From a virus: a stretch of DNA of 64,000 bases. Where the stretch lies: positions 1 through 64,000 of IMG/VR virus record IMGVR_UViG_3300037010_001382. One strand, 5' to 3'. Below are positions 1-64,000 of the stretch, in pieces. Both the position numbers and the translations under genes were made by a program. Within the stretch, counting starts at the first letter, position 1. Every line of letters begins with the position of its first letter. Under the pieces are notes generated by a model. That model had not been told where the DNA came from and did not search any database. It saw only the letters and a list, made by a program, of their open reading frames with translations.

Positions 1-104
1 CTGAACAAAACAAAGCGATGTTTCAATCATTACCATCATCAGAGAAGTTCATGGATACTATCATGAACATTGGTAAGAAACCTGTAGCTGAACAAAAAGC
101 GTAA
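1..104 (+). CDS. 3' end of an unknown protein
   Basis: An open frame enters from the left edge (codons begin at base 3) and ends with TAA at 102-104. The 33 visible residues end in GKKPVAEQKA. Too little remains for recognition. Confidence 0.6.
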   Translation, partial: EQNKAMFQSLPSSEKFMDTIMNIGKKPVAEQKA

Positions 105-212
105 TCATGTAATGCCTCACGTACGAGCGCATGATATTATAAATACATTAAAGGTGAGCAAGCGACCTGAACGGCTACGTAATCTAATTGTTAATGTTTT
201 AATTGAATTGTT

Positions 213-746
213 ATGAAAATTGTAAATGCAGAGTTGAATCAACTCCAGACTGGTACTGTATTGGAATTTAACGCTCAGGACCTTATTGGTCTGCGTTTCG
301 TTGGTGAGAAAGAAGGTGCTGAACGTAAGGACGGCAAGGATGCTCTCACCTATTATCGTTTCGCATTGGGCAATCGTGTCTTTACCATCGGCAGTGATGA
401 CATGGAAAGTGTTGAACTGCTGCGTGATGCTAAGCGTCGTGCTACTGTAGGTAAGTTGTTGCTTGAAGCGACATCGTTTGAACGTCCTATATTGGATGAA
501 CAACTACAGGACACAGGCGAGAAGGAAACAGCTTATAGCTTCAGGTTCCATGGTGTGGTTGACCTGAATACAGCTAAGCAGCTTGCTACTGCTGCTGGTG
601 AACTTCAGGCTATTGATGCCAAGTTTGCTCCTAAGCCTGTAACTGATAATACTATGTCTCCTGCTGCACTGCAGAAGATGATAGCTGATTCAGTTGCTGC
701 CTTTATGCCAGCTCCTGCTCCTAAGGCAGAGGCTGTTGCTGGCTAG
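213..746 (+). CDS. hypothetical protein, 177 aa
   Basis: Starts at ATG 213 in an AT-rich leader. The middle (about residues 25-110) is mixed alpha/beta with charged stretches. The C-terminal 35 residues are rich in Ala and Pro (PAPAPKAEAVAG) and look like a flexible tail. No family recognised. A terminator-like hairpin follows, so this is probably the last gene of its transcript. Confidence 0.75.
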   Translation: MKIVNAELNQLQTGTVLEFNAQDLIGLRFVGEKEGAERKDGKDALTYYRFALGNRVFTIGSDDMESVELLRDAKRRATVGKLLLEATSFERPILDEQLQDTGEKETAYSFRFHGVVDLNTAKQLATAAGELQAIDAKFAPKPVTDNTMSPAALQKMIADSVAAFMPAPAPKAEAVAG

Positions 747-766
747 TGATTAGCGACATGAGATAA

Positions 767-818
767 GATAGCGTGTGTTATGTGTACTATGTATATGTAG
801 CGCATGCTATCTTTTTTT
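767..818 (+). terminator. rho-independent terminator
   Basis: The arm GATAGCGTGTG (767-777) pairs with CGCATGCTATC (801-811) through Watson-Crick and two G-U pairs, and is followed at once by a seven-T run. It lies 21 bp after the stop of the preceding gene. Confidence 0.7.
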
Positions 819-1143
819 CTTTATTGCGGCATGAGCAGGTATATCTATCACTAGTCGCTGTTGGTTAATGTGACACAGTCGCTGCAAGTACGAAAGAGTT
901 GTGTAATGTAGCTCATGTGCTGTACTCTTACTAAGTTGTGTGTAGAGGGAATACTTTCTCTTGCTAATATACACTTTTTTGATGATATACACTTTATAAG
1001 TGGTTGATTATCAACAGTTTACGAGAGAAAATTAATGAGTAGAAGTGATATATAATGAAGGTATCATCTATCAATCTTATCTTATCATTTATTCATTCTT
1101 TCAATTTAACAATAATTATTAACCTCTAATATAGCGTTAGCAT
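819..1143. other. intergenic stretch with a short direct repeat
   Basis: I see no gene here. The 11-mer ATATACACTTT occurs at 967-977 and again at 985-995. The last 20 bases before the next gene include TATAGCGTTAG, a partial match to the leader motif seen at 2131, 4050 and 5231. No host-type TAnnTTTG promoter was found. Confidence 0.4.
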
Positions 1144-1428
1144 ATGACAACAATCACATTTGATACACTCACTAAGCAACAACAACTTAATATGCAGGAT
1201 ATTTATCAACTATTAGATAAGCTTAGAGAGTTCTCTAATAAGATGAATGCTAACCTATTAAACTATCTCTTTGGATGTGATAAAACTGCTATCATGCTTA
1301 TGGGTAGATTTGTAACAGTTAATAAGCGAGATGTATTACAATGGTTTGTTTCTCTTACATTAGATCAAAAGGGAATAGTTCTATCTAATATCTATTATAA
1401 TGATGAATTGTATATTCATTGTTACTAG
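1144..1428 (+). CDS. hypothetical protein, 94 aa
   Basis: ATG start at 1144. Predicted mainly helical, with hydrophobic residues spread as in a small soluble domain. No known motif. First gene after the terminator at 767-818. Confidence 0.65.
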   Translation: MTTITFDTLTKQQQLNMQDIYQLLDKLREFSNKMNANLLNYLFGCDKTAIMLMGRFVTVNKRDVLQWFVSLTLDQKGIVLSNIYYNDELYIHCY

Positions 1429-1555
1429 TGATATCTCTTGTCTATTCTATTGCGTTAATTTAAATTTTAAAATAATGATATTCAATTCAGATGAAGAGCT
1501 GATACTTCATTGAGAAAAGTCCTAACGTAATCGTTATTGAATAAAGAAATACATT

Positions 1556-1750
1556 ATGGTAATATCTATTGAACTGGCTCAGCCAGCAAGTACAGATGAT
1601 CTCATACAAATGAGTGATATACTGAAAGAGTTTGGTGCAACAGATGTAAGATGTGCGACTCATACAATATCATGTATGACAACAACAGCATCATATCATA
1701 TTATAGCTGATTATATGGCTGAAACTGAACATTTTTATCAAAAAGTATAA
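1556..1750 (+). CDS. hypothetical protein, 64 aa
   Basis: ATG start at 1556. The pattern (VISIELAQPAS, then LIQMSDILKEFGATDVRC) suggests a small beta-alpha-beta domain, as in ferredoxin-like or ACT folds, but this is inference from the pattern only. Confidence 0.6.
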   Translation: MVISIELAQPASTDDLIQMSDILKEFGATDVRCATHTISCMTTTASYHIIADYMAETEHFYQKV

Positions 1751-1760
1751 ATTCAATTCA

Positions 1761-1892
1761 ATGAGTCCTGAACAGAAAAAACAATTACAAGCTGCTTATG
1801 ACCATATTACTGAATCTAAAGGTTGGGTAAAGAAATTAGCAGAACAATTTCACATTACTGAGCAAGAAGTGCTAGATAATGTTGATCTATAG
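1761..1892 (+). CDS. small helical protein, 43 aa
   Basis: ATG at 1761, TAG at 1890-1892. Charged and helical; the second half (VKKLAEQFHITEQEVLDN) resembles a helix-turn-helix, so it may be a tiny DNA-binding protein. It starts 10 bp after the preceding stop, which supports expression with that gene. Confidence 0.5.
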   Translation: MSPEQKKQLQAAYDHITESKGWVKKLAEQFHITEQEVLDNVDL

Positions 1893-1917
1893 TCTTAACC
1901 ATTAAACACTCAAAAAA

Positions 1918-2136
1918 GTGGAAGGAAAGTTATTAAGATGGATACAAGCCATCAATACGCGTAATTCTGTATCTTATAATGAGAGCAGAATGAATGAAAT
2001 GTATAAGACTGTAGAATCTATTGTTGATTTGGATGGTACTTGTATATGGACAGTTGATCAGATAAAGAATAGGTATCAAACTACTAATGATGCAGAATGT
2101 GCATTATTTATGGTTGGATATTTGCAAAAGTTATAA
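1918..2136 (+). CDS. hypothetical protein, 72 aa
   Basis: GTG start at 1918; no better ATG exists near the N-terminus. Helical, with WIQAINTRN and DLDGTCIWTVDQIKNRY segments. No family recognised. Confidence 0.55.
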   Translation: MEGKLLRWIQAINTRNSVSYNESRMNEMYKTVESIVDLDGTCIWTVDQIKNRYQTTNDAECALFMVGYLQKL

Positions 2137-2174
2137 CTAAAGCGTCATGTCACGTTACGACAACAATTAAAATG
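2131..2174 (+). promoter_or_regulatory. repeated leader motif, copy 1
   Basis: A 44-nt block containing AACTAAAGCGTCA and ACAATTAAAATG runs into the start codon at 2172. It is nearly identical to 5231-5274, including the position of the ATG, and is partly conserved at 4050-4095. The genes behind it are unrelated, so it is a shared leader rather than duplicated coding sequence. Whether it is a promoter, translation signal or recombination seam is not shown. Confidence 0.55.
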
Positions 2175-2477
2175 AAATGTATAATAATTCTGTTATTCGT
2201 ATTTGTATTCTCTATCTGTAGTAGCTATGGACAAGAGATAGTAATGAAATGCAAAGCTACAACAACAACTGGTAAACAGTGTTCACGTAAAGTTGTCAAG
2301 GATGGCTATTGTAAGCAGCATTACCAGCTTCAAACTGGTCAGAGAATACCAAGTAAGCCTAAGATCGATTTGCCTGAAGAATGGCCTTTAATAAGCACAA
2401 ATGAACAGAAGCCCGATCAGATGATCGCTTGGCGTAATCCTGTTACAAATGTGATACATGTAGGATTCAAGCACTAA
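2172..2477 (+). CDS. secreted small zinc-binding-type protein (DUF5763-like)
   Basis: I chose ATG 2172 over the upstream in-frame start because it gives a clear Sec signal peptide (MKCIIILLFVFVFSICSSYG, then Q) and matches the leader repeat. The mature part begins with a Cys/His cluster: C-x8-C, then C-x2-H in DGYCKQH. This is the pattern of DUF5763-type domains seen in Bacteroidota and their phages, with modified lysines and cysteines around it. Probably exported to the periplasm. Function unknown. Confidence 0.65.
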   Translation: MKCIIILLFVFVFSICSSYGQEIVMKCKATTTTGKQCSRKVVKDGYCKQHYQLQTGQRIPSKPKIDLPEEWPLISTNEQKPDQMIAWRNPVTNVIHVGFKH

Positions 2478-2930
2478 GAGTTTACGTAATGAGAAAAATG
2501 AACGGCTGACTGTTTCTACAGTTGGCTTCGTAATGCCCATTCTATCTTCCCAAGAGATAGATATTGTAATATGTGAAAGTCATAGAGGAGTAATCCTACA
2601 GAGCCATAATCGGTCTTTGCAATAGAGTAAAATCTGATTGGAAAATTATCAGATGCAGAGGGAGAAAACTTAGCTGCAGCTAAGGAAAGCTCAGATATAA
2701 GTAACAATCAGTTGTATATGGTGCATGGAATAGTTCCACTGTATATGGCTAACACCCCAGAAGAGGGGAGACATTAAACTGAGGACCCAGTCACCGAGGG
2801 TATAATTGACTTAAAGCTTGTGAGTGGCTATTTATGTTACCTAAGTTCGTAGTACCAAAAGGGAACTGAATTGATGCACATAAATGTGGCAACTCTCCTA
2901 TTTAAAACCTAAACAAAATAAAGGTATATT
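2478..2930. ncRNA. noncoding region with foldable segments
   Basis: About 450 bp without a credible gene. The clearest fold is an outer stem pairing 2822-2837 (ending TTTATGT) with 2878-2895 (starting ACATAAA), enclosing an AGTTC/GAACT hairpin. Also seen are ACTG-TTTC-TACAGT near 2508 and CCCC-AGAAGA-GGGG near 2756. It resembles the other stem-closed elements in this zone. RNA function is inferred, not shown. Confidence 0.4.
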
Positions 2931-3149
2931 ATGCATGTATTAATTTTCTGCGCAGTAGTAGCAGCAATTGTTATTATTATTATTTCTATAATGAAATCTG
3001 AACGTAAGAAACAAGAGATAAAAGACCGTGAAGAACGTGCTCAACAGATTCTTGATCATATAGAGAATGGTAAGCGTTTTGATGCTGAAATGACCGTTTT
3101 ATATGGCAATGAATACAAACATACTAGTGATAGTACAATAGCTCCGTAA
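2931..3149 (+). CDS. small membrane-anchored protein, 72 aa
   Basis: ATG at 2931. Residues 2-21 form one hydrophobic transmembrane helix (FCAVVAAIVIIIISIM), followed by a strongly charged helical tail (ERKKQEIKDREERAQQ) that is likely cytoplasmic. Resembles small phage membrane proteins of unknown role. Confidence 0.65.
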   Translation: MHVLIFCAVVAAIVIIIISIMKSERKKQEIKDREERAQQILDHIENGKRFDAEMTVLYGNEYKHTSDSTIAP

Positions 3150-3193
3150 TGAGGCTAAAAATAGGCAAGAAATTGATTTAACACACATACATC

Positions 3194-3478
3194 ATGGCAG
3201 AATCGCACATTGACACACGTACCCCAGAAGAGATGTACTGGCAAGCGTATAATCGTATAACATCTATTGCTGATAGTATTCTTGCAGTTTTGTCTAAACC
3301 TACGTATTCAACAGATTTTTATTATGTATTTCCTTGGGATTTAAACTCACAGTTCTCTTATACAGGAAAGAATAAAGAAGGGTTGTTTACATTTGTACGT
3401 GCTAAAGATTTCAAAGAAATACAATTAAGTCAGTACAATACTTTATCTCCTGTCGCAAATCGTATTGTATGGGAGTAA
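3194..3478 (+). CDS. hypothetical protein, 94 aa
   Basis: ATG at 3194 after an A-rich leader. Soluble, aromatic-rich (FYYVFPWDLNSQFSY). The stop overlaps the start of a 19-aa membrane peptide (TAATG). No family recognised. Confidence 0.65.
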   Translation: MAESHIDTRTPEEMYWQAYNRITSIADSILAVLSKPTYSTDFYYVFPWDLNSQFSYTGKNKEGLFTFVRAKDFKEIQLSQYNTLSPVANRIVWE

Positions 3479-3537
3479 TGGCAATTATATTTTTTGTATG
3501 TATATTATTATTTATACGAAAGATACTGAAAGGTTAA
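3478..3537 (+). CDS. 19-aa membrane micropeptide
   Basis: ATG at 3478 overlaps the preceding stop as TAATG, which favours coupled translation. MAIIFFVCILLFIRKILKG is one hydrophobic helix with a basic end. Similar in build to the micropeptide at 63600. Too short for homology to decide. Confidence 0.35.
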   Translation: MAIIFFVCILLFIRKILKG

Positions 3538-3540
3538 TTT

Positions 3541-3613
3541 ATATTATAGTAAGAAAGAGGTTCGTGTGAAATCCTTAGGTGCGTAACCCCTATGCTCTTT
3601 CTTACTATAATAT
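3541..3613. ncRNA. stem-closed intergenic element A
   Basis: 3541-3559 and 3595-3613 are perfect reverse complements (19 bp). They enclose a 35-nt loop with an internal GGT-GCGTA-ACC hairpin. There is no T run, so it is not a standard terminator. A further hairpin with GCTCAA arms lies at about 3621-3660. Direction of transcription is unknown because a minus-strand gene ends at 3675. Confidence 0.55.
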
Positions 3614-3674
3614 TCTAAGTCGTTTGAGCGACTATAAATAGCAGTTTTAGGCTCAAAGCGTTCGAAAGAGGTAA

Positions 3675-4007
3675 CTATTTACGTTCAGCAGTAGCAATAC
3701 GATGGCAATTAGCACATCTAATATCACATTTATCTATTTCTTCTTGTAGTTTTTCTAATGAAGCACTATAAGCTAAAATAGATATATTTGCAGATTTCTC
3801 TCCTCTAACATGGTCGAAGTCTAATGCTCTTGGATCTGAAAATCCACAATCTATACAAGGATGATTTAGTTTATATTCTTGTATATAATTTGAATTGCGA
3901 ATTCTTGTTAATTTTACACGTTCATATGACGCTTTAATGGATTTTTCTCTATTTTCCAAGTAGTATGCTCGCTTTATAGCAGCGCGTTCTTCTTTTGTTT
4001 GTTTCAT
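3675..4007 (-). CDS. HNH homing endonuclease
   Basis: Start set at ATG 4007, not the upstream in-frame ATG at 4034, because a host-type promoter lies at 4012-4043. The basic N-terminal helix (about 1-45) is followed by an HNH/zinc domain: CIDCG, then DFDHV, then CANCH near the C-terminus. HNH enzymes of this kind cut DNA and spread as free-standing homing genes. It is one of only two minus-strand genes here, has its own promoter and has a mRNA leader of only a few bases, all typical of an inserted selfish gene. Confidence 0.85.
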   Translation of the reverse strand: MKQTKEERAAIKRAYYLENREKSIKASYERVKLTRIRNSNYIQEYKLNHPCIDCGFSDPRALDFDHVRGEKSANISILAYSASLEKLQEEIDKCDIRCANCHRIATAERK

Positions 4008-4011
4008 GATG

Positions 4012-4043
4012 CAAATATAATGTAAAAAGACCAAATCAACAAA
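4012..4043 (-). promoter_or_regulatory. Bacteroidota-type promoter for the HNH gene
   Basis: Read on the minus strand: TTTG (4043-4040), 20-nt gap, TATATTTG (4019-4012), then only four bases (CATC) before the ATG. This fits the -33/-7 consensus of the Bacteroidota primary sigma factor. The predicted transcript is nearly leaderless. Confidence 0.75.
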
Positions 4044-4092
4044 TATAATTTAACTTAAAGCGTTAGCCTACGATACAGCTCCTGTTAAAAAT

Positions 4093-4422
4093 ATGACAAA
4101 AGTTACAAAACTTGCATTTGAGTTATTAAAACAACTGCCAACAGATGAAAAATCTCTTACTTATTTACGTATTGTACAAGAGATAATAGAGTGGGAATCA
4201 GCAAAAACATTTAATGTTACAGTTGTTGATCTTGCTATAAGATTTCGTGCATTATGTGATGAGTTAGATGTTATAGCATCAATTGCATTTCTTGATGATA
4301 AAGTAATGATAGGTAAAACTATTAATAAAACAGATGTAGAAATATCATATTATACATACTTTCGCTTTCATCATTATCTCTTGTCAGAAGAATCAAAACT
4401 AAAACTATTATCTAACCTGTAA
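4093..4422 (+). CDS. hypothetical protein, 109 aa
   Basis: ATG at 4093. Helical, soluble (LAFELLKQLPTDEKSLTYL, then EIIEWESAKTF). A diverged copy of the repeated leader motif (TTAAAGCGTTAG, ACGATAC) sits at 4050-4078 in front of it. No family recognised. Confidence 0.65.
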   Translation: MTKVTKLAFELLKQLPTDEKSLTYLRIVQEIIEWESAKTFNVTVVDLAIRFRALCDELDVIASIAFLDDKVMIGKTINKTDVEISYYTYFRFHHYLLSEESKLKLLSNL

Positions 4423-4438
4423 AAAAGCTAAATCAATT

Positions 4439-4654
4439 ATGGCTGGAAAATTACTAAAGAAAGAACAAACACAAAAGAGAATTATACAATCAGTATTAGC
4501 TCAATCTTTTGTAGGTCAAAAAAAGTTTGTGCTTCGCACAGAATTCACAGCTGAAGGTAAATGCTCAACAGTTATCATTCTCTTCCATAAAAAGAAGAGA
4601 GTAGAAGCTTATTGGGGTTTGGATAAAGCAATTGAAGACTTCAATAAATTGTAA
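4439..4654 (+). CDS. small basic protein, 71 aa
   Basis: ATG at 4439, 17 bp after the preceding stop. Lys-rich N-terminus (KLLKKEQTQKR), then alternating strands. May bind nucleic acid by charge alone. No motif recognised. Confidence 0.6.
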   Translation: MAGKLLKKEQTQKRIIQSVLAQSFVGQKKFVLRTEFTAEGKCSTVIILFHKKKRVEAYWGLDKAIEDFNKL

Positions 4655-4657
4655 CAA

Positions 4658-5005
4658 ATGGATAAGAAAACATTTTATCGTGTATCGCATCAAGATACTC
4701 ATCAAGGACTATGGTATAACTTTGATGGTAAGTTTACAGGTCTTATTCATGATGCTTTTAGCTTTTGTAAGAACACAGAACTAAAGATGGATTTTGATCA
4801 GAGCATTGTTGGATATTTATCTGCTACTCCTGAACTTGATGCATTATATCACTGGTTCACAAAAGAAGACATTTTAAAGTTACAAGAGCATGGTTTCTAC
4901 ATTCATAAATATGAAAGTAGTGATTATTGGTTTTATGAGAAATTTCAACATTTTGTCATTCATCGAGACAGTATGTATTTCGTAGAAAAGATAGTGTTGA
5001 ATTAA
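4658..5005 (+). CDS. hypothetical protein, 115 aa
   Basis: ATG at 4658, 3 bp after the preceding stop, so probably co-transcribed. Rich in aromatic residues (YWFYEKFQHFVIH). No family recognised. Confidence 0.65.
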   Translation: MDKKTFYRVSHQDTHQGLWYNFDGKFTGLIHDAFSFCKNTELKMDFDQSIVGYLSATPELDALYHWFTKEDILKLQEHGFYIHKYESSDYWFYEKFQHFVIHRDSMYFVEKIVLN

Positions 5006-5038
5006 GTTTTTCTCGTTTTCCAAACAAAATGGGAGGTA

Positions 5039-5114
5039 TGTACTTGTAGCTCAGTCCGGTAGAGCAACGGCCTTTTAAGTCGTGAGTCCAGGGTTCAAAT
5101 CCCTGCGGGTACAC
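5039..5114 (+). tRNA. tRNA-Lys (TTT)
   Basis: Acceptor TGTACTT (5039-5045) pairs with GGGTACA (5107-5113). The anticodon loop CTTTTAA gives anticodon TTT, and the T arm has GGTTCAAATCC. CCA is not encoded. Confidence 0.9.
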
Positions 5115-5167
5115 TTTTATACTCTACTGATTTAATAAAAACATATTGTAATATTCTAGACACAAAT

Positions 5168-5221
5168 ATGGTTCAGTTCTTTAAAGAGGTAGCAGATAGA
5201 CGAGGTAACTCTGTATTTTAA
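5168..5221 (+). CDS. possible 17-aa peptide
   Basis: ATG at 5168 to TAA at 5219-5221 encodes MVQFFKEVADRRGNSVF. It lies alone between the tRNA and the next leader motif. It could be the remnant of a gene or chance. Confidence 0.15.
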   Translation: MVQFFKEVADRRGNSVF

Positions 5222-5230
5222 ATTATTATT

Positions 5231-5274
5231 TTTTAACTAAAGCGTCAGAACACGATACGTTCGCAATTAAAATG
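5231..5274 (+). promoter_or_regulatory. repeated leader motif, copy 2
   Basis: Contains AACTAAAGCGTCA, CACGATACG and GCAATTAAAATG with the start codon at the end (5272). It matches 2131-2174 at most positions without gaps. Same uncertainty about function as copy 1. Confidence 0.55.
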
Positions 5275-5619
5275 AGTACTAACAACTCAAAGCCGTACAC
5301 AAAAGATGAGGATGCAATTATCCTCAAAGCTATGTCTGAGCATAAGACTCAAGATGATATAGCGAATGCTGTTCATGGACAAATGGACAGACCTATTAGT
5401 GGTATTAAATACCGAATAGGTATATTGAAAAAGGCAGTTAAGAATACTCTTAAAGATGCCAAGAGTGATCCTAAACCTAAAGCAGATAAAACTGCTGCTC
5501 CTAAGACATCAGCTAATAATAAGCTGCATATGAAAGTAATAGATCTCATCATACCTATATTGTCTGATGAAGAAAGATTACTAATCATTGAAAAACTGTT
5601 ACGATATGAAACAAAGTAA
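5272..5619 (+). CDS. SANT/Myb-like DNA-binding protein, 115 aa
   Basis: The N-terminal 50 residues (YTKDEDAIILKAM, then DDIANAVHGQ, then SGIKYRIGILKK) follow the three-helix SANT/Myb pattern. A Lys/Ala/Pro linker (about 55-85) leads to a short helical C-terminal domain. The next gene has the same two-part layout, so the two look like tandem paralogues, perhaps transcription factors. The end overlaps the next start by 14 bp. Confidence 0.6.
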   Translation: MSTNNSKPYTKDEDAIILKAMSEHKTQDDIANAVHGQMDRPISGIKYRIGILKKAVKNTLKDAKSDPKPKADKTAAPKTSANNKLHMKVIDLIIPILSDEERLLIIEKLLRYETK

Positions 5620-5944
5620 CAGATTCACCAAAGTAGAAGACGCAATTATTGTACGAGAGATAAAGAATGCTTCTTTAAATCTTACAGTAGCTTTTGAAAG
5701 AGCCGCATCACTATTACCTCTAAGAACAGCTGGAAGTATTGGTAAGCGATGGTATAATTTTCTGCGTTATAGTGAAATAGTTTTTGTTTCAGCATCTGGT
5801 CATTCTGCTATTGAAAATAGAAAGAATGCTCCAAGGAAAATGTTAAAAACAGGAGTAATTAGTGAAGAACTACTTGCTTTATCATTTCCTAAAATGTCAA
5901 ATGCACAACGATTAGAACGTCTTACAGCAATTGTAAAGCGTTAA
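5606..5944 (+). CDS. SANT/Myb-like DNA-binding protein, 112 aa
   Basis: Start set at ATG 5606 (MKQSNRFTKVEDAIIV), which lines up with the N-terminus of the preceding gene. SANT-like segment at 1-55 (ending GSIGKRWYNFLR), then a linker and a helical end (LALSFPKMSNAQRLERL) like that of its neighbour. Probably a diverged duplicate of it. DNA binding is inferred from the pattern. Confidence 0.6.
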   Translation: MKQSNRFTKVEDAIIVREIKNASLNLTVAFERAASLLPLRTAGSIGKRWYNFLRYSEIVFVSASGHSAIENRKNAPRKMLKTGVISEELLALSFPKMSNAQRLERLTAIVKR

Positions 5945-5966
5945 TAGTATCATTATTCATCATCTT

Positions 5967-6003
5967 TAGTTACATCTGGCGATTACTTCAAAGGGTGTAA
6001 CTA
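5967..6003. ncRNA. stem-closed intergenic element B
   Basis: TAGTTACA (5967-5974) pairs with TGTAACTA (5996-6003) around a 21-nt loop. Short, without a T run. Listed with the other stem-closed elements of this zone. Confidence 0.35.
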
Positions 6004-6024
6004 TATTCTAAACTAGCAAATCTT

Positions 6025-6159
6025 ATGGCAATAGTAATTGCATTATTCGTTGTTGGAGCGTGGGTGTGGAACATCTTTGAATGTACTTCTATTTATCCTC
6101 CTATAATTCATGAGGATGAGAAAGAAGTTATTGATCGCCATTATGACGGGGTGATATGA
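6025..6159 (+). CDS. small membrane protein, 44 aa
   Basis: ATG at 6025, TGA at 6157-6159. Residues 2-18 (AIVIALFVVGAWVWNIF) form one transmembrane helix; the tail is acidic. The stop overlaps the next start as ATGA. Confidence 0.5.
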   Translation: MAIVIALFVVGAWVWNIFECTSIYPPIIHEDEKEVIDRHYDGVI

Positions 6160-6413
6160 GAATCTTATTAGCAATATTGACAGGTCAACTATTAACATGT
6201 AGTTTGACATACGAAGACATTAGGGAAGAGCAAATTATGTTTCATAATTATCATCGTAATTATGATGATATGGACATTCCATATGCTACATTAAGTGATC
6301 TATGTGATCCCTCAATCTTATCTCTTGTACCTTACAGGCCGTGGACTAACAAATTTAATAAATCTATTTCATCACCAAAAAAGCATTTCTACTATGGATC
6401 TACACCATATTAA
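6156..6413 (+). CDS. hypothetical protein, 85 aa
   Basis: ATG at 6156 overlaps the preceding stop. The first 20 residues (MRILLAILTGQLLTCSLTYE) look like a signal peptide or weak lipobox. The rest is Tyr/Asn/His-rich. Probably exported. No family recognised. Confidence 0.5.
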   Translation: MRILLAILTGQLLTCSLTYEDIREEQIMFHNYHRNYDDMDIPYATLSDLCDPSILSLVPYRPWTNKFNKSISSPKKHFYYGSTPY

Positions 6414-6438
6414 GTTATGTATGTAAATCATCAAGTAT

Positions 6439-6573
6439 ATGAAACTATTAAATATAATAGGAGTTGTAATACTTATTGGAGCTTTCATACTATTTGTACA
6501 AGAGTTTATTGCTAATATCATAATTGGTATATTAGTATTAGCACTTTTGTTCTTTGGTTCTAGATCCAGATAG
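6439..6573 (+). CDS. small two-helix membrane protein, 44 aa
   Basis: ATG at 6439, TAG at 6571-6573. Almost entirely hydrophobic (LLNIIGVVILIGAFILFV, then IANIIIGILVLALLFFG) with a short basic end SRSR. Two membrane spans fit a hairpin topology. Unknown role. Confidence 0.5.
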   Translation: MKLLNIIGVVILIGAFILFVQEFIANIIIGILVLALLFFGSRSR

Positions 6574-6587
6574 TAATAAAATATTTC

Positions 6588-6655
6588 ATCAAAGAGGCAA
6601 GATGTGCGTTTTACTCGGTGTACTTTACCATGAGTTGAGGACTTGCCTCTTTGAT
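6588..6655. ncRNA. stem-closed intergenic element C
   Basis: ATCAAAGAGGCAAG (6588-6601) and CTTGCCTCTTTGAT (6642-6655) pair perfectly over 14 bp. The 40-nt loop holds an ACTC/GAGT hairpin. From 6656 to 6833 I see no gene or clear motif. Confidence 0.5.
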
Positions 6656-6833
6656 TCTCATTTCGAAGCAGAAACGACTTCCAAGCGTAGGTTCTGCAAA
6701 AAGGACACGAAAAAGAGTTAATTTATTGATCACCTAATGTGTTAAGAAAGTATCAATGAATGCTGTTCAAAGGCTAATTCAAGTAGTGTCCAAACTTATT
6801 AATTATTTCTAATCTTTTTAATTAGATGATCTA

Positions 6834-7229
6834 ATGAAAAAAATGTTATTTTTATTAACAATGTTCCTAGTGATATTCAGTATCTCTAGTAGAGCTCAGT
6901 ATAAAAAGAAAGTATTAAAAGATGATTCTTTCTTTTTTAATTTGTTCGTGAACGATTCTCTAGCTATTGATGTACAAGTGACAGGAGATAGCTATGATGC
7001 GAAAGACATTAAGAAGAATGTTTTTCATAATGATCAATCTTCTGATAAAACACGTGATGGTGTTTATTTCTGCTTTCACAAGACTTCTTTTAGCATGTAT
7101 TTACCTGATTTACATGCTAAAATCAATGTTATCTCTCGTAACAATACTTCTGTATCTGATCACTTCATTTGGCTATTAACGTCTATTAGAGCAAATCGTA
7201 GGCAATTACAAAAGGAATTTCAATTGTAG
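6834..7229 (+). CDS. exported hypothetical protein, 131 aa
   Basis: ATG at 6834. Residues 1-21 are a Sec signal peptide (MKKMLFLLTMFLVIFSISSRA, then Q). The mature protein is about 110 residues, with beta-rich charged sequence. Likely periplasmic. No family recognised. Confidence 0.65.
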   Translation: MKKMLFLLTMFLVIFSISSRAQYKKKVLKDDSFFFNLFVNDSLAIDVQVTGDSYDAKDIKKNVFHNDQSSDKTRDGVYFCFHKTSFSMYLPDLHAKINVISRNNTSVSDHFIWLLTSIRANRRQLQKEFQL

Positions 7230-7234
7230 TATAT

Positions 7235-8020
7235 ATGTATTATAAACAATATAGTGCAGGTTGGTGGGCTTGTAGAATTACTAACGATGAAATAAGAAGA
7301 GAATCTGTTAAAGAGCTTACTAGACAAGGACGTATTGACAAAGTTTTTACAAGCACAAAAGATACAGTATCCAATATTGATTGGGGAATTACTGATAAAC
7401 CTGAGCTTTGGTGGCATTCAGCATATAATAATGTTACTCATAGTCCTGATTTACCAGAACCAAAATATGATATCGATAAACCATGGTATCAATCTCTTAA
7501 AGAGCCCTTTATAGGTAAACGTGTTATACGTACTGCTGCATATGTAAAAGAATATTACGTATCTGCAGAAGCTGCTATGCAAATTGGCACTATTATATCA
7601 TCTGACAATTCTGCAGTTTATATAAATTGGGATAATGGTAAGAAAAATGCTCCTTTGCGTCATTATCATGTACTAGAAGTTATAAGTGAAAATAAAGAAG
7701 CTCAAAAAACAAGCGATATACAAAATGGAAGCACAGGTAAAACAATCTTATCTGCAGTTATTGCAGATGTCAGACAAGGACCGCGATACACAGGAAGTGT
7801 CGTTCACGGTAGAACAAAAAAGCTGCAGTTGCAGTCGGATATCTTAGCAACCAGACAGTCGCTGGGTTCTAAGAAAGCAGACCGCACAAAGATGTTGTTA
7901 TCTAAAGATCTGGACTTTAAGAAGCTCAGTGATCTGGATGATGAGATTGAAGGCCTGGAAAAGGGAATGAAGCGTCTTGAAGAATACAAGACGGAGCTCT
8001 TTCCTGAAGAAATAAAGTAA
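7235..8020 (+). CDS. hypothetical protein, 261 aa, coiled-coil end
   Basis: ATG at 7235. The N-terminal 150 residues are aromatic-rich (YSAGWWACRI, then WGITDKPELWWHSAY). Residues 190-261 are charged and helical (DLDFKKLSDLDDEIEGLEKGM) and predict a coiled coil. Base composition of the second half (from about 7780) is higher in GC than the first, which may reflect a join of two sources. Unknown function. Confidence 0.65.
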   Translation: MYYKQYSAGWWACRITNDEIRRESVKELTRQGRIDKVFTSTKDTVSNIDWGITDKPELWWHSAYNNVTHSPDLPEPKYDIDKPWYQSLKEPFIGKRVIRTAAYVKEYYVSAEAAMQIGTIISSDNSAVYINWDNGKKNAPLRHYHVLEVISENKEAQKTSDIQNGSTGKTILSAVIADVRQGPRYTGSVVHGRTKKLQLQSDILATRQSLGSKKADRTKMLLSKDLDFKKLSDLDDEIEGLEKGMKRLEEYKTELFPEEIK

Positions 8021-8029
8021 AATAGTTTG

Positions 8030-8107
8030 AATATAGTAGGGAATGTGGCTAACAAGTCAATCGAAAGATGTTGGGGTGTAAATTCCCTGAGCATTCTCTA
8101 CTATATT
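8030..8107. ncRNA. stem-closed intergenic element D
   Basis: AATATAGTAGGGAATG (8030-8045) pairs with CATTCTCTACTATATT (8092-8107) over 16 bp with one G-U pair. The 46-nt loop contains an ATC-GAAA-GAT hairpin. It starts 9 bp after the preceding stop codon. The 5' arm resembles that of the element at 9421. Confidence 0.55.
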
Positions 8108-8186
8108 TACAATAAACAAGGTTTCTGATGAGTCTTTGAGAATTAAGACGAAACATTTCGATGTCAAACCATAAAACGTGTCAATC

Positions 8187-8519
8187 ATGACAAACAATCA
8201 AAGAGTGCTTGTAGCAGGCTTCCTTAGCCAGCTCGCACAAGACAAGAAGAAGTATTCTGCTACAGAGCAGAATGCATTATTTGCTACATCTCACGAATTA
8301 GTGGGTGAAAAGAACAGTGCTGTGAAATATTGTCCTTCTGAGAAGGAAATGGAAGCAGCTGGGTTCCCAGTAATGGAAAATTTTAAGTTAGACACAGGAG
8401 GTATAGCGACAGCTAACATCTCTTCTGCCTCTCCTAACAGTGGTACTGGTAAGCACCTTGCAGGTCGTGAGAAAGATAATATTGAACATGGAGGCGGTCA
8501 CCAACTGCCACAACAATAG
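8187..8519 (+). CDS. hypothetical protein, 110 aa
   Basis: ATG at 8187 (an in-frame GTG at 8178 is possible). Helical start, then a Gly/Ser/Asn/His-rich tail (SSASPNSGTGKHLAG) that is probably disordered. No family recognised. Confidence 0.6.
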   Translation: MTNNQRVLVAGFLSQLAQDKKKYSATEQNALFATSHELVGEKNSAVKYCPSEKEMEAAGFPVMENFKLDTGGIATANISSASPNSGTGKHLAGREKDNIEHGGGHQLPQQ

Positions 8520-8575
8520 TATCTTCTATCTTTAGTTGAATAGTGAAAGAACACACACACGTTGGTTAGTTATAG

Positions 8576-8654
8576 TCAGATAACGATAGTATGAACTCGT
8601 CCATCATACTTGTTGCTCAGGATTGATACCTTAGAAGGAGAGATCGTTATCTGA
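8576..8654. ncRNA. stem-closed intergenic element E
   Basis: TCAGATAACGAT (8576-8587) pairs with ATCGTTATCTGA (8643-8654). Directly inside is a second hairpin AGTATGA/TCATACT (8588-8594 with 8604-8610). A T-rich run follows at 8655-8663, so it could also work as a terminator. Confidence 0.5.
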
Positions 8655-8695
8655 TTATTTTTTAAGTAGAAATTGTTAACCCCAATATACAATCT

Positions 8696-8944
8696 ATGCT
8701 GCAGGAGAAAAATGAGTTACCGCAAAAGAAACAATTGCATATATCAAAAATTGCATTTTTTGATTATGCAAAAGATTACAATGAACAAACAGGATTAGAT
8801 CCATTTGAACGAAAACTCAAAGATCCAATGCTGTTAACGCACCCATTTGCTCCATTTACAATTCGATCTCAAGTCGCTCCTAGACCTTACAGTGTCCGAT
8901 TCCTCGGTACGTATATAGAAGAAATTGAGCTGTCATTGAATTAG
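8696..8944 (+). CDS. hypothetical protein, 82 aa
   Basis: ATG at 8696. Soluble, with LHISKIAFFDYAKDYNEQTG and a Pro-rich middle. No family recognised. Lies between two stem-closed elements. Confidence 0.6.
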   Translation: MLQEKNELPQKKQLHISKIAFFDYAKDYNEQTGLDPFERKLKDPMLLTHPFAPFTIRSQVAPRPYSVRFLGTYIEEIELSLN

Positions 8945-8963
8945 TAATAAAAGCAGTATACCT

Positions 8964-9009
8964 ATAAGTACAAGAGATAAATCCGAAAGATACGATCTCT
9001 TGTACTTAT
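8964..9009. ncRNA. stem-closed intergenic element F
   Basis: ATAAGTACAAGAGAT (8964-8978) and ATCTCTTGTACTTAT (8995-9009) pair perfectly over 15 bp around a 16-nt loop containing ATC-CGAAA-GAT. The smallest loop of the series. No T run follows. Confidence 0.5.
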
Positions 9010-9086
9010 TCTAAATGCCTATTATCTATTACCATTTTACAAATACATTTCTTAACAAAAAACTAAAACAAGCCTATAAGAAAACA

Positions 9087-9161
9087 ATGAGTAAAAGAGT
9101 GCTTAACGTCACGAGCTCTCTAGATTTATTACTAGTATATGTGACCCAAAAGTTTAATTAA
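9087..9161 (+). CDS. possible 24-aa peptide
   Basis: ATG at 9087 to TAA at 9159-9161 (MSKRVLNVTSSLDLLLVYVT...). Good spacing to the next gene but no other support. Confidence 0.2.
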   Translation: MSKRVLNVTSSLDLLLVYVTQKFN

Positions 9162-9177
9162 AAAAAAAGAAAACGAA

Positions 9178-9393
9178 ATGCAAACTGAAGAAGCGATTTT
9201 AGCCCGTGAACAATGGGAAAATCATATAGATCAGCGTTTATCTTTTCTTAGGGGAAAAGCAAAGAATTTGGTGCCAGATCCATCGGAAGATGTTGATCCT
9301 GTAATGGCATCTGCATTAAGAGAAGAAAAACGTGAGATTGATGTTCGAATAGAAGAACTAAGTAGATTGAAAAAAGAAATGAGTGAGAACTAA
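9178..9393 (+). CDS. charged helical protein, 71 aa
   Basis: ATG at 9178 after an A-rich leader. Nearly all helical and charged, with heptad-like spacing at the end (REIDVRIEELSRLKKEM), so probably a short coiled coil. Unknown function. Confidence 0.6.
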   Translation: MQTEEAILAREQWENHIDQRLSFLRGKAKNLVPDPSEDVDPVMASALREEKREIDVRIEELSRLKKEMSEN

Positions 9394-9420
9394 CATAGTT
9401 ATCTCTCGTAAAATTATTTA

Positions 9421-9529
9421 AATGTAGTAGGAAGTATCCTAGTCGGGGAGATCGTCAACAAAACTTGCGATTCGTTAGTGGACATAGCCTCCAGATAAGA
9501 GTGACCTACCGAGCACTTCCTACTACATT
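9421..9529. ncRNA. stem-closed intergenic element G
   Basis: AATGTAGTAGGAAGT (9421-9435) and ACTTCCTACTACATT (9515-9529) pair perfectly over 15 bp. The loop is 79 nt, the longest of the series, and contains GC-rich segments able to fold. Its 5' arm is similar to that of element D at 8030. Confidence 0.55.
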
Positions 9530-9556
9530 AATCATTAAAATTAAACAATTACGCCT

Positions 9557-9994
9557 ATGTGTGGAAGAGTAGTGTATCACAAGAATGTTATTACGCCAGG
9601 TTCATACATGAACTTTATAGGCGTAAAAGGTGAAATTCTAGCAGGAGAATGGGGATTAAGAACATCCAAACCAAAGCAATATCTCGCTAGAATAGAATCC
9701 ATGACAACTACGTGGCAAGGATATATGCCAAATAGAGGACTATTGGAATTAGAAGGATTTTATGAAGGTCCAAATTACTTTTATATGCCTGATCATGTTC
9801 CATTTTATGTTCCTGTACTGTATAGTAAAGATTATGATTTTTTAATACTTACACGTAGTGCAAGTTTACCTGTCTTAGCGGTACATCCAAGACAGCCTTT
9901 AATAATTTACCCAGAACGTGGAGATGAGTGGCTACAAAGAAGTAGATTAACAAAGCCTCCAACTGATCTGACATTTACAGAAGTAACAAAATAA
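9557..9994 (+). CDS. SRAP-domain protein (HMCES/YedK-like abasic-site sensor)
   Basis: Starts MCGRVVYH. In the SRAP family Cys2 becomes the N-terminal residue and forms a covalent link to abasic sites in single-stranded DNA. The other family landmarks are seen: LLELEGFYEGP at about residues 62-72 (the catalytic Glu region, normally GFYEW) and AVHPRQPLIIYP at about 114-125 (the HxRMP motif). At 145 aa it is much shorter than the usual 200-230, so it is a compact form. The window also has dUTPase and a UDG-like protein, which fit a theme of uracil and abasic-site control. Confidence 0.75.
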   Translation: MCGRVVYHKNVITPGSYMNFIGVKGEILAGEWGLRTSKPKQYLARIESMTTTWQGYMPNRGLLELEGFYEGPNYFYMPDHVPFYVPVLYSKDYDFLILTRSASLPVLAVHPRQPLIIYPERGDEWLQRSRLTKPPTDLTFTEVTK

Positions 9995-10002
9995 ATTAAT
10001 AT

Positions 10003-10028
10003 TAACACTTAAAAGTTCAAAAGTTATG
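10003..10028 (+). promoter_or_regulatory. repeated leader pair, copy 1
   Basis: CTTAAAAGTTCAAAAGT (17 nt) lies just before the ATG at 10026. The identical 17-mer lies before the ATG at 17856 in the same position. The coding sequences behind are unrelated. Confidence 0.45.
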
Positions 10029-10934
10029 GCTATTCAATTAGACAAAGAGCTTGAGAAAATCTCTACGAGAGATAATAAGCTTAATGAACCTCTTACTGAG
10101 GTAAAGTTACTTCTGGAAGGCGATCGCCAGAAAGATTTGCATATCATGCGCCACTTGGCAGGATCATCAGAAATGATTCAAAATGAACATGCATTAGGCC
10201 GTAAACTTGAACTTATCAATCTCGAGGAGAAATATGGTCAGATATTTACAGCAACTAATATCCGTGATCTTGCTGTTAAGTATAAGCTCAGACTCCTTAA
10301 TTCTACCAAGTTCAAGGGTAAGATGGACATACAAGCTATATCTAAGCTTAAAACATTTGCTGAAGACTCCGGTCTGTCCATTATGGATGAAGCCACACTT
10401 TCACGCAGATTCTACATTCTTGCACCTGTTGAATCTTTCAGCACCGGCCACAGAACTATAAAATCTGCTAAAGATGAAGAAGCTGAACGTAAGCGCATAG
10501 CTCGCGATCCTATCTTGTTTTATAAGATAGATGAAACTCACTATAGGATGATTCATAAGTGGGGTAATGATTTCTCAGCCACTCGCCGCATTTTAGGCTG
10601 GTATTGGGAGTCTCCTGAGAACTACGTAATGGGCAACAGAATGATGGCAGCAGTAACATCTATATTGGTGTATGCTTTACTTTGGCAGTGGTTCAATACA
10701 TTCTCATTTCACATTGGATCATGCTTTCACTTTGGTGATTGTAAGACCTTAGATATTGCTACAGCGCATCACCTGTTTTTGTTCAGAATATGGGGAATTA
10801 TTTTTGCTATTACAGCTGGAATAATTCAAAGCTCTATAATGTGGAGCAATGTTACAAATTCAGATGGTAAATTTTATAACCAGCTGTTCTCTAAGTTCAA
10901 TTGGAACGACGATACATGTTGGACTATTAAGTAA
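10026..10934 (+). CDS. membrane protein with large cytoplasmic N-terminal domain, 302 aa
   Basis: ATG at 10026. Residues 1-195 are charged and soluble. Two transmembrane helices follow: about 205-225 (MMAAVTSILVYALLWQWF) and about 248-270 (LFLFRIWGIIFAITAGIIQSS). The loop between them has a Cys pair (CFHFGDC). Family not recognised. The coding sequence has higher GC and codon use unlike the small neighbours. Confidence 0.7.
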   Translation: MAIQLDKELEKISTRDNKLNEPLTEVKLLLEGDRQKDLHIMRHLAGSSEMIQNEHALGRKLELINLEEKYGQIFTATNIRDLAVKYKLRLLNSTKFKGKMDIQAISKLKTFAEDSGLSIMDEATLSRRFYILAPVESFSTGHRTIKSAKDEEAERKRIARDPILFYKIDETHYRMIHKWGNDFSATRRILGWYWESPENYVMGNRMMAAVTSILVYALLWQWFNTFSFHIGSCFHFGDCKTLDIATAHHLFLFRIWGIIFAITAGIIQSSIMWSNVTNSDGKFYNQLFSKFNWNDDTCWTIK

Positions 10935-11268
10935 GAAGCGCGCAGCTAATAAACTATCTCTGGGAATAGATAGTAAAAAGCAAAATCTCGAAGTTCCAGC
11001 TAGAGATGATGTGATAGGTCCGTAAGGAATTCACGCAGTATGAAGAAAAGTCCTGTGAAAGTTAATACGTCTAGTACCTACGACATGTAGTTAGGTAACC
11101 CCGCTCAAGCTACTTCAAAGTGGCACTCCTCACAATGAGCACGTGAGATATACAGCAGAACAAATCAGGAGAATCGTTATTGGCCATAGTTGACTCTCAG
11201 CGCCCTAACCTCTCCTGATCTGCTGTCTATTTAATTTCGGATGTAATGAAAAATCATCATAAATAAAA
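10935..11268. ncRNA. 330-nt noncoding region with multiple hairpins
   Basis: I see no gene. Foldable parts in order: ACTATCT/AGATAGT (about 10960), ATCTC/GAGAT (about 10987), TACCTA/TAGGTA (about 11076), CTCAC/GTGAG (about 11128), and a closing stem at 11152-11226 made of ACAGCAG/CTGCTGT plus ATCAGGAGA/TCTCCTGAT with a 5-nt bulge. The density of paired segments suggests one larger structured RNA or several small ones. No known class recognised. Confidence 0.5.
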
Positions 11269-11631
11269 ATGCAGGAAGAAATACAAAAGCGTCCATTTAC
11301 TGTTGTTTATGACAATGGAGAACGCAAAGAGATATCTGCAGTCGATGTCACACATGTGTATGTACGTGTTTTATCTATGCTATTAGCACTTAAAAAGTCA
11401 TATAGAATAGAAATTATTATAGATGAAGCAAAAGGCATTATCTATGGTGACTTTGAATGGGATTTAGCTTTTGGCGTGAAGGATAAAGCTTATGTTACAG
11501 GAACTCCTTTTGTTTACAATAAGGAAGATATTGAGTATATGGTTTTAGCATATGCACGTTCAATGGGTAGTAGTGAAACGTTTGCTAAGGATTGGTTTGC
11601 TAAGAAAGCAAGAGAATTACAAATTAACTAA
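11269..11631 (+). CDS. hypothetical protein, 120 aa
   Basis: ATG at 11269. Mixed alpha/beta; contains FTVVYDNGERKEISAVDV and EWDLAFGVKDKAYV. No family recognised. Its tail contains the -33 element of the promoter for the next gene's region. Confidence 0.65.
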   Translation: MQEEIQKRPFTVVYDNGERKEISAVDVTHVYVRVLSMLLALKKSYRIEIIIDEAKGIIYGDFEWDLAFGVKDKAYVTGTPFVYNKEDIEYMVLAYARSMGSSETFAKDWFAKKARELQIN

Positions 11632-11637
11632 GATAAA

Positions 11638-11669
11638 TTTGGCATTCTCATAATGTCTTCTTATATTTG
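11638..11669 (+). promoter_or_regulatory. Bacteroidota-type promoter for the HNH gene
   Basis: TTTG (11638-11641), 20-nt gap, TATATTTG (11662-11669). The ATG at 11674 is only 4 bases further on, so the mRNA should be nearly leaderless. Confidence 0.75.
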
Positions 11670-11673
11670 TACA

Positions 11674-12093
11674 ATGAAGACATGTATAGAGTGTAAAATT
11701 GAACAAGAAGATGAATGTTTTAGTTTAAGAGCTAATAGAACTGATAGACGATTAACTTGTAAAAGCTGTACTAATAATGTACAGAGATTATTTCGTCAGA
11801 AGAATAATAAGCAAATATTAGTTAAACTTAAAGAAAAACGTATTAAGGTTAAAGAATATATACATAAAATAAAGCAAGAAAAAGGTTGTATTATATGTAA
11901 GGAAACTGAACCTGTATGTCTAGATTTTCATCACCTTGATCCTAACGAAAAGGAATTCGACCTAGGTAATGGTAATCAATCCAGTATCAAAAAAATCGAT
12001 AACGAAATAGTTAAGTGTGTAGTATTATGTGCAAATTGTCACAGAAAGTTACATGCTGGATTATTACAGTTGTCTAAAAAACAGTTAGAATGA
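11674..12093 (+). CDS. HNH homing endonuclease, 139 aa
   Basis: Start set at ATG 11674 because the promoter -7 box ends at 11669. The N-terminal zinc ribbon has CIECK and CKSC (about 4-35). After a basic helix comes the HNH domain: CIICKETEPVCLDFHHLDP at about 68-86 and CANCHRKLHAG near 123-133. The same plan as the enzyme at 3675 with an added ribbon. A probable free-standing homing gene. Its stop overlaps the next start. Confidence 0.85.
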   Translation: MKTCIECKIEQEDECFSLRANRTDRRLTCKSCTNNVQRLFRQKNNKQILVKLKEKRIKVKEYIHKIKQEKGCIICKETEPVCLDFHHLDPNEKEFDLGNGNQSSIKKIDNEIVKCVVLCANCHRKLHAGLLQLSKKQLE

Positions 12094-12314
12094 GCGGAGA
12101 CGTTTTAGAAGACATGATGACGCCGGAAGAATACGACGCATACATGAGACAACAGCGACACGCATTTAAAGAAAAGCATCGTAAGTATAGCTTAGAAGAA
12201 GTGCATCATTTATTGAACAATTACAGGGTATTTGCTGAAACCGTAGTTTCAGCGCAGTATGAACAACAGATAGTATTACCAAATGCTAAGGATTGGTTTG
12301 CACTTAATGGTTAA
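12090..12314 (+). CDS. hypothetical protein, 74 aa
   Basis: ATG at 12090 overlaps the HNH stop (GAATGAGC). Acidic and helical at the start (DVLEDMMTPEEYDAYMRQ). It may belong to the host operon that the HNH gene entered: the HNH gene has its own promoter, while this gene has none. Confidence 0.6.
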   Translation: MSGDVLEDMMTPEEYDAYMRQQRHAFKEKHRKYSLEEVHHLLNNYRVFAETVVSAQYEQQIVLPNAKDWFALNG

Positions 12315-12329
12315 CAATATTTAAGAACT

Positions 12330-12530
12330 CATCTTAAGGCCTGAAAGCGCACCGCCGTAAGGTGCGAATCATGAGCTGGAGGGGCTCTCGGTGCCTGTCG
12401 TGGGGGTGATCTGAATACAAAAGGATTAAGGTGGTTCGAACCCAGCTCACTGAACGATATTAGTTGTTTAATAACAACAAATGCTGCTGAGATGCATGTG
12501 CCCGCGATAAGAAACATTATTTATTCACAA
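12330..12530. ncRNA. GC-richer structured noncoding segment
   Basis: Paired segments include GCGCACC/GGTGCG (about 12348-12366), GAGCTGG (about 12373) with CCAGCTC (about 12444), and GTTGTTTAATAACAAC (about 12463). TGGTTCGAACCCA resembles a tRNA T arm, but no full tRNA cloverleaf can be drawn. The segment is clearly richer in GC than its surroundings. Probably a structured RNA; class unknown. Confidence 0.45.
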
Positions 12531-12671
12531 AAGCAAAAATAGGTATGCATGCACTACATCCGATCTCCTGGCTCTTAAAATAAAAAAAGAGATAACCGGA
12601 ATATAGAGAAGCCTTTATGGCAAACAATAAAAAAGGGTCGCTGACGCTCAATGTTCAGTAAATATTATTAT

Positions 12672-12707
12672 AAAGAGTGTATAGTGTAATTATTATACAC
12701 TCTTTTT
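12672..12707 (+). terminator. rho-independent terminator
   Basis: AAAGAGTGTATA (12672-12683) pairs with TATACACTCTTT (12694-12705), followed by T residues. It ends 5 bp before tRNA-Asn. Confidence 0.75.
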
Positions 12708-12712
12708 CAAAT

Positions 12713-12784
12713 GGTTCTTTAGCTCATCGGTAGAGCACTTCACTGTTAATGAAGGGGCGCTTGGTTCGATTCCAAGAAGAACCG
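12713..12784 (+). tRNA. tRNA-Asn (GTT)
   Basis: Acceptor GGTTCTT pairs with AAGAACC. Anticodon arm CTTCA-CTGTTAA-TGAAG gives anticodon GTT. T arm has TTGGTTCGATTCCAA. CCA not encoded. Confidence 0.9.
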
Positions 12785-12805
12785 CTTTTTAATCAATAGT
12801 TAAAT

Positions 12806-13126
12806 ATGGCAGTAAAATACCGTCACTTTTGTTGTAAATATTACAAGTATAAAATTTGTTGGAGTTATACAAGATATGTAGAGGCTATGAATGCTGATCA
12901 TAAACATTGTAAAACAATTGTAAATCCACTTGAGTGGCATTCTAAAGCACCTTTGGCTAATAAAGTTGACTTCTTAAGAATGTGGGATATGTCATCATAT
13001 CATCCTTATTGGAAAATGAAAGCTGCTATTATGTCTTATAATAGAGCAGTGCAATCTAAATCTAAAGAGAGATTAGATTATGTCAGGAAATTGTATCGTT
13101 TGAGAATTTATGTCTTTGAAAAATAA
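12806..13126 (+). CDS. hypothetical protein, 106 aa
   Basis: ATG at 12806. Basic and aromatic-rich (YRHFCCKYYKYKICWSYTRYVE). Helical second half. No family recognised. Confidence 0.65.
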   Translation: MAVKYRHFCCKYYKYKICWSYTRYVEAMNADHKHCKTIVNPLEWHSKAPLANKVDFLRMWDMSSYHPYWKMKAAIMSYNRAVQSKSKERLDYVRKLYRLRIYVFEK

Positions 13127-13152
13127 GTGAACAATTAAAATTGTCTTTTATC

Positions 13153-14124
13153 ATGCCTGAAGAAGTACAACTGAGAAAAAGTCTCAGCAAGGATGGACTA
13201 TCAATGTCCCAAGCACAAACAGTGTCTAACTTAGCAAATCAAAATGCTACAGCTTTGACGCAAGAAATGTTGCTGTATAATAACGTATCGAAGAAGATAC
13301 AGTACAAAGGACAAGAACTTGTACAAGTAAAACCGAATCCTATTCCTGCTAATATCAGTGAGATGTTAGCGAAGGTAGGTCGCTATTATGCTTTACAAGC
13401 TTTCCTGATGGAAAACATCAAGACGAAAGACAGTTGGCTACAGGAGATAAGAAGAGCGATCTTTGTACCTTCTGAAGAGCTACAAAAAGAACAACCTGAA
13501 GCACCAGATTTGGAAGCGGCAACACTGAAAACTCCTGTTAATGAGGATTGGGGTTGGGCACAGCTATCTCCTGCTGAAATGGCTGAGTATTGGGAAGTGG
13601 AAGCGAAAGCTTCACATCTCGGACAGTTCATTCACAGAGGTGGTAAACTTGATCAGTTGCGCAAAAACCTGCCTACAATTGTAGAGCTAGAATGGCACAC
13701 TACTGGAGGTATGAATGCAGAAAGTTATCCTATTAATGTTATAGCACATCATAACATAAAGGATTTGACTGAAATGCATAATAACTTCGCTAATGAGCAC
13801 AAAACTCTGGAGCAACGTGTGAATTACTTCAAGGCTAAAGTGAAGAATTCAGTTACTGAAGAAAATGCTAACATAGCAAAAGAAAATGGTATTGCAATCG
13901 CAGAAGTTAACAAAGTTAACAATGCTAAGATGGGAGAATACCAGAAGCTGTGTATAGATTACGAAGGTAAGCGTCGTGTTGAAGAAGAAGCGTTTGAAGT
14001 TAAACGTAACGAAGATATGAAGTTCGTAGCCGCACTTCGTATTAAAGTAGATCCTCGTTTTCAGGAAACTGTTGATGAGTTGATGCCGAAAAAGAATGAA
14101 GATGATGAGGTGAAAGTAGGATAG
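13153..14124 (+). CDS. hypothetical protein, 323 aa, coiled-coil C-terminal half
   Basis: ATG at 13153 chosen over an in-frame TTG at 13141. The first 230 residues are helical and Gln/Asn-rich at the start. From about 215 on there is long charged helix (LEQRVNYFKAKVKN, then ENGIAIAEVNKVNNAKMGEY) with coiled-coil character. The GC content and codon use resemble 17167 and 22507 rather than the small genes. Possibly a structural or scaffolding-type protein; not recognised. Confidence 0.7.
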   Translation: MPEEVQLRKSLSKDGLSMSQAQTVSNLANQNATALTQEMLLYNNVSKKIQYKGQELVQVKPNPIPANISEMLAKVGRYYALQAFLMENIKTKDSWLQEIRRAIFVPSEELQKEQPEAPDLEAATLKTPVNEDWGWAQLSPAEMAEYWEVEAKASHLGQFIHRGGKLDQLRKNLPTIVELEWHTTGGMNAESYPINVIAHHNIKDLTEMHNNFANEHKTLEQRVNYFKAKVKNSVTEENANIAKENGIAIAEVNKVNNAKMGEYQKLCIDYEGKRRVEEEAFEVKRNEDMKFVAALRIKVDPRFQETVDELMPKKNEDDEVKVG

Positions 14125-14183
14125 GCATAAGCTGATTCTTATTTTCTTTAAGCCCAATAGTTAGGTACAAAAATATGACATAA

Positions 14184-14372
14184 GTTCGCATTGCGAACAC
14201 CAATCGCTAGAAGACGGTACAGCCGTCATGCTAGCAATCCATTTTTTAGCGGAAAAAATAGAATTATATAATCTTAAATCTGCCTCTCTACAAAACTTTA
14301 AATTTCAAGAAAAGTAATACGTACACGTATTACTCAAGTCTTAGGTTTTGTCTTTGTCTTTGTGTAGAGAGG
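14184..14372. ncRNA. hairpin-dense intergenic RNA candidate
   Basis: Three units: GTTCGC-ATT-GCGAAC (14184-14198); GCTAG..GACGG-TACAG-CCGTC..CTAGC (14206-14235); and a closing stem CCTCTCTACA/TGTAGAGAGG (14283-14292 with 14363-14372) around the perfect hairpin AGTAATACGT-AC-ACGTATTACT (14313-14334). A T-rich tract follows at 14373-14400. No gene is seen in 14125-14450. Confidence 0.55.
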
Positions 14373-14450
14373 GTCTTTGATTTTGTTTTTGTTTTTGGTA
14401 TTGTCTATATTACCTAATTATTGGGTAACTTATTATTTTATTATTAAAAT

Positions 14451-14536
14451 GCTCTCATGGGGAAACTGGTAGACCCGCAAGACTTAAAATCTTGTTTACA
14501 GGAATGTGAGTGCAGGTTCGATTCCTGCTGGGAGCA
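14451..14536 (+). tRNA. tRNA-Leu (TAA)
   Basis: Acceptor GCTCTCA pairs with TGGGAGC. The anticodon loop CTTAAAA gives TAA. The long variable arm is as expected for Leu, and the T arm has CAGGTTCGATTCCTG. CCA not encoded. Confidence 0.9.
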
Positions 14537-14544
14537 CAATTGTT

Positions 14545-14793
14545 ATGAAGAAAGAGGATGTATTATCTGTATTTGTTAGACGCATGAAGAAATTAAACAT
14601 AAACTTATCTCTTGTAGGTAATTTTCCATGGATATACATTGATGCAATTAACGGACAGAAAGTAAAAGAGAAATTTCGAGGAAATAATGGGTTTACAATA
14701 GCTTTCTATCCTATAAGAATAGGACAAGAGATGAAATTGACAGACATAAGTGAAATTATTAAACTTATTAAAAAGTATGTATGCCAGAAATAA
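14545..14793 (+). CDS. hypothetical protein, 82 aa
   Basis: ATG at 14545, 9 bp after the tRNA; the longer frame would overlap the tRNA. Basic, mixed alpha/beta (VGNFPWIYIDAINGQKVKEK). Overlaps the next gene by 13 bp. No family recognised. Confidence 0.6.
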   Translation: MKKEDVLSVFVRRMKKLNINLSLVGNFPWIYIDAINGQKVKEKFRGNNGFTIAFYPIRIGQEMKLTDISEIIKLIKKYVCQK

Positions 14794-15140
14794 TACCACA
14801 AGACATTCAAGACAACGCTAATAAAATACTTCCTATAAATATAGTAAGTAAACATATTGGTGCAACATCTGATTTTGTACATACTTATGATGAAAATCGT
14901 ATTAAACGAGAAATATACATAAAAGGACGTACAGATGAAAGAGCGATTTGGATTCCAAGTCCTGAATACAAACAAATTACTGGTCATGATAATGTTAAGT
15001 TACATGTTGCATATGACGAAGGTTATAGACATCATGAAATGGTAATGATGAAATGGATTAGTGATTGGGACGGTCACACTAATAGTGCATTAGGTGCATT
15101 ATTAGATGAAGTATTTAAAAAATTAAAGAAAAATGCCTAA
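14781..15140 (+). CDS. hypothetical protein, 119 aa
   Basis: ATG at 14781, overlapping its neighbours on both sides. Contains TDERAIWIPSPEY and HHEMVMMKWISDWDGH. No family recognised. Confidence 0.65.
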   Translation: MPEIIPQDIQDNANKILPINIVSKHIGATSDFVHTYDENRIKREIYIKGRTDERAIWIPSPEYKQITGHDNVKLHVAYDEGYRHHEMVMMKWISDWDGHTNSALGALLDEVFKKLKKNA

Positions 15141-15357
15141 AGCAAAAAGTAGAAAGATGAAGCCATACGCTTGGACTCCAGATGGGAAAACTCCATGGAA
15201 GAAAGATGGTGGAGCTTCTGGCGAAGATGCTGTTGGACTTTCTTATAAGCGAAATAAAAAACTTAGGAAAGAAGCACAACGTCTTAATCAGATTGAAAAT
15301 AAGCGTGCAAGAAAGTATTATAAGAATCAACTCAAGAAAGAGTTAAAAGACATGTAA
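15133..15357 (+). CDS. small Lys/Arg-rich protein, 74 aa
   Basis: ATG at 15133 overlaps the preceding end by 8 bp. Strongly basic throughout (KAKSRKMKPYAW, then YKRNKKLRKEAQRL), so it likely binds nucleic acid. No family recognised. Confidence 0.6.
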   Translation: MPKAKSRKMKPYAWTPDGKTPWKKDGGASGEDAVGLSYKRNKKLRKEAQRLNQIENKRARKYYKNQLKKELKDM

Positions 15358-15433
15358 GAAGGTTAATGCTTTTCCATCAACAAAGCAAGCAGATGAAATG
15401 GCGGGGCACTGTATAAAAAGTCATGCTCCAAAT

Positions 15434-15504
15434 ACGTTGATGGTGTAACGGTAGCACCACAGTTTTTGGTACTATTTGTCTAGGTTCGAATCCTGGTCAG
15501 CGTG
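15434..15504 (+). tRNA. tRNA-Gln (TTG)
   Basis: Acceptor ACGTTGA pairs with TCAGCGT (one G-U). The seven-base loop TTTTGGT gives anticodon TTG. The anticodon stem has one mismatch. T arm is CTAGGTTCGAATCCTGG. CCA not encoded. Confidence 0.8.
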
Positions 15505-15529
15505 CAAACCAATAGATACTTTTTTATCT

Positions 15530-15718
15530 ATGCAGTTAAGAATATGGAAGAATATTCAATCTTTATTTATTGGAGTAACATATCCTAAGAAGAAAAATGA
15601 TTGTGCTATTTGTCATAAAGATGAAGGTAAGCATTTATTGAAGGATATGACAAATTTATGTTGTGAAGCTTGCTGGCGCAAAGCGAACATACGTAAAAAC
15701 AGAGGTTCAAGGTACTAA
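15530..15718 (+). CDS. small zinc-ribbon protein, 62 aa
   Basis: ATG at 15530; the longer frame would run into tRNA-Gln. Contains CAICHKDEG and CCEACW, two Cys pairs 22 residues apart that should bind one zinc. Basic tail KNRGSRY. Similar mini zinc ribbons are common in phage genomes; role unknown. Confidence 0.6.
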   Translation: MQLRIWKNIQSLFIGVTYPKKKNDCAICHKDEGKHLLKDMTNLCCEACWRKANIRKNRGSRY

Positions 15719-15746
15719 CAAAAAAAAAGAGAAAAAGACGAAAGAC

Positions 15747-15923
15747 ATGAACAAAACACTCCCTACAAGAGCACCAAGTGGTTACTATGGTATTGCTTTC
15801 AGAAAGACAAAGGAAGAAAAAGCTGCATTAAAAGAAGCAAAGCGTTTGCACAAAGCAGAAATTGACCAGAAGTATGGTCTCGAATTTAGCGCTGCACAAA
15901 GAAAGAAAATCTTGAATCCTTAG
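15747..15923 (+). CDS. small basic protein, 58 aa
   Basis: Start set at ATG 15747 (MNKTLPTRAPSG), giving an intergenic gap instead of overlap. Lys-rich helix (KTKEEKAALKEAKRLHKAE). No family recognised. Confidence 0.5.
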   Translation: MNKTLPTRAPSGYYGIAFRKTKEEKAALKEAKRLHKAEIDQKYGLEFSAAQRKKILNP

Positions 15924-15945
15924 TGATTCATTTTTTATAAAGACC

Positions 15946-16159
15946 TGTGAAATATACAAAGACAGGCACCCTAATGTGACTCGACAGAGTAATATGTAGA
16001 TAGTGGAATTAATATTCGTCACAGTTCAACGCTCGGTTAATTTATTTAACCGACCAGAGACATCGACACGCTTAATACGTATAGACATTTTTGATCTGAA
16101 GTAGGTGAATACTTTAAGTATCACACATTAGAAGAGTGCAGGGGATCACTTATATCCCC
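15946..16159. ncRNA. hairpin-dense intergenic RNA candidate
   Basis: No gene seen. Paired segments: TGTGAC (15975-15980) with GTCACA (16018-16023), enclosing ACTC-GACA-GAGT; TCGGTTAA-TTTAT-TTAACCGA (16033-16053); and GGGGAT/ATCCCC (16141-16159) just before tRNA-Arg. Confidence 0.45.
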
Positions 16160-16164
16160 ACTAT

Positions 16165-16238
16165 GTCTTCGTAGCTCAACTGCATAGAGCAACAACCTTC
16201 TAAGTTGTAGGTTACAGGTTGGAATCCTGTCGGGGGCA
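16165..16238 (+). tRNA. tRNA-Arg (TCT)
   Basis: Acceptor GTCTTCG pairs with CGGGGGC using several G-U pairs. The anticodon arm ACAAC-CTTCTAA-GTTGT gives TCT. The T arm has CAGGTTGGAATCCTG, with G in place of the usual C in the TTC of the T loop. Confidence 0.85.
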
Positions 16239-16255
16239 CTTTATTTTAATAGAGT

Positions 16256-16768
16256 ATGGGTTGTCACACTTGGTGTGCTATCAAAGTTGAAAGATCTATC
16301 GAAGAAGCACGTGCTATCTGGATAGAGAAAAGAAGAGCTTGGATAGAGGATTGGGAAGAATATTTATTGAAGAAAAGCAATGGTGAGAAATTAGAGATAT
16401 TTGATGAATACTCTATAGAAACTTTTGTTCATTTATTAGAAGTGTTTCAAAGACAATTGCGAATGGTTGAAAAAGGATTATGCAATGTTGCAGTAATGAA
16501 TGATCAGCCAGAGCATAGTTATTACAAAGAAGGACATGGATTCTTTGTAAATAGTGATTTTCATGATGTTTTTAGAGTGTACGGGTATCCTAATGATTGG
16601 TTGTATTCTAAAGAAGAGACTTTAGCATATATTGAGAAATGGGAGAAAGATCATCCTGAAGATGAACCGTTAAAGTTTTGGAAGTTTACTGAAGGTCCAT
16701 ATAAAGGACGAACAGGTCTTGATGTCTTTTGGGAGTTACATCCTAATGGATCTATACATTTTGGTTAA
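16256..16768 (+). CDS. conserved-type phage protein with MGCHTW start, 170 aa
   Basis: ATG at 16256. The N-terminus MGCHTWCAIKV recalls a protein type seen in several phages and annotated only as hypothetical (from memory). Contains many His, Cys and acidic residues (C3, H4; EHSYYKEGHGFFVNSDFHDVF) that could bind metal. The second half is acidic. No enzymatic assignment. Confidence 0.7.
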   Translation: MGCHTWCAIKVERSIEEARAIWIEKRRAWIEDWEEYLLKKSNGEKLEIFDEYSIETFVHLLEVFQRQLRMVEKGLCNVAVMNDQPEHSYYKEGHGFFVNSDFHDVFRVYGYPNDWLYSKEETLAYIEKWEKDHPEDEPLKFWKFTEGPYKGRTGLDVFWELHPNGSIHFG

Positions 16769-16793
16769 TATTTCTTTATTTATAAATTTACTT

Positions 16794-17132
16794 ATGTCTC
16801 ACAAGAAACAGAAGAAAGGTCCTAAAGTGACCAGAAACAAAGAGCGCAAGGCTAATCGTGCCGCGCAACAGCAGGATCGTTTGAGAGCAGTAATAGCTCA
16901 AGAAAGAGAGATGCAAGAAAAACAGAATCAGGTAGTAAAATCTGATGATGGTAAGAAGTACAAACATGTGATCAAGACAAGGTCTGTGCAATCACGCAGA
17001 GAACGAGCTTTGGGCAGGATGACAGAGAGCCTGCATACTCACACAACAAAACCATTCTTATCTCCTGTACAAGAAGTGAGAATGAAGAAGGAAGTTAAGA
17101 TCCTTAAAGAACGTCTTAACATAGCAGCGTAG
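16794..17132 (+). CDS. small basic protein, 112 aa
   Basis: Start set at ATG 16794 (MSHKKQKKGPKV), just after the preceding stop; the longer frame overlaps it. Arg/Lys-rich all along, helical, with a Gln-rich middle. Likely nucleic-acid binding or disordered. Confidence 0.6.
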   Translation: MSHKKQKKGPKVTRNKERKANRAAQQQDRLRAVIAQEREMQEKQNQVVKSDDGKKYKHVIKTRSVQSRRERALGRMTESLHTHTTKPFLSPVQEVRMKKEVKILKERLNIAA

Positions 17133-17166
17133 TATTTTATTTTTCACCCCCTAATAGTCATTAACA

Positions 17167-17811
17167 ATGGCAGATCCAAAAGATCCGAAAGTAGCAATTG
17201 CTACTAAACAAATCAACACAGAAGTGGTTGTAGGTGCTGCAGCAGCAGACCTTAAAAAAGGCATTATCGCGTTAGGCTTAATGATGGAAGGTATCAACAA
17301 ATTGCCTGAAGAGGTTGAAAAGTTGGAACTGAAGATCTCAGCTAAGCGTACTGAACTGACAGGTCTTGAGCAGCAGTTTACAGAATCTGAGCGTCAGCGT
17401 ACAGTTGAGTTGGATATCAATATGAAGGAAAAAGGCATCAAAGCTGCAGATGATTTGTTGGAGAAAGCCGGCAAAGTATCTATAGCGAAAGATGAGTTGG
17501 CAACCTTGAAGAAGGAACTGTCTGATCTTAAAGCCAGCTATCAGAGCGATCTGAAGGAAGGTGTACAGGATGCTCGTAACTCTCTGACTATTGAACATGA
17601 CAACAAGACTGCCCTTGCTGATGCCCTGCATAAGCAGAATGAAGCGCAGAACACTGCTAAGATTACCGGCCTAGAATTCCAGATTGAACAACTGAAATCA
17701 ACAAATGAAATGCTTATCAAGCAATTGGATGCAGAACGTGAAGCTGGTATCAAGCGTGCTGAAGCAGCAAAACCAGCTCCTATACAGATAGGACAGCCGG
17801 GTCAGCGTTAA
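17167..17811 (+). CDS. coiled-coil protein, 214 aa
   Basis: ATG at 17167. Residues 35-195 are an almost unbroken charged helix with heptad spacing (VEKLELKISAKRTELTGLEQQF). C-terminal tail is Pro/Gly/Gln-rich (PAPIQIGQPGQR). GC-richer than its neighbours. A filament or scaffold-like role is possible but not shown. Confidence 0.7.
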   Translation: MADPKDPKVAIATKQINTEVVVGAAAADLKKGIIALGLMMEGINKLPEEVEKLELKISAKRTELTGLEQQFTESERQRTVELDINMKEKGIKAADDLLEKAGKVSIAKDELATLKKELSDLKASYQSDLKEGVQDARNSLTIEHDNKTALADALHKQNEAQNTAKITGLEFQIEQLKSTNEMLIKQLDAEREAGIKRAEAAKPAPIQIGQPGQR

Positions 17812-17833
17812 TAGCTGAAAAAAGAAGTATTGA

Positions 17834-17850
17834 CGCTTAAAAGTTCAAAA
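17834..17850 (+). promoter_or_regulatory. repeated leader pair, copy 2
   Basis: Carries the same 17-mer CTTAAAAGTTCAAAAGT as the leader at 10003-10028, again immediately before an ATG (17856). Confidence 0.45.
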
Positions 17851-17855
17851 GTATT

Positions 17856-18185
17856 ATGGCAGACATTATTAGCCAAAATCAGGTGATTCACGAAGGTGAT
17901 GAAACTTTTACTAACATGGATGAGTTGTTAGCTAGTGTTTATGGGTTGTTAAATTCTCGTAACATTGGTAATACTCCTGAAGATCCTTCAGTAGCAATAT
18001 TGATTCGTACAACAGGAAAGTTCACAAACGAAGAGGCAGAAATGTCTGTTGTTGTTTATGAGAACTTTACTGAAGAACAGATTGCTACACATATGACTGA
18101 ACAATCATTAGCTCCTGCAGATCAGGTTGTGGATGAGGCACCAGTTGTGGTGAAGGGTAAGTTTGGTGGAAAGCACTCAGCCTAA
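17856..18185 (+). CDS. acidic hypothetical protein, 109 aa
   Basis: ATG at 17856. Acidic and soluble, ending in a Val/Pro-rich stretch and KGKFGGKHSA. No family recognised. Confidence 0.65.
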   Translation: MADIISQNQVIHEGDETFTNMDELLASVYGLLNSRNIGNTPEDPSVAILIRTTGKFTNEEAEMSVVVYENFTEEQIATHMTEQSLAPADQVVDEAPVVVKGKFGGKHSA

Positions 18186-18229
18186 AGGTAAAAAGTAAGT
18201 TAACAAATAGTAAAAAAGAACACTAAGAT

Positions 18230-18871
18230 ATGAAACAATTCATATTTGCAATGTTACTGGTATTCTCTACGGGAATTGCCACAATTTCTTGTAATCGTTC
18301 TGCTCCTTATCAGGGGTATGACGTAATGACTGGACCAGGTGGTCAGCAACAAGTGATGTTTTATGATAATGGTACTCAGCGCGTTATGGAGTATGCAATG
18401 TTCATGTCTTTAATGAATAATGGTGGTTACAGTAATGTAATTCATCATTATCGTGAACCAAGATATGCTTCAAGACCATATTTTAGCAATGATTATCGTT
18501 CATGGAATCATGTAGGTACAACTACTGCTCCAAGGCAACCAGTTGTTAATAGTCCAACTGTTGCTCAGTCTACTGGGGCATTTGGAAATGGCGCATATAA
18601 ACGCGATGGTGTAATTACAACTAATTCAACACAACCTCAAGTAAGTATAATTACTAATAGTAATACTCCTGCTAAAGTTGATGGTTGGAATAGTAAAGTT
18701 ACACAACAGGCATTGCCACGTACTCCTCAACCAGTACAAACTGCAGGTTGGAAATCAACTACCACTGCTCCAGCTCCATCTCCTGTCGCAACAGGTTCAG
18801 TATGGAAAACAAAAACAAGCAGCAGCTCTTCAACAAAATCCTCATTTGGAGGAAGAAAACGTGTGCGTTAG
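18230..18871 (+). CDS. putative lipoprotein, 213 aa
   Basis: ATG at 18230. Signal peptide with lipobox (FSTGIATISC, Cys at residue 21). The mature part is low-complexity, rich in Gln, Thr, Ser and Pro, with three repeats of a W-x-S/T-x-T pattern (VDGWNSKVT, TAGWKSTTT, GSVWKTKTS). Ends in a basic Ser/Arg/Gly tail. Probably attached to a host membrane; role unknown. Confidence 0.65.
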   Translation: MKQFIFAMLLVFSTGIATISCNRSAPYQGYDVMTGPGGQQQVMFYDNGTQRVMEYAMFMSLMNNGGYSNVIHHYREPRYASRPYFSNDYRSWNHVGTTTAPRQPVVNSPTVAQSTGAFGNGAYKRDGVITTNSTQPQVSIITNSNTPAKVDGWNSKVTQQALPRTPQPVQTAGWKSTTTAPAPSPVATGSVWKTKTSSSSSTKSSFGGRKRVR

Positions 18872-18882
18872 TAATAACGTTT

Positions 18883-19065
18883 ATGTTAACAAAAGAAATG
18901 TTGCAAGAGTTTTGTCTTCAAAAAGGATGGATATACAACTACTCCGGGAAGAGTGGAGGAGTATATATTGATCCTAAAGATAAGCTTATAACAATTGATA
19001 ATATCGAATGTGCTATAGTTCAGCACTTTGGTATCTTCCCTGATTTCAGTATTTTTAGATCTTAG
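18883..19065 (+). CDS. hypothetical protein, 60 aa
   Basis: ATG at 18883 (MLTKEMLQEF). Small alpha/beta protein (WIYNYSGKSGGVYIDPKD). Chosen start lies 11 bp after the preceding stop. Confidence 0.55.
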   Translation: MLTKEMLQEFCLQKGWIYNYSGKSGGVYIDPKDKLITIDNIECAIVQHFGIFPDFSIFRS

Positions 19066-19127
19066 TAATAGAAAGCATTATTGGATATCAACCTAACGAT
19101 TTTATTAAGCGAAAATTCATTAGACAC

Positions 19128-19568
19128 ATGGAACAAAAGTCTCTATCAAAAGAAGAGCAGCACAAAATCAAGATCCTAACGCTACGACAAGAGCTCGAGC
19201 AAGCGATACTAAAGGTGAATTTTCACTTCCATAGCGGCTACGAAAAAAAGGATGAGAGACTACCTGTATCAATCTTTATGAACTTCTTAAAAAAAGGAGT
19301 TGCAACGATTCACAGTGCATATCTTATGCGTTTAAAGAATAGAGATGTACATTTAATAATAGATGAAGATTTCTTCATTACTAATGTACGTTTTACAGAT
19401 TTGCATTGGTCAAGTTGGGATAAACTTTCAATGTTAATCTCTGATCTTAATGAAGCCGCTAGAGAGCTAGACTATGATGATTTACGTTCTAGGACTAATA
19501 CCATAGATAAATTTTATCAGTTAGCTGATAAAGATATCGATTTTTTGCGATCATTTAAGTTTAGTTGA
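19128..19568 (+). CDS. hypothetical protein, 146 aa
   Basis: ATG at 19128. Highly charged N-terminal helix (KSLSKEEQHKIKILTLRQEL), then mixed alpha/beta. No family recognised. Confidence 0.65.
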   Translation: MEQKSLSKEEQHKIKILTLRQELEQAILKVNFHFHSGYEKKDERLPVSIFMNFLKKGVATIHSAYLMRLKNRDVHLIIDEDFFITNVRFTDLHWSSWDKLSMLISDLNEAARELDYDDLRSRTNTIDKFYQLADKDIDFLRSFKFS

Positions 19569-19580
19569 ATTTAAAATAAA

Positions 19581-19612
19581 TTTGGTAGTTTAAATTCTAT
19601 TTCGTATCTTTG
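19581..19612 (+). promoter_or_regulatory. Bacteroidota-type promoter for the HNH gene
   Basis: TTTG (19581-19584), 20-nt gap, TATCTTTG (19605-19612), then CAGAT and ATG at 19618. The transcript should be nearly leaderless. Confidence 0.8.
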
Positions 19613-19617
19613 CAGAT

Positions 19618-20148
19618 ATGGGAAAGATTAAAAAGATTATTTGTGAAGAATGTGGCATTGAAAAAGAAACTGCTGCAATTAAATTCTGCTCTATTAAGTG
19701 TAGAGAAACAAACAAATCAAGAAAACATTATCAGAGTTATTTAGAAGACAGTTCGTCATTTAAATATACTAATCTTCAGCCTTTAAAAGCTGAATTTCTA
19801 AAGGAACAGAATTGTAAATGTGCTATTTGTGGAATTAATAATAAGTGGGAAGATAAAGATTTAATCTTTATATTGGATCATATAGATAGTAAAGCTAATA
19901 ATAGTAATAGAGATAATCTTAGATTACTTTGTCCAAATTGTGATTCACAACTTAATACTTATAAAAGTAAAAATCACTCTTCGGAAAGAAGAGGAGATAT
20001 TCCCTATTTAGGGCATTCAAAGAAAGTTAATAAAGAGATGCTTGATGAGATTATTAAAATGAGAACTGAAAATTATACTTTAAAAGAAATTGCAGAGAAG
20101 TACAATATCAGTTATTCAGCAGTCTGGTATAGATTAAAACATTTATAA
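19618..20148 (+). CDS. HNH homing endonuclease with C-terminal HTH, 176 aa
   Basis: Zinc ribbon at the start (CEECG, CSIKC at about 10-30). HNH core at about 66-120: CAICGINNKWEDKDL, ILDHIDSKANNSNRDNLRLLCPNCDSQ. The C-terminal 35 residues form a helix-turn-helix (LDEIIKMRTENYTLKEIAEKYN) typical of NUMOD-like DNA-recognition tails of homing enzymes. Carries its own promoter. Confidence 0.85.
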   Translation: MGKIKKIICEECGIEKETAAIKFCSIKCRETNKSRKHYQSYLEDSSSFKYTNLQPLKAEFLKEQNCKCAICGINNKWEDKDLIFILDHIDSKANNSNRDNLRLLCPNCDSQLNTYKSKNHSSERRGDIPYLGHSKKVNKEMLDEIIKMRTENYTLKEIAEKYNISYSAVWYRLKHL

Positions 20149-20167
20149 AACTTCAAATTTAGCTAAA

Positions 20168-20641
20168 GTGGACAACATCCAGAACAACAACAACGACAAT
20201 TTACCACAGGGTAACAATGAACAACAAAACGGTAATAAGGACCATAAGAACTTCCTTACAGTTGTAGCACAAGTATTTTCTCTCATTGGCCCAGGTGCTG
20301 ATCCTGAAAAAGGAGCGAAGAATGCTATCTTTAGCAACAAAGTAGCTAACGATCAGGTGTCTGCTGTTATGGAAAAGCTTGCCGGCCGTCGCCAGGAAAA
20401 AGCCATAGAAGGTTTTACTGAAGATATGGACAAATTGCTTGACCGCTATGCTGAATTTACGCGCGAATCGACAAAGCGTAAGAAGGCTTTCGAAGAAGCT
20501 GAATTGGCTAAAGAAAAAGAATTCACCAAGGAAGCGCAGGCTGTATTGGCAAAAGTGCAGGATATAGGTTCTTATTTTGGTGCATACCAGAAAGGCCTTG
20601 CTGCGTTAGCTAACGTGCCGGCTGCCAATAACAACCAGTAA
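20168..20641 (+). CDS. hypothetical helical protein, 157 aa
   Basis: GTG start at 20168 (MDNIQNNNNDN). Asn/Gln-rich first 25 residues, then charged helices (residues 60-140) with coiled-coil character. GC-richer than its surroundings, like 17167. Confidence 0.6.
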   Translation: MDNIQNNNNDNLPQGNNEQQNGNKDHKNFLTVVAQVFSLIGPGADPEKGAKNAIFSNKVANDQVSAVMEKLAGRRQEKAIEGFTEDMDKLLDRYAEFTRESTKRKKAFEEAELAKEKEFTKEAQAVLAKVQDIGSYFGAYQKGLAALANVPAANNNQ

Positions 20642-20645
20642 AAAG

Positions 20646-20900
20646 TTGATTGGATCACCGCTAAGTAAAGACGATATTCTTGACATAAAGGTTCCTTCTG
20701 AAGGAGACCCTGTATTGTATGTAGTATATGATACATTTGATAAGCAATATCGATCTCAAGTAGGTATTATAATGCGAGAAGTAGGAGACGATCATGTGAT
20801 TATTAGTGGAGTTAAGTGGGAAAGAGAACAAGTTCTCTATGTTCTTACTAGCGAAGGTTTTATGAAACAGAAGCGTATCACTAACAGACTTGCACTATAA
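20646..20900 (+). CDS. hypothetical protein, 84 aa
   Basis: TTG start at 20646. Beta-rich (DPVLYVVYDTFDKQYRSQVG, then DDHVIISGVKW), which suggests a small barrel. No family recognised. Confidence 0.55.
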   Translation: MIGSPLSKDDILDIKVPSEGDPVLYVVYDTFDKQYRSQVGIIMREVGDDHVIISGVKWEREQVLYVLTSEGFMKQKRITNRLAL

Positions 20901-20948
20901 TACCTGCTTATCAAAAGAAGACAAATTAAGGACTTTACAACACATTAA

Positions 20949-21197
20949 ATGTCTTATACTATGGGCAGGAGTAATCGCCGTGGTAAGAATAAGAATAAGC
21001 ATGTGAATGTTGTGCCTGTCCATTCGAAAAAAGTAATCGTAAGTTCTAATCCCTCTGAAAAGACGATTGAGTACTACGAACAGTTGCTCGTTAGCGGGAA
21101 AAACCCAAAAGGTAAAATTCTCACTAATAATGAAATAACAAAACTGCATAATACGATTGCCGACCTAGAGCATATCTTAGGTATCAAACATGAGTAA
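20949..21197 (+). CDS. small basic protein, 82 aa
   Basis: ATG at 20949 (ATG 20961 also possible). N-terminus very basic (GRSNRRGKNKNKHVN), then a helical region. No family recognised. Confidence 0.6.
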   Translation: MSYTMGRSNRRGKNKNKHVNVVPVHSKKVIVSSNPSEKTIEYYEQLLVSGKNPKGKILTNNEITKLHNTIADLEHILGIKHE

Positions 21198-21211
21198 TAT
21201 GAATAATTCGA

Positions 21212-21442
21212 ATGGAAGGACATGTTCCCAAGACCATTAAAAGGTCACCAGCAGATTTAAGGGCTTCAGCTGATGCCTACCTTACAAATGGTCGTTATGA
21301 CCCAAGGAAGAGCGCTATGATAGCAGAAGAGTACAGAAAAAAAAGATTGTCAATTGAAGACAGGCGTGCAGTCCGTGCTAAAGAGACAGTTACACTTTTC
21401 AACAATGTATCTGAACTTATTAAAACTAAGGTAAGGTACTAA
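21212..21442 (+). CDS. small basic helical protein, 76 aa
   Basis: ATG at 21212. Arg-rich, helical (SAMIAEEYRKKRLSIEDRR). No family recognised. Confidence 0.6.
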   Translation: MEGHVPKTIKRSPADLRASADAYLTNGRYDPRKSAMIAEEYRKKRLSIEDRRAVRAKETVTLFNNVSELIKTKVRY

Positions 21443-21454
21443 TACAATAAAACA

Positions 21455-21706
21455 ATGTCAAAGCCAGGAACAGTAGTAATTAAGTGCGGCGGTGAGAACA
21501 GAGCGTCACTGAAGAGAGATGGAGCAGAAGTTCCATTGGGTGGAGGTCAGCCTATGAAAGTAGTGCGTATCTTCAAATGTGACTCTGAATATCAGGACGG
21601 ACTATATGGTAAGGATATGCGCGTAGCGAATCATGCACCTTCGAAAGGAGCTGCAGAAAATCGCTACAGATGTGCTACTTGCTTAAAAGAACACATTGTC
21701 AACTAA
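21455..21706 (+). CDS. small protein with Cys pairs, 83 aa
   Basis: ATG at 21455. Contains IKCGGEN, FKCDSEY and CATCLKEH; four Cys in all could bind one zinc. The end overlaps the next gene by 11 bp. Confidence 0.55.
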   Translation: MSKPGTVVIKCGGENRASLKRDGAEVPLGGGQPMKVVRIFKCDSEYQDGLYGKDMRVANHAPSKGAAENRYRCATCLKEHIVN

Positions 21707-21872
21707 GAAGGCTCTTATTGCCAAAGTGCGCGAGTTCCATTTATTGTGCTGGCTTTTCGGACACTCTTATGGCAAGCCCGAACCTTTTCTCAATACAGCG
21801 AGAACAGGATTCGTAGGGACTGTTAAGACGTGTAAACATTGCCTTGCAAAGGTTAAAGAATACAATGATTAA
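21696..21872 (+). CDS. small protein with CKHC motif, 58 aa
   Basis: TTG start at 21696 overlapping the preceding gene; GTG at 21726 is an alternative. Contains LLCWLFGHSYGKPEP and CKHCLAK. The layout resembles small phage proteins that begin with a Cys-W-x-GH motif and end in a C-x2-C pair. The TAA overlaps the next ATG (TTAATG). Confidence 0.45.
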   Translation: MSTKKALIAKVREFHLLCWLFGHSYGKPEPFLNTARTGFVGTVKTCKHCLAKVKEYND

Positions 21873-22150
21873 TGAAAGTAAAGCATTTGAAAATCGTTAA
21901 TCATACGACTGTAAGAGACGCTGTTGGAGCTATGCTACATCATAGATCAGGTCAATGGTGGAATGCTCGTCAAATGCAAGCTTTTCTGTATCAAATAGGC
22001 GCGAAGGTTTCTGAAGAATATGCTGCAGGCGTTATGGAAGACATATACGACGAGGCAAGAGACATTCCTTTCATAGTCTATGAAAAGCGTACTGAACATA
22101 AAGTTCGGTATATGTGTCAAACAATGTTTGATAGAGCATCCTCTAATTAG
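21872..22150 (+). CDS. hypothetical protein, 92 aa
   Basis: ATG at 21872. Helical, basic; GQWWNARQMQAFLYQIG suggests a winged-helix-like DNA-binding domain, but this is weak. Confidence 0.55.
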   Translation: MKVKHLKIVNHTTVRDAVGAMLHHRSGQWWNARQMQAFLYQIGAKVSEEYAAGVMEDIYDEARDIPFIVYEKRTEHKVRYMCQTMFDRASSN

Positions 22151-22168
22151 TAAAAAATAAAACATCGT

Positions 22169-22471
22169 ATGTTTAAAGCATTACTGGAAGTTGGGCTCAT
22201 CATTCTTATAATACTTATGGTAATAACACAAGTATTGATACCTATGTTTATTAACGATTTAGAGCTATTCTGGCTCTTTAAATCATCGAAGAAGTATAAC
22301 TCTTTCCCAACCTCGAAAGAGGGGCAGGAAGGGCATACTTCTCTCGATGATAATCTCAATGAATTAGGAACGAATGCTGAACTTCAAACAAACGCTCTCA
22401 AGTCTACTTTGAGCAAGGTGGATAAGAGTATTGAAAAGCTCAATGAAGTCAAGCGTAACGTACGCATTTAA
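22169..22471 (+). CDS. membrane-anchored helical protein, 100 aa
   Basis: ATG at 22169. One transmembrane helix at about 2-28 (LLEVGLIILIILMVITQVLIP), then a charged helical tail with coiled-coil spacing (STLSKVDKSIEKLNEVK). Immediately upstream of the SPFH gene; the two may act together at the membrane. Confidence 0.6.
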   Translation: MFKALLEVGLIILIILMVITQVLIPMFINDLELFWLFKSSKKYNSFPTSKEGQEGHTSLDDNLNELGTNAELQTNALKSTLSKVDKSIEKLNEVKRNVRI

Positions 22472-22506
22472 CAATTAACAATTACAAAAACAAGCAAGCC
22501 ATTAAC

Positions 22507-23727
22507 ATGGGACAATTGAATCCAAAGAAGCTCATTTTCGGAGCAGTAATAACAATTTTAGCCATTATTGGCTTATCTATGATTGGCAGCATGTTTGAAG
22601 AGGTGGATGCTGGTGAGATAGTTGTAATACAACATCTTAGCGGCAAGTTGAGTGTGTATGATCAGCCGACCAGCTTTGCATGGCAAGGTTTTGGTAAAGT
22701 AACGCATTATAAGCGTTCTAATCAGTTTACGTTCTTATTACCTAAAGATAAGGATAGTAAGGATGAATCTATTGAAGTGAAATGGAATGATGGCGGTCAC
22801 GCTAATATTTCAGGTTCAGTGCGATATGATTTACCTACTAATCACGAGTCGATGATTGCCATCCATAAAGCATTCAGATCCCAGGAAGGAATAGAAGATC
22901 ACTTAATTTCTACTAACGTAGCAAAAGCGATATTCATGACCGGCCCGCTGATGACCTCTAAGGAATCTTATGCTGAAAGGCGTAATGATCTGATATTTTA
23001 CATTGAAGATCAGGCAAAGTTTGGTGTCTACAAGACTAAACAGGTAGAAACAGAACAAATTGATCCTTTAGATGGCACTAAGAAAATGGTGATGCGTGTT
23101 GAGATCCAGAAAGATGATAAAGGTAATACTGCCAGACAGGAATCTTCGCCTATTGGTGATGAAAAGATTCGGTTGTATAACTTAACCATCAATAAGATCA
23201 AGTATGATGGTATTGTTGAGAAGCAAATCGCTACCCAGCAAGAGAGTATTATGAAGGTGCAAACAGCTATAGCAGCTGGTGTTGCCGCAACACAACAAGC
23301 ATTAACTACCGCCAAAGAAGGTGAAGCTGAAGCTGCAAAAGCTAAGTGGGAACAGGAAGTTATTAAGGCCAGGACTGTAACTGAAGCTGAATCAAGGAAA
23401 GCTGTAGCAACATTAGATGTGCAAACAGCAGAACTGAAGAAGAAGAAGGACATATTAGAAGGTGAAGGTGAAGGAGCTAAGAAACGTGCGTCAATGCAAG
23501 CGAATGGTGCCCTGGAACAGAAGCTGGATGCATATGTTAAGGTTCAGGAAATGTGGTCAAATGCATTTGCTGCCTATACAGGATCTTTAGTACCTTCTTA
23601 CATATCTGGAGGAAGTGTAGGTGGTACAAACGCAGGTACTCAATTCATGGAATTGATGAATATGAAAACTATGCGTGATTTAGGCCTGGATATCAATCCT
23701 GGTGGAACCAATAGTAAAAGAAAGTAA
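22507..23727 (+). CDS. SPFH/band-7 (prohibitin-like) membrane protein, 406 aa
   Basis: One N-terminal transmembrane helix (about 10-28, LIFGAVITILAIIGLSMIG), then a band-7/SPFH domain at about 33-230 starting VDAGEIVVIQHLSGKL. After it comes a long Ala/Glu/Lys coiled coil (about 240-330) and a Gly-rich end. This is the plan of stomatin/prohibitin/HflK-type proteins, which form ring-like membrane assemblies and, in bacteria, regulate membrane proteases such as FtsH. A phage copy might change host membrane proteolysis or act in lysis timing, but that is inference. Flanked by two small membrane proteins. Confidence 0.8.
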   Translation: MGQLNPKKLIFGAVITILAIIGLSMIGSMFEEVDAGEIVVIQHLSGKLSVYDQPTSFAWQGFGKVTHYKRSNQFTFLLPKDKDSKDESIEVKWNDGGHANISGSVRYDLPTNHESMIAIHKAFRSQEGIEDHLISTNVAKAIFMTGPLMTSKESYAERRNDLIFYIEDQAKFGVYKTKQVETEQIDPLDGTKKMVMRVEIQKDDKGNTARQESSPIGDEKIRLYNLTINKIKYDGIVEKQIATQQESIMKVQTAIAAGVAATQQALTTAKEGEAEAAKAKWEQEVIKARTVTEAESRKAVATLDVQTAELKKKKDILEGEGEGAKKRASMQANGALEQKLDAYVKVQEMWSNAFAAYTGSLVPSYISGGSVGGTNAGTQFMELMNMKTMRDLGLDINPGGTNSKRK

Positions 23728-23732
23728 AGCAT

Positions 23733-23957
23733 ATGTGGGTATTACATCTCATACTGTTTGTCTTTGGTGGATCCTTCATAGGATTAATGATCGGCGTGTT
23801 GTACAAAATAGGAACTTATCCTACTAAGCTTGTAAAAGGCTTTGATAGCGAAGGTAACGAAATAACACGTAGAGTCGATGATCCCGACTATCATTACAAA
23901 GACGAAGAATTAGTGCAATCATTTAAGTATGGACGTATGCACGAAATTCATTATTAA
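23733..23957 (+). CDS. small membrane protein, 74 aa
   Basis: ATG at 23733, 5 bp after the SPFH gene. One transmembrane helix at about 2-24 (LHLILFVFGGSFIGLMIGVLY), then a polar tail. Likely co-expressed with the SPFH protein. Confidence 0.6.
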   Translation: MWVLHLILFVFGGSFIGLMIGVLYKIGTYPTKLVKGFDSEGNEITRRVDDPDYHYKDEELVQSFKYGRMHEIHY

Positions 23958-23985
23958 ATCATTTGGTCCCAGTCAGACTAATGGG

Positions 23986-24058
23986 AATGAGTTAGCTCAG
24001 TTGGTTAGAGCAAGCTCTTAACCGGGCGAGGTCGGGGGTTTGAATCCCTTACTCATTA
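23986..24058 (+). tRNA. tRNA with irregular anticodon arm
   Basis: Acceptor AATGAGT (23986-23992) pairs with ACTCATT (24051-24057). The D arm GCTC/GAGC and the T arm GGGGG-TTTGAAT-CCCTT are normal. Between them, the best anticodon stem is GCTC/GGGC with a six-base loop TTAACC, so no standard seven-base loop or clear anticodon results. It may be decayed, read unusually, or a tRNA-like RNA. Confidence 0.6.
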
Positions 24059-24081
24059 CGAACATTAAATTTAGAATAATT

Positions 24082-24177
24082 ATGAGGAACTTTTTAGCAC
24101 TCATTTATTGGGCTTTGATAGCTCCAAGAAGAAGGCGTAGACTGAATAGGATTGCCTCTAAGAATCGTAAATATTAA
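24082..24177 (+). CDS. 31-aa membrane micropeptide with Arg tail
   Basis: ATG at 24082, TAA at 24175-24177. MRNFLALIYWALIAP is hydrophobic, then five Arg in a row (RRRRRLNRIASKNRKY). The join of a membrane helix and a strongly basic tail is shared with other micropeptides here. Confidence 0.4.
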   Translation: MRNFLALIYWALIAPRRRRRLNRIASKNRKY

Positions 24178-24202
24178 TTTTTTAACAATTCAAAATAACC
24201 TA

Positions 24203-24673
24203 ATGGCAGAAGTAAAGAAGGCTCATGTGCCTATTAAGCGCCCAGGAGGCGGCATTGCAGCAGCTAAGAAAGTTGCTCCAGCAAAAGTTGCACCAAGACC
24301 AGTAGTAAAGCCAAAGGATGTTTGGACAACAGAAATGCGTAATGAAACAATACACTTCATGAAGAATGGACGTTCTGCTTCATCTTTCAATTGTGACATT
24401 GATGGTGTAAACTGCTCATGTGGTACACAGTCTATAAGTGGTATCACGCAATTTCCAATAGGAGATCGTTTTGGTATTCCGGAAGAAGTATTGATAGAAG
24501 GATTGAAAAAATGGATAGCAGTAATCAAAGCTGAGTACCAGGCTGCATTCCTTCTTGCATCGAACAACAAAACAGAACTTATCAATGCAATCTTCTCAAA
24601 AGTTTGCCTTAATGAGACTGAGTACAAACAGAGCCCTAAGACTCAGGAAATGATAAAAATCTGGGTTCTGTAG
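24203..24673 (+). CDS. hypothetical protein, 156 aa
   Basis: Start set at ATG 24203 (MAEVKKAHVPIK). Ala/Pro/Lys-rich N-terminal 35 residues, then a helical domain with Cys residues (CDIDGVNCSCG). No family recognised. Confidence 0.65.
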   Translation: MAEVKKAHVPIKRPGGGIAAAKKVAPAKVAPRPVVKPKDVWTTEMRNETIHFMKNGRSASSFNCDIDGVNCSCGTQSISGITQFPIGDRFGIPEEVLIEGLKKWIAVIKAEYQAAFLLASNNKTELINAIFSKVCLNETEYKQSPKTQEMIKIWVL

Positions 24674-24684
24674 AGGAACAATTA

Positions 24685-25077
24685 ATGATTAAAAGAAAAG
24701 AAAAACAATGTGGACTGTGTGGAGACTTATGCTTCTTATGGAGTAGAGGTCTCTGCAAGCCATGTTGGACTAAGATGTATGGAAAAGGAGTTAATAGAAA
24801 GGCTCGTAAGAAGATAGCTTGGCAGAGTGATATTTATAAAGATCGTATGCGTAAATATAAAGAGCTACGAGAGATCTATCTGAAGGAGCATGAATTCTGT
24901 GAAGTTTGTAAAATTAAACCTGCAACAGAAATACATCACATTGAAAAAAGGGTTGGAGATAATTTGTTTAAGCATTTTCTAGCAGTGGACAGAGACTGTC
25001 ACATGAAAATTGAAGAGAATCCTGAATGGGCGTATGCTCAAGGATATAGTCGATCACATTTAAAAAAAAGAAGATGA
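24685..25077 (+). CDS. HNH nuclease with N-terminal zinc ribbon, 130 aa
   Basis: ATG at 24685. The zinc ribbon has CGLCGDLC and CKPC (about 9-33). After a basic helix, the HNH-like core is CEVCKIKPATEIHHIEKR (about 72-89), then DRDCHMKIEENPEW. It resembles the NinG/recombination-type HNH proteins of phages more than the free-standing homing enzymes, and has no promoter of its own. Nuclease role likely. Confidence 0.7.
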   Translation: MIKRKEKQCGLCGDLCFLWSRGLCKPCWTKMYGKGVNRKARKKIAWQSDIYKDRMRKYKELREIYLKEHEFCEVCKIKPATEIHHIEKRVGDNLFKHFLAVDRDCHMKIEENPEWAYAQGYSRSHLKKRR

Positions 25078-25271
25078 CTCTAGCGAAGAAAATAAAAATA
25101 ATAGTTCTTAGCATCATTGCATTAGTTTATTTCGTATATTTGTATGAGTTCCAAGATGCAGCTAACATGGGAATGCGTCAATGGCTGCAGATCATCTTGT
25201 TAGAAGTACCTATTGGTTTAATTTTACATTATATCAAAGGATACAAAAAGAACAATGTTATTGATACTTAA
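25074..25271 (+). CDS. small two-helix membrane protein, 65 aa
   Basis: ATG at 25074 overlaps the preceding stop (ATGA). Two hydrophobic segments: about 6-25 and 35-52 (WLQIILLEVPIGLILHYI). Unknown role. Confidence 0.55.
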   Translation: MTLAKKIKIIVLSIIALVYFVYLYEFQDAANMGMRQWLQIILLEVPIGLILHYIKGYKKNNVIDT

Positions 25272-25288
25272 AATTAAATTGAATACTT

Positions 25289-25320
25289 TTTGGTGATCTC
25301 GGTTTTTATTTGTACATTTG
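25289..25320 (+). promoter_or_regulatory. Bacteroidota-type promoter for the HNH gene
   Basis: TTTG (25289-25292), 20-nt gap, TACATTTG (25313-25320), then TGGT and ATG at 25325. Nearly leaderless. Confidence 0.75.
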
Positions 25321-25324
25321 TGGT

Positions 25325-25837
25325 ATGAATAATATAAAAAGAACATTTTCAGAAGATCTTAGTAAAAAGATTTGTCCAAAATGTAATGAAGAAAAGAGAT
25401 TATCAGAATTCCATGTTTCTAAAAGTAAAACTTGTAAAGTTCAATTGTATTGTAAACTTTGTCATAAAGGAATGAGAGATGTTACAATATTAAAATCTAA
25501 AGAAAATGGAACTCATTATTCTGAAATGAGATTAGCAAAATTTAAACATAAAGCTAAGAAAAATAATATTCCATTTAATTTAGATATTGAAGATATGATC
25601 ATTCCTGAAAAATGTCCTATTTTAGGAACTAAATTAACTAAAGGCATAATAAATAGTAAAGATTTATATGCTCCATCTTTAGATAGGATAATTCCTGAAT
25701 TAGGATATGTGAAAGGAAATGTTATGTGGATGTCTCGTAAAGCAAATACAATGAAATGTAATGCTACAAAAGATGAATTATTGAATTTTGCAAATTATAT
25801 AATTGAAAATGCAAGTATTTTTGGAAAAAAGGAATAA
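25325..25837 (+). CDS. HNH-type homing endonuclease, 170 aa
   Basis: Start set at ATG 25325 by the promoter. Zinc pairs CPKC and CKLC in the first 55 residues. The nuclease core near 95-150 has CPILGTKL, then SLDRIIPELGYVKGNVMWMSRKANTMK. This SLDRI..GYVKGNV..S..AN.MK pattern is a well-known phage endonuclease signature (Endo VII/HNH superfamily). A likely homing gene. Confidence 0.8.
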   Translation: MNNIKRTFSEDLSKKICPKCNEEKRLSEFHVSKSKTCKVQLYCKLCHKGMRDVTILKSKENGTHYSEMRLAKFKHKAKKNNIPFNLDIEDMIIPEKCPILGTKLTKGIINSKDLYAPSLDRIIPELGYVKGNVMWMSRKANTMKCNATKDELLNFANYIIENASIFGKKE

Positions 25838-26123
25838 TATTATTCCTAAAGAATTTATTGAAACTATTGATCAATTAGAAGGTAAATATCTTATCTCTAT
25901 AAGATCTTTAGATAATAAAACACTTGATGATTTTAGAGCAAATTATTTCGCTTTAATTGATTCTGTACGCGATGTTACTGGTAATAGTAGATATACTATT
26001 CACGAAGATTTTAAAAGAGAACGCAAAATAGAAACTACAAAAGATTTTGATTTTCAAAATTGGATTAATTTTCTTGAGGCGTTTCGATGGTATTACTTTG
26101 CAAAATTAGATTTAATCCTATGA
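25803..26123 (+). CDS. hypothetical protein, 106 aa
   Basis: ATG at 25803, overlapping the HNH gene end by 35 bp; a TTG at 25821 is an alternative start. Helical (IETIDQLEGKYLISIRSLDN). Its end overlaps the next ATG (CTATGATGG). The overlap with the HNH gene suggests the insertion landed at its 5' end. Confidence 0.55.
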   Translation: MKMQVFLEKRNNIIPKEFIETIDQLEGKYLISIRSLDNKTLDDFRANYFALIDSVRDVTGNSRYTIHEDFKRERKIETTKDFDFQNWINFLEAFRWYYFAKLDLIL

Positions 26124-26608
26124 TGGATCATTATACAATTGAACACATGGTTCAGTTAGTCACGAAAGCTCTTAATGAGCAAAACATTGTATTTAATAAA
26201 GTGAATGCAACTGTAAAATCAGAAACTCCACATCATATGAACGTGAGTATTTCTGTTACATTTCCGCCAAGAGCAGATAAGCATAATTATCCATATGAAT
26301 CTCAAGCAGCTATCAACTTTAAAGGTGCTCCTACAGGATGTGGATTAGTAATAATGCATGGTCATGCATATTTTGCTGGTACACATAATGAAGATTCTAT
26401 GATAGTTGTAGCTAAGGCTATAATGCAACATTACAAAAAAGATGGTGCAGGCACAGTTATGGCAAGTCAAGGTGGCAAACAGTACGAAAAGTGTCCTGTT
26501 TTAGAAAAGTTGGGATTCGTGAATGTAACTACATATGACAATTTGGCTCATTCTTATGCGAATGATAAGCAGTCAATATGGGTTCATTCATTCAAAAGAG
26601 GAGAATAA
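26120..26608 (+). CDS. hypothetical protein, 162 aa
   Basis: Start set at ATG 26120, overlapping the preceding stop. Contains SETPHHMNVSISVTFPPRAD and a His-rich middle (GLVIMHGHAYFAGTHNED). No family recognised. Confidence 0.65.
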   Translation: MMDHYTIEHMVQLVTKALNEQNIVFNKVNATVKSETPHHMNVSISVTFPPRADKHNYPYESQAAINFKGAPTGCGLVIMHGHAYFAGTHNEDSMIVVAKAIMQHYKKDGAGTVMASQGGKQYEKCPVLEKLGFVNVTTYDNLAHSYANDKQSIWVHSFKRGE

Positions 26609-26847
26609 TGAAAAGTCAAATTATAGAGGTTAATGCTAAAACTCCAATTGATTGGAGTAAGAAGCAAATGGTTACTAATGTGACTAAGGTTATTTTGTTA
26701 ACAAGTGGTGATTTCGGTGAAAATAGTTTCAAAGGTACTGTTATATTTCCTGGAGATAGCATGTATATCGTAGGATATCATACTAGTTTCCTTAAGGAAC
26801 ATTTTCGTTTGGTAGATACGCCTATTACAATTAAATTTGAAAACTAA
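26608..26847 (+). CDS. hypothetical protein, 79 aa
   Basis: ATG at 26608 shares its A with the preceding stop (TAATG). Beta-rich (VTKVILLTSGDFGENSFKGT). No family recognised. Confidence 0.6.
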   Translation: MKSQIIEVNAKTPIDWSKKQMVTNVTKVILLTSGDFGENSFKGTVIFPGDSMYIVGYHTSFLKEHFRLVDTPITIKFEN

Positions 26848-26850
26848 AGC

Positions 26851-27201
26851 ATGTATTTAATTATTTTATTTATTCATTGGGTAGCAGACTTTGTGTGTCA
26901 AACACATTGGCAAGCTACAAACAAAAGTAAGGATAACGAAGCTTTAACATGGCACGTTATATATTACTCAACAATTTGGCTGATCTCTTGTACAATCTAT
27001 TGTATGATTACTGGAAATTGGCTTATGATACTATTTCCTCTAATTACATTTATTTGTCATTGGATAACAGATTACTTTACAAGTAGACTGAACAGTAAAT
27101 TGTGGGCTAAAGGAGACGTACATAACTTTTTTGTTAGTGTAGGTTTCGATCAATTTTTACATTTCGCACAGTTATTTTTAACATTTCAGCTTTTAGCGTA
27201 A
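26851..27201 (+). CDS. DUF3307-type integral membrane protein, 116 aa
   Basis: ATG at 26851. Starts with LFIHWVADFVCQTHWQATNKS, followed by helices at about 38-56 and 60-80 and the HWITDYFTSRLNSKLWAKGD motif. These conserved segments (H..AD..Q.....NKS and HW.TDY..SR) are those of DUF3307, a membrane family common in phages of Bacteroidota and others. Function unknown. Its stop overlaps the next ATG. Confidence 0.75.
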   Translation: MYLIILFIHWVADFVCQTHWQATNKSKDNEALTWHVIYYSTIWLISCTIYCMITGNWLMILFPLITFICHWITDYFTSRLNSKLWAKGDVHNFFVSVGFDQFLHFAQLFLTFQLLA

Positions 27202-27902
27202 TGACTAAGCAGTACAAAGGAGTGATATTTCAAAGCGGAGCGTTTAATCCTATTCATAGGCAGCATATGAAAATTGCTGATGACGCTATTGCTAAATTTC
27301 CTGATCATAAACATCTCATGACGCTGTCTTCAGACACATGTGATAAAGGTATTATTCCTGAATCAGAACTATTGCGTAGAGCTGAATTAATAAAATCTCA
27401 TAACTATGACGTTCTTATTAAAAAGAGCGGAATGTTTATAGAAGATATTAAAACTATACGTAATACTGATGAACTTAAGGACCTACAGATAGTCTTTGCT
27501 TGTGGCGAAGATACAATTTACAGATTCTTCAGAGATTGGGAAGAATACTACACAGAACATAGTGAGTATCCTGAAGAGAGGTATGATGATTATAAAAAGC
27601 ATTTTACAAATGTACTTTGGTATGTAACAAGACGTAATTGTCCTGAAAAGGAAAAATATGAAACTGTTGCAGCGAAGTATTTTGCACATCACAATAATAT
27701 TATCTGGAGTACGCTCGAACCAGATAATATATCGTCAACAGCGATAAGAAACAAAGAGCAAGAACGTGAGTTTGATTTCCGTTTTAAGGCAGCTTCCTTG
27801 GCATTTGGAAGTGGTTGGGATGCAGTACGCAAACTAGTCGATTTAGTGCCACTAGACGTCTTAAAACGCGAGTATCCTCATTTAAACAATGAAGAGGAAT
27901 AG
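27201..27902 (+). CDS. NMNAT-like nucleotidyltransferase, 233 aa
   Basis: N-terminal nucleotide-binding motif GVIFQSGAFNPIHRQHM (about 6-22), matching GxFxPxHxGH of the NMNAT/cytidylyltransferase superfamily, and ISSTAIRN near 180 (the ISSTxIR motif of NMN adenylyltransferases). Predicted reaction: NMN plus ATP to NAD+ plus PPi. A NAMPT-like enzyme is encoded at 58.2 kb, so together they would give NAD+ from nicotinamide. The C-terminal 45 residues are extra and not recognised. Alternative: a transferase for another nucleotide. Confidence 0.75.
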   Translation: MTKQYKGVIFQSGAFNPIHRQHMKIADDAIAKFPDHKHLMTLSSDTCDKGIIPESELLRRAELIKSHNYDVLIKKSGMFIEDIKTIRNTDELKDLQIVFACGEDTIYRFFRDWEEYYTEHSEYPEERYDDYKKHFTNVLWYVTRRNCPEKEKYETVAAKYFAHHNNIIWSTLEPDNISSTAIRNKEQEREFDFRFKAASLAFGSGWDAVRKLVDLVPLDVLKREYPHLNNEEE

Positions 27903-28075
27903 TGGAAGATGATTACGAATTAATATTCGAGTTGAGAGAAACTATAAAGGAACTTAAGTCAAGAATTGCTGACCTTGAATTTCAAGCTATGGAAAAGGAT
28001 TCAGAAATTATGCATCTAAAGATATTTGGTGCAAATAATGAATACAGAAATCTTGGCGAAGATGATACATGGTAG
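27902..28075 (+). CDS. small coiled-coil protein, 57 aa
   Basis: GTG at 27902 shares a base with the preceding stop. Acidic heptad-like helix (LIFELRETIKELKSRIADLE). Sits 15 bp before the DNA polymerase. Confidence 0.5.
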   Translation: MEDDYELIFELRETIKELKSRIADLEFQAMEKDSEIMHLKIFGANNEYRNLGEDDTW

Positions 28076-28090
28076 AGTAAAGGAGGGCAA

Positions 28091-29037
28091 ATGGCTTTAT
28101 GGGTATATGACTGGGAAACGATGTACAACCTTGCGGAAGTATCGTTTCTTAGTTATGAAAATGATGAGTGTCATACATTTAAAATAGATGATGACACGGG
28201 TGAGAATGACAGAGAAGCGTTAATAAAGTTTATTAAGGGTCAAACCTTAGTAGGGTATAATAATAAAACGTTTGATGATATAGTTACTAATTTTGTTGTA
28301 CGTCATAGCGACGCAACAGCATTAGAATTACATCGTCTTGCTAGTAAGATTATTAATGGGCAAAAAGACGAAGGATTTAATTTGTATAAGGAACTTCAAC
28401 CTTATCTCAAGTCTGATCTGTACAAATCTATTGATTTGATGCGTTTATTGTTCAGTAAGAAATTACGTGTTGGTCTAAAAGAATTAGAATGTAGTTTACA
28501 TCATGATAATGTAGAAGAACTACCTTATGCTTATGACAAAGTTTTAACTTCTGAAGAGAAGCAACAAGTGATAGAGTATAATATTAATGATTGCAGAGCA
28601 ACAAAATTAGTCTTACAGAAATCTATGGAAGCTTTGCAGCTTCGACGATGGATGATGAAGACGTATGGCATTGACGCTTATTCTATGGATGGGGTTAATG
28701 GTGGAGTAAAAATACTTGAAATATTATACGAAAAACAAATTGGAAATTCTGACTTTAAGAAAGAAACCAGTATGCGTGAGTATATTCATATCAAAGATAT
28801 TATACTTCCACAAGTAAAATTTAAAACAAAAGCTTTTAAAGAAGTATTAAAAGTATATCAGAACCATACTTGGTACAGTAAACACTTTGATGAAAATTTA
28901 TCTGAAGATAGTAAACTTAAGTATGAACCGCTCATAGGCGATTTCCGTTTCAAGTTCTCTCTTGGAGGCTTGCATGGATTCACTCAACCTGGAATATGGG
29001 AGAGTAATGATGAGTATGAAGTAATGTCAATAGACGT
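28091..29037 (+). CDS. polB: DNA polymerase family B, exon 1
   Basis: Preceded by a strong AGGAGG site at about 28081. The 3'-5' exonuclease motifs are visible: ExoI YDWET (residues 6-10), ExoII GYNNKTFDD (about 55-63), ExoIII YNINDCRAT (163-171). The frame runs into a stop at 29042, but exon 1 is placed to end at 29037, where a group I intron begins. Joined to 30054-30993 it gives a 628-aa polymerase with the motif A DVASYYPS restored across the junction. Proofreading and strand synthesis for phage replication. Confidence 0.9.
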
Positions 29038-29159
29038 AAAGTAAAAGCTGCGTCTTAACCTTTCTAATTGACTGGAAAGCTAAATAAATGTAGGTAAGGG
29101 AAGCTGGGAAATCTGCTTCAGATGAGAAGTAATTAATCTCTATACAACTGAGGAGTGGC

Positions 29160-29184
29160 GGGTTCGATTCCCGTTACCCACACA
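29160..29184 (+). other. tRNA T-arm-like hairpin inside the intron
   Basis: GCGGGTTCGATTCCCGT has the exact layout of a tRNA T arm, followed by TACCCAC, which could pair with GTAGGTA upstream with one mismatch. GAAGC/GCTTC nearby looks like a D stem. It lies between the P and Q core strings, that is in the P5 region, so it is more likely an intron T-loop module than a tRNA. No regular anticodon arm is found. Confidence 0.4.
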
Positions 29185-29307
29185 TTTACAAGCTAATCAG
29201 CAGCGAAGCCCCGAAGGGGAACGTTCAGAGACTATCGAAAACACACAGTAATGTGGAAGTGAGTAGAGTAGGGGGAGATCCCGAAACGGAAGGCAATTCA
29301 AAATAGA

Positions 29308-29339
29308 TTTGGAATTATGGATAATATGTTGTATCTTTG
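29308..29339 (+). promoter_or_regulatory. Bacteroidota-type promoter inside the intron
   Basis: TTTG (29308-29311), 20-nt gap, TATCTTTG (29332-29339). It would drive the intron endonuclease from ATG 29351 independently of the polymerase transcript. Confidence 0.75.
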
Positions 29340-29350
29340 TGGATAATACC

Positions 29351-30016
29351 ATGAAATATAACAGAAATGACTTGGGAAAGTCTGGAATCTATCTAATCAG
29401 GAATACTACAAACAATAAGATTTATGTTGGTAAAGCTAAATGTATACTCAAGAGAATGAGACAACATGTAACTCTACTTAATAGAAAGTCTAAAGATGAG
29501 AATCCACACCTTATAAATGCTTGGCATAAGTATGGCAGAAATTCATTTGAATACGTTGTTTTAGAGTACCTAGAGATAGATCTACTTGCAGAAAGAGAAC
29601 TATTCTGGATAACTAGCTTAAACGCTTTAGATTCAGAAGTAGGATATAATCTAAGATTAGATTCATCTACTGGTATGATTACTAGTGATGAAACCAGACA
29701 GAAACTCTCAGAAGCTTATAAGCTACGTAAAGAGAAATTTCCAGAATTGAGTAAACAGAATGCAGAACATATAAGTAACTACTGGAGGAACAACCCGGAA
29801 GAGAAAGAAGTAATGCGTAGTAAACTCAAGAAGTTAAAGCAGAAGTATAGATTTCTACAGTATGATAAACAGAAGAACCTAATAAAGGTTTGGGATACTA
29901 TAGAAGACATTATAGCTGCTAATCCAGAGTACAAATGGCAAAACATATATGCAGTATGCAATGGTTACAAACCAAGCATTTACGGTTATGTGTGGGCTAA
30001 AGAATTGAAGATATAG
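29351..30016 (+). CDS. GIY-YIG intron homing endonuclease, 221 aa
   Basis: Start set at ATG 29351, behind the promoter. GIY-YIG domain at about 9-85: GIYLIRNTTNNKIYVGKA, then a conserved Arg (RMRQH) and ERELFWI with the catalytic Glu. The C-terminal part (about 110-221) has NUMOD-like DNA-binding segments (TSDETRQKLSEAYKLRKEKF; then KVWDTIEDIIAANPEYK). It would cut intron-less polymerase genes and spread the intron. The end overlaps the P7 strand of the ribozyme. Confidence 0.9.
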   Translation: MKYNRNDLGKSGIYLIRNTTNNKIYVGKAKCILKRMRQHVTLLNRKSKDENPHLINAWHKYGRNSFEYVVLEYLEIDLLAERELFWITSLNALDSEVGYNLRLDSSTGMITSDETRQKLSEAYKLRKEKFPELSKQNAEHISNYWRNNPEEKEVMRSKLKKLKQKYRFLQYDKQKNLIKVWDTIEDIIAANPEYKWQNIYAVCNGYKPSIYGYVWAKELKI

Positions 30017-30053
30017 TCCGATCCTGATCGAAAGATCAGAAAATGTAGCTAAG

Positions 30054-30993
30054 GGCTAGCTACTATCCGAGTATGGTATTAAAACATCGTTTTTGCCCTG
30101 AACACTTAAACACAGATATATTCTTAAATGTATATGGAGGTGTAAAAGAAGAAAGAATGCAGGCAAAAGCTGCAGGAGATAAATTGAAAGATGCTACTTT
30201 AAAGCTATCAATTAATGGATCTTTTGGTATGTTTGGTAATCGTTATAGCTGGTTATTTGATCATAAAGTAAGACTGCAGATATGTGTTAATGGTCAGTTG
30301 ATGCTTGCAATGTTAATTGAAGAATTAATGTTGGAAGGAATACAGATTATAGATGCCAATACTGATGGTGTTTATGTTTATGTTCACAAGAGTAAAAAGT
30401 TGCGCTATGAAGAAATAGTGAAAGAATGGGAGAAGACAACTCTAATGGAAATGGAGCATACGAAATTTGAAAGTTTGTGGTTTGTAAATACTGCAGATTA
30501 TTTTGGTACTTATAAAGCATGGGATAAAAAACTAGCTAAAGAAGTAGTCAAAGTTAAAGAGAAAGGTATGTTTCAATCTGAAGTACAACTTGGTAAAGGT
30601 ATGGAGTTTCCTATCGTTGCTAAGTCTATTAAAGATTATTTTCTAAAAGGAGTTCCATTTGAACAGACAATTAAATCATCAGAAAACATTTTAGACTTTT
30701 GTTCTTATAAGAAGCTAAGTAGAGATACAGAATGTTGGCATGGTGGAGTTAAAGGTCAAAAGACGAATCGTTTCTACGCTTGTATTTCTGGTGCATATTT
30801 GTACAGGAGATCGCGTAATGCAGAAACAGGTAAATGGGGTAATATGGAGCACCTTCTTAAGGAATCTCCTGTTATCTTATACAATAAGTTTGATGATAAG
30901 CCTATCTCTCAGAGAAGGATAAATTATGGCTTTTATATGGCAGCAGCAAGAGCAGCAATTTATGCTATAGAAGGACAACCGAAACTATTTTAA
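30054..30993 (+). CDS. polB: DNA polymerase family B, exon 2
   Basis: G30054 completes a GTG codon with exon 1, giving DVASYYPSMVLKHRF (motif A). Motif B is KLKDATLKLSINGSFG (about 359-374 of the spliced protein), and motif C is NTDGVYVY near 418 (Asn in place of the first Asp of DTD). Exon lengths 947 and 940 add up to 629 codons, which supports the placed splice sites. An ATG at 30073 opens the same frame but would lack motif A, so translation from it would not give an active enzyme. Confidence 0.9.
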
Positions 30994-31002
30994 GAAAAAA
31001 GA

Positions 31003-31512
31003 ATGTCTGTTCAAAAAAAGAAGCTTACAAGAAAGCAATTGGATCAAAAAGTTTTGTATTTCGCATATGGTAGTAATATGCACCAACCTCGTTTGGAAGA
31101 ACGTGTTGGACGTGTTAATTTGATAGGCCCATATGTCTTACAAGACTATAAGCTTACTTTTGATACAGGTAATTTCGTATGTTCATATGCAAATGTGGAT
31201 CGTGAAGAAGGAGAAACGTGTGAAGGAGTAATCTATGAGATGACATATGCTCAACTCAGGATGCTTGATCGTTTTGAAGCTTTGTATGTACGTGTGAAAG
31301 AGGAATATAATGGCAGAAGTTTGCACATTTATATTTCTGATCATTACCGTCAACCTGAGAAACCTATAGATTTAACTATAGAATATCACACTTTACTACT
31401 CCTTGGTTGTAGAACTCATCGTTTGAATAAATCGTTAGCGATTATTCAAGCTATTGAGCCGATGCCGATGGAAATTTACTGGAAAAGAGAGATGTATTTT
31501 AGTGCTTATTGA
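31003..31512 (+). CDS. gamma-glutamylcyclotransferase-like protein, 169 aa
   Basis: ATG at 31003. The family signature YFAYGSNMHQPRLEERVG lies at about 19-36 (glycine loop that binds the gamma-glutamyl group), then TFDTGNFVCSYANVDREEGETCEGVIYEM. Such enzymes release 5-oxoproline from gamma-glutamyl amines or peptides. A second member is encoded at 38213 next to amidoligases. Its own neighbours are replication genes, so the link to the amidoligase cluster is by inference. Confidence 0.8.
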   Translation: MSVQKKKLTRKQLDQKVLYFAYGSNMHQPRLEERVGRVNLIGPYVLQDYKLTFDTGNFVCSYANVDREEGETCEGVIYEMTYAQLRMLDRFEALYVRVKEEYNGRSLHIYISDHYRQPEKPIDLTIEYHTLLLLGCRTHRLNKSLAIIQAIEPMPMEIYWKREMYFSAY

Positions 31513-31550
31513 GACTAAAGATACAAAAGATAAATAATATTATTTTATTA

Positions 31551-32297
31551 ATGAGTGAAGAGAGAAAAGAGGATAGTTACGTAAATATTCAATTCAATAT
31601 TGCGATAATACAGAGATTCAAAGAAGCCAAAATAGAAATGGATTTAATGGGTTCTGTTATGCTTATATTGTTTGGATTATTTGAAGGTAAAGAGGATTTG
31701 TTAGATTATGCAGATGATGCTAATAAAGCAAAGAGAATGGCTATACTGTATCGATATTTATGTCATAAAGGATTACTAGAAGAAGAGAAGGAAGGAAAGT
31801 TTACTTTCAAGCTTTCTAAGAACGGTACAGACTTTACTACATTTTTGAAGAATCAATATAGTGAAATGGGACTTGTAATGAGTGCCGAAGTTTTGAAACC
31901 TGTAGTTACAATAAAAGATGAGGAAGATAAGCTTGAACTAGCAGTTGGTACATGGATTGATAAATATTCAGCATTATTTCCATCGCGTGAAGATGCAGGG
32001 AAGATGTTAAGAGTACATCCTATTAGTTTAATACCAAAGATGAAAACGTTTGTTAAAAAGTATAATTATTCAGAAGAAATTATACTGAAAGCAACACGAA
32101 TCTATCTCGCGGAGCAAGAGTCCAGTCCTGATGGTTATAAATATACGCGAAGAGCTGATTATTTTATATCAAAAGATGCTGGAGAAAAATACATTTCTGA
32201 TTTGGCTACATGGTGTCAAAAAGTAGTAGACATGGAAGAAGCAGGTCTTGATCTCTCGTCAGAGAAATTAGATGGTTCATTCATGGACATAATGTAA
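31551..32297 (+). CDS. hypothetical replication-zone protein, 248 aa
   Basis: Start set at ATG 31551 (MSEERKEDSYV). Helical; N-terminal 110 residues look like a winged-helix type domain (RMAILYRYLCHKGLLEEEKE). C-terminal half (WIDKYSALFPSREDAGKMLR, then KATRIYLAEQE) resembles the helical domain of phage replication initiators or helicase loaders. Position between the polymerase and helicase supports that, but no family is certain. Confidence 0.65.
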   Translation: MSEERKEDSYVNIQFNIAIIQRFKEAKIEMDLMGSVMLILFGLFEGKEDLLDYADDANKAKRMAILYRYLCHKGLLEEEKEGKFTFKLSKNGTDFTTFLKNQYSEMGLVMSAEVLKPVVTIKDEEDKLELAVGTWIDKYSALFPSREDAGKMLRVHPISLIPKMKTFVKKYNYSEEIILKATRIYLAEQESSPDGYKYTRRADYFISKDAGEKYISDLATWCQKVVDMEEAGLDLSSEKLDGSFMDIM

Positions 32298-32402
32298 AAG
32301 AATATTAGTGAAACCAACAAAAAGTAATGACAAAAGTAAATACATTATATGCTTATTAGTAATGATGTATATATCTTGTTGTCTTATAGGAGGATGCAAT
32401 TA

Positions 32403-32570
32403 ATGGAAAGTGTAAAAAACAACATTCACCCACAAGATTGGAGTAATCAGGAATTATGTGATTATGTAATTGCTGAAGGAATTTTTACAGTTGATCAATT
32501 AATGGCTTTAGCGCCAACAAAAGATCAATTAGTTAGAATTGTACTCTTGGATGAAATTGACAAAGAGTAA
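32403..32570 (+). CDS. small helical protein, 55 aa
   Basis: ATG 32403 lies 9 bp after a good AGGAGG (32388-32393). Helical (WSNQELCDYVIAEGIFTVDQLM). The fold may be a SAP-like or SAM-like small domain. No certain family. Confidence 0.5.
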   Translation: MESVKNNIHPQDWSNQELCDYVIAEGIFTVDQLMALAPTKDQLVRIVLLDEIDKE

Positions 32571-32592
32571 GTAATTATTGGAGGAAGTATTA

Positions 32593-33666
32593 GTGAGTTT
32601 ATATGATGATGTGCTTCGTGAGATCGAAGAAAAAAAGGAAAGGAAAGAGAAGGGACTCTTCAATGGTATACCATTTCCGTACCCAAAGTGGAGGGATTAT
32701 ATTCCCTCTATAGATAAAGGTATGTATTTAGGATTACTGGCTCCTTCAGGCGTTGGTAAGAGTAGGTTTATTAGGAAAACGTTCGTCTACGATCTCTATG
32801 AGTTTTCGAAGAAGAACAAATATCCTATAAAAATACTATATTTCGCATTAGAAGATGCAAAAGTACCTGTATACAAGAAGATGATATGCCATTACTTATG
32901 GGAGAGACATCAATTTGACATAAGTCCTACACAACTTGATTCTAAGTATGTAGGATTTGATGATAGATATCTTGACATAATGAAACGTGATAAACGTTTT
33001 TTTGAAGAATTTGAGACTGATGTTGCAATAGTAAATACTTGTAGCACACCTCAAGAGATCGTTGATTACTGTAAAAGACAACATGAAAGATTTGGTGATA
33101 GCCATCATATCATTGTTATTATAGACAACTATAGTAATGTGACTAAAGATCCGCATCACAAAACAGAGTGGGAAGCAGTAAGAGAATTATCAAGGAATCA
33201 CATAAGATTAGACTTATGTAAGAAACTTAATATGACAGTGATCGCAGTTCTGCAAACAGACGTTGAATCTGACAAGAATACGTTCAGAAATTCAGACAAA
33301 GCTGCAATATCAACATTAGAGCCGAATACCGCATCTATTGGTGATATTAAAGTAATTGTACGAGATTTCTATTTATTGCTTGGCTTATTCCATCCTTGGA
33401 AATATGAGATCCCTAAATATCCTTACAAGGACGGTTATGACACTAGCATCTTAAGGAACAGATTTCGTTCTTTATTAATGTTAAAGAATAACGAGGGTGA
33501 AATGGCTCCAAGGTTGCCGTTGCTATTTGATGGTAAACATGAGCATTTTTCAGAAATGCCAACATTAGCAGAGAAAGACGCGCTTGACAAATTGTATGCG
33601 CGAATAATGAAAGAGGAGACTGAAAAGAGAGAGATGATCGCAAGAAAAGGACTATTTAATGACTAA
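32593..33666 (+). CDS. DnaB-like replicative helicase, 357 aa
   Basis: GTG 32593 chosen because GGAGG (32580-32584) is well spaced; a TTG at 32578 overlaps that site. Walker A is APSGVGKS (about 56-63), Walker B is HIIVIIDNYSNV (about 174-185). The sequence then follows the RecA-like core of DnaB/phage helicases (LSRNHIRLDLCKKLNMTVIAVLQTD). The N-terminal primase-binding domain of DnaB is missing, as in several phage forms. Works with the primase at 35162. Confidence 0.75.
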   Translation: MSLYDDVLREIEEKKERKEKGLFNGIPFPYPKWRDYIPSIDKGMYLGLLAPSGVGKSRFIRKTFVYDLYEFSKKNKYPIKILYFALEDAKVPVYKKMICHYLWERHQFDISPTQLDSKYVGFDDRYLDIMKRDKRFFEEFETDVAIVNTCSTPQEIVDYCKRQHERFGDSHHIIVIIDNYSNVTKDPHHKTEWEAVRELSRNHIRLDLCKKLNMTVIAVLQTDVESDKNTFRNSDKAAISTLEPNTASIGDIKVIVRDFYLLLGLFHPWKYEIPKYPYKDGYDTSILRNRFRSLLMLKNNEGEMAPRLPLLFDGKHEHFSEMPTLAEKDALDKLYARIMKEETEKREMIARKGLFND

Positions 33667-33671
33667 TTAAT

Positions 33672-33703
33672 TTTGGTTATGTTCTGATTATTTCGTACCT
33701 TTG
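33672..33703 (+). promoter_or_regulatory. Bacteroidota-type promoter
   Basis: TTTG (33672-33675), 20-nt gap, TACCTTTG (33696-33703). The ATG at 33727 follows 23 bases on, with AAGAGAAAG before it. Unlike the endonuclease promoters, it leaves room for a leader. Probably expresses the ATPase and SSB early. Confidence 0.8.
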
Positions 33704-33726
33704 CAGTAGAATAGTGAAGAGAAAGA

Positions 33727-34464
33727 ATGGGTAAAAGTGTATTAGTATTAGGAGAGAGTGGCTCAGGTAAATCCACTTCGATTGAAGGTTTAGATCCTAC
33801 AAAGACAACAGTGTTTAGTGCATTAGGCAAAGGTTTACCTTTTGCAAAGTCGCGAAAGCATTATACAGTCTGGAATAAAGATACAAATCCTTCAGGGAAC
33901 TTGATATTAACGTCGTCAAGTAAAGCAATTGCACAGTGGTTGCAGCATATTAACAAGAATATGTTGCACGTTACTACAGTCGTAGTAGACGATAATACGT
34001 TTCTGTCTTCTAAGGAATTAGATAGACGTAGAGATGAGACTGGCTTTGTGAAGTTTAATGATATTGCACATGACTTTTTGGTTTTGAGTGAGATAGCGAA
34101 TACATTGAGAGAAGATCTTAATGTGTACTTTATGCATCACGTACAAACTGAAGGTGATGGTATATTAGAAAACAAGACGTTTAAAGCAATGTCTAGCGGC
34201 AAAATGATTAATGAAAAACTTGGGTCTGTAGAGGCACAGTTTGAAATTGTATTATTTGCATGTAAGATGGATGGTGATGGTGAAGAAATTCTTTACAAGT
34301 TCAAGACAAGAGATAAGTATAGTACTGCTAAGACGCCTAAGGGTATGTTCACAGAGCAGTATATCGATAATGACTTGTCGATCGTTAATAAAGCAATAAA
34401 GTGCTTTTATAATGATGATTGTGAAGAAGAAGTGGTTAAAGTAATTAACAATAAAAGTAAGTAA
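33727..34464 (+). CDS. Sak4-like/AAA ATPase, 245 aa
   Basis: ATG at 33727. Walker A GESGSGKST at 9-17; Walker B HVTTVVVDDNTFLSS at about 79-93. The C-terminal half (DKYSTAKTPKGMFTEQYIDNDL) matches the phage AAA proteins related to Sak4 recombinases. In other phages such ATPases pair with single-strand annealing or SSB functions; here the SSB follows directly. Role in recombination is inference. Confidence 0.7.
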   Translation: MGKSVLVLGESGSGKSTSIEGLDPTKTTVFSALGKGLPFAKSRKHYTVWNKDTNPSGNLILTSSSKAIAQWLQHINKNMLHVTTVVVDDNTFLSSKELDRRRDETGFVKFNDIAHDFLVLSEIANTLREDLNVYFMHHVQTEGDGILENKTFKAMSSGKMINEKLGSVEAQFEIVLFACKMDGDGEEILYKFKTRDKYSTAKTPKGMFTEQYIDNDLSIVNKAIKCFYNDDCEEEVVKVINNKSK

Positions 34465-34472
34465 GTAAGAAA

Positions 34473-35096
34473 ATGGGTAAAGAAGTATTTAATTTTAAGG
34501 ATGTTGAAGTAATTAAGAATAATGGCTATTTGAAGCCTGGTCAGTATGTACTAGGTATTAAAGAAGCTAAGTTTGTAAAGCCAGATGGTAAAAAGCCAGA
34601 TGGTTCTGCTAAGACTCCTTATTTGGATATAAAATTTGGTGGTGAGCAAGGTGAAGTTTCTGCAAAGATGTATATCACTGTGAAAGCAGTTGATAGAATA
34701 CAGACTCTGTATGCTGAGTGGTTCGGTGAACGTTGTTCTAAGAGCTTTGAAGGTACAGATGCTGTAGGTGCGTTCTTTGAAATGGCATTTAGCTCTGAAA
34801 AGGCGAAGAAAGTAACAAAGTGTATTCTTGTTGAAGGGCGTCAAGCTCCTGATGGTAAGATTTATGCTGAGGTTCCTTATTCTAAGTTTATCATTGGTGA
34901 CAATGTTGAAGGTTTCAAGGAAGGACCATTTGAACCAGGTACAGGTCAGTACGTTTTCCATGTTAGGATGACTGCTCCAAATCCTTCTACGAACACAGAT
35001 GATTTAATGATTCCAGGTATGATGAGCTCTGCTCCTACTACTAACAAATCGTCTTCTGTGAATAGTAATGATATGGACGACGATTTGCCCTTCTAA
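34473..35096 (+). CDS. ssb: single-stranded DNA-binding protein, 207 aa
   Basis: ATG at 34473. Beta-rich core (YVLGIKEAKFVKPDGKK, then KTPYLDIKFGGEQG) followed by a Ser/Thr/Asn-rich linker and the acidic tail SNDMDDDLPF, the classic SSB end that recruits partner proteins. Position between the ATPase and a terminator fits a small replication operon. Confidence 0.75.
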   Translation: MGKEVFNFKDVEVIKNNGYLKPGQYVLGIKEAKFVKPDGKKPDGSAKTPYLDIKFGGEQGEVSAKMYITVKAVDRIQTLYAEWFGERCSKSFEGTDAVGAFFEMAFSSEKAKKVTKCILVEGRQAPDGKIYAEVPYSKFIIGDNVEGFKEGPFEPGTGQYVFHVRMTAPNPSTNTDDLMIPGMMSSAPTTNKSSSVNSNDMDDDLPF

Positions 35097-35120
35097 TAAT
35101 TTCAATAAAAAAGTGTTAAT

Positions 35121-35154
35121 AAGCGTGTATACTTAATTGTGTACACGCTTTTTT
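35121..35154 (+). terminator. rho-independent terminator
   Basis: AAGCGTGTATAC (35121-35132) pairs with GTGTACACGCTT (35139-35150) with one G-U pair, then T residues. It ends 7 bp before the primase gene, so the primase would need read-through or another promoter. Confidence 0.8.
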
Positions 35155-35161
35155 ATTATCT

Positions 35162-36181
35162 ATGACATATGATTTTAATCAAGTTACACCTTTAGTTAAC
35201 TTGACGCCTAATTGGATATTATCAAGAGTGAGCGATGCTCAAATCTTTTATAATTACCATGGACGTTTTAAACTAGGTGTAGCTTGTAAATCATCTCTAG
35301 ACAAAGATGAGAAACCAAGTGTTACTTTTTTTGTCGGAGATTCAGGAAGACTTATTTATTGGGATTTTAGGTATGATCGTGGATTAGATTGTTTTGCATA
35401 CATAATGAAACTTAACAATTGTAGCTTCAAACGTGCGCTTGAAATTATAGCGGAAGACTTTGGGCTGATTGATAAGAAGACTTTGTGTGTATCTGATACA
35501 GTAATGAAGGAAGCTTCAGAACTTGATTTAGATGTAAAGAAACGAACACTTATTCAGTTTACCACTAAGCCTTGGGAAACTGGTCTTGGAAAGAACTTAG
35601 CGTTCTGGAACATGTACGAGATAGACCAAGAAGAATTAGAAAAAGAGCATATTTATCCTGTTGATAGGCTCTTCTTAAACAAACAGGAAATCACTAATAC
35701 TGTAGGACATCTTCGATTTGCAAAAGTTGAGCAATATTCTGGTGGTAAAGGTGTGAAAATTTACAGTCCATTCGATTCTAAAATGAAATGGCTCAGTTCA
35801 ATTCCTTTAAATGTTCCATTTGGTTATGAGGATCTTCAGTACGAAAGTAATGAGATTATTATAACTAAATCGTTTAAAGATTTGATCATTTTGAAGAAGC
35901 TTTTTTCTGACGTAATAGCGTGTCAGAATGAATCTGAGGCAGCATTACCTGCAGATATCATTAGTACGTTAGATCGTAGATTTGACAGAAAGTTGATTAT
36001 CTTTGATAATGATGAAACAGGGCTTTCTAGCGCTTCTAAATTTAGAGATAAAGGGTTTAATACTTTTGCTATTCCTGAGACATTTAGGGCTAGATTTGGT
36101 ATTAAAGATCCAAGTGATTTTGTGAAGATATATGGGCTTGAGGCGTTTAAAGAACTTTTAAAGAAAGAAAACTTGCTGTAA
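35162..36181 (+). CDS. DnaG-type primase with TOPRIM domain, 339 aa
   Basis: ATG at 35162. The N-terminal region (about 30-100) follows the DnaG zinc domain (CKSSLDKDEKPSVTFF, then GRLIYWDFRYDRGLDCFAYIM) but lacks the usual complete set of zinc ligands. The TOPRIM core is EIIITKSFKDLIILKKL (about 238-254) and KLIIFDNDETG (about 278-288), with the conserved acidic residues. Makes RNA primers. The stop overlaps the next ATG. Confidence 0.8.
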   Translation: MTYDFNQVTPLVNLTPNWILSRVSDAQIFYNYHGRFKLGVACKSSLDKDEKPSVTFFVGDSGRLIYWDFRYDRGLDCFAYIMKLNNCSFKRALEIIAEDFGLIDKKTLCVSDTVMKEASELDLDVKKRTLIQFTTKPWETGLGKNLAFWNMYEIDQEELEKEHIYPVDRLFLNKQEITNTVGHLRFAKVEQYSGGKGVKIYSPFDSKMKWLSSIPLNVPFGYEDLQYESNEIIITKSFKDLIILKKLFSDVIACQNESEAALPADIISTLDRRFDRKLIIFDNDETGLSSASKFRDKGFNTFAIPETFRARFGIKDPSDFVKIYGLEAFKELLKKENLL

Positions 36182-36336
36182 TGAGTGACTATATCACAAA
36201 CAAAATTGTCAAAACTTATTTTGACGCGATAGTGCATTTTAATTTATTGGAGAAGGAAGTAACAAGCGTTAAACGTAAGGGTAGCGTTGTTATTATTAAC
36301 ACAGAAAAAAAGAGTTTTTTTAAAACATTGATCTAA
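36181..36336 (+). CDS. small protein, 51 aa
   Basis: ATG at 36181 overlaps the primase stop (TAATG). Hydrophobic and basic mix (IVKTYFDAIVHFNLLEKEV). Unknown. Confidence 0.45.
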   Translation: MSDYITNKIVKTYFDAIVHFNLLEKEVTSVKRKGSVVIINTEKKSFFKTLI

Positions 36337-36337
36337 T

Positions 36338-36472
36338 ATGAAATTCATTAAAGCGATTGAAAAAAAGGATGCTAATGGTAATGTTATACCTAAGCGTAAA
36401 TTACTTGTAAAAGTAACACGCGTAGCTAACAGGAAAGTTAGTAATTTGAAGAACCGCAGCTTCGAAGCTTAA
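36338..36472 (+). CDS. small basic protein, 44 aa
   Basis: ATG at 36338, one base after the preceding stop. Lys/Arg-rich (RKLLVKVTRVANRKV). Probably nucleic-acid binding. Confidence 0.5.
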   Translation: MKFIKAIEKKDANGNVIPKRKLLVKVTRVANRKVSNLKNRSFEA

Positions 36473-36524
36473 TCCTTATCTGCAGTAAAAAAAGTAAAAT
36501 AAAAAAGAAAATACAAAAACAAGT

Positions 36525-37025
36525 ATGTCTAAGAAACCAACAGTCAAGAATGTTACCGCTAACGAATTAGTTCATATCTTAAAAGCTATAAAAGGTGCTA
36601 AGATTGCTACCATTGTTACTGAAACAGATGCGAACCTGCTTAAGACTGGTAATGATTTGGGTCATGTTAGAAAACATATGACCATGAATATTATCATGAA
36701 TTTTAACTATCGCACAGCACTTGACAAGGCTTTGATAAAACAGGGTTTAGCACCTTCAAATCGTCCTGTACGTGCTCGCACGTGGGGAGAGAGAGTTCCT
36801 AATTCTCCATTTATAACGCATAAAGATGCGTTGTATCTCGAAGTGAAGTTGAACGGCAAGAAACCACGCCAAACAGTCTATAAAGTTACTAATACGCCGG
36901 TTGAAGACGCAAGGGTTGCACCTTTTGTTCCTAAATTCAAGCCACCATTGGTACACATGTATGACTTCAAGATTGAGAACGTTAAGGAAGTTCGTACTAA
37001 CGGCTTCCGTTACATAGTAGGCTAA
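36525..37025 (+). CDS. hypothetical basic protein, 166 aa
   Basis: ATG at 36525. Helical N-terminal half (ANELVHILKAIKGAKIATIV), basic C-terminal half (RPVRARTWGERVPNSPF). No family recognised. Confidence 0.65.
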   Translation: MSKKPTVKNVTANELVHILKAIKGAKIATIVTETDANLLKTGNDLGHVRKHMTMNIIMNFNYRTALDKALIKQGLAPSNRPVRARTWGERVPNSPFITHKDALYLEVKLNGKKPRQTVYKVTNTPVEDARVAPFVPKFKPPLVHMYDFKIENVKEVRTNGFRYIVG

Positions 37026-37030
37026 GAAGT

Positions 37031-37765
37031 ATGCAGCACGAAGAGGTATATATTAAACATTTTGGAAAAGAGTGGGCTGCAGTATTGCGTCCACTCTTTT
37101 TATCCAAGCCGTATAAGGAAGTGGGTCTTGCCCTGGCGAAGTTAAAGAAGGATGGCGCTCATATAACTCCTGGATATAAAAATATATTCCGAGCGTTTAA
37201 AGAATGTCCTCTTCATTCGTTACATACTATTATTATTTCTGATGATATTTATTCTGGTCTTACTTCTCAAAAGGAATGTTTGGCAGATGGAATAGCTTAT
37301 AGTTCTAATGTTAGTACAGATACCCCTCCACCCCTGAATAGCATTTTCGAAGCTATTGATTATGATGTTTTTGACTCTGAATACGTTCCTACATCAGTAT
37401 GGAAGTATGAATGGCAGGAAGCAGTTTGGGACCTGAAAACTTGGGCGAATCAAGGCATTTTAATGCTCAACAGATCGCTAACGACTCTTATTGGTACTCC
37501 ACATGCTCACACAGATTTATGGGCTCCTATTATAGATTATATTGTTTACGATACTACGTCTCGTACTCAGAATCTAGGAATTATACTTATGGGTGATCGT
37601 GTACAAGAGATAGGTAAGAGGATTAATGGCAAATCACATTTAATTCTTAAGTGTGAGAGTCCAGTAGACGCAATCGAAAGAAAGCGTTCATTCCAACACA
37701 ATCAAGTCTTTAGTGAAGTTACTAAATTTCATAAGACTATAAACAACATTAAAGTAAAATGGTAA
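37031..37765 (+). CDS. divergent uracil-DNA glycosylase (family 1), 244 aa
   Basis: The order of UNG landmarks is kept. ISDDIYSG with IAYSS (about 70-93) corresponds to GQDPYHG with LAFSV. PPPLNSIFEAI (about 97-107), WANQGILMLNRSLTT (about 138-152), LGIILMGDRVQEIGKRI (about 181-197) and CESPVDAIERKRSF (about 207-220) correspond to PPSL..I, WA.QGVLLLN..LTV, W(G)..AQ and HPSPLS. The catalytic Asp is kept, but the His of HPSPLS is not, so activity is uncertain. Expected role: remove uracil from DNA. Fits with dUTPase and SRAP in the window. Confidence 0.75.
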   Translation: MQHEEVYIKHFGKEWAAVLRPLFLSKPYKEVGLALAKLKKDGAHITPGYKNIFRAFKECPLHSLHTIIISDDIYSGLTSQKECLADGIAYSSNVSTDTPPPLNSIFEAIDYDVFDSEYVPTSVWKYEWQEAVWDLKTWANQGILMLNRSLTTLIGTPHAHTDLWAPIIDYIVYDTTSRTQNLGIILMGDRVQEIGKRINGKSHLILKCESPVDAIERKRSFQHNQVFSEVTKFHKTINNIKVKW

Positions 37766-37923
37766 CACGATCAATAGTATTGATTTTGATATGCTGTGTA
37801 TTACTGAGTTCTTGTAAAGTAATGTTTGTTATCTCTGGTTTTGATATTATGTTTGCACTATTAGTGCTAGCTATTATCATATTTGTATTGTATCTTAAGT
37901 ACAAATATCGTAACAGAAAATAA
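37759..37923 (+). CDS. small lipoprotein with membrane helix, 54 aa
   Basis: ATG at 37759, overlapping the preceding stop. Lipobox LLSSC (Cys at 18), then a hydrophobic stretch (IMFALLVLAIIIFVLYL) and a basic end. A small spanin-like or membrane peptide is possible. Confidence 0.5.
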   Translation: MVTRSIVLILICCVLLSSCKVMFVISGFDIMFALLVLAIIIFVLYLKYKYRNRK

Positions 37924-37932
37924 GAATAGCTT

Positions 37933-38208
37933 ATGTCATTATTATTACAGCCACCTACCATTAATGTTGCACGAGAAGTACATATGAAGTTTGGTGACTT
38001 CAAAGGCGCTTGCTGTCTGATAGTTTTGAAGGTGAAGTATGCAAAAGAAAAAGACTGGATTGTTCAACGATTATGGATGATTCCGGGATGGGAACAACAG
38101 GACATTTGGCAGAAAGCTTATAAGTGGATCTGGAAAGACATCAAAAAAAGGGATTATCTCATATCAGAGATTGAAGAAGCAAAATTTGACAGCTTTAAAT
38201 TAGTTTAA
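37933..38208 (+). CDS. hypothetical protein, 91 aa
   Basis: ATG at 37933. Contains IVQRLWMIPGWEQQDIWQKAYKW. No family recognised. Directly before the gamma-glutamylcyclotransferase of the amidoligase cluster. Confidence 0.6.
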   Translation: MSLLLQPPTINVAREVHMKFGDFKGACCLIVLKVKYAKEKDWIVQRLWMIPGWEQQDIWQKAYKWIWKDIKKRDYLISEIEEAKFDSFKLV

Positions 38209-38212
38209 CATT

Positions 38213-38671
38213 ATGAATGAAGTAGCGAAAGGTAAGCTGCCTGTAGAAAACCTAAGGGTTGAGATTACAGAACAAACTCCTGAAGTGTTGATGTGCGTTT
38301 ATGGTACATTACGTCAAGGAGAAGGTAACTGGGGTCGTCACTTAAGGAACACTAATAGTGAATACTTAGGTACGTACAAGACTGAGCCAAAGTTCACCCT
38401 GTATGGGCGTCGTATGCCTTTTCCTTCACTCGCACCACATGGTAATACTTCTGTTGTATATGAAGTGTTTAAGGTAAAGGATAAGAGGGTTCTGGAAGGT
38501 CTACACAACTTAGAAGGTTGTACAGGCGTTCCTGGACACAATGACAATTGGTATGACATCATACCTATTGAAACACCTCATGGTCAGGGTTGGATTTACG
38601 TCCACCATGCTGAGAGGGAATCACCAGAAGTAGTAATCGTTTCTGGCGATTGGAAGAATAAAAGTGTTTAA
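38213..38671 (+). CDS. gamma-glutamylcyclotransferase-like (AIG2) protein, 152 aa
   Basis: ATG at 38213. Family signature CVYGTLRQGEGNWGRHL (about 28-44), then VVYEVFKVKDKRVLEGLHNLEG with the usual conserved acidic turn. It opens a run of amidoligase, glutamine amidotransferase and ATP-grasp genes. In predicted phage peptide-modification systems this enzyme type trims gamma-glutamyl links. The stop shares a base with the next ATG. Confidence 0.8.
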   Translation: MNEVAKGKLPVENLRVEITEQTPEVLMCVYGTLRQGEGNWGRHLRNTNSEYLGTYKTEPKFTLYGRRMPFPSLAPHGNTSVVYEVFKVKDKRVLEGLHNLEGCTGVPGHNDNWYDIIPIETPHGQGWIYVHHAERESPEVVIVSGDWKNKSV

Positions 38672-39951
38672 TGGCTCAACGAATTGATAGTGATGGAAAG
38701 GAAATAAACGTAGGAGATCGTGTTATTGTTGTTGGATTCAACACAGTAGTAGGAGAAACCTTTGTTCGTTCTTTTCTGAGAGAGAGAAAAGTTTACGGGA
38801 TAGTACTAGGTGAAGAAGTGCGTGTACGTAAGTATGTCGGAGCATCATCTGAAGTGATTGATTTTACAAAAGTAATAAAAGATCATTTTAAGAATGAGCT
38901 ACTAAATGAGTACTCGTTTTCTATGAAACATCTGAAGGTGTTAGATCCTAAAGATTATGCAGAGTATGATTTATATGCTGAACAAGCAAATGATTATATG
39001 ACTGCGCACATGAAGACAGTTGAAAACCTAGAAAAGTTACCATTACCCACAGAAAGTTATATGAATAGAAGCTTTGTTCACAAGGATATCAATCTCTTGT
39101 CGACAAAGTTAAATTGTGTAGCTGAAGGAGAATGGAATAAAGACGATAACACTTTTAAAAATGATCGTATCGCTTATCTTGTGACATGTTGTGCATTTAC
39201 GAAAACAAAACACGATTTAGAGGTATATATACCTGAATTATGGCTACGCTATTATAAGTACACAATGTACGATTTAGGCGAATGGTTAAAATTCCTTGCT
39301 AAATGTGGTATTGGTTTTGAATATGTATTATGTGGACCAAGTAAGCTTCATAATGTATTTTATGAAAACTTTGAAAAACCAATAGATGATGGATATTACA
39401 AAAAAGTAAGTCCTAAAGCTCTTGGCTCTCTTATGTATCCTAATGGACCAAGCGGTTACATTAAGTTACGTATGAAAGGATGTAAGGATGACCCAATGAT
39501 AACGTATCTGAGATTTATATGCCTAAGGTATATTTATAATCAGGCGTATTGGACAATTCCAGGACATGCAATGCAGATAAAGCGATCTCTAGGTAACGCA
39601 GTTACTTATTGGCAAGCTTTACTCATGGCACATCTATATAAGACTTATGATGGTTATTATTCTCTTGCGAATCAACATGATTTCGATCCACAGAAGCCTT
39701 ATCAGGCAGATCGAGCATTTCCGTTTAGTACAAGTAGTAACTATGATAGGCACATCAATCCTTTCCAAAGTAGAGAAGATGTTTTTAAAAGATTGAATAC
39801 ACCTCTTGCATCAATGAATCGAGCTTTTAGCTATTCATGTGACGCTTTCAAACGTGAAGATTTAAACAAGTTCTTCATTGAGAAAGATTACGTTGGCTTG
39901 TTTAAATACATAAGAGATCAAGTAGGTAAATCAAAAGTAATCGTTAAGTAG
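38671..39951 (+). CDS. unknown protein of the amidoligase cluster, 426 aa
   Basis: ATG at 38671 overlaps the preceding stop. N-terminal 60 residues look like a small beta domain (GKEINVGDRVIVVGFNTVVG). The rest is a mixed fold with many aromatics (RFICLRYIYNQAYWTIPGHAM). Part of an unbroken set of cluster genes, so it is likely a partner or the protein to be modified. Not recognised. Confidence 0.7.
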   Translation: MAQRIDSDGKEINVGDRVIVVGFNTVVGETFVRSFLRERKVYGIVLGEEVRVRKYVGASSEVIDFTKVIKDHFKNELLNEYSFSMKHLKVLDPKDYAEYDLYAEQANDYMTAHMKTVENLEKLPLPTESYMNRSFVHKDINLLSTKLNCVAEGEWNKDDNTFKNDRIAYLVTCCAFTKTKHDLEVYIPELWLRYYKYTMYDLGEWLKFLAKCGIGFEYVLCGPSKLHNVFYENFEKPIDDGYYKKVSPKALGSLMYPNGPSGYIKLRMKGCKDDPMITYLRFICLRYIYNQAYWTIPGHAMQIKRSLGNAVTYWQALLMAHLYKTYDGYYSLANQHDFDPQKPYQADRAFPFSTSSNYDRHINPFQSREDVFKRLNTPLASMNRAFSYSCDAFKREDLNKFFIEKDYVGLFKYIRDQVGKSKVIVK

Positions 39952-39980
39952 TAATAATAAAAAGCAGTTAGGCTCCCAAA

Positions 39981-40799
39981 ATGGCAGTTAAAGTATTAAA
40001 GGAAGAAGTAGGTAGTTATTTAATTGGTAGTGACGTTGAATTCTTTTTGAAGAGAAAAGATTCAGAAGAAATAGTTAGTGCTGAAGGATTAATTCAGGGT
40101 ACTAAAAAGGAGCCTTTTAAGTTTGATAAAGATGAACCGTTTTTTGCGACATCTTTGGACAATGTTATGGCAGAGGGTAATATCCCTCCAGCAAGAACTC
40201 CCGCAGAGTTTTATGCTTATGTGGAAAAGTTGCGTAATTACATTGACGCAACGATACCACAAGATTTAATGACAGTAGCAATTCCATCTGCAAGATTAGG
40301 CTTTGAACACCTAATGACAGAGAATTCTCAGGTTTTTGGATGTGATCCATCTCTTAATTGTTGGACAGGTGAGCAGGTAATACCTCAGCCTAGTGGTGAC
40401 AATTTAAGAAGTGCAGGATTTCACATCCACGTTGGTTATGAAGGTCCTAATGCTGATACAAACAGGAAAATTGCGAAAGCAATGGACTTGTTCCTTGGCG
40501 TACCTTCAATTTTGATGGAACCGGAGAATGAAAGAAAAGTTGTTGGCTATGGTTGCGCAGGTAACTATAGAGATCAGAAGCATGGCATGGAGTATCGCTC
40601 GTTGTCATCGCACTTTTCTTCTGAAGAGCGCTTAGTAAAGTGGTGTTTTGAAAGCACTGAAAAAGCTATTGCGTTTGTTAATGATAATAAGATAGAATCT
40701 ATCGATGAGTTAGGTGATACCTTACAGAACATTATTAATACAGAAGATAAGGAGCAGGCAGCGAAGATCGTAGCAGATTTCAATTTGCAGTTAGCGTAA
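39981..40799 (+). CDS. phage COOH.NH2 ligase (amidoligase), GS-like fold, 272 aa
   Basis: ATG at 39981. Matches the phage phiEco32-type COOH.NH2 ligase family: GSDVEFFLKRKD (about 17-28), EGNIPPARTPAEF (about 66-78), SAGFHIHVGY (about 140-149), GMEYRSLSSHF (about 204-214). The acidic and His/Arg residues in these strings are the predicted ATP and metal site of glutamine-synthetase-like ligases. The reaction joins a carboxyl to an amine with ATP; substrate unknown. Confidence 0.8.
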   Translation: MAVKVLKEEVGSYLIGSDVEFFLKRKDSEEIVSAEGLIQGTKKEPFKFDKDEPFFATSLDNVMAEGNIPPARTPAEFYAYVEKLRNYIDATIPQDLMTVAIPSARLGFEHLMTENSQVFGCDPSLNCWTGEQVIPQPSGDNLRSAGFHIHVGYEGPNADTNRKIAKAMDLFLGVPSILMEPENERKVVGYGCAGNYRDQKHGMEYRSLSSHFSSEERLVKWCFESTEKAIAFVNDNKIESIDELGDTLQNIINTEDKEQAAKIVADFNLQLA

Positions 40800-40826
40800 A
40801 AGAAGAAAAAAACAGTATTTTTATCA

Positions 40827-41537
40827 ATGATTACTTACAGTATTACTGATTTGGCTGGTCGTAAAGTGCGTCTCGAAAGAGCTGCATGTTACGCCAACCA
40901 TTATTCAAGATTGAAACAATTTAAGGAGTGTGTTGTAGAGGTTCCCGTAATCCATCTGCAGCATCAATACGACAAGGCGATCACATTCACAGAAGAAGAT
41001 TTTGTGGAATATGTTCGTTTGTTGAACGTTATGGGATTCAAGTTCTCTATGAAAAAAGAGAATAATGTCTTCTTATTTACTGTTAATTTTATAGAGAATA
41101 AGAATATTGCAAACAAGATAATCTTGAATGCTATTCGTTATTTGTCTGAAGATTATCTACCTTATGTACCATACTTCTTCTTGAAGTTTGCGAAAGGTAA
41201 GATGTTTGGTGTCAATTTATGGACCAGATTCATGATGGCGCATTATGCCCATGATAATTTCTCTAATAACGGTCATACAATATGCAATGGCGCATGTTTG
41301 CCTAAGATTCTTACCAATGCTATCTTCAAGGAGAAAATATTGGATAATGACGCAGAAATGTATGCATCATCAGTGATACCTCATGGTACTAAACCTATTA
41401 TGGGTTATAATCCTAATTTGCCAGCCGTAGAACGTCACCTTAATTACACAAAGGATTACAAAACATTAATAAAACAAGATGGCCTTTTTAAGGACATTTT
41501 CAAAGAATACAAAGCAGTATGCGTAAGATTTATGTAG
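40827..41537 (+). CDS. unknown protein of the amidoligase cluster, 236 aa
   Basis: ATG at 40827. Mixed alpha/beta with conserved-looking Trp, His and Asn in NLWTRFMMAHYAHDNFSNNGH (about 131-151). Overlaps the next gene by 19 bp. Not recognised. Confidence 0.65.
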   Translation: MITYSITDLAGRKVRLERAACYANHYSRLKQFKECVVEVPVIHLQHQYDKAITFTEEDFVEYVRLLNVMGFKFSMKKENNVFLFTVNFIENKNIANKIILNAIRYLSEDYLPYVPYFFLKFAKGKMFGVNLWTRFMMAHYAHDNFSNNGHTICNGACLPKILTNAIFKEKILDNDAEMYASSVIPHGTKPIMGYNPNLPAVERHLNYTKDYKTLIKQDGLFKDIFKEYKAVCVRFM

Positions 41538-42175
41538 TAGGATCTGTCAATAATTATGCCAGATGGATGGAAGGTGCAATTGTTCAGGATTTAGAAGATG
41601 CTGACCTTGTAGTGTTCACAGGTGGTGAGGATGTACATCCTGACTTCTATGGACAACCTTCTCATCCGCAAACGTACTCGAATAAACAACGAGATCGTTA
41701 TGAAATGAAAATTTACGAAGCTGCAATACAAAAAGGCAAACATATAATTGGGATCTGTCGTGGATCCCAATTTTTATGTGTTGCGAATGGTGGGCATTTG
41801 GTGCAGCACCAAGATAATCCACATTACATTCACCCTATCAATATGTTGGATGGCACTGTGTTAGATATTACATCTACACATCATCAAGCAGCATATCCGT
41901 TTGTTTTGCCTAAAGATGAATATCATATCTTAGGCTGGACAGAAGGAATTTCTCCGTTTCATGAGGATGGCAATAAAACGGAGTTAAATCCTGAAAAGGA
42001 ATGTGAAATTGTTTATTATCCTAAGAGTAAATGCTTAGGAATACAAGGACACCCCGAATCAATGCCTACTTCCCATGAAACAATTGCGTATTTGCGCAAG
42101 TTATTAAATGCCTTTTTAATCAACAAAATTGATATTTATGTCACCAAGGAAGAAAGCAGCGCCCGTAGCAATTAA
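41519..42175 (+). CDS. class I glutamine amidotransferase (peptidase C26-like), 218 aa
   Basis: ATG at 41519. Nucleophile elbow IIGICRGSQFLCV with Cys80; the oxyanion and Gly motif VVFTGGEDVHPDFYG (about 31-45); the His-Glu pair in GIQGHPESMP near 180. This matches PuuD-type gamma-glutamyl hydrolases/GATase I. In amidoligase clusters this fold is predicted to hydrolyse gamma-glutamyl amides or supply ammonia. Confidence 0.85.
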   Translation: MRKIYVVGSVNNYARWMEGAIVQDLEDADLVVFTGGEDVHPDFYGQPSHPQTYSNKQRDRYEMKIYEAAIQKGKHIIGICRGSQFLCVANGGHLVQHQDNPHYIHPINMLDGTVLDITSTHHQAAYPFVLPKDEYHILGWTEGISPFHEDGNKTELNPEKECEIVYYPKSKCLGIQGHPESMPTSHETIAYLRKLLNAFLINKIDIYVTKEESSARSN

Positions 42176-43121
42176 AAGACCTCGTAAGGCAGCACCAGCA
42201 GCACCTATCACATTCAGGCCGAAGATTCGTTCTCGTCATCCTTCTCATGGTCATCTGAGAGGCCATTTACCAATGTTACCAGTTCAATCTGTGATCCGCT
42301 TAGGCAGTTCTACACCAATTGAAGGTACTGTTGCGTTAGGTGGTAGGATAATAGAGATCAATACTATCGCAGCAATTGCTAACTCAGCTAATAAAAAGCT
42401 GATGAAACAATGCTTCGATCATGCCGGCGTTATGTCTGCAGATTGGTTCATACGTGATCGTCAAGGTAATTTCTATTTGCAGCAAGGAATAGGAGTAGAT
42501 CCTATACTTACACCGATAGCAGAATTACCTTATCCTTTACTGGCTAAAGGCCATATGGGATCTCGCGGTCGCATGAACCATAAGTTCGAGAACCAGGCAG
42601 AACTGGAAGCTTGGATGCCTCATAAAGATACAAGTATCTATATCTTTGAGAAGTATTACAACTTCACACGTGAGTATCGCCTTCATGTAACAGCTGAAGG
42701 TTGTTTTTACACATGTCGCAAGATGCTTAAGAGAGATGCTGAAAAAGCAGGTGCTTGGCAGCGTCATGATGACAATTGTGTATGGTTTTTGGAGACCAAT
42801 CCTGGTTTCGACAAACCTGCTAATTGGGATGAAATCGTTGAAAATTGTAAAGAAGCATTGCTTTCTACAGAGCTTGATATTGCTTCTTTTGATGTTCGCG
42901 TTCAATCCGCAAGAGATGCGCAGCAGCGTGTTCGTGAAAGATGTGAATTCATCATTATCGAGTGCAATAGCGCAAGCAGCTTAGGTGAATACAGACCAGG
43001 GCAACCTAGTGTTGTAGCAACTAAGTATGTTGAAGTCCTTCCAAGAGTAATATTGAAGAAGGCAAGAGAATACGGTATGATACCTGCAGAAGTAGTTGCT
43101 CCTGTGGCCGTGCCAGCATAG
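42138..43121 (+). CDS. ATP-grasp ligase, 327 aa
   Basis: Start set at ATG 42138 rather than TTG 42129; it overlaps the preceding gene by 38 bp. Ala/Pro/Lys-rich first 50 residues. ATP-grasp features: ANKKLMKQCFDHAGVMSADWF (about 85-105), PLLAKGHMGSRGRMNHKF (ATP lysine and glycine loop, about 132-149), YIFEKYYNFTREYRLHV (about 165-181) and a metal-site end IIIECNSASSLGEY (about 274-287, carrying E and N). Forms amide or peptide bonds through an acyl phosphate. Confidence 0.8.
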   Translation: MSPRKKAAPVAIKRPRKAAPAAPITFRPKIRSRHPSHGHLRGHLPMLPVQSVIRLGSSTPIEGTVALGGRIIEINTIAAIANSANKKLMKQCFDHAGVMSADWFIRDRQGNFYLQQGIGVDPILTPIAELPYPLLAKGHMGSRGRMNHKFENQAELEAWMPHKDTSIYIFEKYYNFTREYRLHVTAEGCFYTCRKMLKRDAEKAGAWQRHDDNCVWFLETNPGFDKPANWDEIVENCKEALLSTELDIASFDVRVQSARDAQQRVRERCEFIIIECNSASSLGEYRPGQPSVVATKYVEVLPRVILKKAREYGMIPAEVVAPVAVPA

Positions 43122-43141
43122 TAAATTAAAGAAGAAAGAGC

Positions 43142-45580
43142 ATGTGCGGAATCGCAGGTTTCTCAGGCCATAAGGCCCTGACAAAAGAACAAGCAAAAAT
43201 TGCAGTCAACAAAATGAAGATCCTTGGATTGTTTAATCAATCTAGGGGCACTCATGGCTGTGGTTTGTATATCAATGGGACGATAATCAAGGGGATTGAG
43301 GATCTTGTAGCGAAGAAGAATACTAAAGAATTTGCAAAGTTCATTAGCGATCCTGACTTCATATGGCCTGATTTTGATGTTACTAAGGGTAATGTAATGA
43401 TATTACATACTCGTATGGCAACTCACGGAGCACATACAGAAGCAAATACTCACCCCTTTTTTATAAAATCAGAGAACCCAGTCAATAACCTTGTAGGTGT
43501 GCATAATGGTACACTTGACAATGCCTGGGAACTACTGAAAAAGTATGACGTCGATGCTGTAAAAGAGCACATTCATGTGGATAGTAAAGCGCTGTACACA
43601 CTAATTGACCGAGTTGGTCTTAATATTCTTGAAGAATATAAAGGTGCAGCTGCGTTAGTGTGGAGTAAGCCTTCAGATCCTCGTACATTGTATGCGTTTC
43701 ATGGTTCTTATTATAAGGATCGTAAAGACAAACAATTGTACGAAGAACGTCCTATGCACTGGATGAAGACGGCAGAAGGTATATACTTCTCGAGTATGCC
43801 GGAATCGCTTTTTGCGATAAGAGAAAGTGATAAACAAGAAGTTGAAACTCTTGAGTACAATACAGTATTCAAAGTTACTAATGGTAAGTTTACTACTACA
43901 AAAGTTGAGATAAAAAGAGAGAATACTAACTTAAAGCCAGAGTACACTCCTGTACCTGCTAGAGCACAAGTAATCCCTTTCAACGAGCAGCAGACTACTC
44001 CGATGAGTTCCCGCAACGCAAGAACAATCGTAGAAGACACAGAACGCACAGAGCGTATGATCCGCATGAGGAATGCGACTGCAGATAAGAAAGATAAGTT
44101 GCTTAATGTACCTAAATCTTCTCTTGTTTGGCGTGAAACAAAGCCTGCTAAAAGTGTCTCAGTACGTTTGGATGAAATTGTATATTTCTGGAAAGGACGT
44201 TATCACAGAAGTTCTGGTGATAAGTTCTGTAACGGACTGTTATACATTGCTGATCGCGGCGTAATTACAACAGATGCTGATAAAGTAGCAAGTAAGTTCT
44301 ACTTCTATGAAGGCGTACTTATGAAGAATGCTACAGCATGGGAAGCATTAGTACAAGAAGCAAACATGAAAGATTCATGGGTACATGATCTCTCGTCGAT
44401 GTATGCCTATAATATTAGTCGTTTCTCACAACATCCAGTAACCCACTTAGATTCTGAGTGTGTAGATGGCGAAGATTACTTCAGATACAGTTGGTATTTG
44501 GATGAACGTAGAGTAACATCTAAGTATCGTCCATTATTCTCTGGTCGTTGTTATCATATCGATGATGGCTTCTTAGTTACTATCATTCCTAGTAATGGGG
44601 ATGAAAAGAAAACTATAGAAGGCGATCTTGATGATATAGTTACAGCTTTGGAAAACAAGTTCACTGTATTACCTGGAGATGTTTGTTGTACTACACCTGT
44701 AGGATATACTCAAACAAGCGTATTTGACATAGTTTTTAATGATGTACCAACATTGTTTGAAACTTTGAACTATGAGGAAATGGAAGCATTATCACGCTTT
44801 GCGCATGATAAACTGTTAAACGAAAACAAGAGTAACGATCTTGAATGCGTACAGGCTGAAGTTCATTTAACCATTAAGAACGGTGTTGCTTCAAAGAAAA
44901 CAATCAGAGAAGCATTCAACGATCAGGATCATTTACTCAATGGATATTTAAAAGTTATCCTCGATGAGAAAGTTGATACTGTAGAAGCATTAGATGTTGT
45001 TAATACAACTGCTCCATTTAACACAAATGAAGACGATGATATTGATGATGATCAAGTTGGCGATTTGACTCCTGAAGAGCAAAAAGCTGCTGATGATGCA
45101 TGGGCTAAATGGGGTAATTTTCGTGGTGTAGGTTCTGGTAGGCCAAAAGGTAGTGAGGACAGACCAGGAGCTTTGGTCGATGCGGAAAGTCCCTTTCCCA
45201 ACTTGCTCGACGACGACGTTGAAACACAAAACTTTCACGTTGCCCAATTCCTCGGAACTAATGGTGACGAAGAAAAAGAAGACCACTTTGTGGAACACTT
45301 TGAAGCAGACATGGAGCGAGCTTTGGAGTTAAAGAAAATAAAACAACAAATAGCTTTTCTGAAAAGTGATAGTGATAAGGTGGAAGAAGTGATTGATGAC
45401 TTAGGTGAGATTGAGCTTAAAGCGGATGAACTTCGCTTGAGTAAAACTGATCTTGGTAAAGATTGTTCCTTTCATATTTACAAAGGATTAAGTATGCTTA
45501 AACATGCGTTGTCAAATGTGTGTGAAATACATTTTCAGGACGACTTGGTAAAGAAGTTAAATTTAGTAATACGCGCTTAA
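43142..45580 (+). CDS. class II glutamine amidotransferase with long C-terminal extension, 812 aa
   Basis: Starts MCGIAGFSG; Cys2 is the Ntn-hydrolase nucleophile. GATase II landmarks: SRGTHGCGLYING (about 33-45), VMILHTRMATHGAHTEANTHPF (about 82-103), LVGVHNGTLDN (about 116-126), then a Asp/Ser region. The domain spans about 1-235. The remaining 575 residues are unlike known synthetases: a mixed region with RYHRSSGDKFC, an acidic segment (NEDDDIDDDQVGDL) and a charged helical end. It may supply NH3 to, or scaffold, the ligases around it. Confidence 0.8.
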   Translation: MCGIAGFSGHKALTKEQAKIAVNKMKILGLFNQSRGTHGCGLYINGTIIKGIEDLVAKKNTKEFAKFISDPDFIWPDFDVTKGNVMILHTRMATHGAHTEANTHPFFIKSENPVNNLVGVHNGTLDNAWELLKKYDVDAVKEHIHVDSKALYTLIDRVGLNILEEYKGAAALVWSKPSDPRTLYAFHGSYYKDRKDKQLYEERPMHWMKTAEGIYFSSMPESLFAIRESDKQEVETLEYNTVFKVTNGKFTTTKVEIKRENTNLKPEYTPVPARAQVIPFNEQQTTPMSSRNARTIVEDTERTERMIRMRNATADKKDKLLNVPKSSLVWRETKPAKSVSVRLDEIVYFWKGRYHRSSGDKFCNGLLYIADRGVITTDADKVASKFYFYEGVLMKNATAWEALVQEANMKDSWVHDLSSMYAYNISRFSQHPVTHLDSECVDGEDYFRYSWYLDERRVTSKYRPLFSGRCYHIDDGFLVTIIPSNGDEKKTIEGDLDDIVTALENKFTVLPGDVCCTTPVGYTQTSVFDIVFNDVPTLFETLNYEEMEALSRFAHDKLLNENKSNDLECVQAEVHLTIKNGVASKKTIREAFNDQDHLLNGYLKVILDEKVDTVEALDVVNTTAPFNTNEDDDIDDDQVGDLTPEEQKAADDAWAKWGNFRGVGSGRPKGSEDRPGALVDAESPFPNLLDDDVETQNFHVAQFLGTNGDEEKEDHFVEHFEADMERALELKKIKQQIAFLKSDSDKVEEVIDDLGEIELKADELRLSKTDLGKDCSFHIYKGLSMLKHALSNVCEIHFQDDLVKKLNLVIRA

Positions 45581-45585
45581 TAAGA

Positions 45586-47100
45586 ATGATTTCATATAAA
45601 GACGATCCGAAGCTTAAGCTTCAGGTTGTAACGACAGTTACAGGAGATAAGGAATATCGTAGGAATTGCAAGAATATTGGGCAGAAGTACTACGTAATAG
45701 ATAAGGACTGTTTCTTAGTCGAGGGAAAATGGTACAGGGTGGAGTCAGGCAAGATTGAGTTTGACCACGAAAAAAAAGTGTGGCATTTGAAGACCAAGAA
45801 TAACCTGTCAAAAGGTGTTGTTGGTATAGGCCCACTTGGGGCTTTTGTTTATGGGCAGTTCACACCAAACATTTACAACAATTGTAAAGTGTATGATAGA
45901 CTTACAGGTAACAATGTACTTGCTATTAATAGTGAAGTGTTGCAAACGAATGGCTATTTTGAAGATATCGCAACCAATATCTGGTATTATTCTAAGGAGA
46001 TGACTTCCAATCAGATTAAGAAGATGCAGAGTATCAGAAATGAAGTAAACTTTCAAAATAAAGGTTACAACATTGAAGACAATGCTGTTGAATTTGATCA
46101 GAAGAAGGAGTCATACGCGAATTTTCCAACAGTTATAAGTAAGGAAGCCCGAGCTTATGGTAAACTGCTTGGTGATACAACATTTGGTGCTGAAATAGAA
46201 ACTTCGGAGGGTAACCTTCCTAATTCTGCTCAGTACCGAATGGGATTAGTAGGTTGTCGTGATGGTAGCATTAATTCAGCGGAATGGGTAACTGTTCCTA
46301 TGGCTGGTGCTAAAGGTGTACAAAATCTTGTTGATGTTTCAGAAGTTGTTTCGGCACGTTGTAACATTGACATTAATTGTTCATTACATTATCACTTCGG
46401 TAACATACCAAAGTCGAGAGAATATCTGGTAGCATTGTATACGCTTGCGTATAAGATGCAGGATGATGTATTTAAGATGTTTCCGTACTTTAAAACGGAT
46501 CATCGTGGGATCAAAAAGAAGAATTATTGCCAGAAGTTAAAGAAGATGAGTATTTATGTTTGTAAAGATCTGTCAAAGGAAGGATACGACACTTACATCA
46601 ATGAAATGTATGTAAGGATATTTACTTTTTTATCTGATGGTACTCCGCCAGGTGAGAATGCTAATAGGAAGCGTCAACAACATCCTATTCAGAATAAGTG
46701 GGATCGCAAGTCTCGTTATTTCTGGCTGAATCTGCAGAACATGATCTTTAGTGAACGTGAGACAGCAGAGTTCAGATTGCATACTGCCACTACGAATAAA
46801 GTAAAAATGATCAGTTGGTTGTTTATGTGTAATGCAATCGTTAAGTATGCGGAAGCAAATCTTAAAGAAATCATAACCAACCCTGATAAGATTTCTTTTA
46901 CGAAAGTATTAAAGTATTATGAAAGTCACTTTCCTGATAATAAAATAGCTAAATACTTAAGCGATTATTTGATTTCGTACTACGAGAGCAGATGTGTTGT
47001 ATTTGCTAAGGATTTTGAAAGAAGTGACTTCCTGAGTGAGCATGATATTAAGAGTGATAAGAAGTTTGATTTCGTCTATGACGGTCTTAAGTTGTTATAA
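45586..47100 (+). CDS. putative amidoligase (PF12224-type), 504 aa
   Basis: ATG at 45586. The amidoligase core begins at about 200: TTFGAEIETSEG, CRDGSINSAEWVTVP (about 224-238), CSLHYHFGNIP (about 266-276), and ETAEFRLHTATTNK near 393-406. These match the E-x-E, acidic and HxH features of amidoligase enzymes, a different branch from the one at 39981. The 190-residue N-terminal part is extra and unrecognised. Last gene of the cluster. Confidence 0.8.
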   Translation: MISYKDDPKLKLQVVTTVTGDKEYRRNCKNIGQKYYVIDKDCFLVEGKWYRVESGKIEFDHEKKVWHLKTKNNLSKGVVGIGPLGAFVYGQFTPNIYNNCKVYDRLTGNNVLAINSEVLQTNGYFEDIATNIWYYSKEMTSNQIKKMQSIRNEVNFQNKGYNIEDNAVEFDQKKESYANFPTVISKEARAYGKLLGDTTFGAEIETSEGNLPNSAQYRMGLVGCRDGSINSAEWVTVPMAGAKGVQNLVDVSEVVSARCNIDINCSLHYHFGNIPKSREYLVALYTLAYKMQDDVFKMFPYFKTDHRGIKKKNYCQKLKKMSIYVCKDLSKEGYDTYINEMYVRIFTFLSDGTPPGENANRKRQQHPIQNKWDRKSRYFWLNLQNMIFSERETAEFRLHTATTNKVKMISWLFMCNAIVKYAEANLKEIITNPDKISFTKVLKYYESHFPDNKIAKYLSDYLISYYESRCVVFAKDFERSDFLSEHDIKSDKKFDFVYDGLKLL

Positions 47101-47158
47101 AGAAGCCGAGAGTGGATTGGTGTAATGCTGTAAAGCGAGCATGCTCTCACATTCTTTA

Positions 47159-47190
47159 TTTGTTTTTATCATTATTTATTCGTACCTTTG
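47159..47190 (+). promoter_or_regulatory. Bacteroidota-type promoter for the GIY-YIG gene
   Basis: TTTG (47159-47162), 20-nt gap, TACCTTTG (47183-47190), then six bases to ATG 47197. A short hairpin-poor gap of 58 bp precedes it after the amidoligase stop. Confidence 0.8.
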
Positions 47191-47196
47191 TATCCT

Positions 47197-47682
47197 ATGT
47201 GGATATATAAAGGACAAATAATAGAATCGGCTGAAGATTTACCTAGAGATGTTGTTGGTTTCATTTATGTGATGACTAACAAAGAATCTGGACGTAGATA
47301 TATAGGCAAGAAATACATTTACTCAGAACGTAAGAAATCACTTACGAAAAAAGAGATTGCATTACTTGAGAATAAAAGACTCAAGAAATGGAAAACAGTA
47401 ATTACAGAATCTGATTGGCTTACTTATACTTCATCCTCTAAAGATGTTAATGAAGAAATTAAGAATGGTCAAGAATTCTATAGGGAAATTATCGAATTTA
47501 CTTATAGCAAGATTCAAACTACATATTTAGAAGTAAAACTTCAGTTTGTTTATAATGTTTTGGAATCTGATGAATGGTATAATGGTAACATTAATCATCA
47601 TTGGTTCAAGGGCAACATCGGAATGGATCATGACACCAGAGAGCGTGGAAGAGATCCTCTTACAGATGAAAATCACGCGTAG
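47197..47682 (+). CDS. GIY-YIG-like nuclease, 161 aa
   Basis: Start set at ATG 47197 behind the promoter. GIY-YIG core: GFIYVMTNKESGRRYIGKKY (about 22-41), then KWKTVITESDWLTYTSSSKDV, and a Glu late in the domain. The YIGKK..W..Y.SS layout is that of free-standing phage endonucleases related to T4 EndoII/Seg types. A near-leaderless promoter, like that of the HNH genes, fits a homing gene. Confidence 0.8.
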   Translation: MWIYKGQIIESAEDLPRDVVGFIYVMTNKESGRRYIGKKYIYSERKKSLTKKEIALLENKRLKKWKTVITESDWLTYTSSSKDVNEEIKNGQEFYREIIEFTYSKIQTTYLEVKLQFVYNVLESDEWYNGNINHHWFKGNIGMDHDTRERGRDPLTDENHA

Positions 47683-47812
47683 TGATGCTGTAGAGGATAT
47701 TTATTTAGCAGGAGAAAGGCCACTTATCAGCAATGAGGAAATAAGTGGCTTACAGTTTGAAGATTTAGTCGAGGAGCTTGAAGAAGCTGAGGGGATTATT
47801 TTCAACATTTAA
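47630..47812 (+). CDS. small acidic protein, 60 aa
   Basis: Start set at ATG 47630 (MTPESVEEILLQM), overlapping the GIY-YIG gene by 53 bp; ATG 47666 is an alternative. Acidic and helical (FEDLVEELEEAEG). Unknown. Confidence 0.5.
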   Translation: MTPESVEEILLQMKITRSDAVEDIYLAGERPLISNEEISGLQFEDLVEELEEAEGIIFNI

Positions 47813-47839
47813 GAAGAAAACAACACAGGAATAATATAA

Positions 47840-48979
47840 ATGCAGGATAGTGAGTATAGGAAAAGGTGGGGCATTAGTCAGAGTGCAATAAAAGACTTCC
47901 AATTTAAGTCACCGAAAAAGTGGAAGAGTATCTGGATCGATCTCAAGTACGATCTAGACAAGAATGAAGATACATTTGTTATGGGTAGTTTAATAGATAC
48001 TCTATTATTTACGCCTAGAGATATGGATTTACGTTTTTATATAGGTGAAGAAAAGTTACCATCAAAAGCAATTGCTTCAATTATTAGAGATTATTATAAT
48101 TCTATAATAAAAGAGAATTTGCTTATAGATGAGATGAATAAAGCAATACCAGTAGAATTACCACATCTCAATTTTGAGTCGGCAATAGGATTACTAGAGC
48201 AATGCGCTAATAGATATTCTTATAAAGATGGTGATGAAGAGAAAGTAGGTTGGAATACTGGTTGGAAAGCAGAAACACGCGTGAGAACGCTGCTCGAAAA
48301 GGGAGCTGATTATTATGCTTCACTTAAGGCATCAAAGGGACGAAAGATCATATCTGCAGAGATGAATCTAGAAGCAGCACAAATATGTGAAATTCTAAGA
48401 GCAGATCCTAAGGTAAGAGATTACTTTGTTCCTAATGAGGATAATCATCTCATGTTCCAATTAGAATTGTATACAACTTATCCATTAATCAATGGACAGA
48501 ATATGCCTCTAAAAGGAGCTTTAGATATCGTTAGGTTTAATCACAAGGATAAAACTGCACAGATTATAGATTTTAAGAGTTCATACTCAGCATTTGGATT
48601 TGTTAGTAGCATTAGACAATTCGGTTATTGTGACCAATTGAGCTATTACGATTTCTTATTAAGAGAATGGATGATTGAAGCTTGTGAAGGTAAATATTGT
48701 GATTATAAAGTATTACCTCCAATGAATATAGTAATAGATATTGCGGATCGAATTCCGTATGTTTATGAATATCAGTGGAGAGATATTGCATTGGCAGCTG
48801 ATGGTAATCGAGAATTCTTATTCAATTTATTTCAAACTCATGACCACAATGTCAAGATTAAGAAAGGATGGAAGAAGTTACTTGACGAAATTGGATGGCA
48901 CTGGCAGAACGATCTCTGGGATAAGCCAAAAGAGTTGTATGAAAACGACAAAATAACAGTTAACTTGCTGAATAACTAA
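47840..48979 (+). CDS. PD-(D/E)XK exonuclease-like protein, 379 aa
   Basis: ATG at 47840. Starts like RecE/phage exonucleases (YRKRWGISQSAIKDFQFKSP, then TFVMGSLIDTLLFTP). The nuclease core is LKGALDIVRFNHKDKTAQIIDFKSS (about 227-251), giving the Asp, the IIDFK (D-x-K) motif and following Ser. Likely a 5'-3' dsDNA exonuclease for recombination or replication, working with the Sak4-like protein or RecA. Confidence 0.75.
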   Translation: MQDSEYRKRWGISQSAIKDFQFKSPKKWKSIWIDLKYDLDKNEDTFVMGSLIDTLLFTPRDMDLRFYIGEEKLPSKAIASIIRDYYNSIIKENLLIDEMNKAIPVELPHLNFESAIGLLEQCANRYSYKDGDEEKVGWNTGWKAETRVRTLLEKGADYYASLKASKGRKIISAEMNLEAAQICEILRADPKVRDYFVPNEDNHLMFQLELYTTYPLINGQNMPLKGALDIVRFNHKDKTAQIIDFKSSYSAFGFVSSIRQFGYCDQLSYYDFLLREWMIEACEGKYCDYKVLPPMNIVIDIADRIPYVYEYQWRDIALAADGNREFLFNLFQTHDHNVKIKKGWKKLLDEIGWHWQNDLWDKPKELYENDKITVNLLNN

Positions 48980-48980
48980 G

Positions 48981-49643
48981 ATGATAAGAAACGATGTTGA
49001 TATAAATTCAACTGTTTCTGAATACTACAAAGAAAACATAACGGAATACACTGTTGGGAGGCTGAATAAGACCTCCCATTTTGTTTTGCCTATGATTGAT
49101 CTAAGTACAACAGGAGCGGTTATATCAAGGTATTTAAGGAATGCATTCTTGGACGATGAAGGTATAGAGCATGATTTTACAAGACCAGTGTTCTTATTAT
49201 TCAGAGTTAAGAATCCTAAAGATAAACCATGGACAGATTTCTGCAAAGCCAGTGTAAACAGAGATGCTTACATTACAGACTATTACGTTGGACGCGATAG
49301 TGACAATGCAGATCTGATCATGTTTGTTTTTCAGGTTCCTGAAAAGTGGAGTGACGACTTTGAATTTTACAAGATAGGTCGTTATTCATTGACTTCTAAA
49401 GAGTATAAGAATAAGTTTCCAGAGTTTGTGTTTACTCCATCTGGAGCAAAACGTGAAACTAGAGCTTGGGGAATACTCAATAAAAGTGAGACTCTTAAGG
49501 ATGAAGTAGTAAAACATTTCATTAATCCTGGAACTTCTAAGCCTGAAGATGTCATTTCTCTGCGACGAGAGATGAATACGTGGGATGAGATTTGGGATAA
49601 ACCGATGGAGAAAGAAGAGATATTTCGTTATATCGCAAAGTAA
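48981..49643 (+). CDS. hypothetical protein, 220 aa
   Basis: ATG at 48981, one base after the nuclease stop, so co-transcribed. Mixed alpha/beta (RPVFLLFRVKNPKDKPW, then ADLIMFVFQVPEKWSDD). No family recognised; may be a partner of the nuclease. Confidence 0.65.
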   Translation: MIRNDVDINSTVSEYYKENITEYTVGRLNKTSHFVLPMIDLSTTGAVISRYLRNAFLDDEGIEHDFTRPVFLLFRVKNPKDKPWTDFCKASVNRDAYITDYYVGRDSDNADLIMFVFQVPEKWSDDFEFYKIGRYSLTSKEYKNKFPEFVFTPSGAKRETRAWGILNKSETLKDEVVKHFINPGTSKPEDVISLRREMNTWDEIWDKPMEKEEIFRYIAK

Positions 49644-49659
49644 AAAATAATATTAAACA

Positions 49660-49911
49660 ATGCAACAGGGCATAATAATAAATTTCCCGTCTTTTAAACC
49701 TGAAAAAGGTATGACTATTAGACCTAGAAGTGGTGCACGAGTTCCATCTGTAGTTAAATACGGATGGAGTACTGCTATAATCTTAAAGGTCGCTGATTGT
49801 ACCTTTGATAAAGGTGTCAAAGAGCTTCGCATTGGAGGTATAGCAAATGGTAAAGAATTTGTCTGTTTAGAATATTCTGATAACATTGAAGAAAAACCAA
49901 TAAATGCGTAA
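49660..49911 (+). CDS. hypothetical protein, 83 aa
   Basis: ATG at 49660. Beta-rich (GMTIRPRSGARVPSVVKYGW), which may be a small barrel. The TAA overlaps the next ATG. Confidence 0.6.
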   Translation: MQQGIIINFPSFKPEKGMTIRPRSGARVPSVVKYGWSTAIILKVADCTFDKGVKELRIGGIANGKEFVCLEYSDNIEEKPINA

Positions 49912-50669
49912 TGGCTAGAGTTTTAGCAGTTGGTGACATTCGTGGTAATCACGAAATAGTTACTCAAGCGTTCGATAAGTTTTTGAGAGAAGACTACGAC
50001 AAAATCATATTTATTGGCAATTTTGCAGATAGCTTAACAAGAGAGGATAAGGATATCATAAGAGCGTTTCACGTTGCTTTAGCTGTCAAACAAACTTATC
50101 CTGATAGAGTTATACTGCTACGAGGACAAGCAGATGAAGCTTATTTTCATCATGATGCTTATGGCTATCGTGCTAAGACGTTCAGACCGTCTTTACATCG
50201 TGCTTTAAGCCACATACTCATACCTAAGGATGATTCTTTTAAGCATGCTTATAATATGGGTAATTTTTTATTTACGCATGGTGGTATTTCACTTAAATGG
50301 TTTCTGAAACATTACACTACAATACTTACTTGGGCAAATCATATGGGTCTTGATCCAGAAGAGCCAAGAGATATAGCATCGCTAATTAATGGTATAGCCA
50401 AAACTGCAGATCGAAAGATTTTGCATGAGAAGGCTGCAACTTATGGCGGTTACGAAAGTGATTTAGGAGGACCATTATGGTGTGATAAATCAGAATTAAT
50501 GATTGGACCGTTATATGGAGTTAATCAGGTTGTTGGTAACAGTCCTGAGAACTTTATATATCGTTTTCATCGTTTTGCTGATGATAAGCATAGAGAAAAC
50601 ACAAGCGTAACATTCATTGATGTTCTTGATAGAAGAACTCAATTTTTAACATTAGATATAAAAGGATAA
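49911..50669 (+). CDS. calcineurin-like metallophosphoesterase, metal site degraded, 252 aa
   Basis: ATG at 49911. The fold is recognisable: VGDIRGNHEIV (about 7-17) for GDxHG, IFIGNFADSL for GDxxDRG, ILLRGQADEAYF for GNHE, and FTHGGISLKW for the HGG motif. Of the metal ligands, only the first Asp and the HGG His stay; the His of GDxHG, the second Asp and the NHE His are changed to Arg, Asn and Ala/Gln. A non-catalytic or altered function is likely. Confidence 0.7.
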   Translation: MARVLAVGDIRGNHEIVTQAFDKFLREDYDKIIFIGNFADSLTREDKDIIRAFHVALAVKQTYPDRVILLRGQADEAYFHHDAYGYRAKTFRPSLHRALSHILIPKDDSFKHAYNMGNFLFTHGGISLKWFLKHYTTILTWANHMGLDPEEPRDIASLINGIAKTADRKILHEKAATYGGYESDLGGPLWCDKSELMIGPLYGVNQVVGNSPENFIYRFHRFADDKHRENTSVTFIDVLDRRTQFLTLDIKG

Positions 50670-50676
50670 AAAGAAA

Positions 50677-51060
50677 TTGGAAGACGAAGTATTAGTAATA
50701 CCGCAAGGTGTAGAAATTATAACAAGGGAACAGGTATTGGAAGATAAAGAACTCTTGTATCAATACATGGCACAGAACAATACGTTTGAGTTCAATATGA
50801 ACAAAGCGTTGGAAGAATGTGTCGAGTTTATGGAGGTTTTAATAAAACTTCAGACAAAGAGTAAAGCAAATCCACGCTGTCCTAGTCCAATAGATGCGAT
50901 CCATGAATTTGCTGATGTAATGTTGCGTGGATCAATAGCACTTATGTCTTTATTTCCTAATGATAAAGAGTTTGATGAAGAATTAACTCGTTATTTGGAA
51001 GAAAAAGAAGGTAAGTTGTTAGGTTGGCTTGAAGCAGGAACTTATCATAAAGGTCTGTAA
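50677..51060 (+). CDS. MazG-like nucleotide pyrophosphohydrolase, 127 aa
   Basis: TTG start at 50677. All-alpha MazG pattern: NKALEECVEFMEVLIKL (about 42-58, E-E-x2-E) and AIHEFADVMLRGSIAL (about 74-89, E-x2-D). These helices carry the metal-binding residues that cleave nucleoside triphosphates to monophosphate and PPi. Fits the other dNTP-cleaning genes. Confidence 0.7.
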   Translation: MEDEVLVIPQGVEIITREQVLEDKELLYQYMAQNNTFEFNMNKALEECVEFMEVLIKLQTKSKANPRCPSPIDAIHEFADVMLRGSIALMSLFPNDKEFDEELTRYLEEKEGKLLGWLEAGTYHKGL

Positions 51061-51095
51061 TAAGTAAAGTAGAAAAGTAGTAAATTTAAGTAGTA

Positions 51096-51998
51096 ATGCC
51101 AGGGGAAGATAGACTAATAGGTCAGGCTCAAGAAGCTGTTGTAGATAATAATTTATTGGAACATAATGTAAATCGTCCTGTGGAATTGCAAATCATGGAT
51201 TTTGAGGACGAAGAACAAATGCAAGACGATCATGATGATCTTTTGGATGAACCAGAAGAACAGCCAGGATTACGTTGGGAAGATGCAGGTCAGGCTCCTG
51301 CTAATCATGCTGCAGAAATGTGGGCAAGATTAGCTGCTCAAGATCCAAATCCTCCAAGAGCAATGGCAGGAGTGGATCCATTTCAGCCGATACGTTTTAA
51401 CGTGAATCCGTTCGAAGAACCAATACGTCAGGTTCCAAATGCACAACCTGCTGGACAGGAATTTAATGCTGCACAAGAACTTGATCGTCAGATAAATCAA
51501 TTAAGACAGCAGCAACGAGCTCGTAGACCGAGACAAAGAGGCGCTGCTAGAGTAGAAGATGATAATGGTAGACACCTACCATATAATATCAATCCTCCAC
51601 AAAAGCCGCAAGCTGCAAGACCACAATTAAGAAATAATAACAACGTGAAACAAGTAATAGTAGAAGCACCAAAATACATTGATGGTGGGCATGTTCACAG
51701 AGGTTATACGTTCAGTAGAAAACTTCATTCTAAAGAAGATACGTGGTTACGTACATTTGGTTATGCATCTGTATTGGATCAATATCCAGACTTGAAGTAT
51801 GTTGAGATAGAGCAGCCGTTAAATGAAGAAGAAGAATGCATCATTGTTCTTTCTGAATTAGCAGACGCACTTGCAACTGAAGAGTGTACTAGGACAATCT
51901 CTGGTTTTTGCATTAAAACGCATAATAAGGAGTATCAAACTGTTTATAAGAAGCACATCAAAACAATAAGCTCTTTTAAGAGAATAAAGAATGGGTAA
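51096..51998 (+). CDS. hypothetical protein with low-complexity N-terminal half, 300 aa
   Basis: ATG at 51096. Residues 1-190 are Asp/Glu-, Pro-, Asn- and Gln-rich, mostly disordered, with a basic patch (RQQQRARRPRQRGAAR). Residues 190-300 are a folded alpha/beta domain (TFSRKLHSKEDTWLRTFGYAS). No family recognised. Overlaps the next gene by 8 bp. Confidence 0.65.
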   Translation: MPGEDRLIGQAQEAVVDNNLLEHNVNRPVELQIMDFEDEEQMQDDHDDLLDEPEEQPGLRWEDAGQAPANHAAEMWARLAAQDPNPPRAMAGVDPFQPIRFNVNPFEEPIRQVPNAQPAGQEFNAAQELDRQINQLRQQQRARRPRQRGAARVEDDNGRHLPYNINPPQKPQAARPQLRNNNNVKQVIVEAPKYIDGGHVHRGYTFSRKLHSKEDTWLRTFGYASVLDQYPDLKYVEIEQPLNEEEECIIVLSELADALATEECTRTISGFCIKTHNKEYQTVYKKHIKTISSFKRIKNG

Positions 51999-52476
51999 AA
52001 AAGCAATGGTTACAGTTAGAGCTTTTAGGACGTTTAAGTATCCTAAAAGTGCGCTGGACAAGGTACAATTTATCGGTGATGCCACTTATAAGGCACAACA
52101 TGATCTGCAGGTAATTATTAATGAAATTCTTGTTAATGACCATGCTGAAGTAAACGTTGCTGCATTATTTGAATTTGAAGCTATAGAAGATGTAGCTTAT
52201 AAATTCAGAAAGAGGCAGATTGAAGTGGATCGTCCTGGAGATTTTGTTGGTCGTAATAAAGCTGCAAAAGCTCTTACGAATCACAAGATGGAACAGAAAT
52301 ATGGTCCATTAAATCATGAGCAGAATCCAGGATTATATGAGCTTGACCCGGAAATAAGAGATCCGCAAGGAGATTTGTTAAGGGAAGCTACCTGGTACAT
52401 GCGTGAAGAAATTGAGCGTGAATACTATCAGTATTACGATGATTTTCGTGAAATACTTAGAGCTGCAGCAAACTAA
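51991..52476 (+). CDS. hypothetical protein, 161 aa
   Basis: ATG at 51991. Charged, with aromatic end (REYYQYYDDFREILRAA). No family recognised. Stop overlaps the next ATG. Confidence 0.65.
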   Translation: MGKKAMVTVRAFRTFKYPKSALDKVQFIGDATYKAQHDLQVIINEILVNDHAEVNVAALFEFEAIEDVAYKFRKRQIEVDRPGDFVGRNKAAKALTNHKMEQKYGPLNHEQNPGLYELDPEIRDPQGDLLREATWYMREEIEREYYQYYDDFREILRAAAN

Positions 52477-52673
52477 TGGATGAAGATGATGATGATGTAT
52501 TAGAAGCTTCATCTTTAACAGAATTACAAGAGTATGCTCAATCTATTTATGATAGGTTTAAAGCGACAGGAGATAAAGCTGTGAGAAAAGTTCTAAGAAA
52601 GCGATGGAAAGAAATTGTAACTAATTATAATAAGCGCGTTAACTTCGATGCTTATTATGAGGATTTAAGCTAA
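52476..52673 (+). CDS. small acidic/basic protein, 65 aa
   Basis: ATG at 52476. Acidic start (MDEDDDDVLEAS) then basic helix (AVRKVLRKRWKEIV). Last + gene before a bidirectional terminator. Confidence 0.6.
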   Translation: MDEDDDDVLEASSLTELQEYAQSIYDRFKATGDKAVRKVLRKRWKEIVTNYNKRVNFDAYYEDLS

Positions 52674-52677
52674 TAAA

Positions 52678-52709
52678 AAAAGGGATATGACGCAAATCAT
52701 ATCCCTTTT
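52678..52709. terminator. bidirectional terminator
   Basis: AAAAGGGATATGA (52678-52690) pairs with TCATATCCCTTTT (52697-52709). A-run on one side and T-run on the other let it serve both the + gene ending at 52673 and the - gene ending at 52725. Confidence 0.8.
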
Positions 52710-52724
52710 CTTTTATACTGTAAA

Positions 52725-53003
52725 TTAGTCCTTTTTCATTGATGCTACCATATCTTCAGCGTATTGCTTTAACATTTCATCAATAGTTTCTCTGGTTAGA
52801 GGATTACCATCCAAATCCTCATATTTAATAGTAATTTTACCACTGTCGAGTCCATCTGTAAAGACCGATTCTAAAGCAGTGATGAAAGGCGTATAAGCCT
52901 TAAACATGTCTTGAATTGCATTAAGTTGTTTTCCTGTAATGTTAAATGTTTCATCTTCACTCCATACTGGAGTCTGACGAAATGGTGTAAATTGTATACT
53001 CAT
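52725..53003 (-). CDS. hypothetical protein, 92 aa
   Basis: ATG at 53003 on the minus strand. N-terminus MSIQFTPFRQTPVWSEDET, then helical (LNAIQDMFKAYTPFITALES). Own host-type promoter. One of only two minus-strand genes. No family recognised; its separate control suggests an early or constitutive role. Confidence 0.7.
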   Translation of the reverse strand: MSIQFTPFRQTPVWSEDETFNITGKQLNAIQDMFKAYTPFITALESVFTDGLDSGKITIKYEDLDGNPLTRETIDEMLKQYAEDMVASMKKD

Positions 53004-53027
53004 ATATTTGTTCTTAACTTTGAATTA

Positions 53028-53059
53028 CAAAGGTACAACAAATGTATGATTTTACCAAA
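53028..53059 (-). promoter_or_regulatory. Bacteroidota-type promoter, minus strand
   Basis: On the minus strand: TTTG (53059-53056), 20-nt gap, TACCTTTG (53035-53028), then 24 bases to the ATG. Confidence 0.8.
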
Positions 53060-53064
53060 TAAAA

Positions 53065-53096
53065 TTTGTGTAAGTGCAGAAATAATTCTATTTTTG
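53065..53096 (+). promoter_or_regulatory. Bacteroidota-type promoter for nrdJ
   Basis: TTTG (53065-53068), 20-nt gap, TATTTTTG (53089-53096), then 14 bases to ATG 53111. Placed back-to-back with the minus-strand promoter, 5 bp apart. Confidence 0.7.
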
Positions 53097-53110
53097 CACA
53101 AAGAAAAGTG

Positions 53111-55720
53111 ATGATAGAAAACGAAGAATTATTAAAGTATTTTGACAATGACGAACTTGCCGCAGATGTGTGGAAGTCAAAATACCAAGTGAAGAATGAT
53201 AAAGGTGAAGCTCTGGAACGTACACCAGACGAAATGCACAAACGACTTGCGAAGGAGTTTGCGCAAAAAGAGTATGATAACTTACAAAAAGATCGTGTTA
53301 GTGATAACTTGTCTACTTTTGGACAAGTAATTCAAAAGAAAATAGGTTCGAAATCACTAGTTGATTTAGAGCAAATGTTCTTTGAATATTTTGATAAGTT
53401 CTCACAGATAGTGCCTCAGGGCTCTATAATGTCAATTCTAGGACATCCGACTAAGGTTGGTAGTTTGAGTAATTGCTTTGTAGTTCCTGCCCCACATGAC
53501 TCGTATGGTGGCATTATGAAGACTGATGAACACTTGTCTCAGCTGATGAAGCGAAGAGGTGGAGTTGGTACAAATTTGAATGGGTTACGTCCATCTAAAA
53601 CGTTAGTATCTAATGCAGCAGGCACTTCTACAGGAGCTGTCTCGTTTATGCCTAGATATAGTAATACAACAAGAGAAGTAGCACAGGATGGTCGTAGAGG
53701 AGCATTAATGCTACTTTTACACTGTTTACATCCAGATATATTTGATTTTGTAAAGATCAAGAAAGATAGAACAAAAGTAACAGGTGCTAATATTAGTGTT
53801 CTGCTTACTGATACTTTTATGTCAGCTGCTAAAGCTGATGAGGATTTTTACTGCAGATTTCCTATAGATCAATCTATAGGTGGATTTGAGCCACCAGAAT
53901 ACAATACTTTAGTGGAAACATCTAAAGGAAAGTATATAATGAGAATTAAAGCTAAGGAGCTTTTTGATCTTATTATTGAGATGGCACATGAAAATGCAGA
54001 ACCAGGTATAGCATTTATAGATCGCATTATAGACTTCTCACCTGATGGAGTTTATGAGATGTATAAGGCTATTGCTAGTAATCCTTGTGGTGAGCAATGG
54101 TTACAAGCATATGATTCTTGCAGATTGCTAGCAATTAACTTATTCTGTGTCGTTAAGAATCCTTTCACTGAAAGAGCATTTGTAGATTATGAAAAGTTAT
54201 ATGAAGTAGCATATATGCAACAGCGATTAGCAGATACACTTGTAGACCTAGAGATAGAGTATGTAGGTCGTATTATTGCTAAGATTGATTTAGATCCAGA
54301 ACCTGAAGATGTTAAGCGTGTTGAGAAAGAATTATGGCAGAATGTACTAAAGACAGCGCAAGCAGGTCGTAGAACAGGATGTGGATTTACAGCACTTGCA
54401 GATATGTTAGCAGCATTGAATCTTAAGTACGATAGTAAACAAGGTATTGAAATCATTGAGGAAGTATGCAAAGTAAAAATGTGTGCTGAATTAGATTGCT
54501 CTATCGACTTAGCTATCTTAAGAGGAGCTTTTGAAGGTTGGGATCCTAAAAAAGAATTTGAATTTAAAGGTCTGCAAAAGAATGGTAAACATTATTCTGG
54601 AAAGAATAAGTTTTATCAGATGTTAATAGACAATTTTCAAGAACAAGTACTTAGGATGTACGCTTATGGACGTCGTAATGTATCTTGGTCTACTGTAGCT
54701 CCTACAGGAACAGTGTCGATTATGACACAAACATCAAGTGGACTCGAGCCGCTCTTCTTACCATACTATATGCGTAGGAAGAAAATTAATCCTTCTGATA
54801 AACACTCACGTGTAGATTTTACGGATCAGAATGGCGATCAATGGCAAGAGTTTCCAATAATGCATCCTAAATTCAAGGAATGGATAGAAATGCGCCTTGG
54901 TACACAATCAAAGATTGAAGATCAAACAAAAGATGATCTTGATAATCTTTTCAAGATATCGCCTTGGTATGCATCAACTGCAAATGATATTGACTGGACA
55001 AAGCGTGTAGAAATACAAGCTATTATTCAGAAATATACAACTAATGCAATATCATCAACTATTAATTTACCAAATAATGTCACGAAAGAAGAAGTTGCGA
55101 GCATTTATTGGAGGGCTTGGGAGTTGGGGCTCAAAGGAGTTACTGTTTATCGAGATGGATGTCGTACTGGTGTATTGGTCTCTAATGAAGCATCATCCGT
55201 TACGAAAGAAGTTGCGTTCTCTCAAAAAGACGCAGCGAAAAGGCCTACGTCGCTTGATTGTGAAATACATGCAGTCAAGGTCAAAGGAGTAAGTTACTCT
55301 GTTATTGTATCAGTATTAAATGATCATCCTTACGAGGTTTTCATTTTGTCTGATATGGTACTTGCTTGTTCTAAAGGCGTTGTTACTAAGGAAAAGAAAG
55401 GTTTATACAATTTATATAATGTAGATGGATCTTTATGTTCATCAGATATAGGTAGTAAAATAACAGAAGAAGAAGCAGCTATTACAAGATTACTTTCTAC
55501 GAGCCTGAGACATGGTACGAATGTTAGATTCTTGGTTGAGCAGCTAAACAAAACAGAAGGTTTGATGGTAGGATTTAGTAAGGCAATTGCACGTTGTCTT
55601 AAGAAATATATACCAGAAGGCACTACTTCGAAAGAAGAATGTCCTGAATGTAAGCAACCAGCGATGGTTTACGAAGAAGGATGTAAGAAGTGTAAGAATT
55701 GCGGTTATTCAAAATGCTAA
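53111..55720 (+). CDS. nrdJ: class II (adenosylcobalamin) ribonucleotide reductase, 869 aa
   Basis: Start set at ATG 53111; the longer frame begins inside the promoter. RNR landmarks: LSNCFVVPAPHDSYGGIMKT (first active-site Cys), KRRGGVGTNLNGLRPS, EVAQDGRRGALM, NPCGEQWL (about 331-338, the thiyl Cys), STVAPTGTVSIMTQTSSGLEP, and a C-terminal zinc-ribbon-like CPECKQPAMVYEEGCKKCKNCGYSKC-type end carrying the reducing Cys pairs. These are class II features, needing host B12. Makes dNTPs for replication. Confidence 0.9.
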   Translation: MIENEELLKYFDNDELAADVWKSKYQVKNDKGEALERTPDEMHKRLAKEFAQKEYDNLQKDRVSDNLSTFGQVIQKKIGSKSLVDLEQMFFEYFDKFSQIVPQGSIMSILGHPTKVGSLSNCFVVPAPHDSYGGIMKTDEHLSQLMKRRGGVGTNLNGLRPSKTLVSNAAGTSTGAVSFMPRYSNTTREVAQDGRRGALMLLLHCLHPDIFDFVKIKKDRTKVTGANISVLLTDTFMSAAKADEDFYCRFPIDQSIGGFEPPEYNTLVETSKGKYIMRIKAKELFDLIIEMAHENAEPGIAFIDRIIDFSPDGVYEMYKAIASNPCGEQWLQAYDSCRLLAINLFCVVKNPFTERAFVDYEKLYEVAYMQQRLADTLVDLEIEYVGRIIAKIDLDPEPEDVKRVEKELWQNVLKTAQAGRRTGCGFTALADMLAALNLKYDSKQGIEIIEEVCKVKMCAELDCSIDLAILRGAFEGWDPKKEFEFKGLQKNGKHYSGKNKFYQMLIDNFQEQVLRMYAYGRRNVSWSTVAPTGTVSIMTQTSSGLEPLFLPYYMRRKKINPSDKHSRVDFTDQNGDQWQEFPIMHPKFKEWIEMRLGTQSKIEDQTKDDLDNLFKISPWYASTANDIDWTKRVEIQAIIQKYTTNAISSTINLPNNVTKEEVASIYWRAWELGLKGVTVYRDGCRTGVLVSNEASSVTKEVAFSQKDAAKRPTSLDCEIHAVKVKGVSYSVIVSVLNDHPYEVFILSDMVLACSKGVVTKEKKGLYNLYNVDGSLCSSDIGSKITEEEAAITRLLSTSLRHGTNVRFLVEQLNKTEGLMVGFSKAIARCLKKYIPEGTTSKEECPECKQPAMVYEEGCKKCKNCGYSKC

Positions 55721-55729
55721 AAATAAGAT

Positions 55730-56421
55730 ATGAAAAATTACAAATTATATGGAGCTATCTTGGGAGATTTAGCTGGTCAACCATATGAATTTCCTCCAAT
55801 GAAAGGTCCATATAATAATGTAGATCTTCATAATCCTAAAGCGCATATTACTGATGATACTATTATGACTTTAGCTTCTGCAGATCATATCATGTATGGC
55901 GAGAGAGATAAATTATCTATATCTCAATACTATAAATGGTGGGGTAACATGTATCCAGAAGCAGGCTATGGTAAAGGCTTAATGTAGTTGGTACATCTTG
56001 GGGCAATGGATGTTTGATGCGTGCATCTCCATTTATTTGGTCTAATGATCTGCAGGCACTGATAAGATCAGTTCAATCAAGTCATAATCACCAATATAGT
56101 TTAGAAGCAGCTTTCGAGTTGTGGAAAGCTTATAAATCAAGAAAATCGAATTTGTTTGTATCTCCTTGTGATTTTGAAGAATTTAAAGTAGATGCGAAGT
56201 CTACGATGGATTTTTGCCTGCAGATGTTCTATCATCCAGGTTCATTACAAAGAGCTATTATTAAGACGATAGAATGTGGTGGTGATACAGATACTAATGC
56301 GTCAATTGTAGGTGAATATTTCAACTATCAAATGGGCGGTATTACTAAACAAGATGCTGAGTACGTAGAATCAAAGCTGGATAAGCGTCAATTAAACATA
56401 CTTTTAAAATTCAATAAGTAA
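55730..56421 (+). pseudogene. ADP-ribosylglycohydrolase, frameshifted
   Basis: The first frame (55730-55987) reads LYGAILGDLAGQPYEFPP, then ITDDTIMTLASADHI (the metal-binding TDDT), and YPEAGYGKG, then stops. The second frame continues the same family: GTSWGNGCLMRASPFIW, then IECGGDTDTNASIVGEYF (the second metal site, GGDTDT). The frames differ by one base at about 55976-55990, with a few residues also missing. So this enzyme, which removes ADP-ribose from targets, is broken unless frameshifting occurs. It lies directly upstream of NAD metabolism genes. Confidence 0.8.
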
Positions 56422-56426
56422 CCGTT

Positions 56427-57314
56427 ATGCGCACATTAAACCTGGCACATGCAGATAAAGGCGATATACCCTACAAGGTTATCGCCTTTTCTGATAGCCA
56501 AAAACTCATTAACCTTGATGGCATTTATGCTAAAGGTAATACAAACATCGAGAAATCTGTTCAGATTACATCTCGCATGACATGGGAAGATGTTCAACTG
56601 ATTATATGTGCTAAAAAGGCTTTGGAAGAAGCTGGATTTAAGGAGATACATTTGTATGTTCCTTATTTCTTAGGTGCAAGATCAGATCGCAAATTCCAAA
56701 ATGGAAGTATTAACTATCTTAAGCATTTAATATGTCCAATTATAAATAACTTACAGTTTAAATCTGTGACTGTTTATGATCCACATAGTTTTTGCCTAGA
56801 GATGGGTTTAGAGAACTTCAAATGTATTAATAGTTCTAATTTGATTAGGCACTTTCTCGAGCAGGAGAAATCTAATCTTAAGAATGCAATGTGGTTAATT
56901 CCTGATAAAGGAGCTTCTGCAAAAGCTAAAGAATTAATAATAGATTCTAATTACGATGATCAGCTTGGAGAAGTCGTTGTTTGTGATAAAATCAGAGACA
57001 TACCTACAGGCAAGATTATAAAAACAGTAGTGCCTGTGATGGAATTTCATGGCAGGGACGCATTCATCGTAGACGACATATGCGATGGAGGAGGAACATT
57101 TATAGAGATTGCTAAAGTATGTAAACAACATAATGTTGGCAACATGTACTTAGTAGTTTCTCACGGTATCTTCAGTAAAGGTCTTGGCGAACTCGCACAG
57201 TACTTCCAGGGAATATATTGCACAAATTCAATAAACGATTTGAGTAAGGGTGATTCTATAAATGTCAATAACAAGGACGGCAAACTACTTGTAAAACAAT
57301 TGCCGATAGTATAA
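56427..57314 (+). CDS. PRPP-synthetase-like enzyme, 295 aa
   Basis: ATG at 56427. Ribose-phosphate pyrophosphokinase family: N-terminal domain with VYDPHSF (about 115-121) and the PRPP loop GRDAFIVDDICDGGGTFIEIA (about 209-229). Known reaction: ribose-5-phosphate plus ATP to PRPP. A related phage enzyme is known that instead pyrophosphorylates ADP-ribose in the NARP1 route; sequence alone does not tell these apart here. Next genes are a HAD protein and NAMPT-like. Confidence 0.8.
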   Translation: MRTLNLAHADKGDIPYKVIAFSDSQKLINLDGIYAKGNTNIEKSVQITSRMTWEDVQLIICAKKALEEAGFKEIHLYVPYFLGARSDRKFQNGSINYLKHLICPIINNLQFKSVTVYDPHSFCLEMGLENFKCINSSNLIRHFLEQEKSNLKNAMWLIPDKGASAKAKELIIDSNYDDQLGEVVVCDKIRDIPTGKIIKTVVPVMEFHGRDAFIVDDICDGGGTFIEIAKVCKQHNVGNMYLVVSHGIFSKGLGELAQYFQGIYCTNSINDLSKGDSINVNNKDGKLLVKQLPIV

Positions 57315-57316
57315 TT

Positions 57317-57889
57317 ATGTGGAATCCATTTAAGAAGAAAACTCCTTTACCTTCAGTGAACGATCTGAAGCGAGTACAGGAGAAAGAGCCTATTGACTTT
57401 TGGAGTTCAAGACACCGATTTGCTGAAGAGCAGTATAAGGTGCCTGATAATGACAATTGGAAAGGTAATAAGTATGCAGAAAGACTCATTAAAGAGTGGT
57501 TAGAACATGGTAAGATTGTTTTAGCTGTCGACTTCGATGACACCATCTATGGATGGGGATTCAAAGATTTCAAATCTAATGTGATGTTTAGTAAGACGAT
57601 ACAAATCATAAAGATGGCTCAAAAGCTTGGATGTTACGTATCAATTTGGAGCGCATGTGCGCCAGACAGGTATGACGAAATACGTAATTATGCAAAGTTT
57701 AACCAGTTTGTTATTGATAGTATCAATGAAAATCCTATCCCATTACCTTACGGTAATAACCGTAAAATGTATTACAATCATCTATTAGATGATAGAGCAG
57801 GTCTTGAACAGGCATTGTCTGTACTTGAATATTGTTGTTATCGTGTGATGAGTGATCGTAAGGTCAAAACAGACAATTTCGAAGTTTAA
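57317..57889 (+). CDS. HAD-superfamily phosphatase-like protein, 190 aa
   Basis: ATG at 57317. HAD motif I VLAVDFDDTIYGWG (about 73-86), motif II region VSIWSAC, and a late Asp pair NHLLDDRAGLEQAL (about 156-169). These give a DxDxT nucleophile and metal site. Likely hydrolyses a phosphorylated small molecule. Position between PRPP-synthetase-like and NAMPT-like genes suggests a nucleotide-related substrate. Confidence 0.75.
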   Translation: MWNPFKKKTPLPSVNDLKRVQEKEPIDFWSSRHRFAEEQYKVPDNDNWKGNKYAERLIKEWLEHGKIVLAVDFDDTIYGWGFKDFKSNVMFSKTIQIIKMAQKLGCYVSIWSACAPDRYDEIRNYAKFNQFVIDSINENPIPLPYGNNRKMYYNHLLDDRAGLEQALSVLEYCCYRVMSDRKVKTDNFEV

Positions 57890-57898
57890 AAAGTAAGA

Positions 57899-58162
57899 AT
57901 GAAAAAGTTAACAATGTTTTTCCGAGTGATACTCGGAATAAAGCAATCTGCGGTAATTGAGATGCAGAAGAAGAGTAATAACGTTTTTAACGTTTTCACA
58001 AAGACTCTTAACGATCTCAAGGAAATAAACGGGATGATTGAATCCTATAAACAAGTCAAGCTTGACGTGATAGCAGCTGCACAAGTTGAACATGACGACT
58101 TGCATTCTCAGCTTGAAACTAACAACAAAATGGTTGTCAAGCTTGAGGATTTTGTAAAATAA
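57899..58162 (+). CDS. coiled-coil protein, 87 aa
   Basis: ATG at 57899. Helical, charged, heptad-like (FTKTLNDLKEINGMIESYKQ). No family recognised. Confidence 0.6.
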   Translation: MKKLTMFFRVILGIKQSAVIEMQKKSNNVFNVFTKTLNDLKEINGMIESYKQVKLDVIAAAQVEHDDLHSQLETNNKMVVKLEDFVK

Positions 58163-58190
58163 TCCTTAACAAAAAAAACAAATAAAAAGA

Positions 58191-59987
58191 GTGAGACAGA
58201 TCCAAGTATTGAATCAAACTGACTTCTACAAAGTAGGTCACCATCCTATGTACCCTGGAGGTACTACTAGGATTTATAGTAATTTAACCCCGCGCAAATC
58301 GAGAGAGAAAGGTGTAAATGAAGTAGTTGTTTTTGGGATTCAATACTTCGTTCTGGAGTATTTGATTGAACAATGGAACTCCAACTTCTTTCACACGCCA
58401 TTAGGCCACATTGCGAAGGAAGTGAAACAGCAGAGGCTGGCCCGTTATAAACGTATGATGGATAATACTCTCGGAAAAGATACTGTGAAAACAGAACATA
58501 TTGAGAAGCTTTGGGATTTAGGTTATATGCCTCTTAAGATTAAGGCTCTAGCTGAAGGTACTCTATGTCCGATAGGAATTCCTTGTTTAACTATTACGAA
58601 TACTGTAGATCATGCATTTTGGTTGGTAAATTATCTGGAAACTATTCTGTCTTGTACAGTATGGCAACCGATGACTTCAGCTACAAAAGCATTACAGTAT
58701 CGTAAGATACTCGAAAAATATGCATTACAAACTACAGGATCTATTCAAGGAGTTCAATGGCAAGGTCATGACTTTTCTATGCGTGGCATGTCTAGTCTTG
58801 AGTCTGCTTGCACGAGCGGAGCTGGGCATTTGCTTTCTTTTACTGGGACCGATATAATACCTGCTATTGAATTTCTTGAGCAGTATTACGGTGCAAATGT
58901 GGAAGAAGATCTTGTTGGAGCTTCTGTTCCTGCTACTGAACATTCCGTTATGTGTATGGGTCTTAAGGATGGGGAAATAAATACATTTGAGCGTTTGCTT
59001 GATTTGTATCCTACAGGTATCTTATCTGTAGTCTCTGATACTTGGGATTTGTGGAACGTAGTAAAGAAAGGTGGTATTTGCGACCAGTTAAAAAGTAAGA
59101 TCTTAGCTAGAAATGGCAAGCTTGTAATTCGTCCTGATTCAGGAGATCCTGTTGATATCATTTGTGGACAAGAGATAGATGATATAAAAGCAGAAGATAT
59201 TGATTCTGCAAAACTTTGGATGAAAGATTTACTAAGGCAAAAAGTGAGAGAGGAAACTCCTCATGGAGAAGCCGGTGATCCAAATCCTAGTGCTACTTAC
59301 AAGTTTCAAGGTAAGTACTACAAGATCACACTGGAAATTGAATGGAATCGCTATGATAAGCAATTTTACTTTATAGATGGATGTACCATAAAATCATTTG
59401 AAGAAGTTGAAGCTACACCTGCAATGAAGGGTGTAATTGAATGCTTATATGATGTGTTTGGCGGTACAAGATCGACTGAAGGATATATTGAGCTGATTGA
59501 TAAAATTGGCGCTATATATGGCGATTCTATAACTGAAGACAGAGCAGAACGTATCTGTAGTCGCTTAATGGCTAAAGGCTATGCTTCTACTAATGTTGTG
59601 TTCGGCATAGGTTCATTTACTTACCAGCATAATACTCGCGATACTTTTGGTTTTGCCATGAAGGCTACCTATGGTGAAGTTGCTATTGAATGTGGATGTG
59701 GAGAGGGTTATCAAAATCCTACCTGCTTACAGAATGGTAATGGTCGCATCTGTACTGAAGCTCGTGAGATCTTCAAGGATCCTATCACTGATTCAGGCGA
59801 AAAGAAGTCTGCACGTGGCTTGTTGCGTGTAGATCGTAATGAGGAGGGTAAAGTTACTCTCTACCAACAGCAGACGAAAGAACAAGAGGAAGGTGGTTTA
59901 TTACAGACTATATTCCTTGACGGTAAAATGGTTAAAACATTTACGTTAACAGAGGTTCGTGAGAATCTCAAAAATGCTACAAAATAA
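58191..59987 (+). CDS. nicotinamide phosphoribosyltransferase-like (NAMPT), 598 aa
   Basis: GTG start at 58191. NAMPT landmarks: TDFYKVGHHPMYPGGTTRIYSNLTPR (about 10-35), FSMRGMSSLESA, GASVPATEHSVM (about 242-253), VSDTWDLW and VIRPDSGDPV (about 310-319). The usual reaction is nicotinamide plus PRPP to NMN. At about 100 residues longer than typical NAMPT, it has an insertion near 322-400 (DIKAEDIDSAKLWMKDLLRQ..). The relation to NARP1 Namat enzymes, which are NAMPT-like, is open. A NMNAT-like gene at 27.2 kb could finish NAD+ synthesis. Confidence 0.85.
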   Translation: MRQIQVLNQTDFYKVGHHPMYPGGTTRIYSNLTPRKSREKGVNEVVVFGIQYFVLEYLIEQWNSNFFHTPLGHIAKEVKQQRLARYKRMMDNTLGKDTVKTEHIEKLWDLGYMPLKIKALAEGTLCPIGIPCLTITNTVDHAFWLVNYLETILSCTVWQPMTSATKALQYRKILEKYALQTTGSIQGVQWQGHDFSMRGMSSLESACTSGAGHLLSFTGTDIIPAIEFLEQYYGANVEEDLVGASVPATEHSVMCMGLKDGEINTFERLLDLYPTGILSVVSDTWDLWNVVKKGGICDQLKSKILARNGKLVIRPDSGDPVDIICGQEIDDIKAEDIDSAKLWMKDLLRQKVREETPHGEAGDPNPSATYKFQGKYYKITLEIEWNRYDKQFYFIDGCTIKSFEEVEATPAMKGVIECLYDVFGGTRSTEGYIELIDKIGAIYGDSITEDRAERICSRLMAKGYASTNVVFGIGSFTYQHNTRDTFGFAMKATYGEVAIECGCGEGYQNPTCLQNGNGRICTEAREIFKDPITDSGEKKSARGLLRVDRNEEGKVTLYQQQTKEQEEGGLLQTIFLDGKMVKTFTLTEVRENLKNATK

Positions 59988-59988
59988 C

Positions 59989-60450
59989 ATGAAAGAGCAG
60001 AAAGAAGTAAAACCACGGCGGCCTGAAGGGCCACTAAAAGAAGGCGAGTATTTGTGTACTTTCAGATTCTACGACGGTAAAGGACGTAGACTGACTATCT
60101 GTGCTACACAGACAGGCGATACATTAAATGTAGTAGTATTGACATTGTCAGAACTACCAGATCCGGAAACAAGCATGCATGATGTTTTCTCGCGTAAAGC
60201 AGGAAGAGAGATTTATGAAGCTAATTGCAAGGGTAAGGAACTTATGGACAACTGTAAAGGACAGCGCTTCACAGTGCCGGTACTTAATGGCGAGCCACGT
60301 ACAAGTTTCTTCGCCTGGACTAACAGAACCTTTTATAAGTTGGAAACAACTCAGATTTTGGTTCCACAGGAAGTTGTTTATCTGGTTAAGGCTGACAAGC
60401 GTAAGGTTAAGAGCCGTAAGCTTATAAAAACAGTCCATAAGGAGAAATAA
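59989..60450 (+). CDS. hypothetical protein, 153 aa
   Basis: Start set at ATG 59989, right after the NAMPT stop. Basic; beta-rich middle (GDTLNVVVLTLSELPDPE). No family recognised. Confidence 0.65.
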   Translation: MKEQKEVKPRRPEGPLKEGEYLCTFRFYDGKGRRLTICATQTGDTLNVVVLTLSELPDPETSMHDVFSRKAGREIYEANCKGKELMDNCKGQRFTVPVLNGEPRTSFFAWTNRTFYKLETTQILVPQEVVYLVKADKRKVKSRKLIKTVHKEK

Positions 60451-60879
60451 TTGAAAGTAAAAATAAAAAAACTGTATAGTGAAGCTGTGATTCCTTCCTA
60501 TGCAAAAGAAGGAGATGCAGGATTAGATTTGACTGCTGTTTGGCATGAGGATCATATGGACCTTGGAGAGGGAAAAGTTGGATACCAAGAATATGGTACT
60601 GGTTTAGCACTAGAGATACCGAAAGGATTTTTAGGGTTCTTATTACCAAGGTCGAGTATTACTACTAAAGATATGATACTAAAGAATAGCATTGGCTTAA
60701 TAGATTCTGGATATAGAGGCGAACTGAAACTTCGTTTTATGGGTTCAGCAGATTATAAGGTTGGTGAAAGAGTAGGTCAGTTAGTAATAATGCCATTTCC
60801 TGAAATTGAATTGGAAGAAGTTGATGAACTTGAAGGCTCTGAAAGGGGTATTGGAGGTCATGGTAGCACAGGCAGTTAA
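60451..60879 (+). CDS. dut: dUTPase (trimeric), 142 aa
   Basis: TTG start at 60451, 7 bp after AAGGAGAAA. All five motifs are visible: DAGLDLTAV (24-32), PRSSITTKD (about 66-74), GLIDSGYRGEL (about 82-92), GERVGQLVIM (about 103-112), RGIGGHGSTG (about 131-140). Converts dUTP to dUMP, keeping uracil out of DNA and feeding dTMP. No thymidylate synthase was seen in this window. Confidence 0.9.
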   Translation: MKVKIKKLYSEAVIPSYAKEGDAGLDLTAVWHEDHMDLGEGKVGYQEYGTGLALEIPKGFLGFLLPRSSITTKDMILKNSIGLIDSGYRGELKLRFMGSADYKVGERVGQLVIMPFPEIELEEVDELEGSERGIGGHGSTGS

Positions 60880-60901
60880 AAAGAGTAAAGTTTAGATATA
60901 T

Positions 60902-60954
60902 CAACATATTAGGTAAGTTTTCAATAAAAAGTTGGAAATTTACTTAATATGTTG
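60902..60954. repeat. inverted repeat over a promoter
   Basis: CAACATATTA (60902-60911) and TAATATGTTG (60945-60954) are perfect 10-bp arms. They enclose the -33 element of the promoter at 60931-60962 and abut its -7 box. It may be a terminator-like hairpin or an operator. Confidence 0.5.
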
Positions 60955-60962
60955 TATCTTTG
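60931..60962 (+). promoter_or_regulatory. Bacteroidota-type promoter for the exonuclease
   Basis: GTTG (60931-60934), 20-nt gap, TATCTTTG (60955-60962), then 9 bases to ATG 60972. Confidence 0.75.
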
Positions 60963-60971
60963 CATATATTG

Positions 60972-61447
60972 ATGAGAAAAGAAATGTTCATTGACATAGA
61001 AACAACAGGGTTAGACTTTGTTAATGATTCTATAGTACAATTAAGTTACATTTATCGTGTTGGAGGAAAGATTATTAGAACAGGAGATATTAAGAGAGAT
61101 ATTTACAGTACATTTGTAGATCATCTTGATACTTTGGTTAATAGATTTGATAAAGAAGATAAGATCTACTTTATTGCTTATAATGCAGGTTTTGATAATC
61201 AGTTTGTAAGGAATTTATTCTTACAAAACAATAATAAGTTTTTTGGAAGTTATTTTATTCACCTTTTGTGTGTGTGATGCAAATTGCAGCATTTAAGTAT
61301 ATGAGAAAGAATATGCGTCCTGAAAACTTTAAATTATCTACAGTTTGTAGAGATTTCGGGTTACGAGTAGATGAAGATAGGCTTCATGATGGTATGTATG
61401 ACATAACCTTGACAAAAAACCTATATAACAAATTATTAAAATTCTAA
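60972..61447 (+). pseudogene. DnaQ-type 3'-5' exonuclease, split by frameshift in a TG repeat
   Basis: The first frame (ATG 60972) has ExoI MFIDIETTGLDF and ExoII YNAGFDNQFV and stops at 61277. The second frame (ATG 61277, overlapping the stop) has the rest: MQIAAFKYMRKN and ExoIII LHDGMYDITL (HxxxxxD). The break is in a (TG)5 tract at 61267-61276: removing one TG unit gives one continuous frame across FIHLLCVMQIAAFKYM. So either this is a slipped, inactive or phase-variable gene, two chains are made (TGATG coupling), or the read has an error. Confidence 0.75.
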
Positions 61448-61456
61448 GAGAGAAAA

Positions 61457-61672
61457 GTGAAGTTTGAAATTGAGAAGGGTATAGAGATACCTAAAGAAAG
61501 AGGAAATAAGATTAACATGTATCCATTTGCAGAAATGGAAGTTGGTGATAGCTTTTTAACAGAAGTAACGCATGTCACTGGCAGTGTTGCGAATTTTCAT
61601 AAGCAGAATCCGGAGAAAAAGTTTACCACTAGAAAGGTAGAAGGAGGAATAAGAGTATGGAGAATACAATAA
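61457..61672 (+). CDS. small protein, 71 aa
   Basis: GTG start at 61457. Contains KINMYPFAEMEVGDSF and ends [16 protein letters not shown]. This pattern is common in small phage proteins of unknown role. Overlaps the next gene by 16 bp. Confidence 0.55.
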   Translation: MKFEIEKGIEIPKERGNKINMYPFAEMEVGDSFLTEVTHVTGSVANFHKQNPEKKFTTRKVEGGIRVWRIQ

Positions 61673-61899
61673 GGCATTTGCCTAATGGTGATTTTGAGGT
61701 GGAATATGTAGAACCAAGAACTACTTGGTTTGCTAAGCCATATGAGTTTGCAAGAGATAGAAGAGTAGAGGAAGAGATAGCAAATGAAAAGCAAAGAAGA
61801 GAAACTGAAGCTAGCGGTGGAGGTAAGAGCGAAGACAAACAAGGATCTAGGCAAAGGAACAGTCATGTCCCTGGGTCAGAGTGGGGACATGGACATTGA
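61657..61899 (+). CDS. small protein overlapping recA, 80 aa
   Basis: ATG at 61657. N-terminal half is acidic beta ([18 protein letters not shown]), then charged helix and a Gly/Ser/His end. It overlaps recA by 116 bp in another frame. The second half may be only a shadow of recA. Confidence 0.4.
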
Positions 61900-62788
61900 T
61901 GTCATTCCTACTGGCTCATTAGGGCTTGATATAGCCCTTGGAAGAGGTGGACTGCCTAGAGGTAGGATCGTTGAGATATATGGTCCAGAATCGTCTGGAA
62001 AGACCACTCTAGCTATACATGTTATGGCGGAAGCTCAAAGACTTGGTGGGTTATGTGCAGTTATTGATGCTGAGCATGCGTTTGATAAGGAATATGCACG
62101 ATCTTTAGGTGTAGATGTTGATGAATTAGAGTTTTGCCAACCTGACAATGGAGACATTGGATTAGAAGTAGCAGACAGATTAATTAGCTCTGGAGCTTAT
62201 GATGTTGTACTTATTGATAGTGTTTCAGCCTTAGTACCTAAAGCAGAACTTGAAGGTGAAATGGGTGAAAGTAAAATGGGTTTACATGCAAGATTAATGT
62301 CACAAGCATGTAGAAAAATAGTTGGTGCAACTGCTAAGACTGGTACTTTAGTTATCTTCATTAATCAACTTCGAGAGAAGATTGGTGTAATGTTTGGTAG
62401 TCCTGAAACTACTACTGGCGGTAATGCGCTTAAGTTTTATGCATCTGTTCGTTTAGATGTTAGAAGATCATTAACAGCTGCAAATGCAGTTATGGATGGT
62501 GAACTTAAGATTGGTAATCAAACAACTGTTAAGGTCATAAAGAATAAAATTGCACCTCCTTTTGGAAAGTGTGAATTTGATATTCTATATGGTAAAGGTG
62601 TAGATAAGTTAGGTGAGATACTAGAGATAGGAGTTGAGCTTGATATTATTAACAAAGCAGGTTCTTGGTTCACTTATGGAGATGCTTTTAGAATTCAAGG
62701 GAAAGAGGCTGTAAAGCAATTTCTTGCTGATAATGAAGGCTTATTACGTGAAATAGAGAATTCTATAAGAGCAAGAATGATACATTGA
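61784..62788 (+). CDS. recA: RecA recombinase, 334 aa
   Basis: ATG at 61784. RecA core from residue 1: [41 protein letters not shown], Walker A GPESSGKT (67-74), [29 protein letters not shown] (Walker B), [34 protein letters not shown] (loop 2). Full bacterial-type RecA, shorter at the C-terminus. Strand exchange for repair and replication restart. Confidence 0.9.
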
Positions 62789-63036
62789 TATTAGAGAATT
62801 TAAAAGCATTATTTCCAAAAGCTTTTTCTCTTTATTTAAATAATGAACCATTAACAAGAGATACGATTATACAATTTCTTGATGATAATGATTTATTTGT
62901 TTGTGTATCTACAGATGCTGAAGGAATTAACTGGTTTGTGGAAATAAGCGGAATACCTTTGACATTCTGTAATAGTAGAAATAATGCTATGGATTATGGA
63001 ATATTAGAAGGATTATCAATTTTAGAAACGTTTTAG
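62785..63036 (+). CDS. hypothetical protein, 83 aa
   Basis: TTG at 62785, overlapping the RecA stop. Mixed alpha/beta ([20 protein letters not shown]). No family recognised. Overlaps the next start. Confidence 0.55.
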
Positions 63037-63404
63037 TGATAGAAATAAGAAAAGAAGTAATACAAGATAAACCTGCATATCGTTTGAATGCAGGAAAAAC
63101 AAGATTTGATTTGTTAGAACCTTTTGCAATTGAGCAACTTGCAAAAGTATTTACAGCAGGTGCTGCTAAATATGCAGATCATAACTGGTTAAAAGGAGAT
63201 GGGTTAAAATGGTCTGCCTATCTCTCGTCGCTACATAGGCATTTAAATGCTTTTGAACAAGGTGTGGATTATGATGAAGAAACGAAGTTATTACATATGG
63301 CACATGTTGCATGGAATGCTATGGCGCTTGTATCTGGTACAAAATTGTTTCCAAAGAATGATGATCGCCTACATAAGATCTTAGAAATACAGAATGAAAC
63401 TTAA
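63036..63404 (+). CDS. DUF5664/MazZ-like dATP/dGTP diphosphohydrolase, 122 aa
   Basis: GTG at 63036. Matches the phage dATP/dGTP diphosphohydrolase pattern: AGKTRFDLLEPFAIEQLAKVFTAGAAKYADHNWLKG (about 19-54), LHRHLNAFEQGVDYDEETKLLHMAHVAWNAMALV (about 66-99). All-alpha MazG-related fold with acidic metal ligands. Cleaves purine dNTPs to monophosphate; in some phages it serves 2-aminoadenine genome synthesis, but no PurZ is seen here. Confidence 0.75.
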   Translation: MIEIRKEVIQDKPAYRLNAGKTRFDLLEPFAIEQLAKVFTAGAAKYADHNWLKGDGLKWSAYLSSLHRHLNAFEQGVDYDEETKLLHMAHVAWNAMALVSGTKLFPKNDDRLHKILEIQNET

Positions 63405-63603
63405 GAAGAAGGTTTATACCTATGAAGAGGTATTAGGACAATTTCAGGGACAGGTTGAACGCTTTAAAAATGACTCAGCAAGAGTTCCTTCTAGGAATGC
63501 TTCTGCAGAGGACATTGAAAAGTATGCTGTCAAATTACACAGAGAAGAATTCAAAGATGCTCTTAATCCGAGCGTTATTGATCAATATAAAGCACACAAG
63601 TGA
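63394..63603 (+). CDS. small charged protein, 69 aa
   Basis: ATG at 63394, overlapping the preceding gene by 11 bp. Charged helix (YTYEEVLGQFQGQVERFKND). No family recognised. Confidence 0.55.
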   Translation: MKLKKKVYTYEEVLGQFQGQVERFKNDSARVPSRNASAEDIEKYAVKLHREEFKDALNPSVIDQYKAHK

Positions 63604-63659
63604 TAATAACTTGGTTACTCTTACTAGTAGTAATTATTATAGTGAGAAAGAGGAGATGA
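63600..63659 (+). CDS. 19-aa membrane micropeptide
   Basis: GTG at 63600 overlaps the preceding stop. MIITWLLLLVVIIIVRKRR is a single hydrophobic helix ending in KRR-type basic residues. Ends 3 bp before the next ATG. Confidence 0.35.
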   Translation: MIITWLLLLVVIIIVRKRR

Positions 63660-63662
63660 AGA

Positions 63663-64000
63663 ATGGGATATAAGTTATTTCTTGACGATTATCGTCAACC
63701 TAAAGAATGTGCATTGTATATGTACAAGAGAATAGGTGCTGAAAATCTAATATATCTTGATAAGGACTGGGTAGTTGTAAAAAACTATCCAGACTTTATT
63801 GCTTATATAATGGATCATGGTATACCTGATCTCGTGTCGTTCGATCATGATTTGGCTGATGGTCATTATCATAAGAATATGCAAGAAGGGAAATTAAATT
63901 ATGATGCAGAGAGTTTCAAAAGTGATGATTATAATAAAACAGGATATCACTGTGCGTTATGGTTAAGAAACTTATGTTACTTTAATCTTGTTCCGTTACC
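63663..64000 (+). CDS. cyclic-phosphate-processing receiver-like protein (partial)
   Basis: ATG at 63663, running off the right edge (112 codons seen). Starts YKLFLDDYRQPKECALYMY and has IPDLVSFDHDLADGHYH at about 54-70. LFLDDxRxP plus SFDHDL is the signature of the receiver-like domain found in phages and predicted to process cyclic phosphates. Function in phages is not settled. Confidence 0.65.
   Translation, partial: MGYKLFLDDYRQPKECALYMYKRIGAENLIYLDKDWVVVKNYPDFIAYIMDHGIPDLVSFDHDLADGHYHKNMQEGKLNYDAESFKSDDYNKTGYHCALWLRNLCYFNLVPL

What the first reader, a model, noticed from the sequence alone, without database searches (positions are those of the whole stretch)
38213..47100. Phage-encoded peptide/amide synthesis cluster with two amidoligases, ATP-grasp and two glutamine amidotransferases
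Eight adjacent or overlapping genes include a GGCT-like protein, a COOH.NH2 ligase, a class I GAT, an ATP-grasp ligase, a 812-aa class II GAT and a second, different amidoligase. Motifs for each are visible. Comparative genomics has predicted such amidoligase systems in phages to build peptide-like conjugates on cell wall or virion components, but products are unknown. This set is unusually complete and holds two unrecognised partners (38671, 40827) and a 575-residue extension on the class II GAT. It is the best candidate here for an undescribed system.
Basis: partly seen in the sequence, partly recalled or inferred. Interest (0 to 1): 0.85.

Follow-up and report, generated by a model that had tools for sequence, protein, structure and literature searches.

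The report
Known phage amide-ligase cassette, new lineage
The eight genes are a real and intact example of a widespread but biochemically untested phage gene cassette that probably builds an unusual amide-linked peptide early in infection, and its two unexplained genes appear to belong to one fast-changing, unannotated protein family that accompanies the cassette in distantly related phages.

Summary
In detail: all eight ORFs are at the stated coordinates, tightly packed on one strand, and six match the named families with catalytic residues intact. The reading as an undescribed system does not hold: the same enzyme set is known as a putative "peptidoglycan modification cassette" of LUZ24/PaP3, phiEco32, RIO-1 and other phages. 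I found its ligase in about 310 phage records and 446 IMG/VR contigs, but at only 2 places in a scan of 84,980 prokaryote genomes. The window is part of a 126 kb crAss-related phage record whose nearest isolate infects a cyanobacterium. New here: 40827 belongs to an unannotated partner family beside the ligase or class I GAT in Crassvirales cassettes (profile match) and in Grimontviridae and Lahexavirus cassettes (fold match). The C-terminal half of 38671 is a weaker but significant member, so the "two partners" are probably paralogues. The partner diverges about twice as fast as the enzymes. The GAT "extension" is a linker, a variable beta region and a coiled coil, with no sign of a second enzyme. 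Product and target remain unknown; a gamma-glutamyl-type conjugate made early, most plausibly for the host envelope, is my best reading.

The parts
38213..38671 (+). GGCT/GGACT: gamma-glutamyl cyclotransferase-like protein, 152 aa
   Evidence: PF06094 E 1.6e-12, phrog_2520 E 5.9e-14; YGxL loop Y30-G31-L33 and E101 in 100% of 39-40 homologues
38671..39951 (+). U1: partner-family paralogue, 426 aa, long N-terminal extension plus partner-like C-terminal half (residues about 284-420)
   Evidence: partner HMM 20.6 bits, E 3.9e-5 among 2203 ORFs; best of 3000 shuffles 9.8 bits, best reversed ORF 11.5 bits; absent from the sister contig L011
39981..40799 (+). CN: phiEco32-like COOH.NH2 ligase type 2, 272 aa
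   Evidence: PF14395 E 6.6e-11, phrog_3815 E 1.7e-53; E20, K42, E65, H148, H150, R185, R197, E204, R206 invariant in 80-81 homologues
40827..41537 (+). U2: partner family, 236 aa, no annotated family
   Evidence: profile-profile match to the crAss partner family, probability 95, E 3e-8; AF2 core fairly confident, top BFVD fold hits are cassette partner proteins of cr108_1, GAP52 and LAh phages
41519..42175 (+). GAT1: class I glutamine amidotransferase / peptidase C26 (gamma-glutamyl hydrolase type), 218 aa
   Evidence: PF07722 E 1.6e-21, phrog_7218 E 8.8e-40; C80, H178, E180 conserved in 95-100% of 63-64 homologues
42129..43121 (+). ATPG: RimK-like ATP-grasp ligase, 330 aa (327 aa from ATG 42138)
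   Evidence: phrog_2599 E 7.7e-17, TIGR00768 E 6e-4; K89, E182, R184, K198, D255, E278 100% and N280 95% in 84 homologues
43142..45580 (+). GAT2: class II glutamine amidotransferase, 812 aa: Ntn glutaminase domain 1-256, low-confidence linker, small beta region about 340-480, coiled coil about 714-795
   Evidence: PF13522 E 1.1e-13; C2, R91, N122, G123, D147 100%; AF2 pLDDT above 90 for most of 1-256, GlmS glutaminase domain 1xff E 6e-11
45586..47100 (+). AMD: Amidoligase_2 family ligase, 504 aa
   Evidence: PF12224 E 2.1e-7, phrog_2443 E 6.4e-28; E203, E205, H268, H270, E395, R397 100% in 77-79 homologues

Best explanation
This is a phage-specific biosynthetic cassette of the known LUZ24/PaP3/phiEco32 type, probably transcribed as one early operon. 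Shown by sequence: three ATP-dependent carboxylate-amine ligases with intact active sites (CN, AMD, ATPG), a class II glutaminase (GAT2) without a recognisable synthase domain of its own, and two enzymes of families that remove gamma-glutamyl groups (GAT1, a PuuD-type C26 hydrolase, and GGCT). Inferred: CN starts by making a gamma-glutamyl amide, ATPG and AMD add two further amide bonds, GAT2 supplies ammonia or glutamate from glutamine, and GAT1 and GGCT remove protecting gamma-glutamyl groups, as PuuA/PuuD and BtrJ/BtrG do in putrescine use and butirosin synthesis (established knowledge of those pathways). The partner proteins (40827 and the C-terminal half of 38671) are proposed to be non-catalytic assembly or specificity subunits that bring the ligases to a variable target. 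The most plausible target is a peptide of the host envelope, changed during infection to exclude competing phages.
For: Family matches and complete catalytic signatures. Core CN, ATPG, GAT2 and AMD recur together in 90 loci (81, 79, 85 and 79 loci; GAT1 59, GGCT 40). Same enzyme types in cr108_1, PaP3, phi14:2, EK010 and GAP52. The cassette sits beside primase, UDG-like and exonuclease genes and not beside structural genes, which in this record lie on the other strand from about 64 kb onward; in UFV-P2 it lies in the early-gene module (PMC3890496). Nearly absent from prokaryote genomes: 2 places in a pattern scan of 84,980 species genomes. Partner family: and two out-of-sample hits directly upstream of GAT1 (E 3.9e-30 and 9.2e-17). 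Partner identity to the sister contig is 23-26% against 45-57% for the enzymes, as expected of a subunit that contacts a changing target. Prior proposal of envelope modification: PMC5498523, PMC11945000, PMC10580990.
Against: No product, substrate or phenotype is known for any member; the envelope target is carried over from earlier predictions and no gene in the window supports it. No cell-wall gene was seen linked to the cassette. Fast divergence of the partner could also be relaxed constraint. The U2 model is only moderately confident (mean pLDDT 68) and its role is a guess. The order of reactions is inferred.
Confidence: 0.42

Rival explanations
1. The cassette makes a free small molecule (a gamma-glutamyl peptide or amide) that counters a host defence or reroutes host metabolism inside the cell, not an envelope modification.
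For: Early, replication-module location; phage-restricted distribution across very different hosts, as expected of an arms-race trait; a NAD+-salvage-like gene pair lies in the same phage about 9-13 kb away, and beside the cassette in Lbo-JY46.
Against: No transporter, sensor or immunity gene in the cassette; dedicated, duplicated partner proteins are more than a simple metabolite pathway needs.
Confidence: 0.27
2. The ligases tag proteins (host or phage) with amino acids, as RimK does on ribosomal protein S6.
For: ATPG is nearest to the RimK/S6 group (phrog_2599, TIGR00768); rapidly diverging partner proteins could be adaptors or acceptors.
Against: Three ligases plus two gamma-glutamyl-removing enzymes and a glutaminase fit stepwise small-molecule assembly better; the partners carry no conserved C-terminal acceptor tail.
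Confidence: 0.14
3. Nucleobase hypermodification of phage DNA with an amide-linked amino compound.
For: Position next to primase, UDG-like and exonuclease genes in Crassvirales.
Against: No recognised DNA-modification enzyme is common to the loci examined; native DNA of cassette-carrying phage tf was cut with HaeIII and sequenced directly (PMC3517423), though that tests few sites.
Confidence: 0.07
4. Auxiliary nitrogen and amino-acid metabolism genes, as proposed for Planctomycete phage ZRK32.
For: Proposed in PMC10945688; glutaminase and ligase families are nitrogen enzymes.
Against: The CN ligase is practically absent from host genomes, so it is not a borrowed host pathway; the dedicated partner family and three ligases are unexplained.
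Confidence: 0.06

Closest known systems
Putative peptidoglycan modification cassette of LUZ24/PaP3, tf, phiEco32, 7-11, RIO-1 and PSA-HP1 podoviruses (Iyer 2009 and Hardies 2013 as cited in PMC5498523, PMC10580990, PMC11945000)
   Same: Same enzyme families and early-region location; PaP3 has GGCT, ATP-grasp, class II GAT, amidoligase and COOH.NH2 ligase plus unannotated ORFs at the same place
   Different: Different gene order; the X family between CN and AMD is absent here; U1 and a much longer class II GAT are present; about 33-35% identity in CN
Cassettes of Crassvirales phages cr108_1 and phi14:2
   Same: Same core enzymes, same neighbours (primase, UDG), and in cr108_1 a pair of partner paralogues gp029/gp030
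   Different: cr108_1 lacks an annotated GGCT and phi14:2 lacks GAT1; here GAT1 and ATPG separate CN from GAT2
Leptolyngbya phage Lbo-JY46 (PP438436)
   Same: Nearest isolated relative: CN 46%, AMD 40%, GGCT 44%, TerL 36.5% identity; GAT2 similarity runs to residue 482
   Different: Its own paralogous pair of unknown proteins (97304/97305) shows no detectable similarity to U1/U2; gene order differs
Gamma-glutamyl protection pathways: PuuA/PuuD (putrescine) and BtrJ/BtrG (butirosin), from general knowledge
   Same: Pairing of a glutamyl ligase with a C26 hydrolase or a GGCT that removes the glutamyl group
   Different: Mechanistic analogy only; no membership tested beyond the C26 and GGCT families

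Membership tests
LUZ24/phiEco32-type phage amidoligase ('peptidoglycan modification') cassette | PF14395 COOH.NH2 ligase with GS-like catalytic residues | tested here: met
LUZ24/phiEco32-type phage amidoligase ('peptidoglycan modification') cassette | PF12224 amidoligase and RimK-like ATP-grasp ligase in the same operon | tested here: met
LUZ24/phiEco32-type phage amidoligase ('peptidoglycan modification') cassette | class II GAT with Cys2 nucleophile; GAT1 and GGCT as common companions | tested here: met
LUZ24/phiEco32-type phage amidoligase ('peptidoglycan modification') cassette | location among early or replication genes | tested here: met
   location tested by neighbours; expression timing not tested
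LUZ24/phiEco32-type phage amidoligase ('peptidoglycan modification') cassette | actually modifies peptidoglycan | not testable with these tools
   not shown for any member in the papers found
Partner family (cr108_1 gp029/gp030 type): U2 = 40827 | profile match and position next to CN or GAT1 | tested here: met
   hhalign probability 95, E 3e-8; BFVD fold hits
Partner family (cr108_1 gp029/gp030 type): U1 = 38671 | profile match above shuffled and reversed controls | tested here: met
   20.6 bits against maxima of 9.8 and 11.5; covers the C-terminal half only; hhalign with the single sequence is weak (probability 16)
Partner family extended to all podovirus cassettes (PaP3 orf49/orf50, EK010 gp103/gp104, Y and X families) | profile or fold match | tested here: inconclusive
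   fold matches for GAP52, LAh_6 and LAh_8 only; PaP3 and EK010 proteins not clearly above controls; N-terminal C[FYW][GAS] motif enrichment weak outside the family, p 0.011
CN and AMD as one GS/GCS2-like superfamily | same ordered ExE, HxH, ExR signature and overall homology | tested here: inconclusive
   signature present in both (in CN the first motif is DxE) but profile-profile alignment only reaches the HxH motif, probability 8

The most novel reading that the evidence does not exclude
The cassette is a modular phage biosynthetic machine whose target is set by a fast-evolving, duplicated family of non-catalytic partner proteins, so that one conserved ligase chemistry is directed to different host structures in proteobacterial, Bacteroidota and cyanobacterial hosts.
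Probability: 0.15. Interest if true: 0.75.

Novelty: new member of a known kind. Interest (0 to 1): 0.4.

Why it matters
The cassette is common in cultured phages (over 300 records) and in Crassvirales-type phages, yet no product has been reported in the papers found. Recognising that its unexplained ORFs include one phage-specific, duplicated, rapidly diverging family gives a concrete handle: pull-downs, deletions and complexes can be designed around that family in laboratory phages such as LUZ24- or phiEco32-like phages and crAss-type isolates.

Tried and rejected
Direct searches for relatives of 38671 and 40827 in viral contigs and phage records found nothing; only family profiles built from fetched loci revealed the link. 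PDB sequence searches with AMD, ATPG, CN and the partner profile gave no credible relative. Foldseek of the partner model against the PDB gave nothing (best E 0.075, TM about 0.2). The idea that the GAT2 extension is a second catalytic domain was rejected. A universal C[FYW][GAS] signature uniting all unknown partners was tested and not upheld beyond the core family. A bacterial origin was tested with a genome scan and not supported (the scan uses two peptide patterns, so distant bacterial relatives could be missed). Extra large proteins in some loci were checked for informative chemistry: one is DNA polymerase, the rest unknown. Promoter scan found no excess of sigma-70-like sites. The original papers of Iyer 2009 and Hardies 2013 were not read (Iyer 2009 not held; Hardies not looked up), so their content is taken from citing papers.

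Full report
What is there. Eight ORFs at the stated coordinates are confirmed on the + strand, packed with gaps of -47 to +30 bp. For each enzyme I built a profile from 90 loci and listed near-invariant columns: the catalytic residues are present in the window for all six. The two amidoligases share an ordered signature (D/ExE, HxH, ExR), but a profile-profile comparison aligns only the HxH motif, so a common fold is likely from the Pfam descriptions yet not shown here.

It is a known kind. The COOH.NH2 ligase has relatives in 312 phage records and in 446 IMG/VR contigs. PaP3, cr108_1, phi14:2, EK010, GAP52 and others carry the same set or most of it. PMC5498523 calls it a 'Peptidoglycan Modification Cassette' and lists RIO-1, phiEco32, 7-11, PA11, tf, MR299-2, LUZ24, PaP3 and CW02 as carriers; PMC11945000 uses 'peptidoglycan modification module'; PMC10580990 repeats the superinfection idea; PMC10945688 instead proposes nitrogen metabolism. 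No biochemical demonstration was found. In my 90 loci CN, ATPG, GAT2 and AMD are the core (found in 81, 79, 85 and 79 loci), GAT1 (59) and GGCT (40) are frequent companions; many loci are cut by contig ends, so these are minima.

Which phage. The window is bases 1-64000 of a 125,973-base IMG/VR record. TerL is closest to Leptolyngbya phage Lbo-JY46 (36.5%), then to crAss-type phages such as Cellulophaga phi4:1 and phi17:2. The host is therefore open: Bacteroidota and cyanobacteria are both possible. A syntenic sister contig, L011 (118.7 kb), keeps primase, UDG-like gene, GGCT, CN, U2, GAT1, ATPG, GAT2, AMD, GIY-YIG gene and exonuclease in the same order but lacks 38671.

The two unknown partners. 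40827 (U2) matches a family in crAss-type cassettes: cr108_1 gp029/gp030, L008, L014, L043, L057, L063 (hhalign probability 95, E 3e-8). cr108_1 gp029 and gp030 are themselves similar (phmmer E 3e-8 in a small set), and L014 and L057 also hold two copies. With a profile of 12 members, a search of all 2203 ORFs of the loci gives 18 proteins below E 2e-3 (the 12 members, one duplicate and five new); 17 of the 18 lie in a cassette. Among the new ones 38671 (U1) scores E 3.9e-5 through its C-terminal half; one ORF in L042 outside the cassette scores similarly. Against 3000 shuffles (best 9.8 bits) and all reversed ORFs (best 11.5 bits) the 20.6 bits of U1 stand out. U1 and U2 are therefore probably paralogues, which mirrors the pairs elsewhere. 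An AlphaFold2 model of U2 (mean pLDDT 68, first 145 residues about 80, pTM 0.65) matches nothing in the PDB, but in the viral library the four best hits and the eighth are cr108_1 300 aa, a crAss-like 295 aa protein, Cronobacter GAP52 290 aa, Aeromonas LAh_6 266 aa and LAh_8 290 aa (TM-scores 0.35-0.40 against the query). By length these correspond to cr108_1 gp030, GAP52 gp028 and LAh_8 gp008, and the LAh_6 protein to the relative of LAh_8 gp005; each of those lies beside the COOH.NH2 ligase or GGCT of its cassette. Two loci from prokaryote assemblies that played no part in model building carry a partner immediately upstream of GAT1 (E 3.9e-30 and 9.2e-17). Extension to all podovirus partners (PaP3 orf49/50, EK010 gp103/104) is not supported by profiles and only hinted at by a short motif. 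U2 is 23-26% identical between the window and L011, where the enzymes (GAT2 counted by its glutaminase domain) are 45-57% identical: the partner is the fastest-changing cassette component.

The GAT2 extension. Similarity to Lbo-JY46 and phi14:2 runs to residue 482. The model has a confident glutaminase domain (1-256), a low-confidence linker, a small beta region to about 480, then mostly low-confidence sequence and a helical coiled-coil end. Structural matches are glutaminase domains of GlmS, GFAT, asparagine synthetase and PurF, covering the N-terminal part. There is no sign of a synthase or isomerase partner domain, so ammonia or glutamate must be handed on in trans, or the enzyme acts as a plain glutaminase (inference).

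How it probably works. The content fits stepwise assembly of an amide-linked product with gamma-glutamyl protection and deprotection. That part rests on family knowledge, not on assays. The location among early and replication genes argues against a virion-decorating role. The envelope target is inherited from earlier predictions; my data neither confirm nor exclude it. The near absence of CN from 84,980 prokaryote genomes (2 hits in a pattern scan) argues against a borrowed host nitrogen pathway. Direct restriction and sequencing of tf DNA is mild evidence against DNA hypermodification.

Verdict. Observation confirmed; interpretation partly supported; a new member of a known but biochemically uncharacterised kind, with one useful addition: the partner family.

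Noticed in passing
window 56014-59987: PRPP-synthetase-like gene (56427, phrog_619 E 1e-56), phosphoheptose-isomerase-like gene (57317), NAMPT/NAPRT-like gene (58191, phrog_448 E 2e-181, two matched stretches so a possible insertion) and an ADP-ribosylglycohydrolase-like fragment (56014): resembles a phage NAD+ reconstitution (NARP1-like Adps/Namat) set; Lbo-JY46 has PncB- and PrsA-annotated relatives right next to its amidoligase cassette.
   Followed up: partly
L011 16309-18738; L019 about 12.6-15 kb; L098 12249-14321: The amidoligase (AMD) gene is split by ORFs that look like homing endonucleases (HNH-like in L011, LAGLIDADG in L019), suggesting that AMD is a repeated intron insertion site.
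   Followed up: partly
L011 12115-14036: The 165-aa ORF after GAT1 and the roughly 190-aa N-terminal extension of the ATP-grasp protein look like paralogues of each other: another duplicated unknown domain, one copy fused to the ligase.
   Followed up: no
window 47188-47682: GIY-YIG SegE-like homing endonuclease gene directly after the amidoligase, kept in the sister contig L011.
   Followed up: no
window 37031-37765: Protein in the same cluster as crAss uracil-DNA glycosylases, no Pfam hit; adjacent to the cassette in many Crassvirales loci.
   Followed up: no
L016 13872-14549, L018, L019, L040, L042, L066, L083: A second, divergent Ntn-type amidotransferase (mostly starting MC[LV]I) accompanies the cassette in some loci.
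   Followed up: no
window 23986-24059: tRNA-like gene with an irregular two-base anticodon call by ARAGORN, among five ordinary tRNAs.
   Followed up: no
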